From Physcomitrium patens (Eukaryota > Streptophyta > Bryopsida > Funariales > Funariaceae): DNA of 64,000 bases. Positions within the stretch are counted from its first letter, which is position 1, and the number at the start of each line of letters is the position of its first letter. Where the stretch lies: NCBI RefSeq assembly GCF_000002425.4, contig NC_037253.1, positions 12,183,145 to 12,247,144 of the forward strand, in the 5' to 3' direction. The translations under genes and the position numbers were made by a program. Below, piece after piece: positions 1 to 64,000 of the stretch. Under the pieces are notes generated by a model, which was not told the origin of the DNA, ran no database searches, and saw only the letters and a list, made by a program, of their open reading frames with translations.

Positions 1-3000
1 ATCAATATATCTTATCAAATCTTTATTTGTTCTTCAATCAAGCTACTTTTAACCTCTCTATTGCTGCTTCCAAAATTTTTGATAGTCTCCCTAATTGTTG
101 AATCTTAAGTTCCAATAGGCTTTTTCTATCAATTTCATCTTCTAAGATAGAAAAGTCTATGTAGGATAAGATTCCTTAGTTGGCATCATTGGTTTCTATC
201 CTAGCATATATTCAATTGGCATATAATTAATTACCATACTATGAGTAATTTTATTAGTCTATAATGCAAATGATAGCAATTTTGTCTATTGCATTGATTT
301 ATCTTTATAAGCTTTTATCAATGCATTAATGATAGGAAGATGACCTCTTTCACTTTTGTAATTTATTTTTGGATTATAAGAGGTAGTCAATTTTAATTGA
401 ACTCTATATCTTTTAAAGATTTTTTTTAATTCTATTACATCTAATTCTCTTCTATCTGCTATCATCTTTTGAATGCTTCTATGTTAGCTAAAGATATCTT
501 TCAATATAAATTGAAATATTCCTTCTATAAATTTGGTTCTTAAAGTCCTTCCTTCAATAAAATTTGATAGTTTTTTCTTTGCCAAAATCAAATATTTCAT
601 ATTCCATAGTTCAAATGGCATAGCTACCAAATCAATCATCCATTAAAAATATATGAAAGATGGATAGGCAGGTCAAAGTCCATCCCTATATTTAATCTTG
701 GATTGTACTTGAAAATCTATATATAAGCCCATAAAATCTTCTACATCTTTGAATAGTCCTTTCCACCAATACCTCTCCTTGATTTTAGTATAAGTAATTC
801 AAACTCTTCTATGCTCAGTCTAAAGCATGTTATGAAATTCTTCTAGAACTTTATTTATAGTCATTGGATCTTCTACCATCTACAATGGAAACTTATCATC
901 TTTCTTTAATCTCTTCTACAAAAATCCATCTTTGAAAAGATAATCATAAAATTAATGTTAAATATCCTTTAAAGTCTTATCCATCCAATCTTCTTGCTTT
1001 TTCATTGTGCTTAAATAAATTATAATAACTTTAAGCCTTCTTTCATATAGATCTTCTTGGAAGTCTTCAATCTTATCTTTGCATCTTACTTTTTTGATGA
1101 CAAATAAATATCTATTGATCTTTTTATTTTCATCATTTCTATCTTCACAAGCCATCATCTTTTGATCACCAATATATCAAGCTTTAGATATCATATTTAC
1201 TACCAAATTATCTTTGTTGATAATGTGCTCCAAAACAAGATTTAATGTTGAGATGTGAGCTATCCATCTCAACATAATAATATCTGAAATAAAATAATTA
1301 CTTACCATGTCAAGTAAAGGTAATTAATCTATTTTTAAAACCATATTTGCTCTAATCAAATAATTCCTCTTAGTCTTTAAAGCCATAAGTGCTCTCCAAA
1401 GTTCACGCTTAATTTGTCAATATGCACTTTATCTTTCTATAAGAATTTTGGCTCCAAATCTTGTAACATATCTCTTTTTTTTAAAATATTTTCTCTAATA
1501 GTCCATCTAATTGTTATTAAAGTATTATCTATTGTTACTACTATTGGCCTTCTATATTAATAGTCTATATATTTAAAGACAAGTCGTAAAGTTAAAATCT
1601 TCAAATTTTCCATAGCTTTTTCATATTACTCATTCCAAATGAATTTTCTACCTTTTTTCAATAGCTTATAATATTTGATAGTTGCTATGAAATATAGGCA
1701 AAATGAAGCACCAAAAAATTTACTAACTTTGTAATACTATTATATGCTTTTATTTTGGATATGGTACAAATTATATCTGGATTTGATTTCTTGCCATATT
1801 TTCTACATATATGTTCGACTATTAGAATTTTTTCAACTCCAAAACTTTATTTCTCTAAAGATAATATCAAATTTATTGATTGAAGCTTGTCTAATATTTG
1901 AGCTACATTTTTAATATATTTCTTAATAAATATTTTGTAACCATTTGCATCAATAGTTTTATCTCTTTCTTCATATTTATAACCTTTCATTGATATATCA
2001 TTCAAAAATAGAATGATTTTTTTTGGTACAAATTCTTTCAATATATGATTCATTGAATTTTTTATATAAGCCATTTAATTAGTTGTATCTTAAAATAAGA
2101 TAGACATCCTCATCAAATCCAAAAGAATCTTCATGGTTATAAGATCTCTACTTTCTTTTGCCAATTACAATTGATTATAGCCAAAATATAAGTCCCTAAT
2201 AGAATAGATAGCATGACTGATAAATTATTCTGTTATTTTATCTACAAGCAGTCTAAATTACATATTTCTAATAGTCATTTTATTTGCTAGTTGCATATCT
2301 TAAATAAATCTCAATACTCTTGATTTCTTAGGTATTGTGAACTATCTATTTGAATAAATAGCAATTGAATGTTCTAAAATTTCTATTTCCACCTTTTCTT
2401 TCAACAACTCTATTAATTTAAGAAATAAAGCTTTTGATAATAGAATAGGCTTCAAATCCCATAGAACATGTCGCACAGTGAAAATTACCATTGATACAAT
2501 AATACTAGAATCTACACAATCTTATTAGGAGTCAAGGAAAATATCTTATCATATCTAATAAGAATTTTTTGAAATATCTTCATTTTTGGTGTTGTTAAAA
2601 ATTCACCTCCTTCAATCTATAATTTAGTCAATGATTTATTAGTGAATTGGTGCCCAATCTTTTGCTTCTCTTTTAATCCTAGCTCTTTAAAAGCTTGCTT
2701 GATATATTCTATAGTATTAGGTGGTGATTGAATAGCTATTGGCTTAATCTCCTTAGCTACTATCTTATACTTTGTTTAAACCATAGCCACATACTTTAGC
2801 CCATAACTGGTGATATCTTGTATATTTTCTATTACCTCCTTCAATTCTTTATAAGATTCTCTTGAATGCAAATTTATCCATACCTCTTCTTCTTTGCTCT
2901 TTGTTATGCTTTTCAAATTATATTCTAAACCTATTTTTTTAATATTCCATCTATAATTTTTTCTCTTAAAATTAAATTCATATTTTTTTTTAAAAAAATA

Positions 3001-3922
3001 TTGTTTTTTCATCCTTCTTCTATTTATTGAATTCAAATTTTTATTTTTTTTAAAATTCATAAATCCACTATCATTCAAATTCAAAAATCTATTATTTAAA
3101 ATATTTATTTTAAAATTGGCATAATTTTTATTTGTATCCTTATGTCTCTTTTTTAAAAGAGTATTCTTTAGAAATCCATCAATCTACCTTTAGGTTCCAA
3201 AAGTACTTCTCTTAATTGATTTCAATGCCTTTCATGAATAGATTTAATTGTAAAAAATTATACTGCTTTCTTTCCATTACAACTACAAATCTTAGCATAA
3301 TAGGAACCATTATCTAAAATTCTAGTTTCTATTTTTGTAGCAATGATATAAGATTGATTAAGAATTACCAAATATGTAGCTGAATTTTGCACAAATTTGT
3401 TTTGTTCCACCTCCATATCTCAAATCCTTGTTATTATTGGATAAGCTTTATAAAGATTTTTTTCTTGATTATTTGCTATTCTAATTACCTATCTATGATT
3501 CATATCAATCAATTACTTAACTTTTTTATATACTTTTCTTAATATGATATTAATTTTTAACATGTGATTAATCAATGCCAACATTAGATCATTTAAATCA
3601 CTAAATTTTATTTGTATCTTTGTAGTTGCTTTAGTCCAATAAAAAATTAAATATTTTACTCTATCTTCTTCATGGTCATCACACTTAATACAATTTACAA
3701 CTAAAGTTTTTTGTGCTTGATATACTTCTATAAGCATATTATTATTAATCGAATTCTTATTTTCCAAATTTGCTTCTTTTCTTATTTTTAATATTATAAA
3801 TTGAGCAAATACATGTCCTATCTTTGCTTCTTCATCTTCGGTCATTCAAGTATCTAATGCCTCAATTATAATAGCCTTAGTTGTCATTTATCTTTATTTT
3901 TTTTATTACATCAATGACCAAC
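1..3922 (-). pseudogene. Element E: Ty3/gypsy pol remnant (protease, RT, RNase H, integrase)
   Basis: Decayed pol of a gypsy lineage different from the chromoviruses in this window. On the minus strand, about 2460-1700 reads as reverse transcriptase: the catalytic loop appears as LFLNDI (normally FLDDI), followed by motifs typical of the family (LSLEK, then VEHICRKYGKK and ISKIKAYNSIT). About 1400-1000 reads as an RNase H/linker region. About 850-230 reads as integrase (ERYWWKGLFKDVEDF, later a SERG-like remnant). The 3845-3513 stretch is probably protease or the gag-pol joint. Many stops and frameshifts are present. The element runs off the left edge, and its upstream part lies beyond element A at 12556-14230. 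No function is expected. Confidence 0.75.
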
Positions 3923-4471
3923 TCTCAGGGACATGAATCTTAAAGAAAGAAAATCTTCAATATACTCTTGTGTCACTAAAAAGAACTAAAAAGTCACTCA
4001 AAAGATAATATGATATTAACTAGAATGGCTATTGCTAAAAAGAAAAAAACTAAAAAGACTTCAAATAAGACTAAAGACTAGAACTACATTGATAAGAGTG
4101 AAGAAGGCTTCATTCTTGCCTCTATATATACTCTTAAGTAGGAATTATGTGAGGATGTCCTATAGGACCTTGAAAACATGTTGACTTTGCTAGCCACATG
4201 TTTTGACTTGATAGGCAAGTTATTTATGTATGTGCCACATGCTTAGTTTGTTCCATAAGCTATTATATAGAGTTAATTTGTTTCATAAGCTGTCAACACG
4301 TGGTTAACTTTTTGGCCAAGTTTCTAACCTACACATACATCTAAAGTCAAAATTGCATCTATAAAGCTTTTAAGAAGCTTCACTAAAAGACTTTATGAAA
4401 TTAATCTATATTTATATACTTCTACCTAATCATATAAGTAATTATTGATGTAAATATATATATCCATGATA
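3923..4471 (-). repeat. 3' LTR of element A
   Basis: About 549 bp, aligned over its length with the LTR at 12011-12555 and more distantly with the 530-bp LTRs of element C. The ends are decayed forms of TGTCA and TGACA. The neighbouring CCCTCCTTCT at 4476-4485 corresponds to the polypurine tract read on the minus strand. Confidence 0.85.
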
Positions 4472-4512
4472 TTATCCCTCCTTCTACAGACAAGTTCTAC
4501 GAGGAGCAATCT

Positions 4513-4935
4513 TCATATATTGAGAAAGTTCAAGATGTAGCAAATTATATTTGCTACATATTCCAATCTTTGCTCTCTTTGAAGATGGTTGATAGGCCCT
4601 CTTAGCTATTGATAGTATCACATATCAAGGTGAGAAGTCCACCTTATTATTTGGTGGTTGTTGAGGCCTTTATAACTTCCTTCAAATAAAATATTTGGAA
4701 TACCGTCATGAGTTGTTCCTACGACTAATAAAATCACCAAATAGCAGGAGTCTCTTCCAAGGTCGTGATACCAAACACATTGTATCTTGCCATCTATTCA
4801 AAGAAAGATATGTCATTCTTAAAGATCTTCAACTTGATTTTCTTATTTTGAATGTTGTCACAATTACAATGTCTCATCTAATAAATCCGCAAATGAAAGC
4901 TCTTGAGTTGAATCTACTAGTTATTAGTTCTCCAT
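4513..4935 (-). pseudogene. Remnant of the chromovirus 3' extra ORF (element A copy)
   Basis: Lies between the chromodomain region and the 3' LTR, exactly where element C has its extra ORF. From its ATG to the equivalent stop it is 423 nt, the same length as in C (38802-39224). It reads as a decayed homologue (starting MEN, later a VWYHDLGRDS-like segment) with several in-frame stops. Equal length despite heavy decay suggests that substitutions, not indels, destroyed it. Product function is unknown. Confidence 0.7.
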
Positions 4936-5079
4936 CTCCTTAGTATTACAAATACATACAAGCTACAAAAAAAATAGATGATAGAATGTTATCTTCCTTT
5001 GATCTTGTTTCTTTTATAACAAAGATTTGTTATTCTTCATCTTAGTTTTGATGGATTTTGTTGATAAAAAGCTTCAACT

Positions 5080-6310
5080 TTCTTTGCTGTATTTATAAGA
5101 TTCTTTGATGGCTCTCATGTGCATTCATTAATATCATATCCATGCCAATAAAAAAGATATTTTAAGCTATTTTGGCACTTCTTTGAGTCTAAGACTTCTT
5201 CTATCTCTAACTCTTGATTATTATCTACTTCTATAAGAAGAAGTGGGATTTGCCTTCTTTTCAAAATATTCATTGTCTTATACGACTCAAGAAGAGACAC
5301 ATAAAATACAAGGTAGATTTTTATAGACTCCAGTAGATATAATCGATAAGCAAAAAGATTGATTTGTTTATAAATAGAAAAAAGTTCCAGCGTATGATAG
5401 TCCAACTTATCACAAGGATGAGGAGTCTTGATATTGTGACAAAGTAATCATACCTTGTCATCTATGTTGAATTATGGTTGCTCTTTGTAATAGGCATCCG
5501 CATTGGTCTTTTGCCATCTTTGAGCTTTTTTTAATTATATCTTCATTGTTGCATGTAGCTCTGATAAATGATTTGTTAAATCTTGTGCCTTAGGATCATC
5601 AACTTTTGAAAAGTCAAAAGTATCAAGTCATAGATGATAACCATAATTGGCAAAGAAAGGTATTTGTTAAATTAAAAAATATACTGAATTATTATATGTA
5701 AGCTGTGCCAATGGCAAAAGAATTATCCAATCATCTTAATGATAGTTGATGGTATACCTCAAATATTGTTCTAAAGTTTGATTCATCCATTCTATTTGTC
5801 TATCAATTTAAAGTTGAAAAACCAAAAAAAACTTTATATCCACCTTTAAAATCTTGAATAAGGTTTTTCAAAATCTTGATACAAATTGAGTCTCTCTATC
5901 TGATATAATATCCTTTGGCAATCCATAATAGCGATAGATATTGTCAATGAAAAGCTTAGCTATTTCTTCACCTGAGATAGATTTTATACATGGTATAAAA
6001 TGTACCATTTTGGTGAAGCTATCTACGATTACGAATATGAAATTATGTGAAATTGAAATTGGAAGATCTATGATAAAATCCATAGAAACAGAAGACCATG
6101 ATTATTTTGAAATTAGAAATGGTTAAAGCAATCCATAACATTAATGGCGAGGAGTTTTGGATCTTGAAAAAATATCACACGATTATACAAAGGCTTTGAC
6201 TGCCTTCCACATTTGAGACCACCAAAAATCTCTTGATATTAGCTCCAAAGTCTTATTGTATCCAAAATTTCCAGCTATTGAAAAACCATGACGAATTTGA
6301 AGGACACATA
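5080..6310 (-). pseudogene. Element A integrase C-terminal half, GPF module and chromodomain remnant
   Basis: Minus-strand pieces match element C pol: the integrase core (MDFIIDLPIS, then ISDRETQFVSRF) around 6083-5868, a region with VYHVSLLESYKT-like spacing around 5405-5250, and a chromodomain end (LKYLFYWHGYDINECT) at about 5160-5115. Numerous stops and frameshifts are present. In living chromoviruses the chromodomain steers integration towards modified histones. Confidence 0.75.
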
Positions 6311-6311
6311 A

Positions 6312-8201
6312 TCATGCCTTGCCTTCTGAAATATATAAGTGATCTTCGAAATATAGTAGGTTGTTCTTGAACTCAAACTTTGAAGTATCATAGGACTTAG
6401 TAGAAATATTTTTGATATCATGAATAAGAGGATTATAGGACATATTTAATTGAATTTGCTTGATAAAGGTTGAATCAACAGTCAATATTGATTTTATTGT
6501 TTGAAGATGAAAATGCTTGGGCTTCAAGAAGATTATTTTTTGTTGATCAAAAGATACATCTTCTTCTTTTGGTATAAGATAAGAATGTTTAGAAAGGATG
6601 TTTGATAGACCTTGTTGCTTTTCAGATTGATAAGTGATCTTGAAATTGAATCTAGATAAAGACATGCTCCAATAGACTTGATAACAATTCAAAACATGTA
6701 TCGACATGAAATACTCATGGTTCTCATGATCCATATATACTGTGATTGGATTTGAAGTGCTTTTAAGATAATGATGCCATTCTTGAAATGAATCTACAAT
6801 TCTAAGGAGATCTTTGTCATGGATCTTATAATTAATCTTCGCTACTGAAAAAAATTGGAAAGGAAAGCTACTGAGTGGAATTTGTCATCTGTTCCCATTT
6901 ATGACAACATGACACTCATAGCAAAGTTAGACACATGTGCTTCTATAAAAAATACCTTGAAAAAATCAACATAATATAAGATTGATTAGAAATAAATTCT
7001 TTCTTTAAAGCATCAAATGATACTTTTGTTTCTTTATTCCACTCAAGTTTGTCTTTATAAGTCAAATGTGTAAGTAGAGCTGTAACTTGAAAAAAGTTCT
7101 TCATGAAGATTTAATAATAATTAGCAAAGCCTAAAAATAATTGGACATCTTGTATTATTTTTAAAATCTTCTAATCTATGATAGTTTGGACCTTCTTGGA
7201 ATCCATTATAAGGCCTTTGTTGGAAATGATGTACCCTAAAAAGCCAACTTGAGTAGTATGGAATACATACTTTTTCAACTTCATATATAATCCTATATTT
7301 CTAAATTTCTGTAATATACAACGAACATAAAGTTCATATTCTTTTGTATTTTTAGAGTAGATTAGAATATCGTCTAAGTAGCAAACAACAAAATTATCTA
7401 AAAACTCATGAAAAATATCATTCATAATATCTTGAAAAGTGGCTGGTGCATTCGTGAGTCCAAAAAGTATGACATTATATTCAAAATATCCATATTTAGT
7501 TCGAAAAGTGGTCTTCTATTCATCTCCTTCTTTGATACAAACTAAGTTGTATGCTCCTTGTAGCTCTATTTTGAAATAGATCTTTACTTAATTGAATTAG
7601 TGAAGAAGTCTTGAATCAAAGAAAAAAGATATCTATTCTTGATGGTGATCTTATTGAATCCTTGATAATCCACACACATCTGCACAGATTCATCTTTCTT
7701 CTTTATAAAGAAGATAGGAGCTTTGGTTGGAAATTTAGAGTAGCATATAAAGTTCTTTTCCAAGTTCTCATCAATGTATTCTTTAATGCAACCAACTCAT
7801 TTTGTGATAAGCTATAGATTGGTCCAAATGGTGGTTGAGTTCTTTCTTACAAATCAATTGAACAATGATAAGATCAATGCTCTAGAAGAATATCTGCATT
7901 CTTTTTTTCAAAAACGTCTTAGAATTCTTCATATTGGCTAGGAATACTACTTGATATTTTTTTACTATTAGAAATGGACATAGCATATATAGCAAAAGAT
8001 GATCCTTTCCTTGCAACATGCATGAAAGTTCTTGTATCTATTAATAAAGGTTTGGATGTACTAGACTTTTGTACTTCTACTTTACTAACTCAATCTTAGA
8101 TTATACTACCAAAAAAATTAAAGTTATAAGAAATCCAATCTATTTGAAGATTTTATTTTTCTAGCCACAATAATTCTAAAATAATCAAATTGGAGGCATA
8201 T
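6312..8201 (-). pseudogene. Element A reverse transcriptase and RNase H remnant
   Basis: Read on the minus strand, 7425-7171 holds the RT active-site segment CYLDDILIYSKN and the downstream FLGYIIS motif. 6734-6312 matches the RNase H C-terminus and connection domain of element C (YFMSIHVLN, then LSRFNFKITYQSEKQQGLS). 7930-7430 holds the RT fingers region. 8201-8080 is the end of protease, cut off by insert F. Frameshifts and stops make it non-coding. Confidence 0.8.
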
Positions 8202-10395
8202 TGTGAGCTCTCAATTATATTCTAAAATTTAAATTTTTATTATTTTCCTATTTTATGATAATAAAATATGTTAGATTAGGATTTATATAAGTAGAATTTA
8301 GTTTTATAGAATTTTTAGGATTAAAATCCTTGATGGTAAAAATCATAGCTTAATTCCTTGAATTAGATTAACTAAGACTAAAGTGATAAGAGTTAGAAAA
8401 TTCGAATAGTAACTTAGTTAATTTAATTATTTAGAGCTTGTGAGTCATTACTATAAGGGTTGACTAAAAGCCTATGACTGCATCAATAATCATTTACATG
8501 ATTTAGGAGTTGGAATTATAATTCTCTAAAAGATTTAGGAAAGTTAGCAATGATAATTTTGGATTTTCTTCCAAATTCAAAAAATTTAAGTGGCATGGTG
8601 GTTCTTCTACTTAATGGGAGTCTTTTTAATGCAATGGTGGCACCGGATTTACCTCGTGGAGTGAAGAAAACAAGATCAGCAACCTCTCCTTCAAAATACA
8701 AGAGAAGCAATGAAATTCTCATTTTGAAGAATTTCACAAAAAAATTGTCAAGATCCTTGTAAGTAAAAACTTCCATAAAAATTATAATTGAGCATGGATT
8801 GAGGCATGTGAGTAGTCGATCTTAGCTTAAAAAGTTGTTTTGAACACAATAGTGAAGTTAGATTTACAAAAAAAATGCTTTCTTGACCACTTACAAGAGC
8901 CATGAGCCTTGGTAACGAGATTGGCTCTTGGATGAATGAGGGCCGTAGATCTAGATTAGGGATCTTAAAAATCAAGGGTAGAGATGTAGCCACCCTTCTA
9001 TGAGCCTCCACTCAATTGTATAAGAGAGGCTTGGTTTTCCAAGCCCTCTCTCTTTCCTCTTTTGGGTGAAAGGCGGAGCCATGCCAAAATTTGGCCGAAA
9101 CCCTAATCTTAATTTTATTTAGATTTTAATTCTCATTGTGAACCTTGCGATTGTGTATGTATGGATTTTGCATTTTTAAGGATGGTCATTAAGTTTTAAA
9201 ATATGTTTCATTGAGGTAGATATCTCCTCAGCCTTTCAAATACCCCAAGGGTTTCAAGGGCCTCGGATTTTCTTTAGTCAGTCACTCAATTTCTGTTGTC
9301 TCAATGTGAGATTTTGAATAATTATAGCTTTTGTTGTTAGCTTTCCAAAAAGATAAGATTTTCTTGATTTGGAGTAAGAAGGAATTTTTGGTGAATTTTT
9401 GAGTTTGAGGGAGTCGACTGCCTTTGCAGTTTGAATCAATCGAGTTTGGAAAGGTATTTCTCAGTGCCTAGTGATTGGATTTATTTGAAATTTTGGGAGA
9501 ATCAATATTTATAAGCTAAGCTCTGAGAGGCATAAGATTTGGTGAATTTTAATACAATCTGAATTTTTAGTGAATTTCTAAGTGAAGAGGGTTAGTCAGT
9601 ACGGCAGTTTGGATCACTCAACTTCAAAGGAGGAATTCTCATGATTGGATCATTAGATTGCAACAAGCATTGTTGGATCAAAAGCGTCTTCAAGTTAGCC
9701 TTGCAAAAAGCTAAGAATTATTCAAATTTAAGCCGATTACAATTTTGGAAAATTTTGGAGTAGAGGGGAGTTGCTGCCTTCAATCCTTAGGTGTTGTCAA
9801 GGTACCTTCACTTTCACCTCTCTCACTTTATTTTTACTATCATCTTCACAGTGAATTGTAAGCTCTACATTTCACTATTTGGCTAATAAATTTTAAGTTT
9901 AACTTTTAACCTTTAATATTTTACTTTAACTTTTAACTTTTAACTTTTAACTTTAACCTTTAAATTAAACTTTCAATTTTAACTTTTTACTTAATCTTTA
10001 ATATTAATTTTTAACTTAATTTTATTACTTAAACTTTTAATTTAAACTTTAACTTAACCTTTTAATTTTAACTTTTAACTTAACCTTTTAATCTTAAGTT
10101 TTAATTTTAACTTAACTTTTAACTTAACTTTTAATTCAAACTTAAATTTTATTCTTATGGTCAATTAATAGTAATAATTTAGTTAATTATTTTTATTGTT
10201 TTTGCATAGTAAATTTTATTTAACATGTTAATTTAATATCGGTAATCATTGCTTGGAAGGCCTAAACTAATTGAATTTTTAATATAAAGATTTAAATTAA
10301 TCTAACAATTACACAATTGAGAGCTCTCTAATTTCACCTCTTGGACTTGTTGTGTGACATAGGTTTCATCAAGTGGTGAAATTTGGCCTCACACA
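8202..10395. mobile_element. Insert F: 2.2 kb LTR-like element inside A's protease
   Basis: Interrupts the protease reading of element A. The sequence starts TGTGAGCTC and ends CTCACACA, the TG...CA form of an LTR, and no protein domains are visible, so it may be a solo long LTR. A 12-bp inverted pair (GAGCTCTCAATT near the start, AATTGAGAGCTC at about 10315-10326) lies near its ends. It contains a perfect-looking 27-bp hairpin (9024-9050) and an AT-rich tract. Flanking pentamers are CATAT and GATCT, at best a decayed duplication. Orientation is not known. Confidence 0.6.
9880..10145. repeat. Low-complexity TTTTAAC-like tandem tract
   Basis: Irregular repeats of AACTTTTAA/AACCTTTAA units over about 260 bp, inside insert F near its right end. 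No coding potential. Confidence 0.8.
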
Positions 10396-11775
10396 GATCT
10401 TATTACATTAAATACTAATATGCTTTTATGATCTTTAATTGTTACATCTAAAGGAACAGTGTCATAGGTAACATTTTTAAAAAACAACAAATGACCATCT
10501 ATGACTTCTACATGTACAAATTTAATTTTTTTGACTTAAGGTGTTTTTTGATTTTTAACAAAATCTTTGTCTATAAAATAGGTTGAGACTCTTGAATCTA
10601 ATAAGGCAAGGACTTTGTGATTTTTAGGTCCTACGCACATATTTATTATAAAACAAGGTGAGGGATCTAAAGAGAGAATAGGACCCTTATTAGGTATTGC
10701 AGATGATTTCAGCTGCATAGTCTCTATTGTAGATGAGGAAACTTATTTTTTGACATATTATCTTCTTTGATAATTGAGCTCTTTATTTTGTAATTGCGTT
10801 GCTTCTTTGGACAATGTTGAGCAGTGTGCTTAGCTTCTCTAAAGTATAAATACAAACCTTCTTGGCAACGTTGAATCTTTTCCTGCTTTGTGAGAGTTTT
10901 AAAATATATTTTATTAATTTGAATTGGTTCTGGCCTTGATGAATACATTTTAAAAAACTTGAAAGCTACCGCCATTACTTGACTTGTTCTTCTCTAGTCA
11001 AGTCTTTGTTCTTCATGCCTTTCAAATAATCAATTATTGCATATAATAGCTTGAGCAATAAATTATTTCAAAGATTCTATTTTTAATATTATTAATAACA
11101 AATCTTTGAAAATATCCTTTAATACATATCAAAATTGATTGATGAATTTTTTATCATTCCAATCCATATTGCAAGCAAGATTTTGGAATTCAGCAACATA
11201 TGTGGTGGTTGATCATGATCTTTGTCGTAAAGATAAGAGTTTGGTCTCTGCTACTCATTTTTGATCACTTTCTCTGAGTGTTACCATAAATACTTCTAGG
11301 AATGAATTTAAATCATAAAGGAGTCACGAATCTTTTTCCATTAAAGGTACAAACTAAAAAAGATGTCTTCCTAATAGAAGTGTACCTATGAATTCAACTT
11401 GAGTCAATTCTTCAAGATATTGAAAAGGTGCAACCTTAGAAAGAGCTTGACTTATTACAAAAATCATCAAAATTTTGATCTTGTTCCATCAAAATTTTCA
11501 AGCATACTAATCCTTGTTCCCATCATATTTGTAGTAGCTAAACTCCTTGGATTTGGTTGTGAAGTCGATCTATTTGCTTCCTTCAGTTGGATAATTTCTT
11601 GCCATAGACTCTAAACTTCTTCCATAGGTATAGGCATAGTACCTCCATGATTTATGTTAGAAATACATGAAATTTTTACTCTAAGAGTGTTGACTAGCTC
11701 ATGGAGATTTGAAATAGTTGCAAATCTATTCTCACTTCTACTAGATGTAGCATCCATAATCTTTCCTTCCATATG
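10396..11775 (-). pseudogene. Element A gag and protease N-terminus
   Basis: On the minus strand, 10718-10396 matches element C protease (MQLKSSAIPNKGP, then LLDSR where the active-site DSG should be, a substituted glycine). Upstream, 10975-10724 holds the gag C-terminus with the nucleocapsid knuckle reduced to LYLYFREAKHTAQHCPKK, the second cysteine being lost. 11775-10990 is the gag body. The gag and protease frames are joined by the conserved ACAATAG junction seen in B and C. Confidence 0.8.
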
Positions 11776-11997
11776 CAAGTCAAACAAATCTAAAAAGTTA
11801 AATTAGAGGAAGATAATCTGTAACCTCTAATAAAAATTTGACAAAGAGGACTAATCCACTCTCTTTAAAGAAAGATCAATATTAAAAAAAAAAAAAAAAA
11901 TTGTTTAAAAGGTGGATAGTCTGTAACCTTTAAAAAATAATAATAGAAGTGGGATTATCCACTTACTTTTAAAACAAGAAAAAAATAGTATGTTAGC

Positions 11998-12008
11998 ACT
12001 CTTATCAA
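11998..12008 (-). promoter_or_regulatory. Candidate self-primer binding site of element A
   Basis: Minus-strand TTGATAAGAGT starts after a 2-nt gap from the 5' LTR, as in elements C, B and I. It pairs at 10 of 11 positions with the predicted first 11 nt of A's own mRNA (ACTCTTCTCAA, minus strand 12183-12173). Confidence 0.55.
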
Positions 12009-12010
12009 AC

Positions 12011-12555
12011 TGTCAAAGACATCAATCTCTAAGAAAGAGAATCCTCAATATATTCTTGTATCATTGAAGAGAACTAGAAAGTCACTCAAAAATTAATATA
12101 ATATTAATTAAAATGGCTATTACCAAAAAAAAAGTAAAAAGTCTTAAAACAAGACTAAGGACTAGAATTGCATTGAGAAGAGTGAAGAAGGCTTCACTCT
12201 TGCCTCCATATATACTCTTAACTAGGAGCTATGTGGCAATGTCCTGTAGGACCTCCAAAACATGTTGACTTTACTAGCTACATGTCTTAACTTGTAAAGT
12301 AAGTTATTTATATATGTGCCACATATTTAGCTTATTCTATAAGCTATTATGTAGAATTAATTTATTCCACAAGCTACCAACACGTGATTAACTTGTTGGC
12401 CAAGTTTCTAACCTACAAATATATTTAAAGTCAAAATTACATTTATGAAGATTCTAAAAAGCTTCACTAAAAGACTTTATGAAATTAATCTATATTTACT
12501 TACTTCTACTTAAACATATAAGTGATTATTGAGGTAAATGAATATGTCCATGACA
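12011..12555 (-). repeat. 5' LTR of element A
   Basis: 545 bp, ends TGTC...TGACA (plus-strand reading). On the minus strand it holds a TATATAT box whose first T is at 12214, and a predicted transcription start at 12183. A hairpin (AGAGTGAA...TTCACTCT) lies between them, as in C. Confidence 0.9.
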
Positions 12556-14230
12556 TCAATTCATGAAAATCCTTCTTTGTTATACCAAGAGCTTCCCTCA
12601 AGATAAATTCAATTTTGGTATCCAAATTTTTTTTTTGAAAATACATTTCATATTAGTAGATGTTTCAATATTAAGTTGAAGTTTATAAATAAGATTTTTT
12701 ACTTTTGGCCTTCTTTGAATGTATTTTTTTTTTTTTCTTTTTTTTTTTCCAATGCTTTCTTTTTGCTGAAAAGTTTAATAATTTTTTTTTTCTTGAGTAG
12801 CTCTATTTCTCTTTTTTTTAACTGCAACACCATAAAAACTAGCAACTTATTAATTTCCACTTAAAAATTTCTAATACTCATACCATCAACTAGATCTTCT
12901 CATCAAGTTATTCTTTTAGTAACCTCAACTCAATTCTTTATAGCATTAATTGTTACTGAATTTACAACCTTTACTTTTGTTTGTTTCACTTTTATGGCAT
13001 AAGACTCTACTTCTTTTTTGGATATGTTGCTATTTTTATTAATTTATTCTTCTATTAATTTTTTCATAAATTTTTTTTCAAAATTGATCCTAAAAGATTC
13101 ATCAAAGCTTGAAAGTCTTTTCTTTTCTTCTTTAAAATAAAAAATACCTTCTTTGCCTATTGCTTTATAATTATCACATTTATTGCACTTGTAACTTGGA
13201 CTATTATACTACATATGTCTTTCAATATATCTTTTGAGTCCTTCTAAATATTTGATGTACTAAATTTTTGAGATCTTTTTAATTTTGTCATTTCTATCCT
13301 TAAATCTCTCATACCTTTGATTAATTCCTCTAATGCTTCATTATGAGTGGCCTTGTTCATCTTTTGAGTTGATAAAGAAGTTTTGACAATGGAAACAAGA
13401 TCTAATTGTGCTAGGTAACTTTGAGCCTTGAACTTTTGTTACTTAGCTAAAAATCCAACTACATCCTTTATCTTTCTTCAATCATTAGAAAAGTCATTTT
13501 TAGATGCTCTATTTGTTAAATAAAAGAATATTTTTTTTTTTCAAATCATCATTTGTTTCTTGCAAAAATAACTTAGTTTTCCTTATATTCAACAATTACC
13601 TTTTATAAATTTTTGTATTTGCACAATTACCTTTCATATCTTAGCAATTGGCCAAACTTCTTCTTAAAATTCTTAATTAACTTACTTGGTCTTATTTGAC
13701 ATCTTTTTGTTTAATTTATTCTAAAAATAACTTCTTGATTATTCTTTCTAAATCTTCTTTAAAAAATCCATCATTAAGGCATTCTACAAATTTTTTCTAA
13801 GAAATAGAGTCTTTATGAAATTTTTTTACTCTTTTTCTAATCTCAAGAACAATACTAAGACCAAAAGCAAAGATCATCTTTACTTCTAGAACTTAATATA
13901 CTTTTATCTCATATATGTAAATCCTAAGGAATTTGGTGATGTCTCTCCTTTCAAATTATTCAATTTTATCAATAATAGCTTGCAAGACTTTTGTAGTATC
14001 CTTGCCACACTCTTGAATTTATTATTATTATTCTATGAATTGTGCAAATACAAAAAAAAGTCATTTGAAGCAACTCCTCTTGGAATTCCAAAACTTAAAT
14101 CAACATCCTCCATTATTCCTAGTAGAATAATAAGTGCCTCAAGTCTCTCTCAATTGAAGCACCAATATGTCGTAAAAAAAAAAAAATCTTCAAGAAAATA
14201 TTTGACTTTTAATTGCTACTGATTGCTTTA
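12556..14230 (-). pseudogene. Element E gag region, continuing from 3922
   Basis: Minus-strand reading ends IEFILREALGITKKDFHEL exactly at element A, and the frame resumes as IIDVIKKIKIND at 3917 on the other side. A weak nucleocapsid-like segment (YKCNKCDN) lies at about 13200-13150. The rest is AT-rich and broken by frameshifts. It belongs to the same lineage as gag H at 19.0-19.6 kb. Confidence 0.65.
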
Positions 14231-15325
14231 CTATCATGTTACTTTAGAATATACACAACACTCTATAAATAAAACTCTTTTGTAACTCACTTGCCCTCAT
14301 ATTAACAATTTTTTATTTCATTAAATATTTATAAAAAAAAAAAACATGAAAGAGTAAAACTTCCTTCAATAGTCCCTATATTTTCCTTCATCGAGAATTA
14401 CCACCCTTTCAAAATCCTAAATCTTACTTCAAATCTTAAACTCTAAATTCTACTCTCAAATCTTAAGTCTTAAATCTTAAATTTTAATTCTTTTGTTTTT
14501 TATTTGAATTTTTATATATATTTTTTTAAAAAGAAAAAAAATTGGATTGAAGATTCTAAAAAATTGATACTATCTCACTTTAATGTACCACCAATTTATT
14601 GTTTTTTTTTTTTTTTTTTTGGAGAAGCTATATACCAATCTATCAAAAAGATGGATTTTTAGAAGGTATAAGCATCACACATCATGCTACTATTACAAGA
14701 GATTTCTTATGCTTCCATGCATAGGTAATAAGTGCCTTTGTTATCTAATGTAATTTTCTAATGTAAGCATTGTGGGACCAATCCTCTAAATATCTACAAT
14801 AAATTAATTGAAGATTTTTGGAGAATATTTTTTTTTCTACTCTCCCATGTGCCACCATGGAATTTCAAACCTAGGACCTTCTAAATGCCACCCAAGCACC
14901 TTATCATCCATCTACCTCCATAAGCTCCAAGCTGCCACTTAATATCTAAAGTCTCAATTCTTTCTCCTATAAGCTTGTTGTTTGATTTTTTTTTAAATCT
15001 TTATTTTTTATAAATAATTTTTTTTATGAAATTTTTTATACCTATTTATAGAACTATTAAAAATATATCTACTAAATTTTATATTAAATAGACCTAATAA
15101 TAACTAATTATTCTAAAATCTTTTTTTCATACAATCTTAATTTTTTATTTCTAATAATTATAATACTTTTTATAAATAAGATAATATTCTAAATATACCT
15201 TCATTAATCTTTATAATAGTTAATTAATTAATTAATTTTAATTTCTAATTATTTTTTATTATATTTTATTTAATAAGAAAATACAAACTAGGAACTAATA
15301 TATTTCATAATTCTTATTTAGTGCA
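14231..15325. other. AT-rich interval, no gene seen
   Basis: Contains a poly-T run (14602-14620) and, at 14830-14960, a stretch of somewhat higher complexity. I recognise no coding region or LTR boundary. It may hold the lost left part of element G or the LTR of element E. Confidence 0.5.
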
Positions 15326-16320
15326 TAATACTTATATTGTGCACAAATATGACACAATAAAGTTGATTCTTTGGAAAATTTTCAAATTTGTGGCCTCCAT
15401 CACCACAATATAAGTATAGGCCTTATTGAAATTAATATTTCTTTTCTTTTATTGTAAGGGGTTTTAATTTGCATATCTTCAATTTCAAAGTATAAAAATA
15501 ATATATTTATTGAAGCAAAAAAGTATGAATTTTTAGTGCATTGCTTTGTCAAAGTCTATGAGTGTGGAATTTGATGACATTGAAGTAATTAATTATTATA
15601 CTTCACAGCTTAGTTGATGGTTTCATTGAGTGTTTAAGGATCAGATAATAATAATAATAAATCTTTCACATTGTTCCTTAGTTTTCAATAGAATTGGCTC
15701 ATAAGAGCTTTTTCATTGATATCAAAAGCCAATTACCTAAAATCAAATACATAAATTAATATAAAATATGATCTTTGATATAGTGAATAAATCTTTATTT
15801 TTTTCTATCAAATCTTGTCATATTTTTCAAATACCTTTTCAAATGCTTCTAAAAAAGCTTAAAGTTGTTCAAATTTGGAGATTTCTTTTCAAATGAAGGA
15901 GCAAATTAAGATAAGACTTATCTTATAAGCAAGGTTTCAATTAAATCAACTTATTACTTCTTTGTTGGATGGTGCACAGATTGTAGAAAAGTTACTAATT
16001 GAATTTAGTTAATAATTCCTCAAAACTTTGAGCGTGTGCTATCAAATTTTTTTGAAAGATTAATCTAAGGCTTCTTATGCTCTTAAATAAGTGAATTTTC
16101 TTATTGAAGTATAAGTGCTACTGCCTCTTTAGATATAAAAGCTTAAGGAAGTAATTGCATCATATAGTGAATTCTTTTAAGTCTTACATCACTATGAAAT
16201 CTTGCAAAAAAATCTTTAAATTCCAGTAGTTCTATAAGATAAAGTATTCAGTGTATTCATAATAGCATTTAACTTGAACTAAGTAGACTCAATCGTATTA
16301 ATATTTCTATTTTAAGGTAT
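15326..16320 (-). pseudogene. Element G: gag remnant of a B-type chromovirus
   Basis: Minus-strand reading includes EDMQIKT followed by GLYLYCGDGGHKFENFPKNQ, matching B gag (EDMQINA, then a CCHC knuckle of the same spacing). The last knuckle cysteine has become phenylalanine. The rest of gag extends towards 16320 with frameshifts. Pol is not found to the left. Confidence 0.7.
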
Positions 16321-16477
16321 TTTGAAAGAAAAAAATGGAATATCTAAACAATTTTTACTCACAAGAGGATAATCTATAACCTCTAAAGTACTTAAATGTC
16401 TACAAGAAGAGGGATAATCTACTATCTATTAAGAAGGATCAAGCTCTAATGTTGATAAGAGGGAAATTTCAACAAAT

Positions 16478-16870
16478 TGTGACTAATATACTATATAGTA
16501 GACCAAACAAGAAATTGAACATAAGAATTTCAGCAAGAAAACTAGCATGAACTTGATTAAATCTAACATAAGATCAATATCAAGAGAGGTGAATTAGAAC
16601 TCTAAGAGATGTATTGTCGAGACTAAGGATCTTTTCAACCTCCACTCCAATATATATTAGGTATGAAAAAGCTTCTTGAAAAGTTTTTATAGTGCTTGGA
16701 GATGAAGCAACCCTAAGATCCTTCTAAGACAACTTCTTTAATCTTTTTAGAACTTTTTAGAATCTAATAGAATATTTTAAGATTTTTTTAAAAATTTCTA
16801 AAATATTCTAAAAATCTCTCTTTAATATTTTATTTAAATATTTTTAAAATCTTTTTATTAGATATTTGTA
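16478..16870 (-). repeat. 5' LTR of element G (B family)
   Basis: Homologous to the 392-bp LTR of element B read on the minus strand. The gag-side edge is at 16478; the outer edge near 16870 is approximate. It keeps the TATATATT box (16656-16649, minus strand) and, 32 nt downstream, the 11-mer AGTCTCGACAA (16624-16614). That 11-mer is the exact complement of B's leader site. G's own leader copy at 16475-16465 has decayed to TTGTTGAAATT. Confidence 0.75.
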
Positions 16871-17309
16871 ATACTAAGATGGATTAATAAATGGTTGTAG
16901 ATGAAGCCTCTGATTTTGAAAGAAAAGATACCTATAGATTTTGCTTTAGAAAATAATTACATTTACAATATGTGAAGAAATACAAGTAAAGAAAGTGTGG
17001 TGGAATTAAAGCAAAGAGAAGCAAGGATTTCAAAAGTAAATAGAATATTTAAGGACCAATCAAGAAATATAAAGACAGCCAAAGATGACCAATTATGATC
17101 TAAGAAAAGAGAAGGAATGTTATATATACAAATGCATTTCAAAAATAAGATGGCAAAAATATTAATGTTAAAAGCAATAGATTTAACTAACCAAAAAAAA
17201 TTCCTCTTTATATCTATAAAAGATGCCATCTTAAAGGATCTCAAGGCTACGCTATATTTCAATTGAAGAGATTAAAATAATTAAAAAAAACTTTAATAGA
17301 GATTAATCA

Positions 17310-17340
<31 letters not shown>

Positions 17341-17999
17341 AATTTCATATATTTAAGCTAAGAGATGCTCAATTAAAGAAGAATCAAGAAGATGAAGAGT
17401 AGTTGCAAATAAAACTATGATAAAGATGTAAGAGGGATGATATTTTGTTAAAAATTTAGTTATAATGGTGCATGAGAGGTAACAAATGCTAATAGTTTGT
17501 AGGCAATACATACGTATAAGAAAGGAAGTAGAATAGAAGAATGTAGTGCATATTGATTTATAAAAGCTAAAATCTTATAATACATTTGGTAGAAATCAAT
17601 AGAATTTTTAAATTCAATATATTCCACAAGTTTTCTATGATTCACAAATAATTAATTTAGATGGATATATAGAAAGTATAAATGTAAGATTATGCCTTTA
17701 TAGACTTTACTATTGATAATAAATTTTAATCATATGTATTGGTATCTTTTATAGTCTAAAACTATTCAATAAAGTTATTAATAAAATCATAATGAATGTT
17801 CTCATTTTTAATCTTAAATATATGTATTATGAATTTTTTAAATATAAGCTTTTATTTAATGGTACATTCTTATCAACTAGCCTTATAATAATATTTTTAA
17901 AAAATAGCACGTCATGTTTATCTTCCAAAATTATGTTATAAAAAATGCAACATGCAAACATAATGTCAACAATAATGTTCATATTCTATTGATATCAAG
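16871..17999. other. AT-rich interval, no recognised gene
   Basis: Includes a 27-A run (17311-17337) and open stretches at 17262-16963 and 17645-17460 (minus) whose translations are hydrophobic and match nothing I know. They are probably chance ORFs in AT-rich, decayed transposon DNA. Confidence 0.5.
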
Positions 18000-18845
18000 A
18001 ATTGTGGATGATGTTGAAATAAGTTTGCAATATTTTAAAATAATATTTTAAGATTTATAGCCATCGACTAATTAAATTGAAACAAAAATTTATAAATTTT
18101 TAGTTGATTTGATTTTAAAAAAACTTGCAAAGACTAAAAGCCATTGAACAATGAAATCAAGAGATATTAATACTAGAAGATTGGCATCAAAGTTAGAAAA
18201 AGAAACCAACTAACATTCAAGTGGATTTTGGAGATTATCTTCTTTTTAGTGAATTTAATTTTCTTCAAAAAAAATTTATTTTAAATTAAATAATTAAGAA
18301 GTTTTCAAATTTTGAGCATAAGTTTTTAAATTGAAACAAATTCAAATCTACAGTTAAATTATTAGTTATTTAATTTTTAATTTGTTATTATGATGGTTAA
18401 AAATTAATTTAGAATTTAAGATTTGATTAATATTTCATTAAAATTTGATTTGGGATTTAATATTTTATTTAAGGTTTAGAATTTGATTAAGATTTTATTA
18501 GGATTTATTTAGATTTTATTGAAATTTTATTAAGATTTATTTAGAAATGTATTAATTTTTAATTAGGATTTATTTAAAATTTGGTTAAGATTTGTTTAGA
18601 TTTTACTTAGGATTTACTTGGAATTTATTTAGGATTTTTTTTAGGATTTTTTAAAATTTCTTTTATAATTTTTTTAAAAATACTTTGGAATTTGATTAAG
18701 ATTTGATTTGGATTTTTAAGCTTTAATTTATATTTATTTATAATTCTATTCAAATTGATAGAGCTTTGTTGTTATAATTTCTAATTTATTTTCTACAATC
18801 AAATATCTAGTGCATTCTTGAGTAAGACTTCACATAACCACATAT
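18000..18845 (+). repeat. K1: repeat element with GATTTGATTAG-like satellite core
   Basis: Homologous to the reverse complement of K2 (28202-30030). Both share a unique block (CAACATCCAAG / CTAACATTCAAG, then CTTCTTTTTGGTGAATTT-like), then the decamer tract, then a terminal block (ATCTAGTGCATTC / CCTGATGCATTC). Only the right part of the repeat is recognisable here; the left limit is uncertain. No protein coding capacity is seen. Confidence 0.65.
18420..18735 (+). repeat. Degenerate tandem decamer tract in K1
   Basis: Repeats of a 10-12 bp unit such as AGGATTTATTT and GATTTGATTA, strongly degenerate. It is the inverse-orientation counterpart of 28480-28985. Confidence 0.7.
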
Positions 18846-19029
18846 GAAAGTTTAAAATAGGAGGTCTTGGAATTAATTTATTTTTATGTTGATTTAATAG
18901 AGAAAGAAAGCAAGAAATTTAAAAAAGGAGCTATGAATGGAGCTTTAATTGGAACTTCAAGTAGAATTACAAACAAGACTATAAGTAGAGGTATTAATAG
19001 AAGGTAATTATATATTTTTATTATAGCTC

Positions 19030-19629
19030 TTTAAGCATGTTTTAAGCATTCATTTTATTTATGCAACAACAAGAAGTTAAAGATCACAAAGAGAGCTTGA
19101 TAAACAAATTTTAACAAGCAATTATAAATAAGTATGATCAATTTGAATGAAAGGACATAATAAAGTATTTAAGGTATTTCATTAAAAAAATAAAATTGAG
19201 GTATGTTTTTGAAGAAGAGATAGTTAAATTATTTGAAATAATTTTATTTTAAAAATAAAAAATCATGTCAAGTTAATTATAAGATATTTTAGAGGTTCAT
19301 GAATTTTTTTCAAGCATTGAAGGATGAATACTTTTAAAAAGATAGTAAATGTATTACAAAGAAGATGTTATTTAAATAGATTGAAGATCTAAAAAAGATC
19401 TTTAAGTAATAAAAATATTAAAGGAATTTAAAAGAAAATATTCTTATTTATTAAAAATAAAAAGATAATTATTGGATCTAAGAAAAGTAAAATTATTTCT
19501 TCAAGTTGTTGATATAGGATTAAAAAAAATAAAATTAGAGATTTTTCTTAAAGATATAGAAGAAAACAAAGAATTAATAACAAAGTAGAGAAATATTGAA
19601 AATATTGTAGAATTAATTGATAAAGTAAA
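19030..19629 (+). pseudogene. Element H: E-lineage gypsy gag fragment
   Basis: Plus-strand reading in pieces: KYDQF, IIKYLRYFIKKIKLRYVFEE, and LFLQVVDIGL followed by FLKDIEENKELITK, then IENIVELIDK. This is the gag core of the same gypsy lineage as element E, here on the opposite strand. Many stops are present. It is cut by the copia element at 19630 in the middle of the VELIDK motif; short continuation may exist at 23312-23478. Confidence 0.6.
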
Positions 19630-19963
19630 TGTTAGATAAATAAAAGATATTACCTAATTTAAGTTGCTAATAATTAAAGGACAGCAAAAAGTAATAAGAA
19701 AGTTACAAAGGTGGCGGCTAGGATTTATAGTGGTAGCTAGGTTAAATGGCGGCTAGGATTTTGAGTAACGGCTAGATTAAGTAGAATCTAGGGTTCAGTT
19801 GGATGAAATAAAGATGAATGAAAATAAAATTGAGCGACAATGGATGTAAATTCTATCTATAAATAAAGAGTGTTGGAGGTGAGAGGTATCTCATTCCACA
19901 CTTCTCTTATGTCTAACCTTGGTGATTTTTACTTACTTGTATCTTGCTTATTGTGTTTCTTCA
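19630..19963 (+). repeat. 5' LTR of the copia element
   Basis: Starts TGTTAGATAAATAAAAG and ends TTTCTTCA. It aligns along its length with 22978-23311 (shared GGTGGCGGCT / GGTGGCAGCT and CTCATTC blocks). TATAAATAAA around 19857 is a plausible TATA box. Confidence 0.85.
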
Positions 19964-20173
19964 ATAGGTCATGGGCCCACACACACTTGATTGTGCTTCT
20001 CAAATAAGTTGAAGTTATTTGCTGGTTGTTGCTCTTGTGTGGAATAGATCTTATGGTGTTTACTGATGTTAGGATTTGTATGATCTAATCTTGTGTTTTA
20101 GCTTGTAGAGGTTCTCATTTGGACCTTATAGATCCCTAATATTTATTTAAAGGTTCTTAATTCTTAAGATTGA

Positions 20174-20254
20174 GTGATTAAGATCTTATACAATGACCTT
20201 GATAGTGTCTTTGGTGTTGTGACAGCAAGACTTACTCATGAAGTGACCAAGAAG

Positions 20255-20287
<33 letters not shown>

Positions 20288-20580
20288 CAAAGTGAGGATT
20301 TGGCTCTCTTTTCAAGACAAGGCAAGGAAAATTATTCTAACCAACGTGGCAATACAAGAACTTACTTCATTTGTGGAAAACTAAGACATTTTGCTAGAAA
20401 TTACTACAAGGCTAAGAAATAAGATAGAGAAAGTGCAAAGAATGCTTGTGATGAATATAGAGGTGATGATTATACATTCATGGCAAGTGAAGGTACTTCC
20501 ATGGCTGCCATTTCTAAGTGGATTGTTGATTCGGATGCCACCAAGTACATGATTTCATACAATGTTCATTTGACACTTAT
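20174..20580 (+). pseudogene. Copia gag C-terminus and protease
   Basis: A 30-A run (20255-20284) gives a lysine tract. It is followed by the nucleocapsid knuckle read as YFICGKLRHFARNYY, in which the first and last zinc cysteines are tyrosines (TGY to TAY, a G-to-A change). Then comes protease with SKWIVDSDATKYM, where the active-site DSG is DSD. The N-terminal two thirds of gag are absent. Non-functional. Confidence 0.75.
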
Positions 20581-20624
20581 GAAGAAATTTCAATAGTAAA
20601 TATATTCATGAGACACAACAGCTT

Positions 20625-21170
20625 AATACAAGCTATGAAGGTTGCCGAGAGGGTAAATCAAACTATTGTGGAGATGGTAAGGAGTATGCTTCATGCCCAA
20701 CACCTTAGATATGAGTTTTGAATAGAAGCAGTGGTAAATGCAATGTATACAAGAAATAAGTGTCTTACAAGTGCATTTATATCAATGACTCCGGAAGAAG
20801 CTTGGAGTGGAAGAAAATCTTGTATTTCCCACATGAAGACCTTTAGATGTATAGCATATGCAAAGACACCAGATTGTATGAGATCAAAATTTGATGCAAA
20901 AGGTACAAAATATGTATTTGTTTGATATTGTGAAGGTACAAAGGCTTATAGACTCATGTGTTTGGAGACTAAAAAGTTCATCAAAAGCCATGATGTTGAA
21001 TTTTTGGAGCACAAGAGTGCTTGTGAGCACTTAGAAATGTGTCCAAATAGAAGTAATAATGTATTTGTGGATACATCTTCAAATTCAGCAAAAAAAGAAG
21101 AAGGTGAAGACAATGATGGTTGTAAAGGTAGAAATGAAGATGAAGACGCAAAGAAGATAGACAATTAGGC
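20625..21170 (+). pseudogene. Copia integrase C-terminal part
   Basis: Reads AERVNQTIVEMVRSML, then SMTPEEAWSGRKSCISHMKTF and VYCEGTKAYRL-like motifs with stops, typical of copia integrase after the catalytic core. Directly upstream the protease tail (IFMRHNSLIQAM) is fused to AERVNQ, so the zinc-binding and DDE regions were deleted. An acidic linker follows (NSAKKEEGEDNDG). Confidence 0.8.
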
Positions 21171-21434
21171 CTTTAAAAATGATAAGACTAGTAATGAAGA
21201 GCATGAAGATGTTGATGATGATGGTAATGAGGATTATCAATCTTTGAATGAAAAAAGACTATTTATATAAAAAAAAAATGTTGGAAGAGACCATGAAATG
21301 CAACAAGTTGAGTCTTCTTCAAATAAAAGGAGATATGCTTTGAGAGATAGAAAAAACATGGCAAATAGTAGAAGAATCACATCTTTCCTCAAGTATGTGA
21401 AGAACATGCCAATGTTGCTTTTCTTGTTGATTCG

Positions 21435-22951
21435 TTGAGTTTTTATGATGCAATTAAGTCTACAGATGCTTTGAAGTGGGAGAAAGCCATAGAAGAAGAG
21501 TATCAATCAATCATGGACAATGAAACATGGGAATTGACTCAACTTCCACTAAATCAAACTTCAATTGGTTGTAAGTGGGTGTGTAGAATAAAGAAGGATG
21601 CAATAGACAATGTTATGAGGTATAAGGCAAGATTGGTTGCCAAAGGCTATTCACAAGTTTTTGGTATTGATTTCAATGAGACATTTGCTCCCATGGCCAA
21701 ATTCACCACTATTAGAACCATTGTAGCAATTGAAACAACAATAGATTTAGAGATGCATCAAATGGATGTGAAGACAGCTTTTTTGAATAGAGAGTTGAAA
21801 GAAGACATCTACATGGATCAACCTCAAGGATTTGTTGAAGAAGGTAAGCAACACCTTGTTTGTAAGTTGAAAAAATCTTTGTATAGATTCAAGCAATCAC
21901 TAAGGATATGGTTCCAATGCATTGACATATTCTTTGTGAATGAGGGATTTGTCAGAAATAAAGGTGATCATTCCATGTATGTGATGCAATCAAAATTCTT
22001 CTTGTTGATTTTTATTATTTATGTTGATGATTTAATCATCTTAAACTACACCTTGAAAAAGATGGATTGATTGAAGGCAAAGTTAGCTAAAGAATTTGAG
22101 ATGAGTGTTTTGGAAGAGCTCCAATATTACTTAAGAGTAGAATTTGTGAGAGATCAAGCTAAGAAGATCATTACATTAAGCCAAAAGAAGTATATTGAAG
22201 AAGTGTTGAAACGATTCAACATATTGTAAGTCTATTGGAACACCATTGGAGGCCAATATGAAGTTGATGAAGTTCACGGATGAAGAATTGAAAGATGTTC
22301 TATACAAGGCAGCAGTAGGCAATGGTTGGTACAAGCATGGATCTTGCATATGCGATGAGTGTTGTGAGTCAACACATGTTAAAGGCTAGACCAATCCATT
22401 GGGCAATCAATAAGAGGATCTTGAGGTATTTAAAAGGTACTTTAAATGTCAAATTGTGCCTTGGAGGTGATAATATTGCATTGCATGGTTATTGTGATGC
22501 GGATTGGATTGGAGATACAAATGATAGAAGGTCAATAATGGGATATATATTTTTTGTTAGAATGGGAGCAATTTCATGGAATTGCAAGAGACAACCAACA
22601 ATTGCAAGGTCTACAATGGAAGCAGTGTACATGGCAGCAAGTCATAGTGTAATGGAGGCAATATGACCAAGACAAATTTTAGAAGACATTGGACTTGTGT
22701 AATTGGAAGTAAATTCAATGAAGTGTTACAATCAAGGATGCCTTGTCTTTACAAAGAATCCAAAGTATCATTCAAGGACAAAGTATATTAACATTCAATA
22801 TTACTTCATACAAAAAAAAAATGAAATCGAAGTGATTGACATGAGGTATTGTGCAACACAAGACATGCTTGCTGATTTGCTTACAAAAGCATTGGTGAAG
22901 GATAAATATTACAAATTGACAAAGGTATTAGGTTTAGAAGCCTTTAATTAA
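21435..22951 (+). pseudogene. Copia reverse transcriptase and RNase H
   Basis: Long open segments at 21435-22070, 22322-22666 and 22703-22951 give RT motifs (KWEKAIEEEYQSIMDNETWE, VAKGYSQVFGIDFNETFAP, MDVKTAFLN, active site YVDDLIIL) and RNase H (HGYCDADWIGD, then ARSTMEAVYMA). Stops and frameshifts at about 22068, 22230 and 22664 break the chain. It is the best preserved part of this element. Confidence 0.88.
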
Positions 22952-22977
22952 TAGCAAAGTAGGAATAATAAAGTAAA

Positions 22978-23311
22978 AGTTGGACAAATAATAGATATTA
23001 CTTAACGTAAGTTGCTAGTAGTTAAAAGGTAGCAAAAGATAATAGAAAAGTTACCAAGGTGGCAGCTATGGTTTATAGTGGCAGTTAGATTAAGTAACAG
23101 CTAGAGTTTGGAGTTGTGATTAGGTTGAGTAGAATCTAAGGTTTAATTGGATGAAGTAAAGATGAATGAGAATGAAGTTGAGCCACAATGGATGCAAACT
23201 CTACCTATAAATAAAAGATATTGGAAGTGACAAATATCTCATTCTACACTTCTCTTGTGTCTAATCTTGCTCATTTCTATTTATTTGTGTCTTGTTTATT
23301 ATATTTCTTCA
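22978..23311 (+). repeat. 3' LTR of the copia element
   Basis: 334 bp, aligned with 19630-19963. The initial T is mutated to A. Confidence 0.8.
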
Positions 23312-23609
23312 ATATTATTTATAAAATAAGAAAGAAAGAAAGATAAGATTAGTATTCTAAAAGTAGTATAAGTATCTAAAATAAAAATATATATTACACA
23401 ACCAACAATAAATATTATCTAACTTTCAATGTCTATATCAAAAAAAATATATATATATATGAAAGTTGAAAACATTATTGTAAAAGATAAGAACTCAATA
23501 AATGCAAATAAATAATTGAGTCATTTTTTTTAAATAAAAATGATAGAAAAAAATAATAAATATGTATATTCAATAAGAAAGTAGAATGGTGTTAGGGACA
23601 TAATCTTTA

Positions 23610-23776
23610 GAACCTTCTAGAGACAAGTTTCTAGAACCTTCTAGAAGCAAGTCTCTGGAACCTTCTAGAAGCTTTTTAATTAGTAGAAGATATTAGGGAC
23701 ATAGTCCTTAGAACCTTCTAGAGATAAGTTTCTAGAACCTTCTAGAAGTAAGTCTCTAGAACCTTCTAGAAGCTTC
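23610..23776 (+). promoter_or_regulatory. Heat-shock element array in the B LTR
   Basis: Alternating GAA/TTC units spaced by 2 nt, the binding pattern of plant heat-shock factors. Four-unit perfect arrays are at 23629-23646 (TTCTAGAACCTTCTAGAA), 23730-23747 (same 18-mer) and 23759-23776 (GAACCTTCTAGAAGCTTC). Three-unit arrays are at 23610-23622, 23658-23670 and 23711-23723. All lie 40-210 bp upstream of the TATA box. Heat response is inferred, not shown. Confidence 0.7.
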
Positions 23777-23849
23777 TTACTTGGTAGAAGTTGCTTGAGA
23801 AGCTTTCTAAATAGAAGTATATATTGGAATCGAGGCTGAAGAGTTCTTC

Positions 23850-23860
23850 AGTCTTGACAA
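23850..23860 (+). promoter_or_regulatory. Predicted mRNA 5' end and self-primer of element B
   Basis: AGTCTTGACAA begins at a CA step 32 nt after the first T of the TATA box. It pairs with the leader site 23984-23994 at 10 of 11 positions. The 3' LTR copy (27936-27946) reads AGTCGCGACAA, also 10 of 11, with a different mismatch. Related element G keeps the fully complementary AGTCTCGACAA. Confidence 0.55.
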
Positions 23861-23983
23861 CACATCTCTTGGAACTCTAGCTCACCTCTCTGGTGTTGTT
23901 CTCATCTGATTAATCTAGTTCTTGGTAGTTCTTCTTGAACTTCTTGTTAGATCTCGAGTCTGTATTTCTATGTCCGTGACAGT

Positions 23984-23994
23984 TTGTCGAGACT
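23984..23994 (+). promoter_or_regulatory. Candidate self-primer binding site of element B
   Basis: TTGTCGAGACT, 2 nt after the 5' LTR. It is the complement of AGTCTCGACAA at the predicted start of the B-family mRNA. A TATCAGAGC motif resembling a tRNA-iMet site lies about 25 nt further on, but lacks the TGG that would pair with the tRNA CCA end. Confidence 0.6.
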
Positions 23995-24147
23995 GCACTT
24001 ACCTCAGATATCAGAGCTAGTTTTTTTTTTGTTAGAATGTGGATTACCCCTCTGCTTGGAAGTCTACTAGCATTTTAGAGGTTGCGGATTATCCTCCTCT
24101 AAACCAATATTGTCTTCTTGTAGAGTCATTTCTGTCCTTCTTTTAGA

Positions 24148-25173
24148 ATGGCCGGGGGCCAAGACATTAGTATGACGAAAATTTCGGAGTCCAAGTTGGA
24201 TGCTATCATGAATGCCCTTGCTACATTATCGCAAAGAACTGTAGAGATTGAAGGAGTCATGGCAAGGCTTCATAATGATGGAGCATCTAAGATGGCATAA
24301 TCTAGGTTACACCAGCCTCAAACTTTTGCACTTGGAGAAGCAATTTTGCCTCAGGTTCGACAAGCTCCGCTAGTTCTACAACATAAGGAGCCCCAAATTA
24401 GCCTTCCGGACACGTTCGATGGTACGCATTCCAAGTTTCGAGGATTCATCAACCAAATTAGATTGATAACAGTTTTACAGCCCAAACGCTATCCAACGGA
24501 GGAGTCACATGTTGGGCTTGTTGAAACCTTGCTTACAGGATAAGCTCTATCATAGTTTGTTCATTTGTTTGAGAAACGATCGTCTATACTAAACAACTTT
24601 GAAACCTTTTTGGAGGTGTTTGCGGAAGTATTTAGTGAACACGATAAGGTTCAATGGACTACAACAAAGATCCGGTCACTACGACAAGGGATGCGCTCTA
24701 TATCAGTCTATACATCAGACTTCAAGCAATTAGCATGCGACATCAATTGGGACGAACAAGCGTTGATGAGTCAATTCTATTGGGGTTTAAGGGACGATGT
24801 GAAGGATTTGCTGTTAACTCTTCTTGATCCACAAACGCTCAATGAAGCTATTAGCCAAGCTGTGAAGTGCAATAACCGCCTATTCCAACATTGCCAAGAC
24901 CAATGTTCAAGACAATATATGGTTCGCCACGCCCCAACTATGTCGGCAAGCAGCGTGAATTCACATTCAAAGGTAGAAGACATGCAAATTAATGCGGTAC
25001 GTATCAAATCTCTTACTCTAGAAGAAAAAAAGCGGCGTATGGAGGAAGGTCTATGCTTGTATTGCGGTAAAGAAGGCCACAAAGTTGAAAACTGTCCCAA
25101 GAAGCAAAATCGATGTATTGTCAAGACTAAGGATATGTTTATTCAGGAAAATGAGGATGCCCAGCCACAATAG
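24148..25173 (+). pseudogene. Element B gag
   Basis: One frame from ATG 24148 (MAGGQDISM) to TAG 25171-25173, about 341 codons, broken only by stops at 24298 and 24541. It has an N-terminal predicted helix, the retrotransposon gag domain (FDGTHSKFRGFINQ, then FKQLACDINW), and a CCHC knuckle CLYCGKEGHKVENC at about residues 303-316. Gag forms the particle and packages RNA. The stop lies in a conserved hairpin loop (25161-25188). Confidence 0.9.
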
Positions 25174-25188
25174 GAACCGTGTGGCTGG
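25161..25188 (+). promoter_or_regulatory. Hairpin at the B gag-pol junction
   Basis: Perfect 9-bp stem CCAGCCACA / TGTGGCTGG with a 10-nt loop containing the gag TAG. Element C has the matching hairpin with a compensatory C-G to T-A change. It may direct recoding or reinitiation for pol, whose frame is -1 relative to gag. Confidence 0.6.
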
Positions 25189-27160
25189 ACAGTGAAACAT
25201 CGCAACAACAACCAAGTTTCTTTCTTTTTGCTCAACTTGCCCTTTGTTTTTCAATCCCTTTGCTTATTGGCCCTCAAAAATTGAGAACCTTAGCATTATT
25301 AGATTCAGGAGCATCTGCTTGTTTCTTAGATGAAGAATTTGCGAAGCATCATAAGATCCCTTTAGTACAAAAATCCAAACCTGTTCACGTTGAGGTCATA
25401 GATGGGCGACCTTTATTGTCTGGTAGTATCACCCATGAATCAAAACCTATAGAAGTGACGTTTAAGGGCCATAGTAGTCATATTATTTTCAATATTATTA
25501 GAACCCCATCAAATCCTATTATTCTTGGTCTTTTTTGGTTGGAAAAGCATAATCCATTCATAGATTGGAAGTTACGGAAGATGATCTTTCCCACAAAACC
25601 ACCCAAGAGCAAGCCTAGTAGAAAATCTCGAATAGAGAAATCCTTATTTATTGGAGCAAGAGCATTTATAAGATCGTCCAAAGAAGGCACATCGTTTGTC
25701 ATTTATACGGCTCCAACTACTGGGGAGAAGATCTCGACAACAAGTATACCTGAGCAATATAAGGATTTTAAAGACGTGTTTCAAAAGAAAAATGCCGACA
25801 TGCTACCGAAGCACAGACCATATGATTGCGCCATAGACTTATAAGAAGGAGCACAACCGCTTTTTGGCCCAATCTACAATCTATCGCAGACGGAGTTGAC
25901 AGAGTTGCAGAAGTACATCCACGAGAATCTAGCCAAGAACTTCATCCGTCATTCAAAATCGTCAGCTGGAGCATCCATCTTATTTGTGAAGAAGAAAGAT
26001 GGCTCATTGCGGATGTGCATGGACTATCGAGGCCTCAACAAGGTAACAAAGAAGAATCGTTATCCGTTACCCTTGATTTCTGGTCTCTTAGAACAACTTA
26101 GACGTGCAAGGATTTTTATAAAAATTGATCTAAGGGGAGCTAACAACCTCGTACGAATTAAGGAAGGAGATGAGTAGAAGACAGTGTTCCGTACAAGGTA
26201 TGGCCATTTTGAGTATAATGTCATGCCCTTTGGTCTTACCAATGCTCCAGCGGTCTTTCAACATATGATGAATGATATTTTTCGAGAGTACCTTGATGAT
26301 TTTGTTGTCATCTATTTGGATGATATTCTGATATTCTCCAAAAATGAGAAAGAGCATGAAAAGCACGTTCATTTGGTCTTAAAGAAACTACGTTAGCGAA
26401 GACTATATGCCAAGTTGAAGAAGTGTTTATTTCACCAAATAGAGATGGAGTTTTTGGGGTTCATTGCGACTACGGAAGGCTTGAAGATGGATCCCAAGAA
26501 GGTGGAAGTAATCGTGTCCTGGGAGGTTCCGAAGATGGTGAGAGACGTACAATGTTTTCTTGGCTTTGTCAACTTCTATCGGATCTTCATCAAGAATTAC
26601 TCTCAAGTTGTTGCTCCTCTCACTCGGTTGACATGTAAGAATAAGCTGAAATCCTACAAGGCATCTGCAGATAGATTTCGAAATCAAGCACCTACTTTCA
26701 AAATTGGAGATAATGCATAGCTTTTTTGATGGAATATCAAGACCAAGCGACCATGTGATAAGTTGGACTATCGAAGATTGGGACCATTTATCATCCAGAA
26801 GCAAATCAATCCAATGGCGTACCGTCTGGAATTACCGGCTTCTATGAAGGTACATCCAGTCTTTCATGTTTGTCTGTTAGAGCCTTATCGAGAGTCGTCT
26901 TTTCCTGGAAGAGTATAATGTCTACCACATAGTATTGAGATTGAGAACCATGAGGAATACGAGGTTGAAAAGGTACTGGATTCACGACGAAGGTGGGGCA
27001 AGTTGGAGTATCTTGTCCATTGGTGCAGCTACAACATTAATGAGCGAACGTGGGAGCCAGCTAAAAATCTCGCCGATGTGTCGCAAAAGGTATAGGAATT
27101 TCATCAACAACATCCGCATAAACCTAAGTCGGTTCGACAATAGCTTCCTTCTAAAGCTTG
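25179..27160 (+). pseudogene. Element B pol: protease, RT, integrase tail, chromodomain
   Basis: A single frame, -1 to gag, with no AUG at its start. Protease LLDSGASACFLDEEF at about 25300; RT with [17 protein letters not shown] and active site [12 protein letters not shown] around 26315. At about 26636 the RT connection (APLTRLTCKNK) runs directly into the integrase C-terminal region ([27 protein letters not shown]), so RNase H and the DDE core are missing without a frameshift. The chromodomain (YEVEKVLDSRRRWGKLEYLV, then HWCSYNINERTWEP) is at about 26955-27085. Stops at 25842, 26175, 26394, 26718 and others. Confidence 0.88.
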
Positions 27161-27274
27161 CTCACCCAAAAATATAAAAAAGGGAGAGAGCACCACCAAA
27201 ATTAATAGTTGATGTAGTTATTTTCTCCAAGATAAAATAGAATTTTTTCAATAGCCATAGTTTGGTCTTCTGAT

Positions 27275-27598
27275 ATGGATAGCCAAGAGATAGATACTAT
27301 GCCAGTTAGATTATCTCAACCGACTAGCTCACGAAGGCGATACCGAGATGAAGAACCACCTACACCATGATGACGATGGTGGATACTAAGTAACCGATCA
27401 CTGGTGATTGTATTTGAGTCCAAGCCTGCTTACGATGGTCAGCCAGAAGGCATGTTTGCAAGACAATTTCATAATGAGGACACAGAAGTTCATGCTTGAT
27501 CAGAAATTGAAGGAGTGGGCCACTACCGTTGGCTTCAAGGGTCGATGAACCACTTGCCTCGTGAACAACAATTGGAGTTCATAGCAAACGTTATGTGA
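27275..27598 (+). pseudogene. Element B 3' extra ORF
   Basis: Starts MDSQEIDT after the chromodomain and before the 3' LTR, and stays in one frame to TGA 27596-27598 (107 codons), interrupted by TGA TGA near 27368 and one TGA near 27497. Shared with the C protein: RLSQP...RR.RDE near the start, SLVIVFE, and the strong block GVGHYRWLQGSMNHLPREQQ. Family not recognised. Confidence 0.75.
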
Positions 27599-27675
27599 TA
27601 GATCTTCATTTTTTTGCATTGGTACTGATCAACAACATTGCTTCTCAGAGACCTCGAAGCTAAAGGAGGAGGTGA

Positions 27676-28067
27676 TGTTAGGGACATAATCCTTAGAACC
27701 TTCTAGAGACAAGTTTCTAGAACCTTCTAGAAGCAAGTCTCTGGAACCTTCTAGAAGCTTCTTAGTTAGTAGAAGATATTAGGAATATAGTCCTTAGAAC
27801 CTTCTAGAGATAAGTTTCTAGAACCTTCTAGAAACAAGTCTCTGGAACCTTCTAGAAGCTTCCTAGTTGGTAGAAGTTGCTTGAGAAGCTTCCTAAATAG
27901 AAGTATATATTGGAATCGAGGCTGAAGAGTTCTTCAGTCGCGACAACACATCTCTTGGAGTTCTAGCTCACCTCTCTGGTATTGTTCTCATCTGATTAAT
28001 CTAATTCTTGCCAGTTCTTCTTGAACTTCTTGTTAGATCTCGAGTCTGTATTTCTGTGTCCACGACA
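27676..28067 (+). repeat. 3' LTR of element B
   Basis: 392 bp, homologous to 23590-23981 including the 101-bp duplication and heat-shock elements. Followed by the target duplicate AATGG. Confidence 0.92.
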
Positions 28068-28201
28068 AATGGTTATTGCCAAAAGATAGGAAAACTAGAA
28101 ATTCTTAAAACTAGATTGGAAGCAAAAAAAGAGTTGACAAGAGTGATGAAATCCTCACTATTACCTTTATATATACTATCTAATTAAGAGCTATGTAGTG
28201 A

Positions 28202-30030
28202 TGTTGTCATAATACATGGTGTTTACCTTGAGAATGCATCAGGCACCTAGCTGTAGAAGATAAAAGAAAAATTATAACAGTAAGTCTTAACAACTTTAAT
28301 AGATTCTTAAACAAATTATAATCAAATATTAGCAAATATAATCAAACATCAAATCAAATTCAATCAAAATTTCAAAAGAATTATGTAAAGAACACAAAGT
28401 ATTCTTAAAAAATATTTAAAAGAATCATAAAGAAATAATATAGAATTCAAAAATATACTAAAATAGAAATCTTAATAAAATATTAAAATGAAAACCTTAA
28501 TTAAATCCTAGTCAAATCCTAAAAAAATCCTAAACAATTCCTAATCAAATCTTAAATAAACCATAGTCAAATCCTAAACAAATCTTAACCGAATTCTAGT
28601 CAAATCTTAACAAATTCTAACCAAATCCTAATCAAACTCTAAACAAATCCTACTCAAATCCTAACAAATTCTAACCAAATCTTAATCAAATTCTAACCAA
28701 ATCCTAATCAAATCCTAAATAAATCTTAAATAAACCTTAATAAAATCCTAATCAAATCCTAAATAAACCTTAATCAAATCCTAACCAAATCTTAATCAAA
28801 TCCTAACTAAACTCTAAACAAATCCTAAACAAATCTTAACCAAATCCTAGTCAAATCCTAATCAAATCCTAAATAAACCTTAACCAAAACCTAATCAAAT
28901 CTTAAATAAATCCTAAACAAATCCTAATCAAATCCTAGTCAAACCCTAAATAAACTCTAACCAAATCCTAAATAATTCCAAGTAATTCCTATAGCAGATT
29001 TAAACCTCAATAACTAATGAATAAACCATTGATTTTAATTCAAATTTTGCACACCTCTTTAAAATTAAGTTAAAAATAAGCAAAAAAAATTTAAAGATCA
29101 AATTCACCAAAAAGAAGTTCAATCCTAATATTTACTTGGATGTTGGCTAGCCTCATTCTTCAATCTAAATGTGGAATTTTGAGCATCAATATCTCCTTAT
29201 TGAACTATTTGATTGATTTCAGATTTCTCACATACATAGGAAAATAATTCTTTTACCTACACACATAATTTCTACTCCAATCCAACTAATAGATTGCAAG
29301 AAATCTAAGAAACCCTCTTTGGACCTAAAACTCTACTTCTCGAGATTCTAACCCATTTAAACCTCAATAATCCTTGATCCACCCTTTTGATTAAGCTAAA
29401 ACTCACAACATATATTGAACACATATGTACCCACAAACTCTTAAAATTTCACTTATAGATCTAATGCCAAACTTACAAAATTCTCCAAAAATTATCACCT
29501 ACTTTATTTTACAAATCTAGAGTCACCCAAAACAAATCCTGACTTTCTAAGGTTCTTACAAAGTCAATACTCACTCAAATCACATCAAATCAAAACTCAT
29601 AAAAAACATATCAAGTCAAATTCTTAGATCCTATCCTTTGATTTCCAAAAAAAAACTCTAGAATTGTTGTCAGAGCTTGGTTTTGTGCCTTGGATCTGAT
29701 TTCAATCCTAGTTCATAACCGGCCTTCTTTAGGTATCAATATTTAGTTTTTTCTAGATAATTTTTGCTATAAACTACTATTAATTTTTTTTCAAAGGTGC
29801 CTATATTATTTATTTTTCTATTCTACCTTATTTTTCTTTATTTGTGGTCCTATAAAATGAATAGAAGCCTATTTTATAAAAAGGTAGTATTAGCACATTG
29901 AATTTTTCTATCCCTTGACTATTATCTATTTCTCCAAAATAATTTGTTACAATATATTTGAAATAAGATCTTCAAAAATATGATATTTTCTTCACCTTTT
30001 CACCAATTACTATTTTACATCATGACAACA
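28202..30030 (-). mobile_element. K2: 1.83 kb LTR-like repeat with decamer satellite
   Basis: Interrupts D's LTR. Termini TGTTGTCATAAT and ATCATGACAACA are inverted (11 of 12 match) with TG...CA ends, as for a long solo LTR. No protein domain is seen. The decamer tract fills 28480-28985. No clean target duplication (AGTGA versus TTCTA). An inverted relative, K1, lies at 18000-18845. Confidence 0.6.
28480..28985 (-). repeat. Tandem decamer satellite AAATCCTAAT in K2
   Basis: About 50 imperfect copies of AAATCCTAAC/AAATCCTAAT/AAACCTTAAT, period 10-11 bp, over 500 bp. Better conserved here than in K1. Confidence 0.88.
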
Positions 30031-30336
30031 TTCTATAGGATTTCCAACACATATCCAACTTGTAAGACATATGTTTAAATGAAAAGACAAGTTTCTTATA
30101 CATACAATAAATGTCTATCTTGTACCACAAATCAGTGACATATATAATATGTGGCCAATTTATTGGCCAAGTTTTCATCCTATCAATTACCTATAAACAA
30201 GTATAAAGGCTTAGTCATATCTATAAAGCTTTTAAGAAGCTACTCTATATGATATTATAAAAATTATTTATTTTTATTTATTTCAACATATTCATATTAT
30301 CTAGATAATTATTAGAATAAATATAGATGTCTATCA

Positions 30337-30639
30337 TAACTATACATAAAATATAAGACCTTTAAATCAAACTTGCAAGGCTTGAAAAAAAAAACTTTTA
30401 GAAATAATTTAAAGACTACTTTTAAACAAGAATATGTGCAAAGATGTATTTAATGTGATGATATTTTTTATTTTAAAAAGGATTGAAATGAATTCAAAAA
30501 TATGATATAACAAGAGATTTTTAAAAAAAAAATAAAAGAGTAGCATTGAAAGATACATGCGGCCTTCTTTAAATCAACTTTAAAAATAGAAATATGAAAG
30601 TATTGGTTAAAAATTATTTGGTAATACATAGAGTTGCAT
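30337..30639. other. Unassigned AT-rich stretch between D LTR and D protease
   Basis: No motif recognised. By position it replaces D's pol, chromodomain and extra ORF, so a large deletion is inferred. Confidence 0.5.
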
Positions 30640-31636
30640 CACAAGAAAGGAAAAGTTATAGCATTAAGATGGATGATGATTTCAAAAAAAATATAGAAAT
30701 AAATAAATTTTGATCTTCTACCATTTCTAAAATACAAAATAAGAAGATTCCATAGGAAGCATTATTGAAGACTATTGCTACAATTTGTCGCCCAATAAGT
30801 TGAGAAGATCTTATAGAGAGTCTTTTAATCAATATATATATTGCTAAAAACCAAGGTTCTATAAAAACACAACTTTTATTATGTATTGCATAAGATTTCA
30901 TTTGCACAATTCTTATTGTAGCTGAAAAAACTTTTTTTCCAATATATCATTTTCTTTACCAACAATGCTTATCATTTTGTCATTGAATTGTTTTTTTCAG
31001 CAATATTGGATTCAAAAATTGTCATATTGGATGTTGAAGTTACTATATGATATCAATCACATCCTCTCTTTCTTCATATATTAATTAATTATTATTTTTT
31101 TTAATTTTTTTTTAATATTAACTATTCTATTATTTATTAATATTAACTCAATCATTACTATTAATATATGTATGTGGTATTAAATTTAAATTGTGTTTAA
31201 ATGTAATGCTAGTACATTGGATGCCAATGCTACATTAGATTTTAAATCCAATACCAATACTAAAAAAATGCTCCATTGGCTATTTAGAACTTGCATAATT
31301 GTAAAAAAATAAAATAAAATAAAAAAATCAAACATTAAGACAGTAAGACAAAAGAGATGAAAAAATATAAAAAAATCACTTTGACTTTGTTCTTGGTGCC
31401 TTTCAAAAAATAAATTGTTGCATGCTATGACTTGAGCAATAATTTTTTTAATAAGTGCACTTTTAAAATTTTAATTAATAGATCTTTAATATTATCTTTT
31501 AATCCATATTAAAATTAATTAATAAGAACTTTATCATTTTAATCCACATTACAAGCAAGGTTTTGAAATTCAATAACATATATGATAGTTGATCATAATC
31601 CTTGTTATATAAATAGAAATTTTATCTTTTCTACTG

Positions 31637-31676
<40 letters not shown>

Positions 31677-32700
31677 TTAGATTACATGAATTAAATAGAA
31701 GTAAGTAGATTCTACAATATCATATTAAAAAAAACTTCTTAAAAGCTTTATAGATATAGATTTGAGTTTATATGTATTTGTAGGTAAATGGTAGGTTGAA
31801 AATTTGGCCAATAAGTTGGCCACATATTGCACATACTGATAATTTATGGTGTAAGTGGACTACATGATGTACATGTAAAAATCTTGTCTTACAAGTTGGA
31901 CACATGTCAGAGATTCTATAGAACATTGTTACGTATTTCCTAATTAGATAGTATATATGGAAACAAAAGTAAAGCCTTCTTCACTCTTATTAATGATTTT
32001 TTTATTCTTAAAATTATTTCAAGAGTCTTTTATCTTCTTTTCTTTGACAATGGTTATTCTAATCATGATATTATATTATATTTGAATGATTTTTTTATTC
32101 TTTTCTAGTAACACAAGAGTCTATTGATCTTTTGATTTTGTATGCTTCATATCTTTAACAACTATCATTTCTCAATCATTCTCTATAAATGTAGTTGTAA
32201 AAAATACTATGAATGAATTTAGATTATATAAGAATTGTAAATCATTTTCCATCAAAGGTTCAAACTACAAGAAAATATTTTAAAATATAAGAGCGTTTAT
32301 GATTCTAACTTGAGTAAATCTATTAGGATATTGAAAAAAAATATAATCTTAAATAGAACTTAATTAATTGTAGAAATCATCATAATTTTGATCTTATTCC
32401 AAAAAAATCTTTGGCATACAAATCTTTGTTTCTTTTATATTCATAGTAATAAGATTTTTTTGTTTCACTTGTGAAATTGTTTTAGTTGCTTCTCTCAACT
32501 ATACAACTTTTTAGCATAGATAGTAGATTTCATTGTTGACTTCTTTCAAAGGCATAAAAATAGTACTTCCATTGTTAGTATTGATGATATATGAAATTTT
32601 ATTCTTAAGAGTGTTGACAAGCTTGTGAAGTTTTGCAATATTTACAAATCTATTTTTATATTTACAAAGTATAGTATTTATATTTTATTTTATCTTCTTA
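30640..32700 (-). pseudogene. Element D gag and protease start, split by a solo LTR
   Basis: Minus-strand 30907 onward reads MQMKSYAIHNKS, the start of A/C-type protease (compare A: MQLKSSAIPNKG). 31390-31634 and 32161-32690 align with the gag region of element A at about 10985-11770 (for example GATCATAATCCTTG / GATCATGATCTTTG). The two gag halves flank the LTR at 31635-32160. No 5' LTR is recognised beyond 32700. Confidence 0.65.
31635..32160 (+). repeat. Solo LTR of the A/C chromovirus family
   Basis: 526 bp on the plus strand, from TGTCATATAT to CTTTAACA, aligned along the C LTR (GGCCACATATTGC, TTCTATAGAACAT, GATAGTATATATGG, CCTTCTTCACTCTT). Inserted into D gag; flanking TCTAC and ACTAT are a plausible decayed duplication. 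An (AT)n expansion (about 31639-31672) replaces the C segment ACATACATATAATTA. Confidence 0.75.
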
Positions 32701-33460
32701 ATTTTATTTGTTTATATTTATTTTTACAATTTTAATTAGATTTATATCTTTGACAAAATGATCTTTTCAACTTGATAAATTTTAAATAAGAGAATAAATC
32801 AGAAATTAAATTTCAATTCATTTGAAAAGATGTGAGGTTCAAATTAATAACTTGTGAAGAAATCTCGTCAATATATTTGAGTTGAAATTTTAAAAATATT
32901 ATTTTATGTATAATTTATGAAAAAATTATTAAAAAATTATTATTGATATGCTAAAAAAATTATAATTGATTTTTTTATATATTTTGGATATATTTTTAAA
33001 TTAGACATATTTAAAATTCAACCAAAAAATTTATTATAAAAATTGGAAATTAATCCTAAAACATAAAAATCTTAATAATACATCTTATTAGAATAATTTG
33101 TTGAAAAAAACAAAGCTTCTTTAAAATTTTATAGAATTTGAAGCAAAATAGTCATTTATGGATTATATAAATTTTAAAAAATAATTTTTTTAATAGAAAA
33201 AATTAGGATATTCTATAAACATAAAAACTAATTTGATTTAAGTTTACTATTACAAAACCATTGCAAAAAATAAGATATGAATTAAAATAAATTAATCAAA
33301 TGATTTTTTGTTAATAAAATTAAGAAATTAGAATAAGTTTTGAAAGGCTCAAATTACACTTATGTTTTTTATTAAAGAAATAAAAAAATCGCTCTTAAAA
33401 TTTCATATACCAAATGAATTATTTATAACATAATGAGTTAAAAAAGTATTTGAAGAAACT
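32701..33460. other. AT-rich interval, no gene seen
   Basis: Very AT-rich with frequent short runs. No ORF, LTR or RNA gene recognised. Element C is inserted at its right end. Confidence 0.5.
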
Positions 33461-33465
33461 ATAAA

Positions 33466-33995
33466 TGTCACGGACATACATATAATTACCTATATGAATA
33501 GATAAAAGTATGTAAAAGTAGGTTAATTGTGTAATATCTTCTAGAGAAGCTTCTTAGAAGCTTCATAGACGCTGCTTTGACTTTATAGGAGTCTATAGTT
33601 GACTTTTAGGTTAGAAACTTGGTCAACAAGTTAGCCATGTGCCACACATGTTGGAAGCTTAAAGAACAAGCTAACTACGTGGTCCATCCATAGAAAACTT
33701 GCCATGCAAGCAAAGGCATGTGGCCTAGAAAGTCAACATATATTGGAGGTCTTATAGAACATCCCCACGTGGCTTCTAGTTAGATAGTATATATAGAGGC
33801 AAGAGTGAAGCCCTCTTCACTCTTGTCAACTCCTTTCTTGCTTCTAGTCCAGGTTCAAGAGTCTTTAGTTTCTTGTCTTGTGGCAATAGCCATTCCAGTT
33901 TCCTTTTAATATACCTACTTGTTTATATTTTGACTTATTATATCGAGATAGCCTTTTGGTGTATATTTTCCCTCATCGAGTCTTTGTCCTTGACA
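33466..33995 (+). repeat. 5' LTR of element C
   Basis: 530 bp. TATATATA box at 33788-33795; predicted transcription start 33819. The hairpin CAAGAGTGAA...TTCACTCTTG (33800-33825) overlaps that start. Confidence 0.97.
33819..33829 (+). promoter_or_regulatory. Predicted mRNA 5' end and self-primer of element C
   Basis: ACTCTTGTCAA begins at a CA step 31 nt after the first T of the TATA box. It is exactly complementary over 11 nt to 33998-34008. The 3' LTR copy at 39619-39629 is identical. Confidence 0.6.
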
Positions 33996-33997
33996 GA

Positions 33998-34008
33998 TTG
34001 ACAAGAGT
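33998..34008 (+). promoter_or_regulatory. Candidate self-primer binding site of element C
   Basis: TTGACAAGAGT lies 2 nt after the 5' LTR, the position of a primer binding site. It is complementary at 11 of 11 positions to the predicted mRNA start. The only tRNA-like motif, TATCAGAGC (34019-34027), is more than 20 nt away and lacks the leading TGG. Confidence 0.62.
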
Positions 34009-34207
34009 ACACTTACAATATCAGAGCTTTGTTTTTTCTTGAGTAAGAGTGGATTACCCCTTTCTCTTGACAAGACATAAGCGTATTAGAAGTTTGCGGA
34101 TTACCCACTTCTAAACTGATATTGTTCTTAGTATCTTCTTTGTTATCAAGTCTTTCTTTTCTTTTGTCTTGAGCAATATCAAACAAATTTTTCTTCTTAG
34201 TGTCATT

Positions 34208-35212
34208 ATGGCAGAGCTTGTTGAAATGAAGAGTGCAATGGCACAAATGCAAGAGCAAATGAGGGAGTTAATGCTTGCGATGCATCAACTCAATTCACCA
34301 ACACAGGAAAGAACAAGAATAGCAGAAAGTGGAGATATAGAGATGATCGGAGCTGCTTCAACATCTACAACAAATCACGTTCCTTCTCCAATTGTACAAC
34401 ACCCTATAAGCACTAGAGAACCAAGAATTGCCTTACCTGAGAAATTTGATGGTACGAGATCAAAGTTTCGAGGGTTCATCAATCAAGTACAATTGGCAAT
34501 TGAACTTCAACCGCAAAGCTATCCAACTCCAGGATCACAAGTCAGGTTTATTGGCACTCTACTTTCTGGTTCTGCATTATCGTGGTTTTCGTCTTTTCTT
34601 GAACAACGAAATCCAATATTGGACAATTTGGAAGCTTTTTTGGCGGAGTTTCGATCTATGTATGGTGAACACGATGCAACTCGTGTTGCAACAAATAAGA
34701 TCCGAATTCTGCGACAAGGAAATCGCTCAGTAACAGTATATGCTTCACAATTTCGACAACTTGCAATTGACATCAAGTGGAATGATGCTGCACTCATCAG
34801 TCAATTTCTTTATGGATTGCAATACGAAGTAAAGAAATTGATGCTCAACTTACCTGATCCTCAAACTTTGAGTCAAGCAATCGATTTTGCGGTAAAATGT
34901 GATAATCGACTTTTTGAATTTCGATCTGAGAATCATTCACGGGAACCTCAACGTTATTACTCAATGGCAACATCAACATCTTTGCCAAACGTACATTCGA
35001 AAGTAGAAGACATGCAAATTGACGCGGTACGTTTTAAACCTCTAACTGAGCAAGAAAAGATTCGTCGTCGTCAAGAAAGATTATGTTTATATTGCGGAGA
35101 ACCTAAGCACACTGCTCAATATTGTCCAAAGAAACGACGCAACTATAAAATGAGGGGTACGACGGTCAAAGAAGACAACATGTCGGAAAACGGATCCGTC
35201 CAGCTACAATAG
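34208..35212 (+). CDS. Element C gag polyprotein
   Basis: Uninterrupted 334-codon frame from ATG 34208 (MAELVEMKSAMAQ) to TAG 35210-35212. An upstream in-frame ATG at 34169 exists, but the 34208 start gives the helical N-terminus expected and resembles B's start region. Domains: coiled-coil-like residues 1-30, the retrotransposon gag core (FDGTRSKFRGFINQVQLA near residue 80, then ILRQGNRSVTVYASQFRQLA), and a CCHC knuckle CLYCGEPKHTAQYC near residues 295-308. It builds the virus-like particle and binds the genomic RNA. Intact, so it might still be made. Confidence 0.92.
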   Translation: MAELVEMKSAMAQMQEQMRELMLAMHQLNSPTQERTRIAESGDIEMIGAASTSTTNHVPSPIVQHPISTREPRIALPEKFDGTRSKFRGFINQVQLAIELQPQSYPTPGSQVRFIGTLLSGSALSWFSSFLEQRNPILDNLEAFLAEFRSMYGEHDATRVATNKIRILRQGNRSVTVYASQFRQLAIDIKWNDAALISQFLYGLQYEVKKLMLNLPDPQTLSQAIDFAVKCDNRLFEFRSENHSREPQRYYSMATSTSLPNVHSKVEDMQIDAVRFKPLTEQEKIRRRQERLCLYCGEPKHTAQYCPKKRRNYKMRGTTVKEDNMSENGSVQLQ

Positions 35213-38200
35213 GGACCGTGCAGCTGGAACCTTGTACAATTCCTAATGAAGGTCCTATCCTCTCCTCAGAACCCTCTCCTTGTTTTATAATAGACTTATA
35301 TTTAGGACCTAAGAATTACAAAGCCTCTGCTTTATTAGATTCGGGAGCCTCAGCATGTTTTTTAGATGAACAATTTGTTAAAAGTCGTAAAATACCCTAT
35401 GTACAGAAACCTAAACCAGTACATGTAGAAGTCATAGATGGTCGTCCCTTGTCTTCTGGAGATGTCACTCATGAAACTCATCCTATAAAAGTAACAATAG
35501 ACGGTCATGATAGCTACATAGCTTTTAACATAATTAAATCCCCGTCCAATCCAGTTATTTTAGGTTTATCCTAGCTAGAAAAATATAACCCTCGAATAGA
35601 TTGGAATTCGCGTAAACTTGACTTTTCCAAAAGCGTTATTAATAGTTCTACGAACCAAGTAAAAAATTATAAGTCTAGTACAGTAAAACCCGTACTGATA
35701 GGTGCAAAAGCATTTATACACGCAGCAAAAGAAGGATCAACTTTTGCTATTTATGCTGCACCTATTTCTGAAAACGTAAAGACTTCAAGTAGCATTCCAA
35801 GTCAATATCAGGAGTATCAAGACGTTTTTGAGAAAAAGAATGCAGATATTCTTCCTGAGCATCGTCCATATGATTGTTCAATCGACCTCAAGGAAGGAAC
35901 TCAGCCACCATTTGGACCAATTTACAGTTTATCGCAAGATGAGATGGCTGAACTCAAGACATATATTGACGAGAATTTAGCGAAAAATTTCATACGCCAT
36001 TCAAAATCTCCAGCAGGAGCTCCGATTCTATTCGTAAAGAAAAAAGATGGATCTTTACGAATGTGTGTTGATTATCGAGGACTCAACAAGATCACAATCA
36101 AGAACAGGTATCCATTACCTTTGATATCAGGACTCCTTGACCAGTTGAATCAAGCTAAGATCTATACAAAAATAGATCTAAGAGGAGCATATAATCTAGT
36201 ACGGATCAAAGAAGGAGATGAATGGAAGACTGCATTTCGAACCAGGTATTGACATTTCGAATATAATGTCATGCCCTTTGGACTCACGAATGCACCAGCT
36301 GCTTTTCAACATCTCATGAATGATGTATTTCGTGAATTCTTAGACAATTTTGTCGTCTGCTATCTAGACGATATCCTGATCTATTCCAAGAACGTCGAAG
36401 AACATGAAATACATGTTCGTCAAGTATTACAAAAACTTAGAGATGCAGGATTGTACGCCAAGATGGAAAAGTGTGTATTTCACACTACTCAAGTTGACTT
36501 TTTAGGATACATCATTTCAAATGATGGTCTCATGATGGATTCTAAGAAAGTCCAAACAATCGTGGATTGGAAGATTCCAAGGACGGTAAGAGATGTCCAA
36601 TGTTTCTTGGGATTTGCCAATTACTATCGGATCTTCATCAAAGATTTCTCACGAGTTGCAGCTCCACTTACACGCTTGACTAGTAAAGATAAATTCCAAT
36701 GGAATCAAGAAGCGGAAGCAGCATTTGAAGCCTTGAAGACATCGTTTGTCTCTGCACCAGTCTTATATCGTGTTGACTTTTCCAAGGTATTTTTTATGGA
36801 AACAGACGCATCGGATTTTGCCTTGGGTGCAGTTTTATCACAAATGGGAACAGATGACAAACTTCATCCGATAGCTTTTCATTCAAGAAAATTCTCAGCA
36901 GCCGAGATCAATTATGAGATCCACGATAAAGAACTTCTTGCAATCGTGGATTCTTTTCAAGAATGGCGTCATTATCTAGAAGGTGCTTCTAGTCCAGTCA
37001 TTGTGTATACAGATCACAAGAACCTCGAGTATTTCATGTCAGCACGCGTGTTGAATCGTCGTCAAGCTCGTTGGAGTATGTCTTTATCAAGATTCGACTT
37101 CATTATCACTTATCGGCCAGGAAAACAACAAGGTTTGTCCGATGCCCTGTCTAGACGTTCTTATTTTGCACCAAAAGAAGGAGATGCAGCTTTTGAGCAA
37201 CAAAGAACGGTCCTCTTGAAATCGGAGCAATTTCATCTCCGAGCAGTGAAATCAACACTGACTGTTGATTCAACTTTTCTCAAGCAAATCCAGTCCAGTA
37301 TGTCCTCAGACCCTCTTGTTCATGATATCGAGAATAATTCTTCCAAGTCTCATGATTCTTCTAAGTTCGAGTTCAAGAATAATCTATTATATTTTGAAGG
37401 ACGCCTATATGTTCCAGAAGGAAAAGCACGTTTGCGTGTTCTTCAAGCACGTCATGACTTTCCAGCAGCAGGTCACTTTGGATATAATAAGACTTTGGAA
37501 CTCATATCAAGAGATTTTTGGTGGCCACAAATGTGGAAGTCAGTCAAAGACTTTGTACAATCATGTGATATTTGTTCAAGATCAAAAATTCCTCGACATC
37601 GACCTTACGGACTTCTTCAGCCATTACCTATACCAGAACAACCATGGTCTTCTGTTTCTATGGATTTCATCACAGATCTTCCAAACTCAAGATCTTATGA
37701 TTCTATATTTGTGATAGTAGATCGTTTCACCAAGATGGCACATTTTATGCCATGTACAAAATCTATCACAGGTGAAGAAACAGCTAAGCTTTTCATTGAT
37801 AATATCTATCGCTATCATGGATTACCTAAAGATATCATATCGGATAGGGGAACTCAATTTGTGTCGAGATTCTGGAGGACTCTTTTCAAGATTTTAAAAG
37901 TGGACATAAAGCTATCTTCAGCTTTCCATCCTCAAACTGATGGACAAACAGAGCGCGTAAACCAAGTCTTGGAACAGTATTTAAGGTGTACCATTAACTA
38001 TCAACAAGATGATTGGACAAACCTTCTGCCATTGGCAGAGTTTGCTTATAATAATACGGTACATTCCTCCACGCAACAAACACCTTTCTTTGTCAATTAT
38101 GGCTATCATCCACGACTTGATACTTTTGATTTTTCAAAAGTTGATAATCCTGCAGCAGAAGATATGGCAAATCGGTTGTCAGAGTTACATGCAATAATGA

Positions 38201-38706
38201 AGGCGCAGTTGAAGAAAGCTCAAGAACGGCAAAAGATAAATGCAGATGTATATCGTAAAGAGCAACCACAACTCAACGTGGGTGATAAAGTATGACTACC
38301 TCGTCGCAATATCAAGACCACTCGACCTTGTGACAAATTGGACTATCGTAGGCTTGGCCCCTTTTCTGTTTCTGAACAGATCAACCCAGTTGCATATCGG
38401 TTACATCTACCGGAGTCAATAAAGATCCATCCTGTATTCCACGTGTCTCTTCTTGAACCATATAAGACAGTGGATATACAAGGAAGAAGACAAATGCCAT
38501 CGCCTCCTATAGAAGTAGATAATAATGAAGAATTTGAGGTGGAAGAGATATTAGACTCAAGGCGGCGCCGAAATAAGCTGGAATATCTTGTTCATTGGTG
38601 CGGATATGATATTAGTGAGCGCACATGGGAGCCATCCAGGAATCTAGCAAATGCATCAGCTAAAGTCAAAGTTTTTCATCAACGACATCCATCAAAACCA
38701 AGATGA
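35149..38706 (+). pseudogene. Element C pol polyprotein (three point stops)
   Basis: One frame, -1 to gag, open from 35149 through the gag stop, with no AUG near its start. Protease: LLDSGASACFLDE near 35337. [19 protein letters not shown] and active site CYLDDILIYSKN near 36360. RNase H: METDASDFALGAVLSQ and YTDHKNLEYF. Integrase: zinc H-H-C-C (GHFGYNKTLELI, then CDICSRSK), DDE residues in SMDFITDLP, ISDRGTQF and GQTERVNQVLEQYL, then LDYRRLGPF. Chromodomain FEVEEILDSRRRRNKLEYLV and CGYDISERTWEP at about 38530-38635. Stops: TAG 35572 (Trp codon), TGA 36250 (Gly codon), TGA 38293 (probable Trp codon). Confidence 0.93.
35200..35227 (+). promoter_or_regulatory. Hairpin at the C gag-pol junction
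   Basis: CCAGCTACA / TGCAGCTGG pair at 8 of 9 positions around the loop ATAGGGACCG, which holds the gag TAG. Element B has the same loop length and stem, with one compensatory pair change. Confidence 0.6.
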
Positions 38707-38801
38707 AAACCTCTCTTATAAAAGAGACAAGATTGAGGCAAGATAACATTCAATTTCCTATCCTTGTTTGTAACTTCTTTGCATTTTGTGACGCTAATTA
38801 G

Positions 38802-39224
38802 ATGGAGAGCCAACAACCAGCAGATTCAACTCAAGAACCTTCGTTTGCTGACTTACCGGATGAGACATTGCGATTGTCACAACCTTCAAAACGACGCAAC
38901 CGAGATGAAGACCCTCAAGAACGACATGTTCTTCCTCGAATAGATGGTGAGATACAACGCGTTTGGTATCACGACCTTGGAAGAGATTCTCGATGTTTGG
39001 TGATATTATTGGAGGTAGGAACGACTCCTGATGGTGTTTCAAATGTATTATTTGAAGGAAGTTATGAAGGCCTCAACAGTGATCAAATAATAGGGTGGTT
39101 TTCTCGCCCTGGAATGGGACACTATCGATGGCTAAGAGGACCCATCAACTATCTTCGAAGAGAACAAAGATCAGAGTATGTAGCAAATACAATTCGCCGC
39201 ATATTAGATTTTCTCAATATATAA
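38802..39224 (+). CDS. Element C 3' extra ORF, unknown protein with GHYRWL motif
   Basis: An intact 140-aa frame 95 nt after pol and 41 nt before the 3' LTR. I do not recognise the family. Visible parts: a polar N-terminus (MESQQPADSTQEP), a basic patch (SKRRNRDEDPQERH), a predicted mixed alpha/beta core with CLVILLEVG and VLFEGSYEGL, the block MGHYRWLRGPINYLRREQRS, and a helical end (RRILDFLNI). No signal peptide, membrane segment or zinc motif. Homologues occupy the same place in elements A (same 423-nt length) and B. Position resembles that of env-like or accessory ORFs, but it has no envelope features. Expression would need splicing or reinitiation. Confidence 0.8.
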   Translation: MESQQPADSTQEPSFADLPDETLRLSQPSKRRNRDEDPQERHVLPRIDGEIQRVWYHDLGRDSRCLVILLEVGTTPDGVSNVLFEGSYEGLNSDQIIGWFSRPGMGHYRWLRGPINYLRREQRSEYVANTIRRILDFLNI

Positions 39225-39265
39225 TCACCGCTCCTCGTAGAACTCGTCCCTAGAAGGGGGGGTAA

Positions 39266-39795
39266 TGTCACGGACATACATATAATTACCTATATGAATA
39301 GATAAAAGTATGTAAAAGTAGGTTAATTGTGTAATATCTTCTAGAGAAGCTTCTTAGAAGCTTCATAGACGCTGCTTTGACTTTATAGGAGTCTATAGTT
39401 GACTTTTAGGTTAGAAACTTGGTCAACAAGTTAGCCATGTGCCACACATGTTGGAAGCTTAAAGAACAAGCTAACTATGTGGTCCATCCATAGAAAACTT
39501 GCCTTGCAAGCAAAGGCATGTGGCCTAGAAAGTCAACATATATTGGAGGTCTTATAGAACATCGCCACGTGGCTTCTAGTTAGATAGTATATATAGAGGC
39601 AAGAGTGAAGCCCTCTTCACTCTTGTCAACTCCTTTCTTGCTTCTAGTCCAGGTTCAAGAGTCTTTAGTTTCTTGTCTTGTGGCAATAGCCATTCCAGTT
39701 TCCTTTTAATATACCTACTTGTTTATATTTTGACTTATTATATCGAGATAGCCTTTTGGTGTATATTTTTTCTCATCGAGTCTTTATCCTTGACA
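39266..39795 (+). repeat. 3' LTR of element C
   Basis: 530 bp. By eye it has six differences from 33466-33995: C/T near 39477, A/T near 39504, C/G near 39564, two C/T near 39770 and G/A near 39786. Confidence 0.97.
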
Positions 39796-39800
39796 ATAAA

Positions 39801-41959
39801 TTACATGTTGGAATTCTCTTAATTCTATTTTAATTGTAAGATATTAGAGTTGTACATAATTTTTTGATATCTTTTTCTATTTGTAAAATGGGTATAATCC
39901 ATTTGTGTGAAAAAATAAAAATAACAACAACAATTAAGCCTGGAAGCTGAGTTGAAGGCTTTCACAAATAGAAGCGTCGAAGCACAAGATCATATCTTGA
40001 CTTTGCATAAGACGAGTGCTCGAGGGCTTGCAAGATACCGGCGATGAAAGAAACGGGAGATGGCGGCGCTAGGCAGGCCAAGCAAACAAGCGCGGCAATC
40101 GCTTCGAACTCGTTCTCCGTGGAACTATTTGCTCGTGATCAGTAACCGGACATCCAAACATTTGGGGCGTGATCGACGCGATGAAGCTCAAGCGAGTGAT
40201 TCCTGCTCATGGTACAAGGCCATCGCCAAGCAAGCCGGACACGGAGATCACCGAATGAAGTCCATTTAAGAGAAATTTCGCACCAGAATTAGGAAGCTTG
40301 AGCGCTCCGAGACGACCCAATATCAGCAGTTAGAGATGTGGTGTGACACTCAATTAAGTAGTTGGTAGCCGAACTTTCGACAAAATAAATTTCTATAGCA
40401 GTTCATGACCTGGTGTATCGTTGAACTTAATATCCCTGCTGGATTTTCCACCTAAACTACAAGTTCCTGCCATGAATTTTATCCACCAGTGGATTTGAAT
40501 GCTATAAGGGTATGAGAAATTCTCCCAGTTGCGATCTCCTCACTTACTGCGAATTAAACCTTGCCCTTGTGAAATGGAGGCATTATTTGTACTGAGCTCC
40601 TGGGCGATCTCCGTGTATGCATCCTCATATTTTTCTCCAGTCCATGCTGTGTGCTCGGTTGATCAAGATAATTACGTGTTTTGAAGCTTTCTTTAGCTTT
40701 CAATTACAGTTTTGCAGAAGAGGGTAGGTAAGACAGAGCTGCAAGTCTGAAATACGCGAAATTTTAGATTTGTGCTTAAGTAAAAGCAACGTAACATAAA
40801 GGAACGTAACACGGAATGGACTCGAACTGCGAATTATGCAAGATGAAGTAGCAAATTTGAGGCCACAAGCTGCACTTTGTATACTGAGCAATTCTAGCCC
40901 ATTCCAATGCGCTGTGATCACCTTGGAAGGGCACTGCGCTTACGTGATTATCCTGATGGAAATCGCCCCTGTGGATTCCAGAAATCCTTACCTGCTGCCG
41001 CTGGAGACAACAGAGTACTGTGCAAACAAGGGAATGCTCTGCTTTTTGGAATTTACTTTGGGGCATGGCAGTACTCTGTTTGAGGTGGAGAATAACAGGT
41101 TGTGAATATAGGTTAGCAGGATTCCGTTATGCCGTTACCGTTATCAGCAATGCAGCTGCGAAACGGTCGCCTCCCTCGACAACTGCGCTACAACAATACT
41201 CCCCACGAAACCCGTCAGACATCTCACCTACCTGGTTCGCCTTCCAGCAATTCATCGGAGGTATTCCAATTTTCTCGTGCGTAGCTCTGCTGATGTAATT
41301 TGTGATGGCGATCGGTATCTCCTGAAATGAAACGCTAATGAGAGCACAAATGGGGCTTGGCGAATTAGGTCAAGAGTCGCTCACAGTGGAACACCTATGG
41401 AAGCAGGACCTGGAAAAAATTCAAGATGCAAGGCCGTCCTTCTGCAGGCAATCGATATGATTATTCTATCACTGTTACACAAACTCTGGAAGTTAAACAT
41501 CGTGTAAACAGTCATTGGCTCCGTGTATGAGGAACAATGACGACCTCATATGGCTGTTGCTGCTGTGTGGTTCAGATACTCTGCAACGTATTCTCCGCCG
41601 GCATGTGCTGATAGGAAGTTACCAACTCCATACACCCGTAAGTTAACACAAGCTTTAATACCAAGGTCCCCCTCACACTTTAATCACGTAGTTGATCATT
41701 ATTGAATGACTGAAGGGAAAGCTCAACATGTGATATTTTCTGTGATGAGGATTTAGCTAGATTTTAAAAAGATGCTAAGTCCAATCATGCCACTCGTCAC
41801 ACTTGTTTCTGGATTTCAATCTGGCAGTTGTTAAAATTTCGAACTTTTCAAAATATGTTTTAAAACGTCGATGGAGGCGATTTTGTAACCTTGAAATAGT
41901 TGGAGGGTGGAATTTGAGCTTTTGTAGGGTCCCCTCAGAGACCTCCACCAGCTAACAAG
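39801..41959. other. Upstream region of TTLL9, no confident gene
   Basis: GC content rises sharply after element C. Open stretches at 40060-40269 (plus), 41066-40776 (minus), 40836-41105 (plus) and 41020-41298 (plus) overlap in several frames and match no family known to me. They may include the TTLL9 promoter, 5' UTR or an unrecognised exon. A 12-bp inverted pair AACAGAGTACTG / CAGTACTCTGTT lies at 41009-41020 and 41069-41080. Confidence 0.5.
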
Positions 41960-45166
<3,207 letters not shown>

Positions 45167-46126
45167 GAAGCGAACTTATGGTGATCTTTTGAGGATTGCA
45201 ATCCAGGTCTTTCGAGGCATTTTCTTATTTGAATATGGCCCTTTTCATTTTTTTTCATTTCTCATCTTTTTATATATTTTTCAGTTCAAGTCAATTTTGC
45301 TGTTTTATGTAAACGACGTTTGCTAAGTGAAGTAAATTTATATCACTTGTGCAGCAATCAGGTTCAACTTGAGTTAATTTTGCAAATTTGAATGGACGAA
45401 ACTAATGATTTAAAGCCTTGGGATTGATCAATAATGAGTTCATTAATGTGCAAATTGCATGGAATCGAAGTGTTCGGTCATGTTTTAGTAAATAGAGTTG
45501 CTTGCAGCATGTTATGTAAATTGATTTAATTTTGGTGATGGAGCCAAAGGTTTTCACATGATAATTGACTATTTTATTGCAACCTTCTGAAAGATACAAA
45601 ACCTTCGTGTGACCAGATTGTAAAAATTTGGTGGAATGATTAATTTATTGTGGTCGAAAAAGTATTCAAAAGGATAAACTTCACATCCATACATAAAATA
45701 CCCATCACTCTACTCCCATTTATTGTGGCAAATTACACTAATTTAGATGTAAAAATGTCGAAGTGGAACTTCACCAACTCTAATCTAATCTAATTTAGTT
45801 CATCTTGAATACCTCAAAAATTCTTCACATGGTTAAATGACTTATTTAAATAAAATAAAACAAAATAAATGGTGTAAAGATGCATATTGTCATTAAACTT
45901 ATCCTTCATCAGTCAAAGTCACGATACAACCTTTCTAAAGAAGTGTCACGAAATTAATTGTCTAATGAAAAGACTAACCTAAGTAAACTTGTTCTAAACT
46001 GAGTAGACAAAATTGCTTACAAGCGAAACGACTGATCAAAGAAGTTGTGATCATTGATCAAACTCGCATCTGTAACTAAGTGAACTGTTTCAACATCCAG
46101 TTATTGATGAAAGTATAGAACGGTTC
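45167..46126. other. Convergent intergenic region
   Basis: 3' flanks of TTLL9 (plus) and biotin synthase (minus). AT-rich, no ORF of interest. No clear single polyadenylation signal can be chosen by eye. Confidence 0.6.
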
Positions 46127-48348
46127 TTACGCGACAGCTGCCTCTTCAATCCTTTCATGTACATCATGCCCTTGATTGAAATTGGGGGGCTTGGAGATAA
46201 GACCAAGGGTCTGAAACATCTGCTGGTCTGCATCTTTATCATTGTTTGGTGTCGTTAACAACTTCTCACCCGTGAAAATTGAATTGGCTCCTGCCATGAA
46301 GCACAGCGCCTTCACGGACAAAACATAAGGTCCAGAGGAAGGTTAATTAGCACCAACTCTTCTTTGCTTTCAAGCCAACCCACACTGATACACAAGGCCG
46401 AACATCTCGTCCTTAAAGGATAAAGGTTGGAATTTACCTGCTCTGGTTGGGAGAAGCGCACACGGCCAGCTGACAATCGCACCATTGCTTTCGGCATAAC
46501 AATGCGAGCCGTTGCGATCATTCTCACCATCTCCCAAACCTCTACGGGCTGCAGTCAGACCACTATAAATCGGTTAGAATTAAGGATAGCAAGGACATGG
46601 CATGATCCATCCAAAGATTCAACCTGGTTGCAGTTGCAATAGGATTCATTCATGTTTCTGGAAGAGAACCAAGTATGGTGCAGACTCGGGATTGAAGTTA
46701 ATCGTACAACCTTTTGGTTCTCGAGGGGGGTACCCTTGACCGCAAGGAGCGCGTTTATGGGCACACTTTCAGGGTGTTCGGGCAGGGTGGCCAAAGTGTG
46801 TAGCAGCCCCACTCGATCTTCCTCAGCTTCACCAAGTCCGATTATACCTCCTGTACACACGGTACGACGAGCCCGTTTCACATATCAGCAAATAAAATGC
46901 AGCATAGTTAAATGTACAGAGATGTATGTGTATATATATATATATGATGAGGGAAAAAAAACGAAGATGCCATGTCTCTAACGATGGGTGTCTGAAGATT
47001 GGTATCGCACCTGAGCACACACTGATCCCAGCGTCCCGAACGAGTTCAAGTGTTTTCAGTCGTTCGTCATATGATCGTGTGGTGATAATATTCGGATAGT
47101 ATTCCCGAGATGTATCCAGATTGTGGTTATAAGCGGTAAGCCCAGCAGCCTTGAGTTGTTCTGCCTGCTTCTGTTCCAACATGCCTAATGTGCAGCATAC
47201 CTCCATCCCCATGCCCCTGCTCATGAAGAACAGAGTGTGAAGGCAATGATTGAGATAGATATCTTCACAGCTATTGGGCTCTTCAAAGCACATGGCTTAA
47301 GGGTTTGAAGCGAATGTAAAAAAAACTTATCCTAGAACATCCTAGGACTCTCACACCCTCATATACAACTAAATGAGATTGGTTTTATTAGACATTACCT
47401 AATCTCTTTAACATACTCTAGGATCTGATTGAAGTTGGTTTTCCTTCCAACAGTGTCCCTCCAAGCAGCACCCATGCAAAACCTTGAGCTCCCTGCCTCC
47501 TTAGCCTGTTTTGCAGGACGATAAAGTTTCATCATTCACACTGTACCCATAACTTTAAATCTCGCGTGCAAACGCAAAAATTGACATGGAGAAGAATGCC
47601 GACATTAAAAAACTACTTTGCACGTGTGGATCCGAGCTAGGACCCAAGCGCTGTATCACAACTTCAGCAAGTACTAAAAAAACAAGGAAACTTACCTTCT
47701 TCGCAGCATCCAAAACGATATCTTCAGAGAGCAGCTTTTGTGCCTTCACACCAGTGTCGTACCGAGAAGATTGAGGACAGTAGGAACAGTCTTCGGAGCA
47801 TCCGCCCGTTTTTATGGAAAGTAATGTGCACTGCTGCACTTCCCTCCATTTATGTGTGTGCTTGTGAACTTGAGCCTGGCAACAACTTCGAGTTCAGATC
47901 ACCACCAATGCACAGCATGCTTGAAACCTACGTAGATACTTCCCAAAGCCCTAAGAAATAAAATAAGAAGCACCAATTTGAGAGAAATTCTGCACCAAAG
48001 ACACACCCCGTAGAGCAGAAGATCCATCAATGGCGACTCGTAGATGGCCTGAATCTCGTCACGCGTCCAATCATGCCTAGGCTCGTTCCGGATAGCGTAC
48101 TCTCCCGCAATCGCAGCGGAAGATACCTGCCTCAATGAAGAGCTAGATATCTCTTCGCTATGATACTCCCGCACTTGACCCAACAACGCGAAATAGCCGG
48201 AAGGTTTCAACTGGCGGGGCAGGGCAAAGTCTACATCCCGAGACTTGCGAACCGAATTGGAATACACAATGCGAGAGGAGCGCGAGAACGAAGCCACGCG
48301 ACGAAGAAGGCCCACACTCGAAGCCAAAGAGCGCATTCCGACCGCCAT
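46127..48348 (-). CDS. BIO2: Biotin synthase (mitochondrial), 7 exons
   Basis: A radical-SAM enzyme that inserts sulfur into dethiobiotin, the last step of biotin synthesis; in plants it is mitochondrial. Exons (minus strand): 48348-48007, 47875-47696, 47505-47399, 47216-47011, 46850-46711, 46548-46438, 46309-46127. Splice sites are GT-AG with consistent phases; the product is 422 aa. The N-terminus [17 protein letters not shown] is rich in Arg and Ser, as a mitochondrial presequence. CSEDCSYC (Cys 140, 144, 147) is the CX3CX2C site for the 4Fe-4S cluster. Further marks: [68 protein letters not shown], and [19 protein letters not shown] (the Arg ligand region of the 2Fe-2S cluster). A methionine 12 nt further in is an alternative start. 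Its leader is longer than in Arabidopsis. Confidence 0.96.
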
Positions 48349-50175
48349 AACTGCAAATCTTCCACAACCAATACTTCCAAGCCCACCCAATTCTATCAAA
48401 ACTAATGTAACAGGGCAGAGAATGCACAAGTTCCCGTCCACATTGAGCTACGCCTCGACGATTGAATGATGCGACAATCGCACACAGCAACCAAAAATCA
48501 GAATCTAACCCTCGCAACACATTCAGCACATTCTGATCAGAGAGAGCCCTAGCTTCGACTGTAGAGGACGACAGTTTCCACGCAGAAACTGTGGTGGCGG
48601 CGATGATTCCGAGGGCTGGGTGCTTCCTTCACCGGAAGATGCTCAGCACGTCCAATTCTTGACGGACTTCGTCGTCATTTCGTTGTCATTTCGTCACCGA
48701 GGACGTGAGGGATAATGTCGATGATAGTCCTTGCGTCTATTAATGTCTTCAAGTCAAAGATTTGTAGACGAGGCCAAATTTTCATTTGCATGCAAAAGAA
48801 AACTTGCAGAAATAAAAACTAAACTTTCCAGGAATTCTTGAGCATCTTATTCATCAAATAGGAAGTATAAGTAACACTTTAGATATTTAATGAGTTCAAA
48901 ATGTGTTTCCTTTTACAAGCACTCATCCACAGATTATATAGATTTTCAGCGAGCTTCAAACAATGTTCATCTAATTTGAGTTTGAGAAATACTTTGCAAG
49001 ATTCTTATTTTTCACTTTGGTTCATTGCACACTGATGTACCAAGTGTGCACACAATAATCACAACTGGGTTGAAATTTCCAACAGCTTTTTGAAGTGACA
49101 AGATTCCTTTCAAAAGAGTGACAAGTTCTGGTCAATTCACCAACAACCCTTGAGCGAAACAGCATCAAATTCCGTCACAAAAATAAATGGAAGTCTTGAG
49201 GCGTTACACTGCAGCATCAATTCACCATCTCGTTCACTTATGCAATTCAATCATTCAGACGGAACATGATTGTGACCCTACTGGACCCACAACTTACAAC
49301 AATGTTTTTCATATACTTCTTTTTCCAGGTCATACTCGTCGAAAAAGTTCCCAAACAGATACCGACAGCTAGCTCACTTAGCTTCCTGAATTGCATACTA
49401 GAATTACACTCCGAGTTGGATCCTCATACCATGTTGGATTCTACCCATGCCGACCTTACAACTGCTCTTCCGTAGGAGATTCAAGAGTAACGCTGTGTCG
49501 GTGATGTTTGAGTGGTTACAGTTATCGATCAGATCCATGTCGGCTCACCGACACAAATGCTACAGGTTGGGTACATTCGGCGGCTTGGTGCTGATTATTG
49601 TGAGACATCTGGGAAGAGATGCTACGGGCTCAGATTCCATCGAGCAAGCAAAATGGTGGAAGGATTTGTCTTGTAAATGATCGTACATGTGGAGGTGGCG
49701 GGGGATATCTACAAGGATCAGGTCACCGCCGAGTTCTCGATGAATGTGTGGCCAAAACCGCCACATACGGGACCGAGTGTCGTGGTGAAAAATTCCTGTA
49801 GACACGCAGCGACACACTGAGGGACAGTTCATGAAGACCGCTCTTCTTAGTATCTTGGACGCCGAGACAACATGCGAAGCTCAGCGATGGAAGCTGCCGG
49901 TGGAAGTAGCATCTCTCCTGCATCGGTTTAGAGGCCGATCTTGTTCATGGCCAACTCCCCAGGTCCATCCCTGAAGGGAGTGTTTGCCGCTGAATATGAC
50001 TCCCGTGTGGATTGAGAACCGGCGGGAGCACCAGGGGAATTCATCGCCGTCATGCAGCGGCAACACCACTCATCCATTTTCCTTTGGAAGGAAATTTGCT
50101 TCAATCGAACCCCCATGCTTCTGTAGTAATGATCCAAGTTTGCCTGCAGGTACAGAAGAGGAATTGGCATCAGGT
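48349..50175. other. Region between biotin synthase start and RCC1 gene end
   Basis: Probably holds the biotin synthase promoter and 5' UTR (48349-49100) and the 3' UTR of the RCC1 gene (about 49400-50175). Overlapping open stretches at 49440-50180 exist in several frames on both strands; none shows a known domain, so I do not call a gene. Confidence 0.5.
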
Positions 50176-53100
50176 TTAAGATGAGACTGCAGTGGAGTTG
50201 ATAGTAGACGGTAAGATGACGGAGGTTTCATCATAGAAGATTGGTGGACAGACCAGATCGTCGGCAGATGCAGCCTCCATGCGGCGCTCCCAGTCGTGGA
50301 ATGCGTCTTCCTGAACAACACCTTCCACCTCCCCGTAAATGGCTGCGTGGAGGCTCTCAGCATGACGTCGCGCTTCAGCCAACTCCTTTTGAAGCGCTTT
50401 GATTTTTCCCGACCGAGAAGAATTGTCATGTGATTGGACTCCGGATAGCTTTCTGCTGTCTGAGTCTGCATATTGAAATCGAAGAAAAAAAAGCATAAGA
50501 ACGTTGAGACGATGTGAGTGCCAAACGCACGTTGAACATTTTCAGAAGATAGATGAGAACAAACCTGCTGCTTGAGGAGGGCATTTCTCGAAGTGTCCAG
50601 TGTCTCTGGAGGAGGTCCGGGTTGAAGCTCGGCTTAATCTTCGACAATCAAAGCCCATGGGATACAAAGCATCCGAGTGATTGGGTCCTTGCGACCCAGC
50701 TGTCCAGTGGACTACTGGAGTCTCCGGAGGCCACACCACTGGACACGGAAACCAGCTGTCGGAGGTATGTCCTGAACCTAGAACTCCACGCTGACCTCGT
50801 TCCCACGCCCAGATATCCCTACCGCCATCAGACATGGTGACCGTGTGTGCTGCCCCGCACGTAATGCCTTTGGATCCCGTGACAGGATGACAGTTTGCCG
50901 AGCTATCCCCGAACACGCGCACAGGAGAGAGAGCATCGCCGCTTCTTGAACCAGGGGGTCCAATTCCAGCGCAGAGGCCTAATCCTCCCTCCATTCCCCA
51001 CACCCAAACGTCACCTATTTCAGTAACCACAGCTGTGTGAAAGAGTCCACAGGCAACCGTCCGAAGCCGCTCGTTCGGAAGGCCTTCAACAGGAGCAGGG
51101 TAGGATTGATTTACCGTAGTGCCTTGACCTAATTGTCCATTCTCTCCCTGGCCAAATGTCCAACAAACGGACAATCGACCCTCTAAGCAAAAGCTCTCTT
51201 TCGATCTGGTGCTGGCACACTGTGTGAGATTACGGCTGGAAGATACGCGCGACGAGCCCCAAGCGGTCGACCTGAGGGAGGAACTCGTCACACTGTCTTG
51301 CCTCGTGCGCACGTTTGGAGAGTTTCGATTGTGTTCCAACTGGTCGACCATCGATTGATGAGTCCTGAAGAAACTATGCCTGGGAGTGGGGGAATCTTGG
51401 ATGACGTCCCAGCCTTGCTTGTTACGTCTACTTCTCGGGGAGTTCGGTTCCAATATAAGATCCGTAGGATTGTCATCCTTCACAGCAAGAATCGCAGTGT
51501 GAAATGCGCCGCAAGCAAGGTCAACTATAGAACCCACGACGGATGCGGCGAGATATTTCACAACCTGAGGGTATGGCCTGTCTCTGAAATCTCCAAGTCC
51601 TAGCTGACCAAATTGGTTGTTACCCCAGGCATAACAGTCGAGATCAATCTCATCTCTTCCTTCCACAAGAGCGACTATGTGTTCATTCCCCAAAGCGACT
51701 CGATAAACCCTGAGCCCCGAAAGTCCTCTTACCCTCTCAGGGCTCTCTATGTTTATGGCACGGTAGCTCATATCTCTGCTGCTGTGGTTGTCAGAATAGT
51801 CCGAAGGGTTGGACACAGCACCCCAGAGCCAAAGCGCACCGTCTATGTCTACAGCGCAAGACATCATGCCACCAGCTTCCACGAGGATGATCTGCACCAA
51901 TTTTTACTAGAATCTCAGAACTCACTCACAAATCAAGGTATAGCGATATTTCTCGTGAGGAATTCGGACACTCAGAAATCACCTTTGGCTGTATGCTCTC
52001 CCAGTCGGAAGTTGCTCCCTCGTGGCGCACAACCCCACTTCGGCGAACCTCATCGCCGGAGGTTCTGTGAGTGAAGGAAATTGGTGAGGGCTGCGATGTA
52101 GCCTTGTCACGACCAAGCTGACCGCCCATGTACAGTTAAGGAACAAGAGCTTCAAGCAGCATTTAAGCAAGTAAGAAACGCGTAGAGAGCATATTGATTT
52201 CGAGAGAGGAATTTGTAAAGAGAAAATGAATCGAATGTAAAAATTTCAGAGCTGGATACAGGCATTGTAACCCCAGGACCACACCACGCCGTCCGCAGTC
52301 AATGCGAGGTTGTGGTAAGCCCCAGCTGCGACCTGCGTAACTTTAGGTGGCCGATAGACGCCATCTTTGCCAAGCACGTAATGGGCGTGGGAGTTGTCCT
52401 CTCTCCCGATTGAGTGCGAGCCCCCAGGACTGTTTTCATTGTCAAGGTTCGTCCCAACGGCAACAAGGGTAGGTATAAGCTCGTCTTGGAAGACACCCGA
52501 TCGCCCAAATAGGCCTCGCCCCCATGAATACACATCTCCCGTGGCTGCACAAACACATTTATCTTCTGTCAATCGACATTTTCCAGGTATAAAATATTCC
52601 GCAGCCTTTGTGTAAATTCCGAAACCTTCCAGACTCAACGTCCGAATTTTGGTAGCTCCAGCAAGTGCAATAAGAAATAAGAGAGGTGGACAATTGCTAC
52701 GAAATGGAGGGATGCATTCAGAAACTCGCAAATCTCTGCCGCGGAAAACTCCGCCCAGAGTAGGAGCAAACTTGGATTCCTACACGAGTCACAGAAACTC
52801 GAGGGCTGCATGATTTGTGTGCTTAACCTCAACAGCAAGCTCCATCATTCTGGAACAAAGAAAAAGAGTCTTGTTCCAAAGGCAGTCAGTAGCTAAATGC
52901 GTTCCGCTTGCATTGTTCTCGTCAGAACGCGTAACGTCACACTGATGTCACAACCTTGAAGAGTTACACAGGTTTAACGAGCACTTCAATCCCAGGATAC
53001 ATTTCACCCCTGGTTTCTCCTGTGAGGATTCCGTCACACGATCTCATCAGCCTGCGCCTAGTTCAGTGCCATGCCCCGCAACAACCTCCACTTGCGTTCG

Positions 53101-53292
53101 ACTCAGCACGTAGTAATCCCAGCTCTCGATCACAATCCAACACGAGTTCTCCAACCTGCACAAACGCAAACGAGAAGAGCTATCTAAGCAAATGCGGCGA
53201 TCATTACCTGTGAGAGCAACAGTGTGGGCATCTCCGGCAACAAGTTGCACTACAGTACCCTTGGCATACTCAGAAGCTTCTCTTCTCGCCAT
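50176..53292 (-). CDS. RCC1-repeat protein with C-terminal coiled coil
   Basis: RCC1 repeats form a seven-bladed propeller used for protein or chromatin binding, as in RCC1 and UVR8; the partner here is unknown. Exons (minus): 53292-53208, 52544-52260, about 52129-51983, 51891-50565, 50465-50176; about 710 aa. Repeat signatures in order: VVQLVAGDAHTVALT/ATGDVYSWGRGLFGRSG, VTQVAAGAYHNLALTADGVV/WSWGYN...GQLGRD, ALWLWG, CYAWGNNQFGQLGLGDF, CWTFGQGENGQLGQG, VWVWGMEGGLGLCAG, IWAWERGQRGVLGSG. A Ser/Arg-rich insert follows the fourth. The last exon holds a coiled coil (KIKALQKELAEARRHAESL). Other junctions are phase-correct GT-AG, but the exon 2/3 junction is not resolved (see findings). The start at 53292 has an in-frame stop upstream; an overlapping 64-codon frame from 53444 may be a uORF or part of an alternative first exon. 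Confidence 0.85.
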
Positions 53293-54120
53293 ACCTCTTC
53301 AGCCGATTCTTCTTCACGATTCTCCTCCAACGCCTCTCTAACTTCCCTCGGATGTAAACTATTCTTCCTACTGCCTCTTTCTACTTTCGCAGCCAACCTC
53401 GCACACTGAAATTCCCTGCAGTAGGCGATGAGCGTCATGTCCATGAGAAGCGAACCAGCACACCAACTTCACCTGCTCTTTCTTCAAGCTGATCCATAAC
53501 AGCCTTTCCCCACTCTCCACCACCATACGAAATCCGAGGAGTTCCATTCTCTATCCCTCTCACCCCCTTGCGGAATCAGCACATTACAGCCAGCTGATCA
53601 CCGCAGCTGAAAGGACGCAGCCGCCTGTACAGCAAGCATGTTAGCCGCGCAGTGCTCAGTGGCGATCATCAAGTTCAACCCTCGAGAGTAAAACTCGTTG
53701 AGCAGATCCCACGCTTGCTCTCTGGCTGCCTGACACCCACTCCCCACTGACACCCACAAATCACCAGCAGACTATTTTACCCCGAGCTTGCGACAGAGCA
53801 TAGATATTCATATGCCCACGGCGTGTCTGAGCCCGCGGATCACTCAGAAACGAAAGTCCAGGTTGAGCGGCGCCGAGACGAATCCAACCCCAACCCGGTC
53901 CAACCATCGCTGATCGGTGTTGCATCTCGCCTGCGAACGAGGATTGATCGGGTGCGGATTGACCGGGCTCATCGACCAAGTTTAGATCTGAGAGGGCTTT
54001 TCACTGTAGCTCGAATCACATCGCGACAAACGACGTCGCGAGACTGCAAGCCCAGTGCAACCTGGCATTGCCGCTGCGATGAAATCTTTCGACCCAGTTA
54101 GTCTTGGGTTTCAACTAGTT
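53293..54120. other. 5' flank of the RCC1 gene, GC-rich
   Basis: Likely promoter and 5' UTR. Opposite-strand open stretches 53823-54101 (plus) and 53979-53761 (minus) overlap and have no recognised domain. GC content falls abruptly after about 54120, the right edge of the gene island. Confidence 0.5.
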
Positions 54121-54356
54121 CTACGTCCTGAGCATTCTGTGCTTTTTGTATAGTATTTTTATGCGCTCGTTCTTAAAAATCAAACAGTGCAAGAACTCAA
54201 CATGATAAAACAAACTATTTTTTCTTCATTTTTCAGTTATTATGTGCCATTGTTGTCATATTGAGGTGATGAAAATGCTTACACCAGTACCAGAGTCTTC
54301 TCCTTGTGGAAGTTTTATTTTATAGTTGAGATATTAAAACAATGACAATATATTGT

Positions 54357-54406
<50 letters not shown>

Positions 54407-55045
54407 GAGGTTTTGATTTTTTTACTTTTTGGTGTTTTGGTGGAAATTAGCTTGTGTCACTTCATGGTTCATAAGATACATGCAATAAATCTTTCACTTT
54501 TCATGCAACAAATGCATAAACCATCATTACAGATCTCATACTATGTTATACAACACATAAATTGTTATTACTACTCAAAGCATGTACTTGGAATTTTGAT
54601 GATGGATTTTCAAAGAAACACTTCAATAAATTTTTTAAATAGTTTTTTTTTTTTTTTGTTTTTTTTTTGGTTTTTTTATCAATACATAATAACTTCTAGA
54701 TTTATTAAAAAATAATATCATTTAATTTATTTAATTATAGTATATTTATTCATAAAACTCTATATTATGTTAATTGATCTTTAGATTGATTGTTGTGTAG
54801 GTACTATGTTTGATACATAATAATAAATGTATCTCATATAGACAAGATTTCTTATTTAGAAAGATATAAATAATACAAGGTTTCAAATAAGGTAGTTTTG
54901 TAAAACCAAATAATTGAGATTTATTTTTAGGATTATTTTAAATATCAAATCCAAAATATCACCATTCAAACTTTATAACCCTCTCATATTACCTCTTAAT
55001 TCAAATTTTATTATCCCCTAGTATGTAATCAAAGAGAAAAGAGAG
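54121..55045. other. AT-rich interval with a microsatellite
   Basis: (TA)n at about 54356-54379 runs into (TG)n at 54379-54406. T-runs are at 54643-54670. The open stretch 54353-54715 (plus) is a translation of these repeats and is not a gene. Confidence 0.6.
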
Positions 55046-55584
55046 TGTTGCAGATATATATATTTATTCCAACAATTATCTATATGAGTAAGTAGAAGTA
55101 GATAAAGGTAGATTAATTCTATAATATCTTCTAGAGAAGCTTTTTAGAAGCTTTTTTGACACAATTTTGACTTTTTGCATGTTTGTAGTTCGTTGGTAGA
55201 TTAGAAATTTGGTCATTAAATTAATCATGTACTACATATGTTGATAGCTTATAGCACAAGTTAATTATATGGTGCACATATAGAAAACTTATCTTGCAAG
55301 TTATAATATGTGTCTAGCAAAATCAATATGTATTGGAAGTCATATAGAACATTGCTATATAGTTCCTAGTTAAATAGTATATATGGAGGCAAGAGTGAAG
55401 CCTTCTTCACTCTTATTAATGCCTTTCTAGTCCTTAGTCTTGTTTCAAGACTTTTTGGTCTTCTTGTCTTTAACAATAGTTGTTTTAATTTAATATCATA
55501 TCATCTTTCAGTGATAATCTAGTCTTTTCAAGTGAAAAATATATATATTGATATTTTAGTTCTTTGAAATTCATGTCTCTAATA
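55046..55584 (+). repeat. 5' LTR of element I
   Basis: 539 bp, begins TGTTGCAGATATA, homologous to the C LTR. The TATATATG box starts at 55378, and the predicted mRNA start ACTCTTATTAA is at 55409-55419, 31 nt on. The leader site TTGATAAGAGT (55587-55597) again starts after a 2-nt gap and pairs at 10 of 11 positions. Confidence 0.85.
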
Positions 55585-55845
55585 ATTTGATAAGAGTCAT
55601 AATTTATTATTCTTATCTTATTTTAGAAGTGAGTGGATTATTCCACTTCTATTGTTGTGTTTTAAAAGTTATAAATTATCAACCTTTAAACACACTATTT
55701 ATTTTTTTAACACAACTTTTTTTCTTAAGGAAAGCAGATTATCCTTCTTTGTAGAAATTTTCATTTGATATTAGAGGTTACGGATTATCTTCCTTTAATT
55801 TGACTTGTATATTTTTTAAGTTATTTGAAATAGGAGAAAAAATCA

Positions 55846-56850
55846 TGGATGCTATATTTGGTGGAAGAAAGAATAGATTTGCAACTATTATAGATCTGCA
55901 AAAACTTATCGACAATCTAAAGATGGAAATTTCACATATCACTAGTGCCAACTAAAACAACAATAATCTTATGCCTATGGAAGAAGTATAGAGTCTACAT
56001 CAAGAAATTGTGTAATTGAAGTAAGTAGATCAATTTCACAACCAAATTATGGAAGTTTTAATTCTACAAGAATGATAGAAATGAGGATTAGTATGGTCAA
56101 AAAGTTTGATGGAACAAGATTAAAATTTCAAGGATTTTTGCAACAAGTCAAGTTTTATCTAAATTTTCATCTCTTCTAATACCTTGATGGATTTATTTAA
56201 GTTAGATTTATGGACACACTTCTATGTGGAAGAGCTATCTTTTAATTTCCACCTTTGATTGAAAAAGATTTACAATTCTTTTATAAATTGAATTCATTCC
56301 TAAAAGTGTTTATGGCCACATTTGGAGAAAGTAATCGAGAAAGAGTAGCAAAGATTAAGCTTTTATCTTTATGACAAGGATCATAAGAATTCTAAAACCA
56401 CACTCACGACTTTGACTTGAATGATAAAGCTCTTATCATTCAATTTTGATATGGATTGAAGGATAATGTCAAAGATTTGTTATTGGAAATGTAAAAAAAA
56501 AAATCTTCAAAATAATTTTATTGTTCAACCATTGCATGCAACAATCAATTATTTAAAAGGCATCATAAAAAAAGATTGGTTGGAGAGGAATAAGTCAAGT
56601 AATGATGGTAGGTCCCAAGTTTTCAAAAACTTATTCATCAAAGGTGGAACCAATGCAAATTGTTATGATAAGTTTTCAATCCATTATGGAATAAGAAAAG
56701 ATTTGACGTTGTCAAGAAGATTTATGCTTATATTGTAGAAAAGTTAAGCATAATGTTCAATAGTATCTAAAAAAGAAACATAATTACAAAATGAGAAGCA
56801 TGATTGCCAAAGAAGATAATATATCAAAAAATGAATTTTTTTACCTATAA
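55846..56850 (+). pseudogene. Element I gag
   Basis: Begins MDAIFGGRKN at 55846 and contains a MVKKFDGTRLKFQGFLQQVKF segment (about 56094-56156) matching C gag. The nucleocapsid reads LCLYCRKVKHNVQ near 56725-56762, with the last cysteine lost. Many frameshifts. Confidence 0.75.
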
Positions 56851-58920
56851 TAGACATTGTGGGGTTGGAATCAAGTAAAATATTTAGTAAACGTCTTATT
56901 TTTTCTTAAGATCCTTCATCTTATTTTACAATAGATGTGTGGTTAGGATCTAAAAATTATAAAGTCTTTATATTATTAGATTCAAGAGTCTCAGCTTGTT
57001 TTATAAATAAATTTTTTTTAAAAAAATAAGAAATATCTTTAATTAAAAAAAATAAACTTATACATGTAGAAATCATAAATAGTCATTTGTTGTCTTTTAG
57101 AGATGTTATTCATGATACTATTTCTTTAGATAAATTAATTAAAGATCATAATAGCTTAATACTATTTAATATAATAAGATCTAATTCCAACTTAGTTATT
57201 TTAGGATTATTATGGTTACAAAAATATAATCCTTAGATATATTGGATTTCTTCTAAACCTAAAATTTTTTATAGTTTAATCCAAAATATCATTAATCAAG
57301 TAGAAATACATAAGTCTAGTACATGCAAATCCTTACTAGTATGTGAAAGAACTTTTATGTATGTCATAAGAGAAGAATCATCTTTTGCTATATATGCCAC
57401 ACCCATTTTTGATGGTGGAAAGATGTCAAGTGGTATTTCAAGCTATTATCAATATTTTTAAGACATTTTTTTTTAAAAAATAAAAATATTCTTCTAGAGC
57501 ATTGATCTTATGATTTTTCAATTGATTTGCAAGAAAGAGCTCAAATACCATTCAAATCAATCTACAATTTATTGTAGCATGAGTTGGTTATACAAAAAGA
57601 GTACATTGACAAGAATTTGGCTAAAAACTTCATATGCCATTTAAAATCTCTAACTTAAGCTCCTATCTTATTTGTGAAGGAAAAAAATTGAATCTCTATG
57701 GATGTGTATAGACTATCAAGGACTTAATAAGATCACCATCAAGAATAAATATATCCTACCTTTGATTTTAAGACTTATTGATTAACTCAATCAAGCAAAG
57801 ATTTATATAAAAATAGAACTACATGAAGCATACAACTTAGTCCACATCAAAAAATGGAATAAATAAAAGACTACTTTTCAAACTAAGTATAGATATTTCA
57901 AATATAATATCATGCATTTGGACTCATAAATACATCAATTCTTCTTCAATATCTTATAAATGATGTTTTTAATGAGTTTTTTGATGATTTTGTTGTCTGC
58001 TATTTAGATGATATTTTAATATACTCTAAGAATACAAAAGAACATGAATTTCATATTCATCGTGTATTACAAAAACTTAGAGATAGAAGATTATATGCCA
58101 AGATGAAAACATATATATTTCATATTACTCAAGTTGACTTCTTAGGATACATCATTTTCAACAAAGGTCTAATGATGGATCCAAAGAAAGTTCAGACTAT
58201 CAGAGATTGGAAGATTCTAAAAACAATAAAAAAATGTGTAATATTTTATTGAATTTTTTAGTTATTATAAGATCTTCATCAAGATTTTTTTTTAAATTAC
58301 AACTCTTCTCACATATTTGATATGTAAAGAAAAACTTAAGTAGAGTAAAGAAGTTAAAGCATCTTATAAAGCCTTGAAGATAATATTTATTTTTACACCA
58401 ATTTTATACTACATTAATTTTTTTAAGACATTATATATAGAAATAGACACATCATACTTTGCTATAGGTGTCATTTTGTCACAAATAGAAAGTGATGATA
58501 AGTTCTATCTAGTAGCTTTTAATTCCAAGAAATTTTTAGTAGCCAAGATTAACTATGAGATCTATGACAAAGAAGTTCTTGCAATCATAGATTCATTTAA
58601 AAAATGTCATCATTATCTATAAGGCACCTTGAGTCTAATTACTATGTATATAAATCAAAAAGACTTTGAATACTTCATGTTTGCAAGTGTTTTAAATTAT
58701 GACCAAGGTTGTTGAAGCATGCCTTAATCAAGTTTTGATTTTAAGGTAAATTATCAATTCAAAAAATAACAAGATTTATCGAATGCTTTTTTTAGACATT
58801 CTTATCTTGTATCAAAAGAAAGAAACATAAATTTTGATCAACAAAGAATGATTTTCTTGAAACTAAAGCATTTTAATCTCCAAGCAATAAAATCAACGTT
58901 GACTATTGATTCAACTTATA
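56851..58920 (+). pseudogene. Element I protease, RT and RNase H
   Basis: Protease LLDSRVSACFINK-like near 56970 (Gly of DSG lost). RT active site CYLDDILIYSKN near 57990-58030, FLGYIIFN near 58140. RNase H EIDTSYFAIGVILSQIESDD and KINYEIYDKEVLAIIDSF at 58440-58600. Stops and frameshifts throughout; ends abruptly at about 58920. Confidence 0.82.
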
Positions 58921-59094
58921 ATAGAATATAGATAAAATAGTTATATTATTGATACATAAGGATAGATAGTTAGAACCATGTTTGAGAAGTTATAGAAGTT
59001 TTAGAATTAGGATTAGCTTAGTAGACCAAGTAGGACCTATCATAGAACATTTTAAAAAGAATTTAGGGTGGTTATCTAAATAGAATCTATGATA

Positions 59095-59157
59095 GAATCT
59101 TCTAGAAAAGGCTTATGGCGGTTATTTAGGTGGAATCCACTATAGAACTTTCTAGAA
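59095..59157 (+). promoter_or_regulatory. Heat-shock elements in the J LTR
   Basis: GAATCTTCTAGAA (59095-59107) and GAACTTTCTAGAA (59145-59157) are perfect three-unit GAAnnTTCnnGAA sites. They lie about 75-140 bp upstream of the TATAAATA box at 59233-59240. Two further decayed relatives flank them. Confidence 0.55.
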
Positions 59158-59509
59158 GGAATTTAAGGCAATTATCTAAGTAGGATCCATCATCTAAGAA
59201 CATTTTAGAAAGTCCAATGTAGTAGAATAAAGTATAAATAGGATTAGCAAGGGCCTTTTGGGGCATTTGGTCAAGAATGGCTTTAGACCCTTTTTCTTAA
59301 TATAATTAGATTTTATATCTTCATATTTTATTCTATTCTATTTTAATTTTGATTGCTTAGTTTTGTCTTCTCTGTTTCATTTTGTTTATGTCTATTCAAT
59401 TTTGTTCTAGTCTAGTTTGTCCTGCCTTATGATGAGGTTTTATGTTATTGTGGATTAGAAGGATTTTGGACTTTTGAGATAGACTAGTCTTATTTTATTA
59501 GTATTAGAG

Positions 59510-60240
59510 CGAGTGTTAGACTATTTTTTGGTAGTGTGTCAATAGTTATCATCTAATCTAAGGTTAGTTGAAATCATAGAGCACGACTTATAGCACAAAG
59601 TCTTATGCTACTACATAATATTATGGCACAATAATCAATGTTAATGGAGATTGATGCCTTACAAGAATCATTGATACCACAAAGATGATAAATATTGATA
59701 TAAAAGAGATTATATTTCTATTATTGGAAACTAAGCCATCAAATTGAAGGTTGTCTAAAATGTCAAAATTTAAGCATCTACAAAATAAGACAGATTTATA
59801 GTCTTGAAACTCACCAAGTCAATAATAAGACAGAATAAGAAAATGGGGCCCTTTAATAAAGGCACCAAGAACTAGTACTGAGGATAGCTACTGTCTCTAA
59901 GAAATAAATGGCATGATCTTAAATAGTTATAAAAAGAATCAACTGATATATCTAATAGGACTTCTAAGAAGAAAACCATGTTTATTGCTTGTAGATTGTG
60001 GCTCTACAAAAAATTGCATTTCAATTGAAATTGCCAACTGACTAGGAATTAAAACTAAGGAAATCAAAAGACAAAATATATACCTTATAGATGATCAAAA
60101 AAATGTATTGTGTAAAACATGTGAAAAAAAAACCTTGAGGTTGTCTGACACTTATGTCTTAAGAGAGAGGTTCAAGGTGACAAAGCTAAGATATGATATT
60201 ATGCTTGGTATGCTATGGCTAGAGATGAAAAATAAGTAAG
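59510..60240 (+). pseudogene. Element J gag knuckle and protease
   Basis: A shortened gag with a decayed knuckle (YWKLSHQIEGCLKC near 59720), then protease PCLLLVDCGSTKNCISIEIA near 59980 (active site DSG changed to DCG), later YDIMLGMLWLE. Stops present. Confidence 0.65.
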
Positions 60241-60499
60241 TTAATTAGGTAGCAAAGACAATCTCTTTTAAAGATGGTAGATGCAATGTGACTCTTTGTA
60301 CCTCTGCATTAAGTGAAGAAGAAAGATAATTTGTAACTAAAGAATTACTTGTAGAAATGACCTTAATAAAGAAGCAAATATAATATAAGCAATTGGTATA
60401 TATAGTGGTTTCAAATCTTGCAACAGTAGTAAGCAAGATAGTTGGAGGAACAGAATGTACAAAGCAACTCAAACAAGAATATTTGGATGTCTTCTAAAC

Positions 60500-61760
60500 C
60501 AATCTACCTAGTGGCGTGCCTCTTGATCAAGGTGCCTCCTTTCAAATAGAACTGTTACATAGAGCCAAACTAGCAAATTGACCAATTTATCACGTAGTAT
60601 CAAAAGAACTTAAAGAGCTATGAAAGACATTGGATGAACTCTCGGAAGAATACCTTATTTGAGAAAGCACATTACTATAGGAAAGACTTGCACTCTTAGC
60701 ACCCAAGAAGGATGGTGGACTTTACCTTTGCATCAATTATCAAGGCTTCAATAAGCAGCCTATTAAGAATGCATATCCACTTCCACGTGTAGATGATCTT
60801 CTTGATCAAATTTGACGTGGAACCATCTTTAGTAAATTGGATCTTCAAAGTGACTATTAGCAAAAACCTATTATAAAAGAAGATGTAGAAAAGATGATAT
60901 TTTGTATATGCTATGGATATTTTGAATGGCTGATTTTATCTTTTGGTTTCACTAATGCTTTGACTTCTTTCATTGATCACATAAATAGATTATTTTGGGA
61001 TCTTTTGGATAAGTATATAATTTTTTTCATTGATGATATCCTTGTATATAATAAAATCCTTGAAGAATATGAAGAACACCTATAAAAAAAGCTGTATCTA
61101 CTATAAGATAGTTTCTTCTATTGCGAGCAATCAAAATATAAACTTTGGAAGTTAGAAGTCACTTTTTTGGAGAATGTAGTGTCCTTCAAAGTCGTGTGTA
61201 TGGACCAAGTTAAAGTGAAAGCAATGTAAGATTGGTCAAATCCCAAGGATGCTTTTGAAGTTTGTTCATTTTTAGGCTTTACTAGATATTATCGCCATTT
61301 TGTTTGGTAATTTGTACATATTGCTTCCTCATTAATAAACCTATTGGAAGAGGGTGCCTCATTTGAATGTAAACTGTAGCAGCAAAGTACCTATGATAGA
61401 TTAAAAGAAGCACTCATTTTTGCTCCAATATTGCAATTGTATGATCTCAACATTTCTTATACGTTTGATATTGATGCTTTTGACTTTGCCATTGAGATGG
61501 TCCTTCAACAAGACTTTGATAGGGGCCTTCAATTTGTGGCATATGAATTACGCAAGCTCAAAAGGACAAAGCGCAATTACTCTATACATGATCAAGAGTA
61601 ATTAGCAATTATAAATGCCACAAAGGTGTGGCAATACTATCTATTAGAAAAGCCAGTGGTTGTTTGGATTGACCATCAATCTTTGCTACACAATTTATAT
61701 TTAAAAAATTTAAAATCACCACATTATCATTAAAAAGAATAATTACATCTTTTTGATATT
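60500..61760 (+). pseudogene. Element J reverse transcriptase and RNase H
   Basis: Reads [42 protein letters not shown], the active site IFFIDDILVYNK near 61020 (normally YLDDIL), and FLGFTRYYRHFV. RNase H follows: YTFDIDAFDFAIEMVLQQDF and RKLKRTKRNYSIHDQE to about 61600. Stops in many places. Confidence 0.85.
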
Positions 61761-62029
61761 TAACTTAAGTACAAGTAAGGACCGCAATATATTGTGCCAA
61801 ACAACTTATAGTAGAGACTAGACTTAAAAGACAAATCAAGAGACAAGACAAAAATTGCTACTATTAGTAGTGTCATTTCAAATCTAATCAAAGAGGCAAA
61901 ATAGAAGGAACCTATGCATCGGGATGTTTATTTCAAGATAGTTAGTTATTGATTAAAGATGGATAACATACAATATCAAGATTAATACCTTAATGATGGC
62001 TTACTCTATTTCAAGAAGTGAATTTATGT

Positions 62030-63225
62030 ATCCAACAATGCTATACTCAAGACATACATACTTCCTGAGAGACATGACATCTTAATATTTGAATATCTAG
62101 GATGAAAGAATATATCTCAAGGATATGGTTTGGACAAATTTGGAGCATGATATTTGAGCCTTTATATGTTCTTGCAAGTCATGTCAATGTAATAATATAC
62201 GTAATATAGCGTCTCCTGAACTATTGTAGCTAATTTTACTACTTATGGCATGTTGAGAGCAAGTGACTATGGATCTCATTACGTGTTTGTCACAGATGCT
62301 TCATAACCATACCATGGTCTTTGTCTTTGTGGATTGACTCTTGAAGCAATTTTATTTGGCCACGATGCATTTGAATATTGATGCTCAGTGCTTGTATAAG
62401 TCTTCTTTGATACTTTTTTTTGTCACCATGGATTACATCATATCATCATTTTAGATCAAGATCTATGCTCTATAAGAAGTTTTTGGCAAGTCTTGTTGTA
62501 GCTATTATGCATACGATTTGCCATGTATACAGCCCCCTATCTCCAAATAGATAGACAAACAAAGTGTAAAAATCAGACCTTCAAAGATATGTTGCAAGAA
62601 TTTGTTGTGATTCATCATAATGATTGGGATGAATACTTGATGCCCTTGAATTTTGCTTATAATGATAATATTCAAACAAGTACCAATCATTTACCATTTT
62701 TTCTCAACATCGGTTAATATCCAATTACTCTAGCAACCCTCTATTATACCATCGATACTAACAATTCAACAACAAAAGAATTTATACAACAGCTTACAAT
62801 AATCTTACAACAAACATGGCATCGCCTCTTTAGCACATAGAATTGACAAAAGCAGTATACAGATAACTATTGGCAATACAAGACCTTTCAAGAAGGTAAT
62901 CAAGTGTTACTCTCTAATACCAACTTGCTACTTGTTACATCAACTCAAATTTATAAACTAGTACTTTAATGGCTTCAATCTTTCCGCATTTCTGTACAGA
63001 TTTTTGATATTGCATATTTCTTTGAGCTTTTGTCACATATTTGGATCTATCTTGTCTTTTATATTTTGTAATTAAAAGAATTTCATATCGAGCCAAAGTG
63101 CTTTTTGGATTGACAACAACCACCACCCAGTCTAACTATAATTAATGATCAATAAGAGTGTAAAGTAAATAGCATTTTGGAGCATCACTACCTTTGCCGT
63201 TGTCGTGTTGTGGTTCGGCTACTAT
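62030..63225 (+). pseudogene. Element J integrase and chromodomain start
   Basis: Zinc region CSCKSCQCN near 62170, a TMDLIT-like core start near 62267, DWDEYLMPLNFAYND near 62620, then the C-terminal domain (VLLSNTNLLLVTSTQIYKL, later VFYIL) near 62910-63070 and the first residues of a chromodomain near 63150. The catalytic core is badly decayed. Confidence 0.75.
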
Positions 63226-64000
63226 ATGAAAATAATGTAATTATGTACTTAATATATAATTTATTAAGTAACATGGTAAGAGCCATGTTAGTAGATTTTA
63301 GTTGGTTGTAGGATATAATTTGATTATTACTGTGAGAAGAGGTTGTTTAAAAAGATTACTATAGAATTTGTATAACTTTAATTTCTTTTTGATAGTGGCT
63401 TTTAAGAATGGTTTTGGTTGATAGTAACTTCTAAATATTTAGAGTCACCTTTGTTAGACATTGGTGACATTTGAAAACTTATTTTGGTTTTTTTATTTGG
63501 TGTTTAGAGCATACATTATGTAAATCTTATAAGAAAAAGGATTGGAGAAGGATTTTGGTAGCAAAGGGAGGAATTAGGGCACCAATATAGATGAATGGAG
63601 ATGAAAAATAAAAATCTCCATTCCTATTGGTCAAAAATCATGACCAATGGGCTTTGAGGAGGCTGCCCGAGGCCATATTAGGGATTAGGGTTAGTTTCTC
63701 GAGGCCATTCGAGTTTTTGAGGCTAGGGTCAGAAGGTTTAGGTTTTTGGTTAAGGTTTTGGTGCAAGTTTTGTGTCATTTGGGGTTTATATGAAGAAGTT
63801 ATAGGTGCTCAAAGTTAAGGTGTAAGTTTTCGACGTACTGTCACTCTTTTGAGCATACCGCACGCGTACGGACAGCAAACGAGGATCGGCGACCGGATTT
63901 GAAGAGAGCACTTTTTCGGCTACAGTTTTTCCATACTGTTTATCGAATTCCAAGCTTTTATGAAGGAGATATTGGCAGTTGAAGTCAGCGCTTGATATCT
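63226..64000. other. Unassigned right end of the window
   Basis: 63226-63840 is AT-rich with phrases like AGGGATTAGGGTTAG and CTCGAGGCC, resembling an LTR or transcribed leader. From about 63840 CpG-rich sequence appears (CCGCACGCGTACGG), unlike the decayed elements nearby. No ORF of known family. Probably a younger element or LTR that continues past the edge. Confidence 0.45.

Follow-up and report, generated by a model that had tools for sequence, protein, structure and literature searches.

Predicted self-primed reverse transcription in a moss chromodomain retrotransposon, beside a probable relic of a tRNA-Met primer site

Element C, a chromodomain Ty3/gypsy LTR retrotransposon in a 64,000-nucleotide stretch of Physcomitrium patens DNA (the window), appears to use the 5' end of its own RNA as the primer for reverse transcription, a reading to which we assign a probability of about 0.86 from comparison with related sequences. 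RNA polymerase II would start at A33819, a position deduced from the TATA spacing and from a variable position 12 at the edge of the primer site. The first 11 nt, ACUCUUGUCAA, would fold back on the complementary TTGACAAGAGT, 2 nt beyond the LTR, and, by analogy with Tf1, RNase H would cut after nt 11 and expose a 3'-OH. Minus-strand DNA would then begin 2 nt outside the LTR, giving 2 extra nt that integrase would normally trim. Because the RNA primer would be copied back into DNA during plus-strand synthesis, the site would stay matched to the primer, and the primer end may be what leaves the variable base at position 12. The copy of the primer in the 3' LTR portion of the RNA is predicted by in-silico folding to be locked in an 11-bp hairpin with U3, and the 5' copy, which has no U3 arm, would be free. 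A downstream TATCAGAGC would be the remnant of an older tRNA-Met primer site. That the first 11 nt of the RNA serve as primer had been proposed in a preliminary description of this DNA, and the comparative evidence gives the proposal good support.

Element C lies on the + strand between a 5' LTR (TGTCACGG...TTGACA; 33466..33995) and a 3' LTR (39266..39795), whose limits come from the LTR pair (a 532-nt match at 98.9% identity), and is flanked by a 5-bp target-site duplication, ATAAA (33461..33465 and 39796..39800). The gag ORF (34169..35212) matches Retrotrans_gag. One pol piece (36271..38295) carries part of the reverse transcriptase (RVT_1), RNase H and integrase, and another (38296..38706) carries a Tf2-1-like SH3 domain and a chromodomain. 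These C-terminal integrase domains match SH3_Tf2-1 with E 1.2e-18 and PF00385 with E 1.1e-15 (piece 38296-38703), and the chromodomain reads EEFEVEEIL...YLVHWCGY, with F, W and Y falling, by eye, at what we take to be the aromatic-cage places of HP1. The pol frame is broken (36253-38295) by an in-frame stop, and there is another break farther upstream; a recurrent stop was considered and dropped, as the 20 compared copies do not carry it. Between the chromodomain and the 3' LTR lies a 140-aa ORF (38802-39224) with no Pfam match; 11 of 20 other copies keep this frame open from end to end. The sequence pattern surrounding the C primer site has 1754 exact matches in the genome (930 + 824; backward control 0), and from this copy number C is likely to be identical with RLG1 of P. 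patens. According to the available portions of PMC7466625, RLG1 is the most abundant chromodomain gypsy family of this moss, is transcribed in protonema and has 5092 complete copies; the words "primer binding" do not occur in the main text of that paper.

The TATA box, start box, LTR end and primer site of C all lie where the preliminary description had placed them. The start box ACTCTTGTCAA (33819..33829), the predicted RNA 5' end and self-primer, begins 31 nt after the TATA box TATATATAG (33788..33796), and a 2-nt spacer, GA (33996..33997), separates the LTR end from the predicted self-primer binding site TTGACAAGAGT (33998..34008). The complementarity between start box and site is perfect, 11/11 as described, and begins 2 bp after the LTR; the rule used for predicting self-priming in Neumann et al. 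2019 (PMC6317226, passages available) is a match of at least 10 bp that starts 0-5 bp after the 5' LTR. Elsewhere in the C LTR the next-best pairing is 7/11, and none of 2000 dinucleotide shuffles of this LTR reached 11/11. On the + strand of the window ACTCTTGTCAA occurs twice, in the two C LTRs (the 3' LTR copy is at 39619..39629), and TTGACAAGAGT also occurs twice, once at the C primer site and once, at 28134, as the start box of an LTR fragment on the opposite strand. When the leaders of eight elements were folded in silico, the probability of primer:site pairing was 0.92 in C, 0.94 in L009 and L081, 0.92 in L080, 0.80 in A, 0.57 in L082, 0.01 in B and 0.00 in D. Neither the C leader (z -1.26) nor the B leader (z +0.54) folds with exceptional stability, and the idea of a specially stable fold was dropped.

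Elements A, B and D of the window have the layout of C, a likeness overlooked in the preliminary description: the start box stands 31-32 nt after the TATA box, and the complementary site 2 nt after the LTR end. Element B (+ strand; 5' LTR 23590..23981, from its LTR pair) has the start box AGTCTTGACAA (23850..23860; AGTCGCGACAA in the 3' LTR copy at 27936-27946) and the primer site TTGTCGAGACT (23984..23994), followed by a probable tRNA-site relic, TATCAGAGC (24009..24017). Element A (- strand) has ACTCTTCTCAA in its 5' LTR (12173..12183), ACTCTTATCAA in the 3' LTR copy (4089-4099) and the site TTGATAAGAGT (11998..12008), and element D (+ strand) has the box ACTCTTATTAA (55409..55419) and the same site, TTGATAAGAGT (55587..55597). 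The 5' LTR start box matches the site at 10/11 in A (11/11 for the 3' LTR copy), at 10/11 plus one G.U in B, where the 3' LTR copy differs again, and at 10/11 plus one G.U in D; dinucleotide shuffles of the LTR did as well in 31/2000, 7/2000 and 31/2000 cases for A, B and D, respectively. B2, an old B-type element on the - strand, has the start box AGTCTCGACAA (16614..16624) and a decayed primer site, TTGTTGAAATT (16465..16475), which matches at 8/11 and, by eye, also stands 2 nt past the LTR end. An A/D-type solo LTR (31635-32161) seems to have inserted into an opposite-strand fragment of another element. The B LTRs (23590-23790 and 27676-27876) contain a 101-bp tandem duplication in U3 that is packed with GAAnnTTCnnGAA, the heat-shock element consensus; 15 of the 18 matches to it in the window lie within the B LTRs, as against 1.45 expected for the whole window, and element B may be heat-inducible.

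Outside the window, the match was followed in L009, in L082 and in loci of the A, B and C families. L009 (CADCWO010000091.1), with 73% amino-acid identity over the best pol segment, is a contig filed under a cyanobacterial MAG; a chromovirus of moss type in such a bin is probably eukaryotic contamination, and it serves here as an independent relative. Its match is 11/11, extending to 12/12 if the preceding base is included, and is the sole inverted match of at least 10 nt at 100-700 nt spacing within its first 1800 nt. The 2-nt spacing between LTR and site is found in A, B, C, D, L009 (where the LTR end was judged by likeness to other elements) and L082, in which 2 nt separate the end of the LTR pair (433 bp, 97.2%) from the self site. 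Start box and site match at 11/11 in 18 of 20 loci of the C family, in 16 of 30 of the B family (a set in which L031 is element B of the window itself) and in 5 of 20 of the A family. The match is likewise 11/11 in 20 of 21 rows of the L082 subfamily, but these rows were retrieved with a pattern that fixes the site. A search of viral contigs for relatives of C found none. In many B-family copies (L036-L060 region) the leader 3' of the primer site has partial repeats, visible as a second, distinct match to the leader portion of the query a little farther downstream (28 extra matches), and the L082 leader has two partial matches to the leader query.

The boxes of A, C and D are ACTCTTGTCAA or decayed forms of it, and those of B, L009 and L082 are AGTCTCGACAA or decayed forms; the two groups differ at 3 of 11 positions, two of them by transversion, and each difference in the start box is compensated in the site. 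Cross-pairing of the C box with the L009 or L082 site, or the reverse, falls to 8/11, and B's decayed box pairs at 9 positions on the C site and 10 on its own. Over 53 aligned stretches, 93.7% of 583 cells pair as against 84.4% after shuffling (0/500 as high), and the covariation score is 0.251 as against 0.109 (0/500), figures whose significance the shuffles overstate because related copies share ancestry. Slid registers of the same stretches pair at 44.4% at most. Two of the five measures, the count of pairs with changes on both sides (4, as against 4.0 after shuffling) and that of pair types (12, as against 10.0; 27/500), do not rise above the shuffles. This alignment omitted 14 of the 20 C loci and 11 of the 30 B loci, mostly those with the commonest box forms, as well as L083. 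Compensation between A (or D) and C was dropped as covariation: the differences are mostly C-to-T or G-to-A, for which decay is enough, and the commonest box pair among 20 A-family loci is the same as in C. The changes in L033, which affect both boxes and the U3 arm, are also mostly C-to-T or G-to-A and may reflect decay; we keep this locus as a hint.

The first base past the C primer site (34009..34009), here called position 12, varies among copies and may be a scar of the primer 5' end. Of the 280 matches of the L082 subfamily, the first 100 give G67 A30 C3 at this position, so that 33/100 deviate, as against 11/700 at the seven other free positions (counted by eye; P 2e-23). When 21 rows of this subfamily are aligned, no column among about 325 varies more than position 12 (43%, with 19% in the next column and a mean of 1.06%); the rows comprise L082 together with 16 from the 18 listed for C1, the first two for C2, and two for C3, these last chosen because they had C at this position. 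The changes at position 12 are spread over the 21-row tree (7, as against a mean of 7.8 after shuffling), and this position is the one place in the stretch at which L082 and L092 differ. In the B family it is the sixth most variable column (G17 T10 A4 in 31 rows, with B counted twice). In the C family 19/100 deviate (first 100 of 1754 matches), the highest of eight free positions; the other seven together give 30/700 and the next highest 11/100, and the excess over the neighbouring position 13 is not significant (P 0.16). Among 25 C rows selected for similarity to the query, of which three repeat one locus under another name, 2/25 deviate and position 12 is outside the eight most variable columns. 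In the A family 3/21 deviate, a weak signal.

Reverse transcriptases add untemplated bases. Our reading is that plus-strand DNA would copy the RNA primer to its 5' end and that an extra or wrong base would be fixed on transfer. A G at position 12 could also reflect transcripts initiated one base upstream, at the C that precedes the A, and part of the variability may reflect old subfamily differences. If the scar reading is right, the primer is an RNA with its 5' end at the start box; the TATA spacing of 31 nt and the variable position 12 both fit the start box as RNA 5' end.

An 11-bp inverted repeat, overlooked in the preliminary description, spans the start site of C. Its U3 arm lies at 33800..33810 and its second arm at 33815..33825, and the last 7 nt of the second arm are primer nt 1-7, which places the start box partly in the 3' arm. 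Across the 53 stretches, 93.5% of cells pair between the U3 segment and the start box, and neither this value nor the covariation score of the hairpin was reached in any of 500 shuffles. Primer positions 2 and 6 are compensated in the hairpin; both-side changes and pair types do not exceed the shuffles (421/500 and 192/500). With the 5' LTR standing in for the 3' LTR, in-silico folding gives the hairpin a probability of 0.82-1.00, and the 3' primer copy pairs with the site at 0.00 in all 8 elements folded. When both ends were co-folded, the 5' copy paired with the site at 0.70-0.86 in C, L009 and L081, at 0.40 in L080 and at 0.00-0.02 in A, B, D and L082. These models suggest that the hairpin may hold the second primer copy aside.

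Past the self-primer site, C retains a motif that resembles a conventional primer site. The standard plant site is TGGTATCAGAGC (PMC7215508, passages available), and TATCAGAGC in C and B equals nine of its bases; our assignment to tRNA-Met follows from this published site. In C the motif (34019..34027) starts 24 nt past the LTR end and follows CAA in place of TGG, which bears out the earlier view of it as misplaced and without the TGG. The full tRNA-Met site is absent from C, which has only CAATATCAGAGC (tRNA-Met alone was compared); TATCAGAGC is exact in 23 of 30 B loci. The motif had also been dismissed as irrelevant, which probably holds for priming in C and fails for its relatives, some of which have the full 12-nt site. 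TGGTATCAGAGC follows the self-primer site at 301 exact genome places (155 + 146; backward control 0), and the 100 listed among them are all of the type TTGTC(G/A)AGACT, with 10 nt between the two sites. In L082 the distance from the LTR end to the start of TGGTATCAGAGC is also 24 nt, more than normal use would allow; neither C nor L082 has it within about 5 nt of the LTR end. By eye the motif is absent from A, D and L009, in which the self-primer sites remain.

Because so many places have a self site followed by an intact tRNA-Met site, TATCAGAGC in C looks like a relic, which is the simplest reading of the sequences, or else a second site, and not like an accident; the alternative is a tRNA-binding role. 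A tRNA-primed past would agree with SM2-Galahad of Selaginella, an element with a Tcn1-like group I chromodomain that has a tRNA-Met site just 3' of the LTR (PMC3350952, passages available). We offer tentatively, and with the odds somewhat against it, the wider proposal that an ancestor primed by initiator tRNA-Met gained a self site between its LTR and the tRNA site, that this switch is still visible, and that the base at position 12 is a general footprint of the primer 5' end. Under that proposal, some 300 places would keep both sites, C would keep only TATCAGAGC, and A and D would have lost the motif. If it is true, self-priming arose or was rebuilt in plants and was not simply imported with a fungal element, and the footprint of a primer 5' end can be read from genome sequence alone.

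Initiator tRNA-Met, or a form of it trimmed of CCA, might still prime at the downstream TATCAGAGC. The nine matching bases, their exact retention in most B loci and the 301 tandem places are what this explanation has in its favour. Against it, C has CAA where the TGG that pairs with CCA is expected, and in both C and L082 the match between the two LTRs gives out 2 nt short of the self site; since TATCAGAGC lies 24 nt past the C LTR, tRNA-primed cDNA would carry 23 nt of non-LTR sequence. The absence of the motif, by eye, from A, D and L009, where self sites persist, also counts against tRNA priming, which moreover leaves the covariation and the variable position 12 unexplained, and we regard it as improbable. 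Slightly less probable still is that a DNA palindrome of the core promoter, the start-site inverted repeat, produced the complementarity incidentally, the leader site being a duplicated piece of U3 with no part in priming. The U3 arm CAAGAGTGAAG does resemble the primer site TTGACAAGAGT, and the pairing and covariation of the hairpin exceed all 500 shuffles. However, the leader match reaches primer nt 8-11, past the palindrome of C, co-varies at nt 8, outside the hairpin of C, and keeps its 2-nt distance from the LTR in A, B, C, D, L009 and L082; in addition, B-type hairpins keep a G.U pair (21/53 rows), which fits RNA better than a DNA palindrome.

Shared ancestry alone would require one chance match that all copies inherited. 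A, B, C, D and L082 are indeed related, and the shuffle controls keep that relatedness. Yet three positions have changed in both boxes between lineages, two of them by transversion, the slid registers pair poorly, and the variable base stands exactly at the site edge, so that we consider this the least probable of the alternatives. Self-priming of C by the 5' end of its own RNA remains the preferred reading.

The preliminary description held that no plant element had been described as self-priming, a statement refuted by Neumann et al. 2019 (PMC6317226), whose available passages predict self-priming for most Tcn1-clade chromoviruses of mosses and club mosses, these having no tRNA sites, and also for the TAR lineage (Houba, Osr-1) of Ty1/copia. 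Self-priming in C is very likely on the sequence evidence; the claim to be first in plants fails. Like C, the Tcn1-clade elements are chromodomain Ty3/gypsy elements of non-seed plants, for most of which self-priming is predicted, and the TAR lineage is a further plant group with such a prediction, in another superfamily. The same passages report an aromatic-cage chromodomain in 95% of Tcn1 and argue for a fungal origin of the clade together with its self-priming (PMC6317226). The tandem tRNA site is relevant to this proposed origin. The published pipeline counts any 12-bp match to a tRNA that lies no more than 50 bp from the LTR (PMC6317226, passages available), a rule that could score copies with tandem sites as tRNA-primed. 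In the available passages of Novikova et al. 2010 (PMC2864245), elements of P. patens and Selaginella are grouped with fungal Tcn1, Tcn1 and PpatensLTR1 compare at 52%, and self-priming was sought and not found in Selaginella SM-Tcn1, which had neither kind of primer site. A Tremellales protein, the sole organism-named match to C among 120 listed of 7963, compares with C at 49%, close to that 52%.

C also resembles Tf1 and Tj1 of fission yeasts (Guo et al. 2015, PMC4600332, passages available), in which the primer is the start of the element's own RNA and its site adjoins the 5' LTR. The SH3 domain of the C integrase is Tf2-1-like, which fits this comparison. Tf1 self-priming reportedly rests on experiment, in Levin's Tf1 papers, whereas priming in C is predicted from sequence. 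Unlike Tf1 and Tj1, relatives of C retain a tRNA-Met site, and a predicted U3-R hairpin would lock the 3' primer copy.

Self-priming of plant chromoviruses is so far a short sequence-based prediction in the literature available to us, to which our analysis adds support from compensatory change between lineages, a second source organism, an 11-nt primer length and a possible primer-end scar, all of which could be tested on a very abundant type of retrotransposon. The covariation, primer length, mapping of the start site, tandem tRNA site and hairpin are absent from the Tcn1-clade account in the available passages of PMC6317226. In the open-licence literature, as far as its searchable passages go, we found no earlier account of self and tRNA sites in tandem, the variable position or a start-site hairpin, and the sole passage on two PBS that was found concerns a copia element of Anopheles (PMC3212995). 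As far as these searches reach, the tandem site, variable base and start-site hairpin are new; the tandem tRNA site and the position-12 footprint seem most worth following.

Several further features were noted. In the window, about 43 copies of an 11-bp unit, TAATCAAATCC, form an array at 28498-28971, and a related 11-bp array lies near 18416-18679 on the opposite strand. Genome matches of P0022 have at least one in-frame TGA in 39 of 40 listed and exactly one stop in 34; this TGA could be a stop fixed in an abundant family. By eye, a piece at 21435-22070 (+) is a copia-type reverse transcriptase, and a 452-aa ORF at 50542-51900 (-) has the look of an RCC1-type repeat protein.
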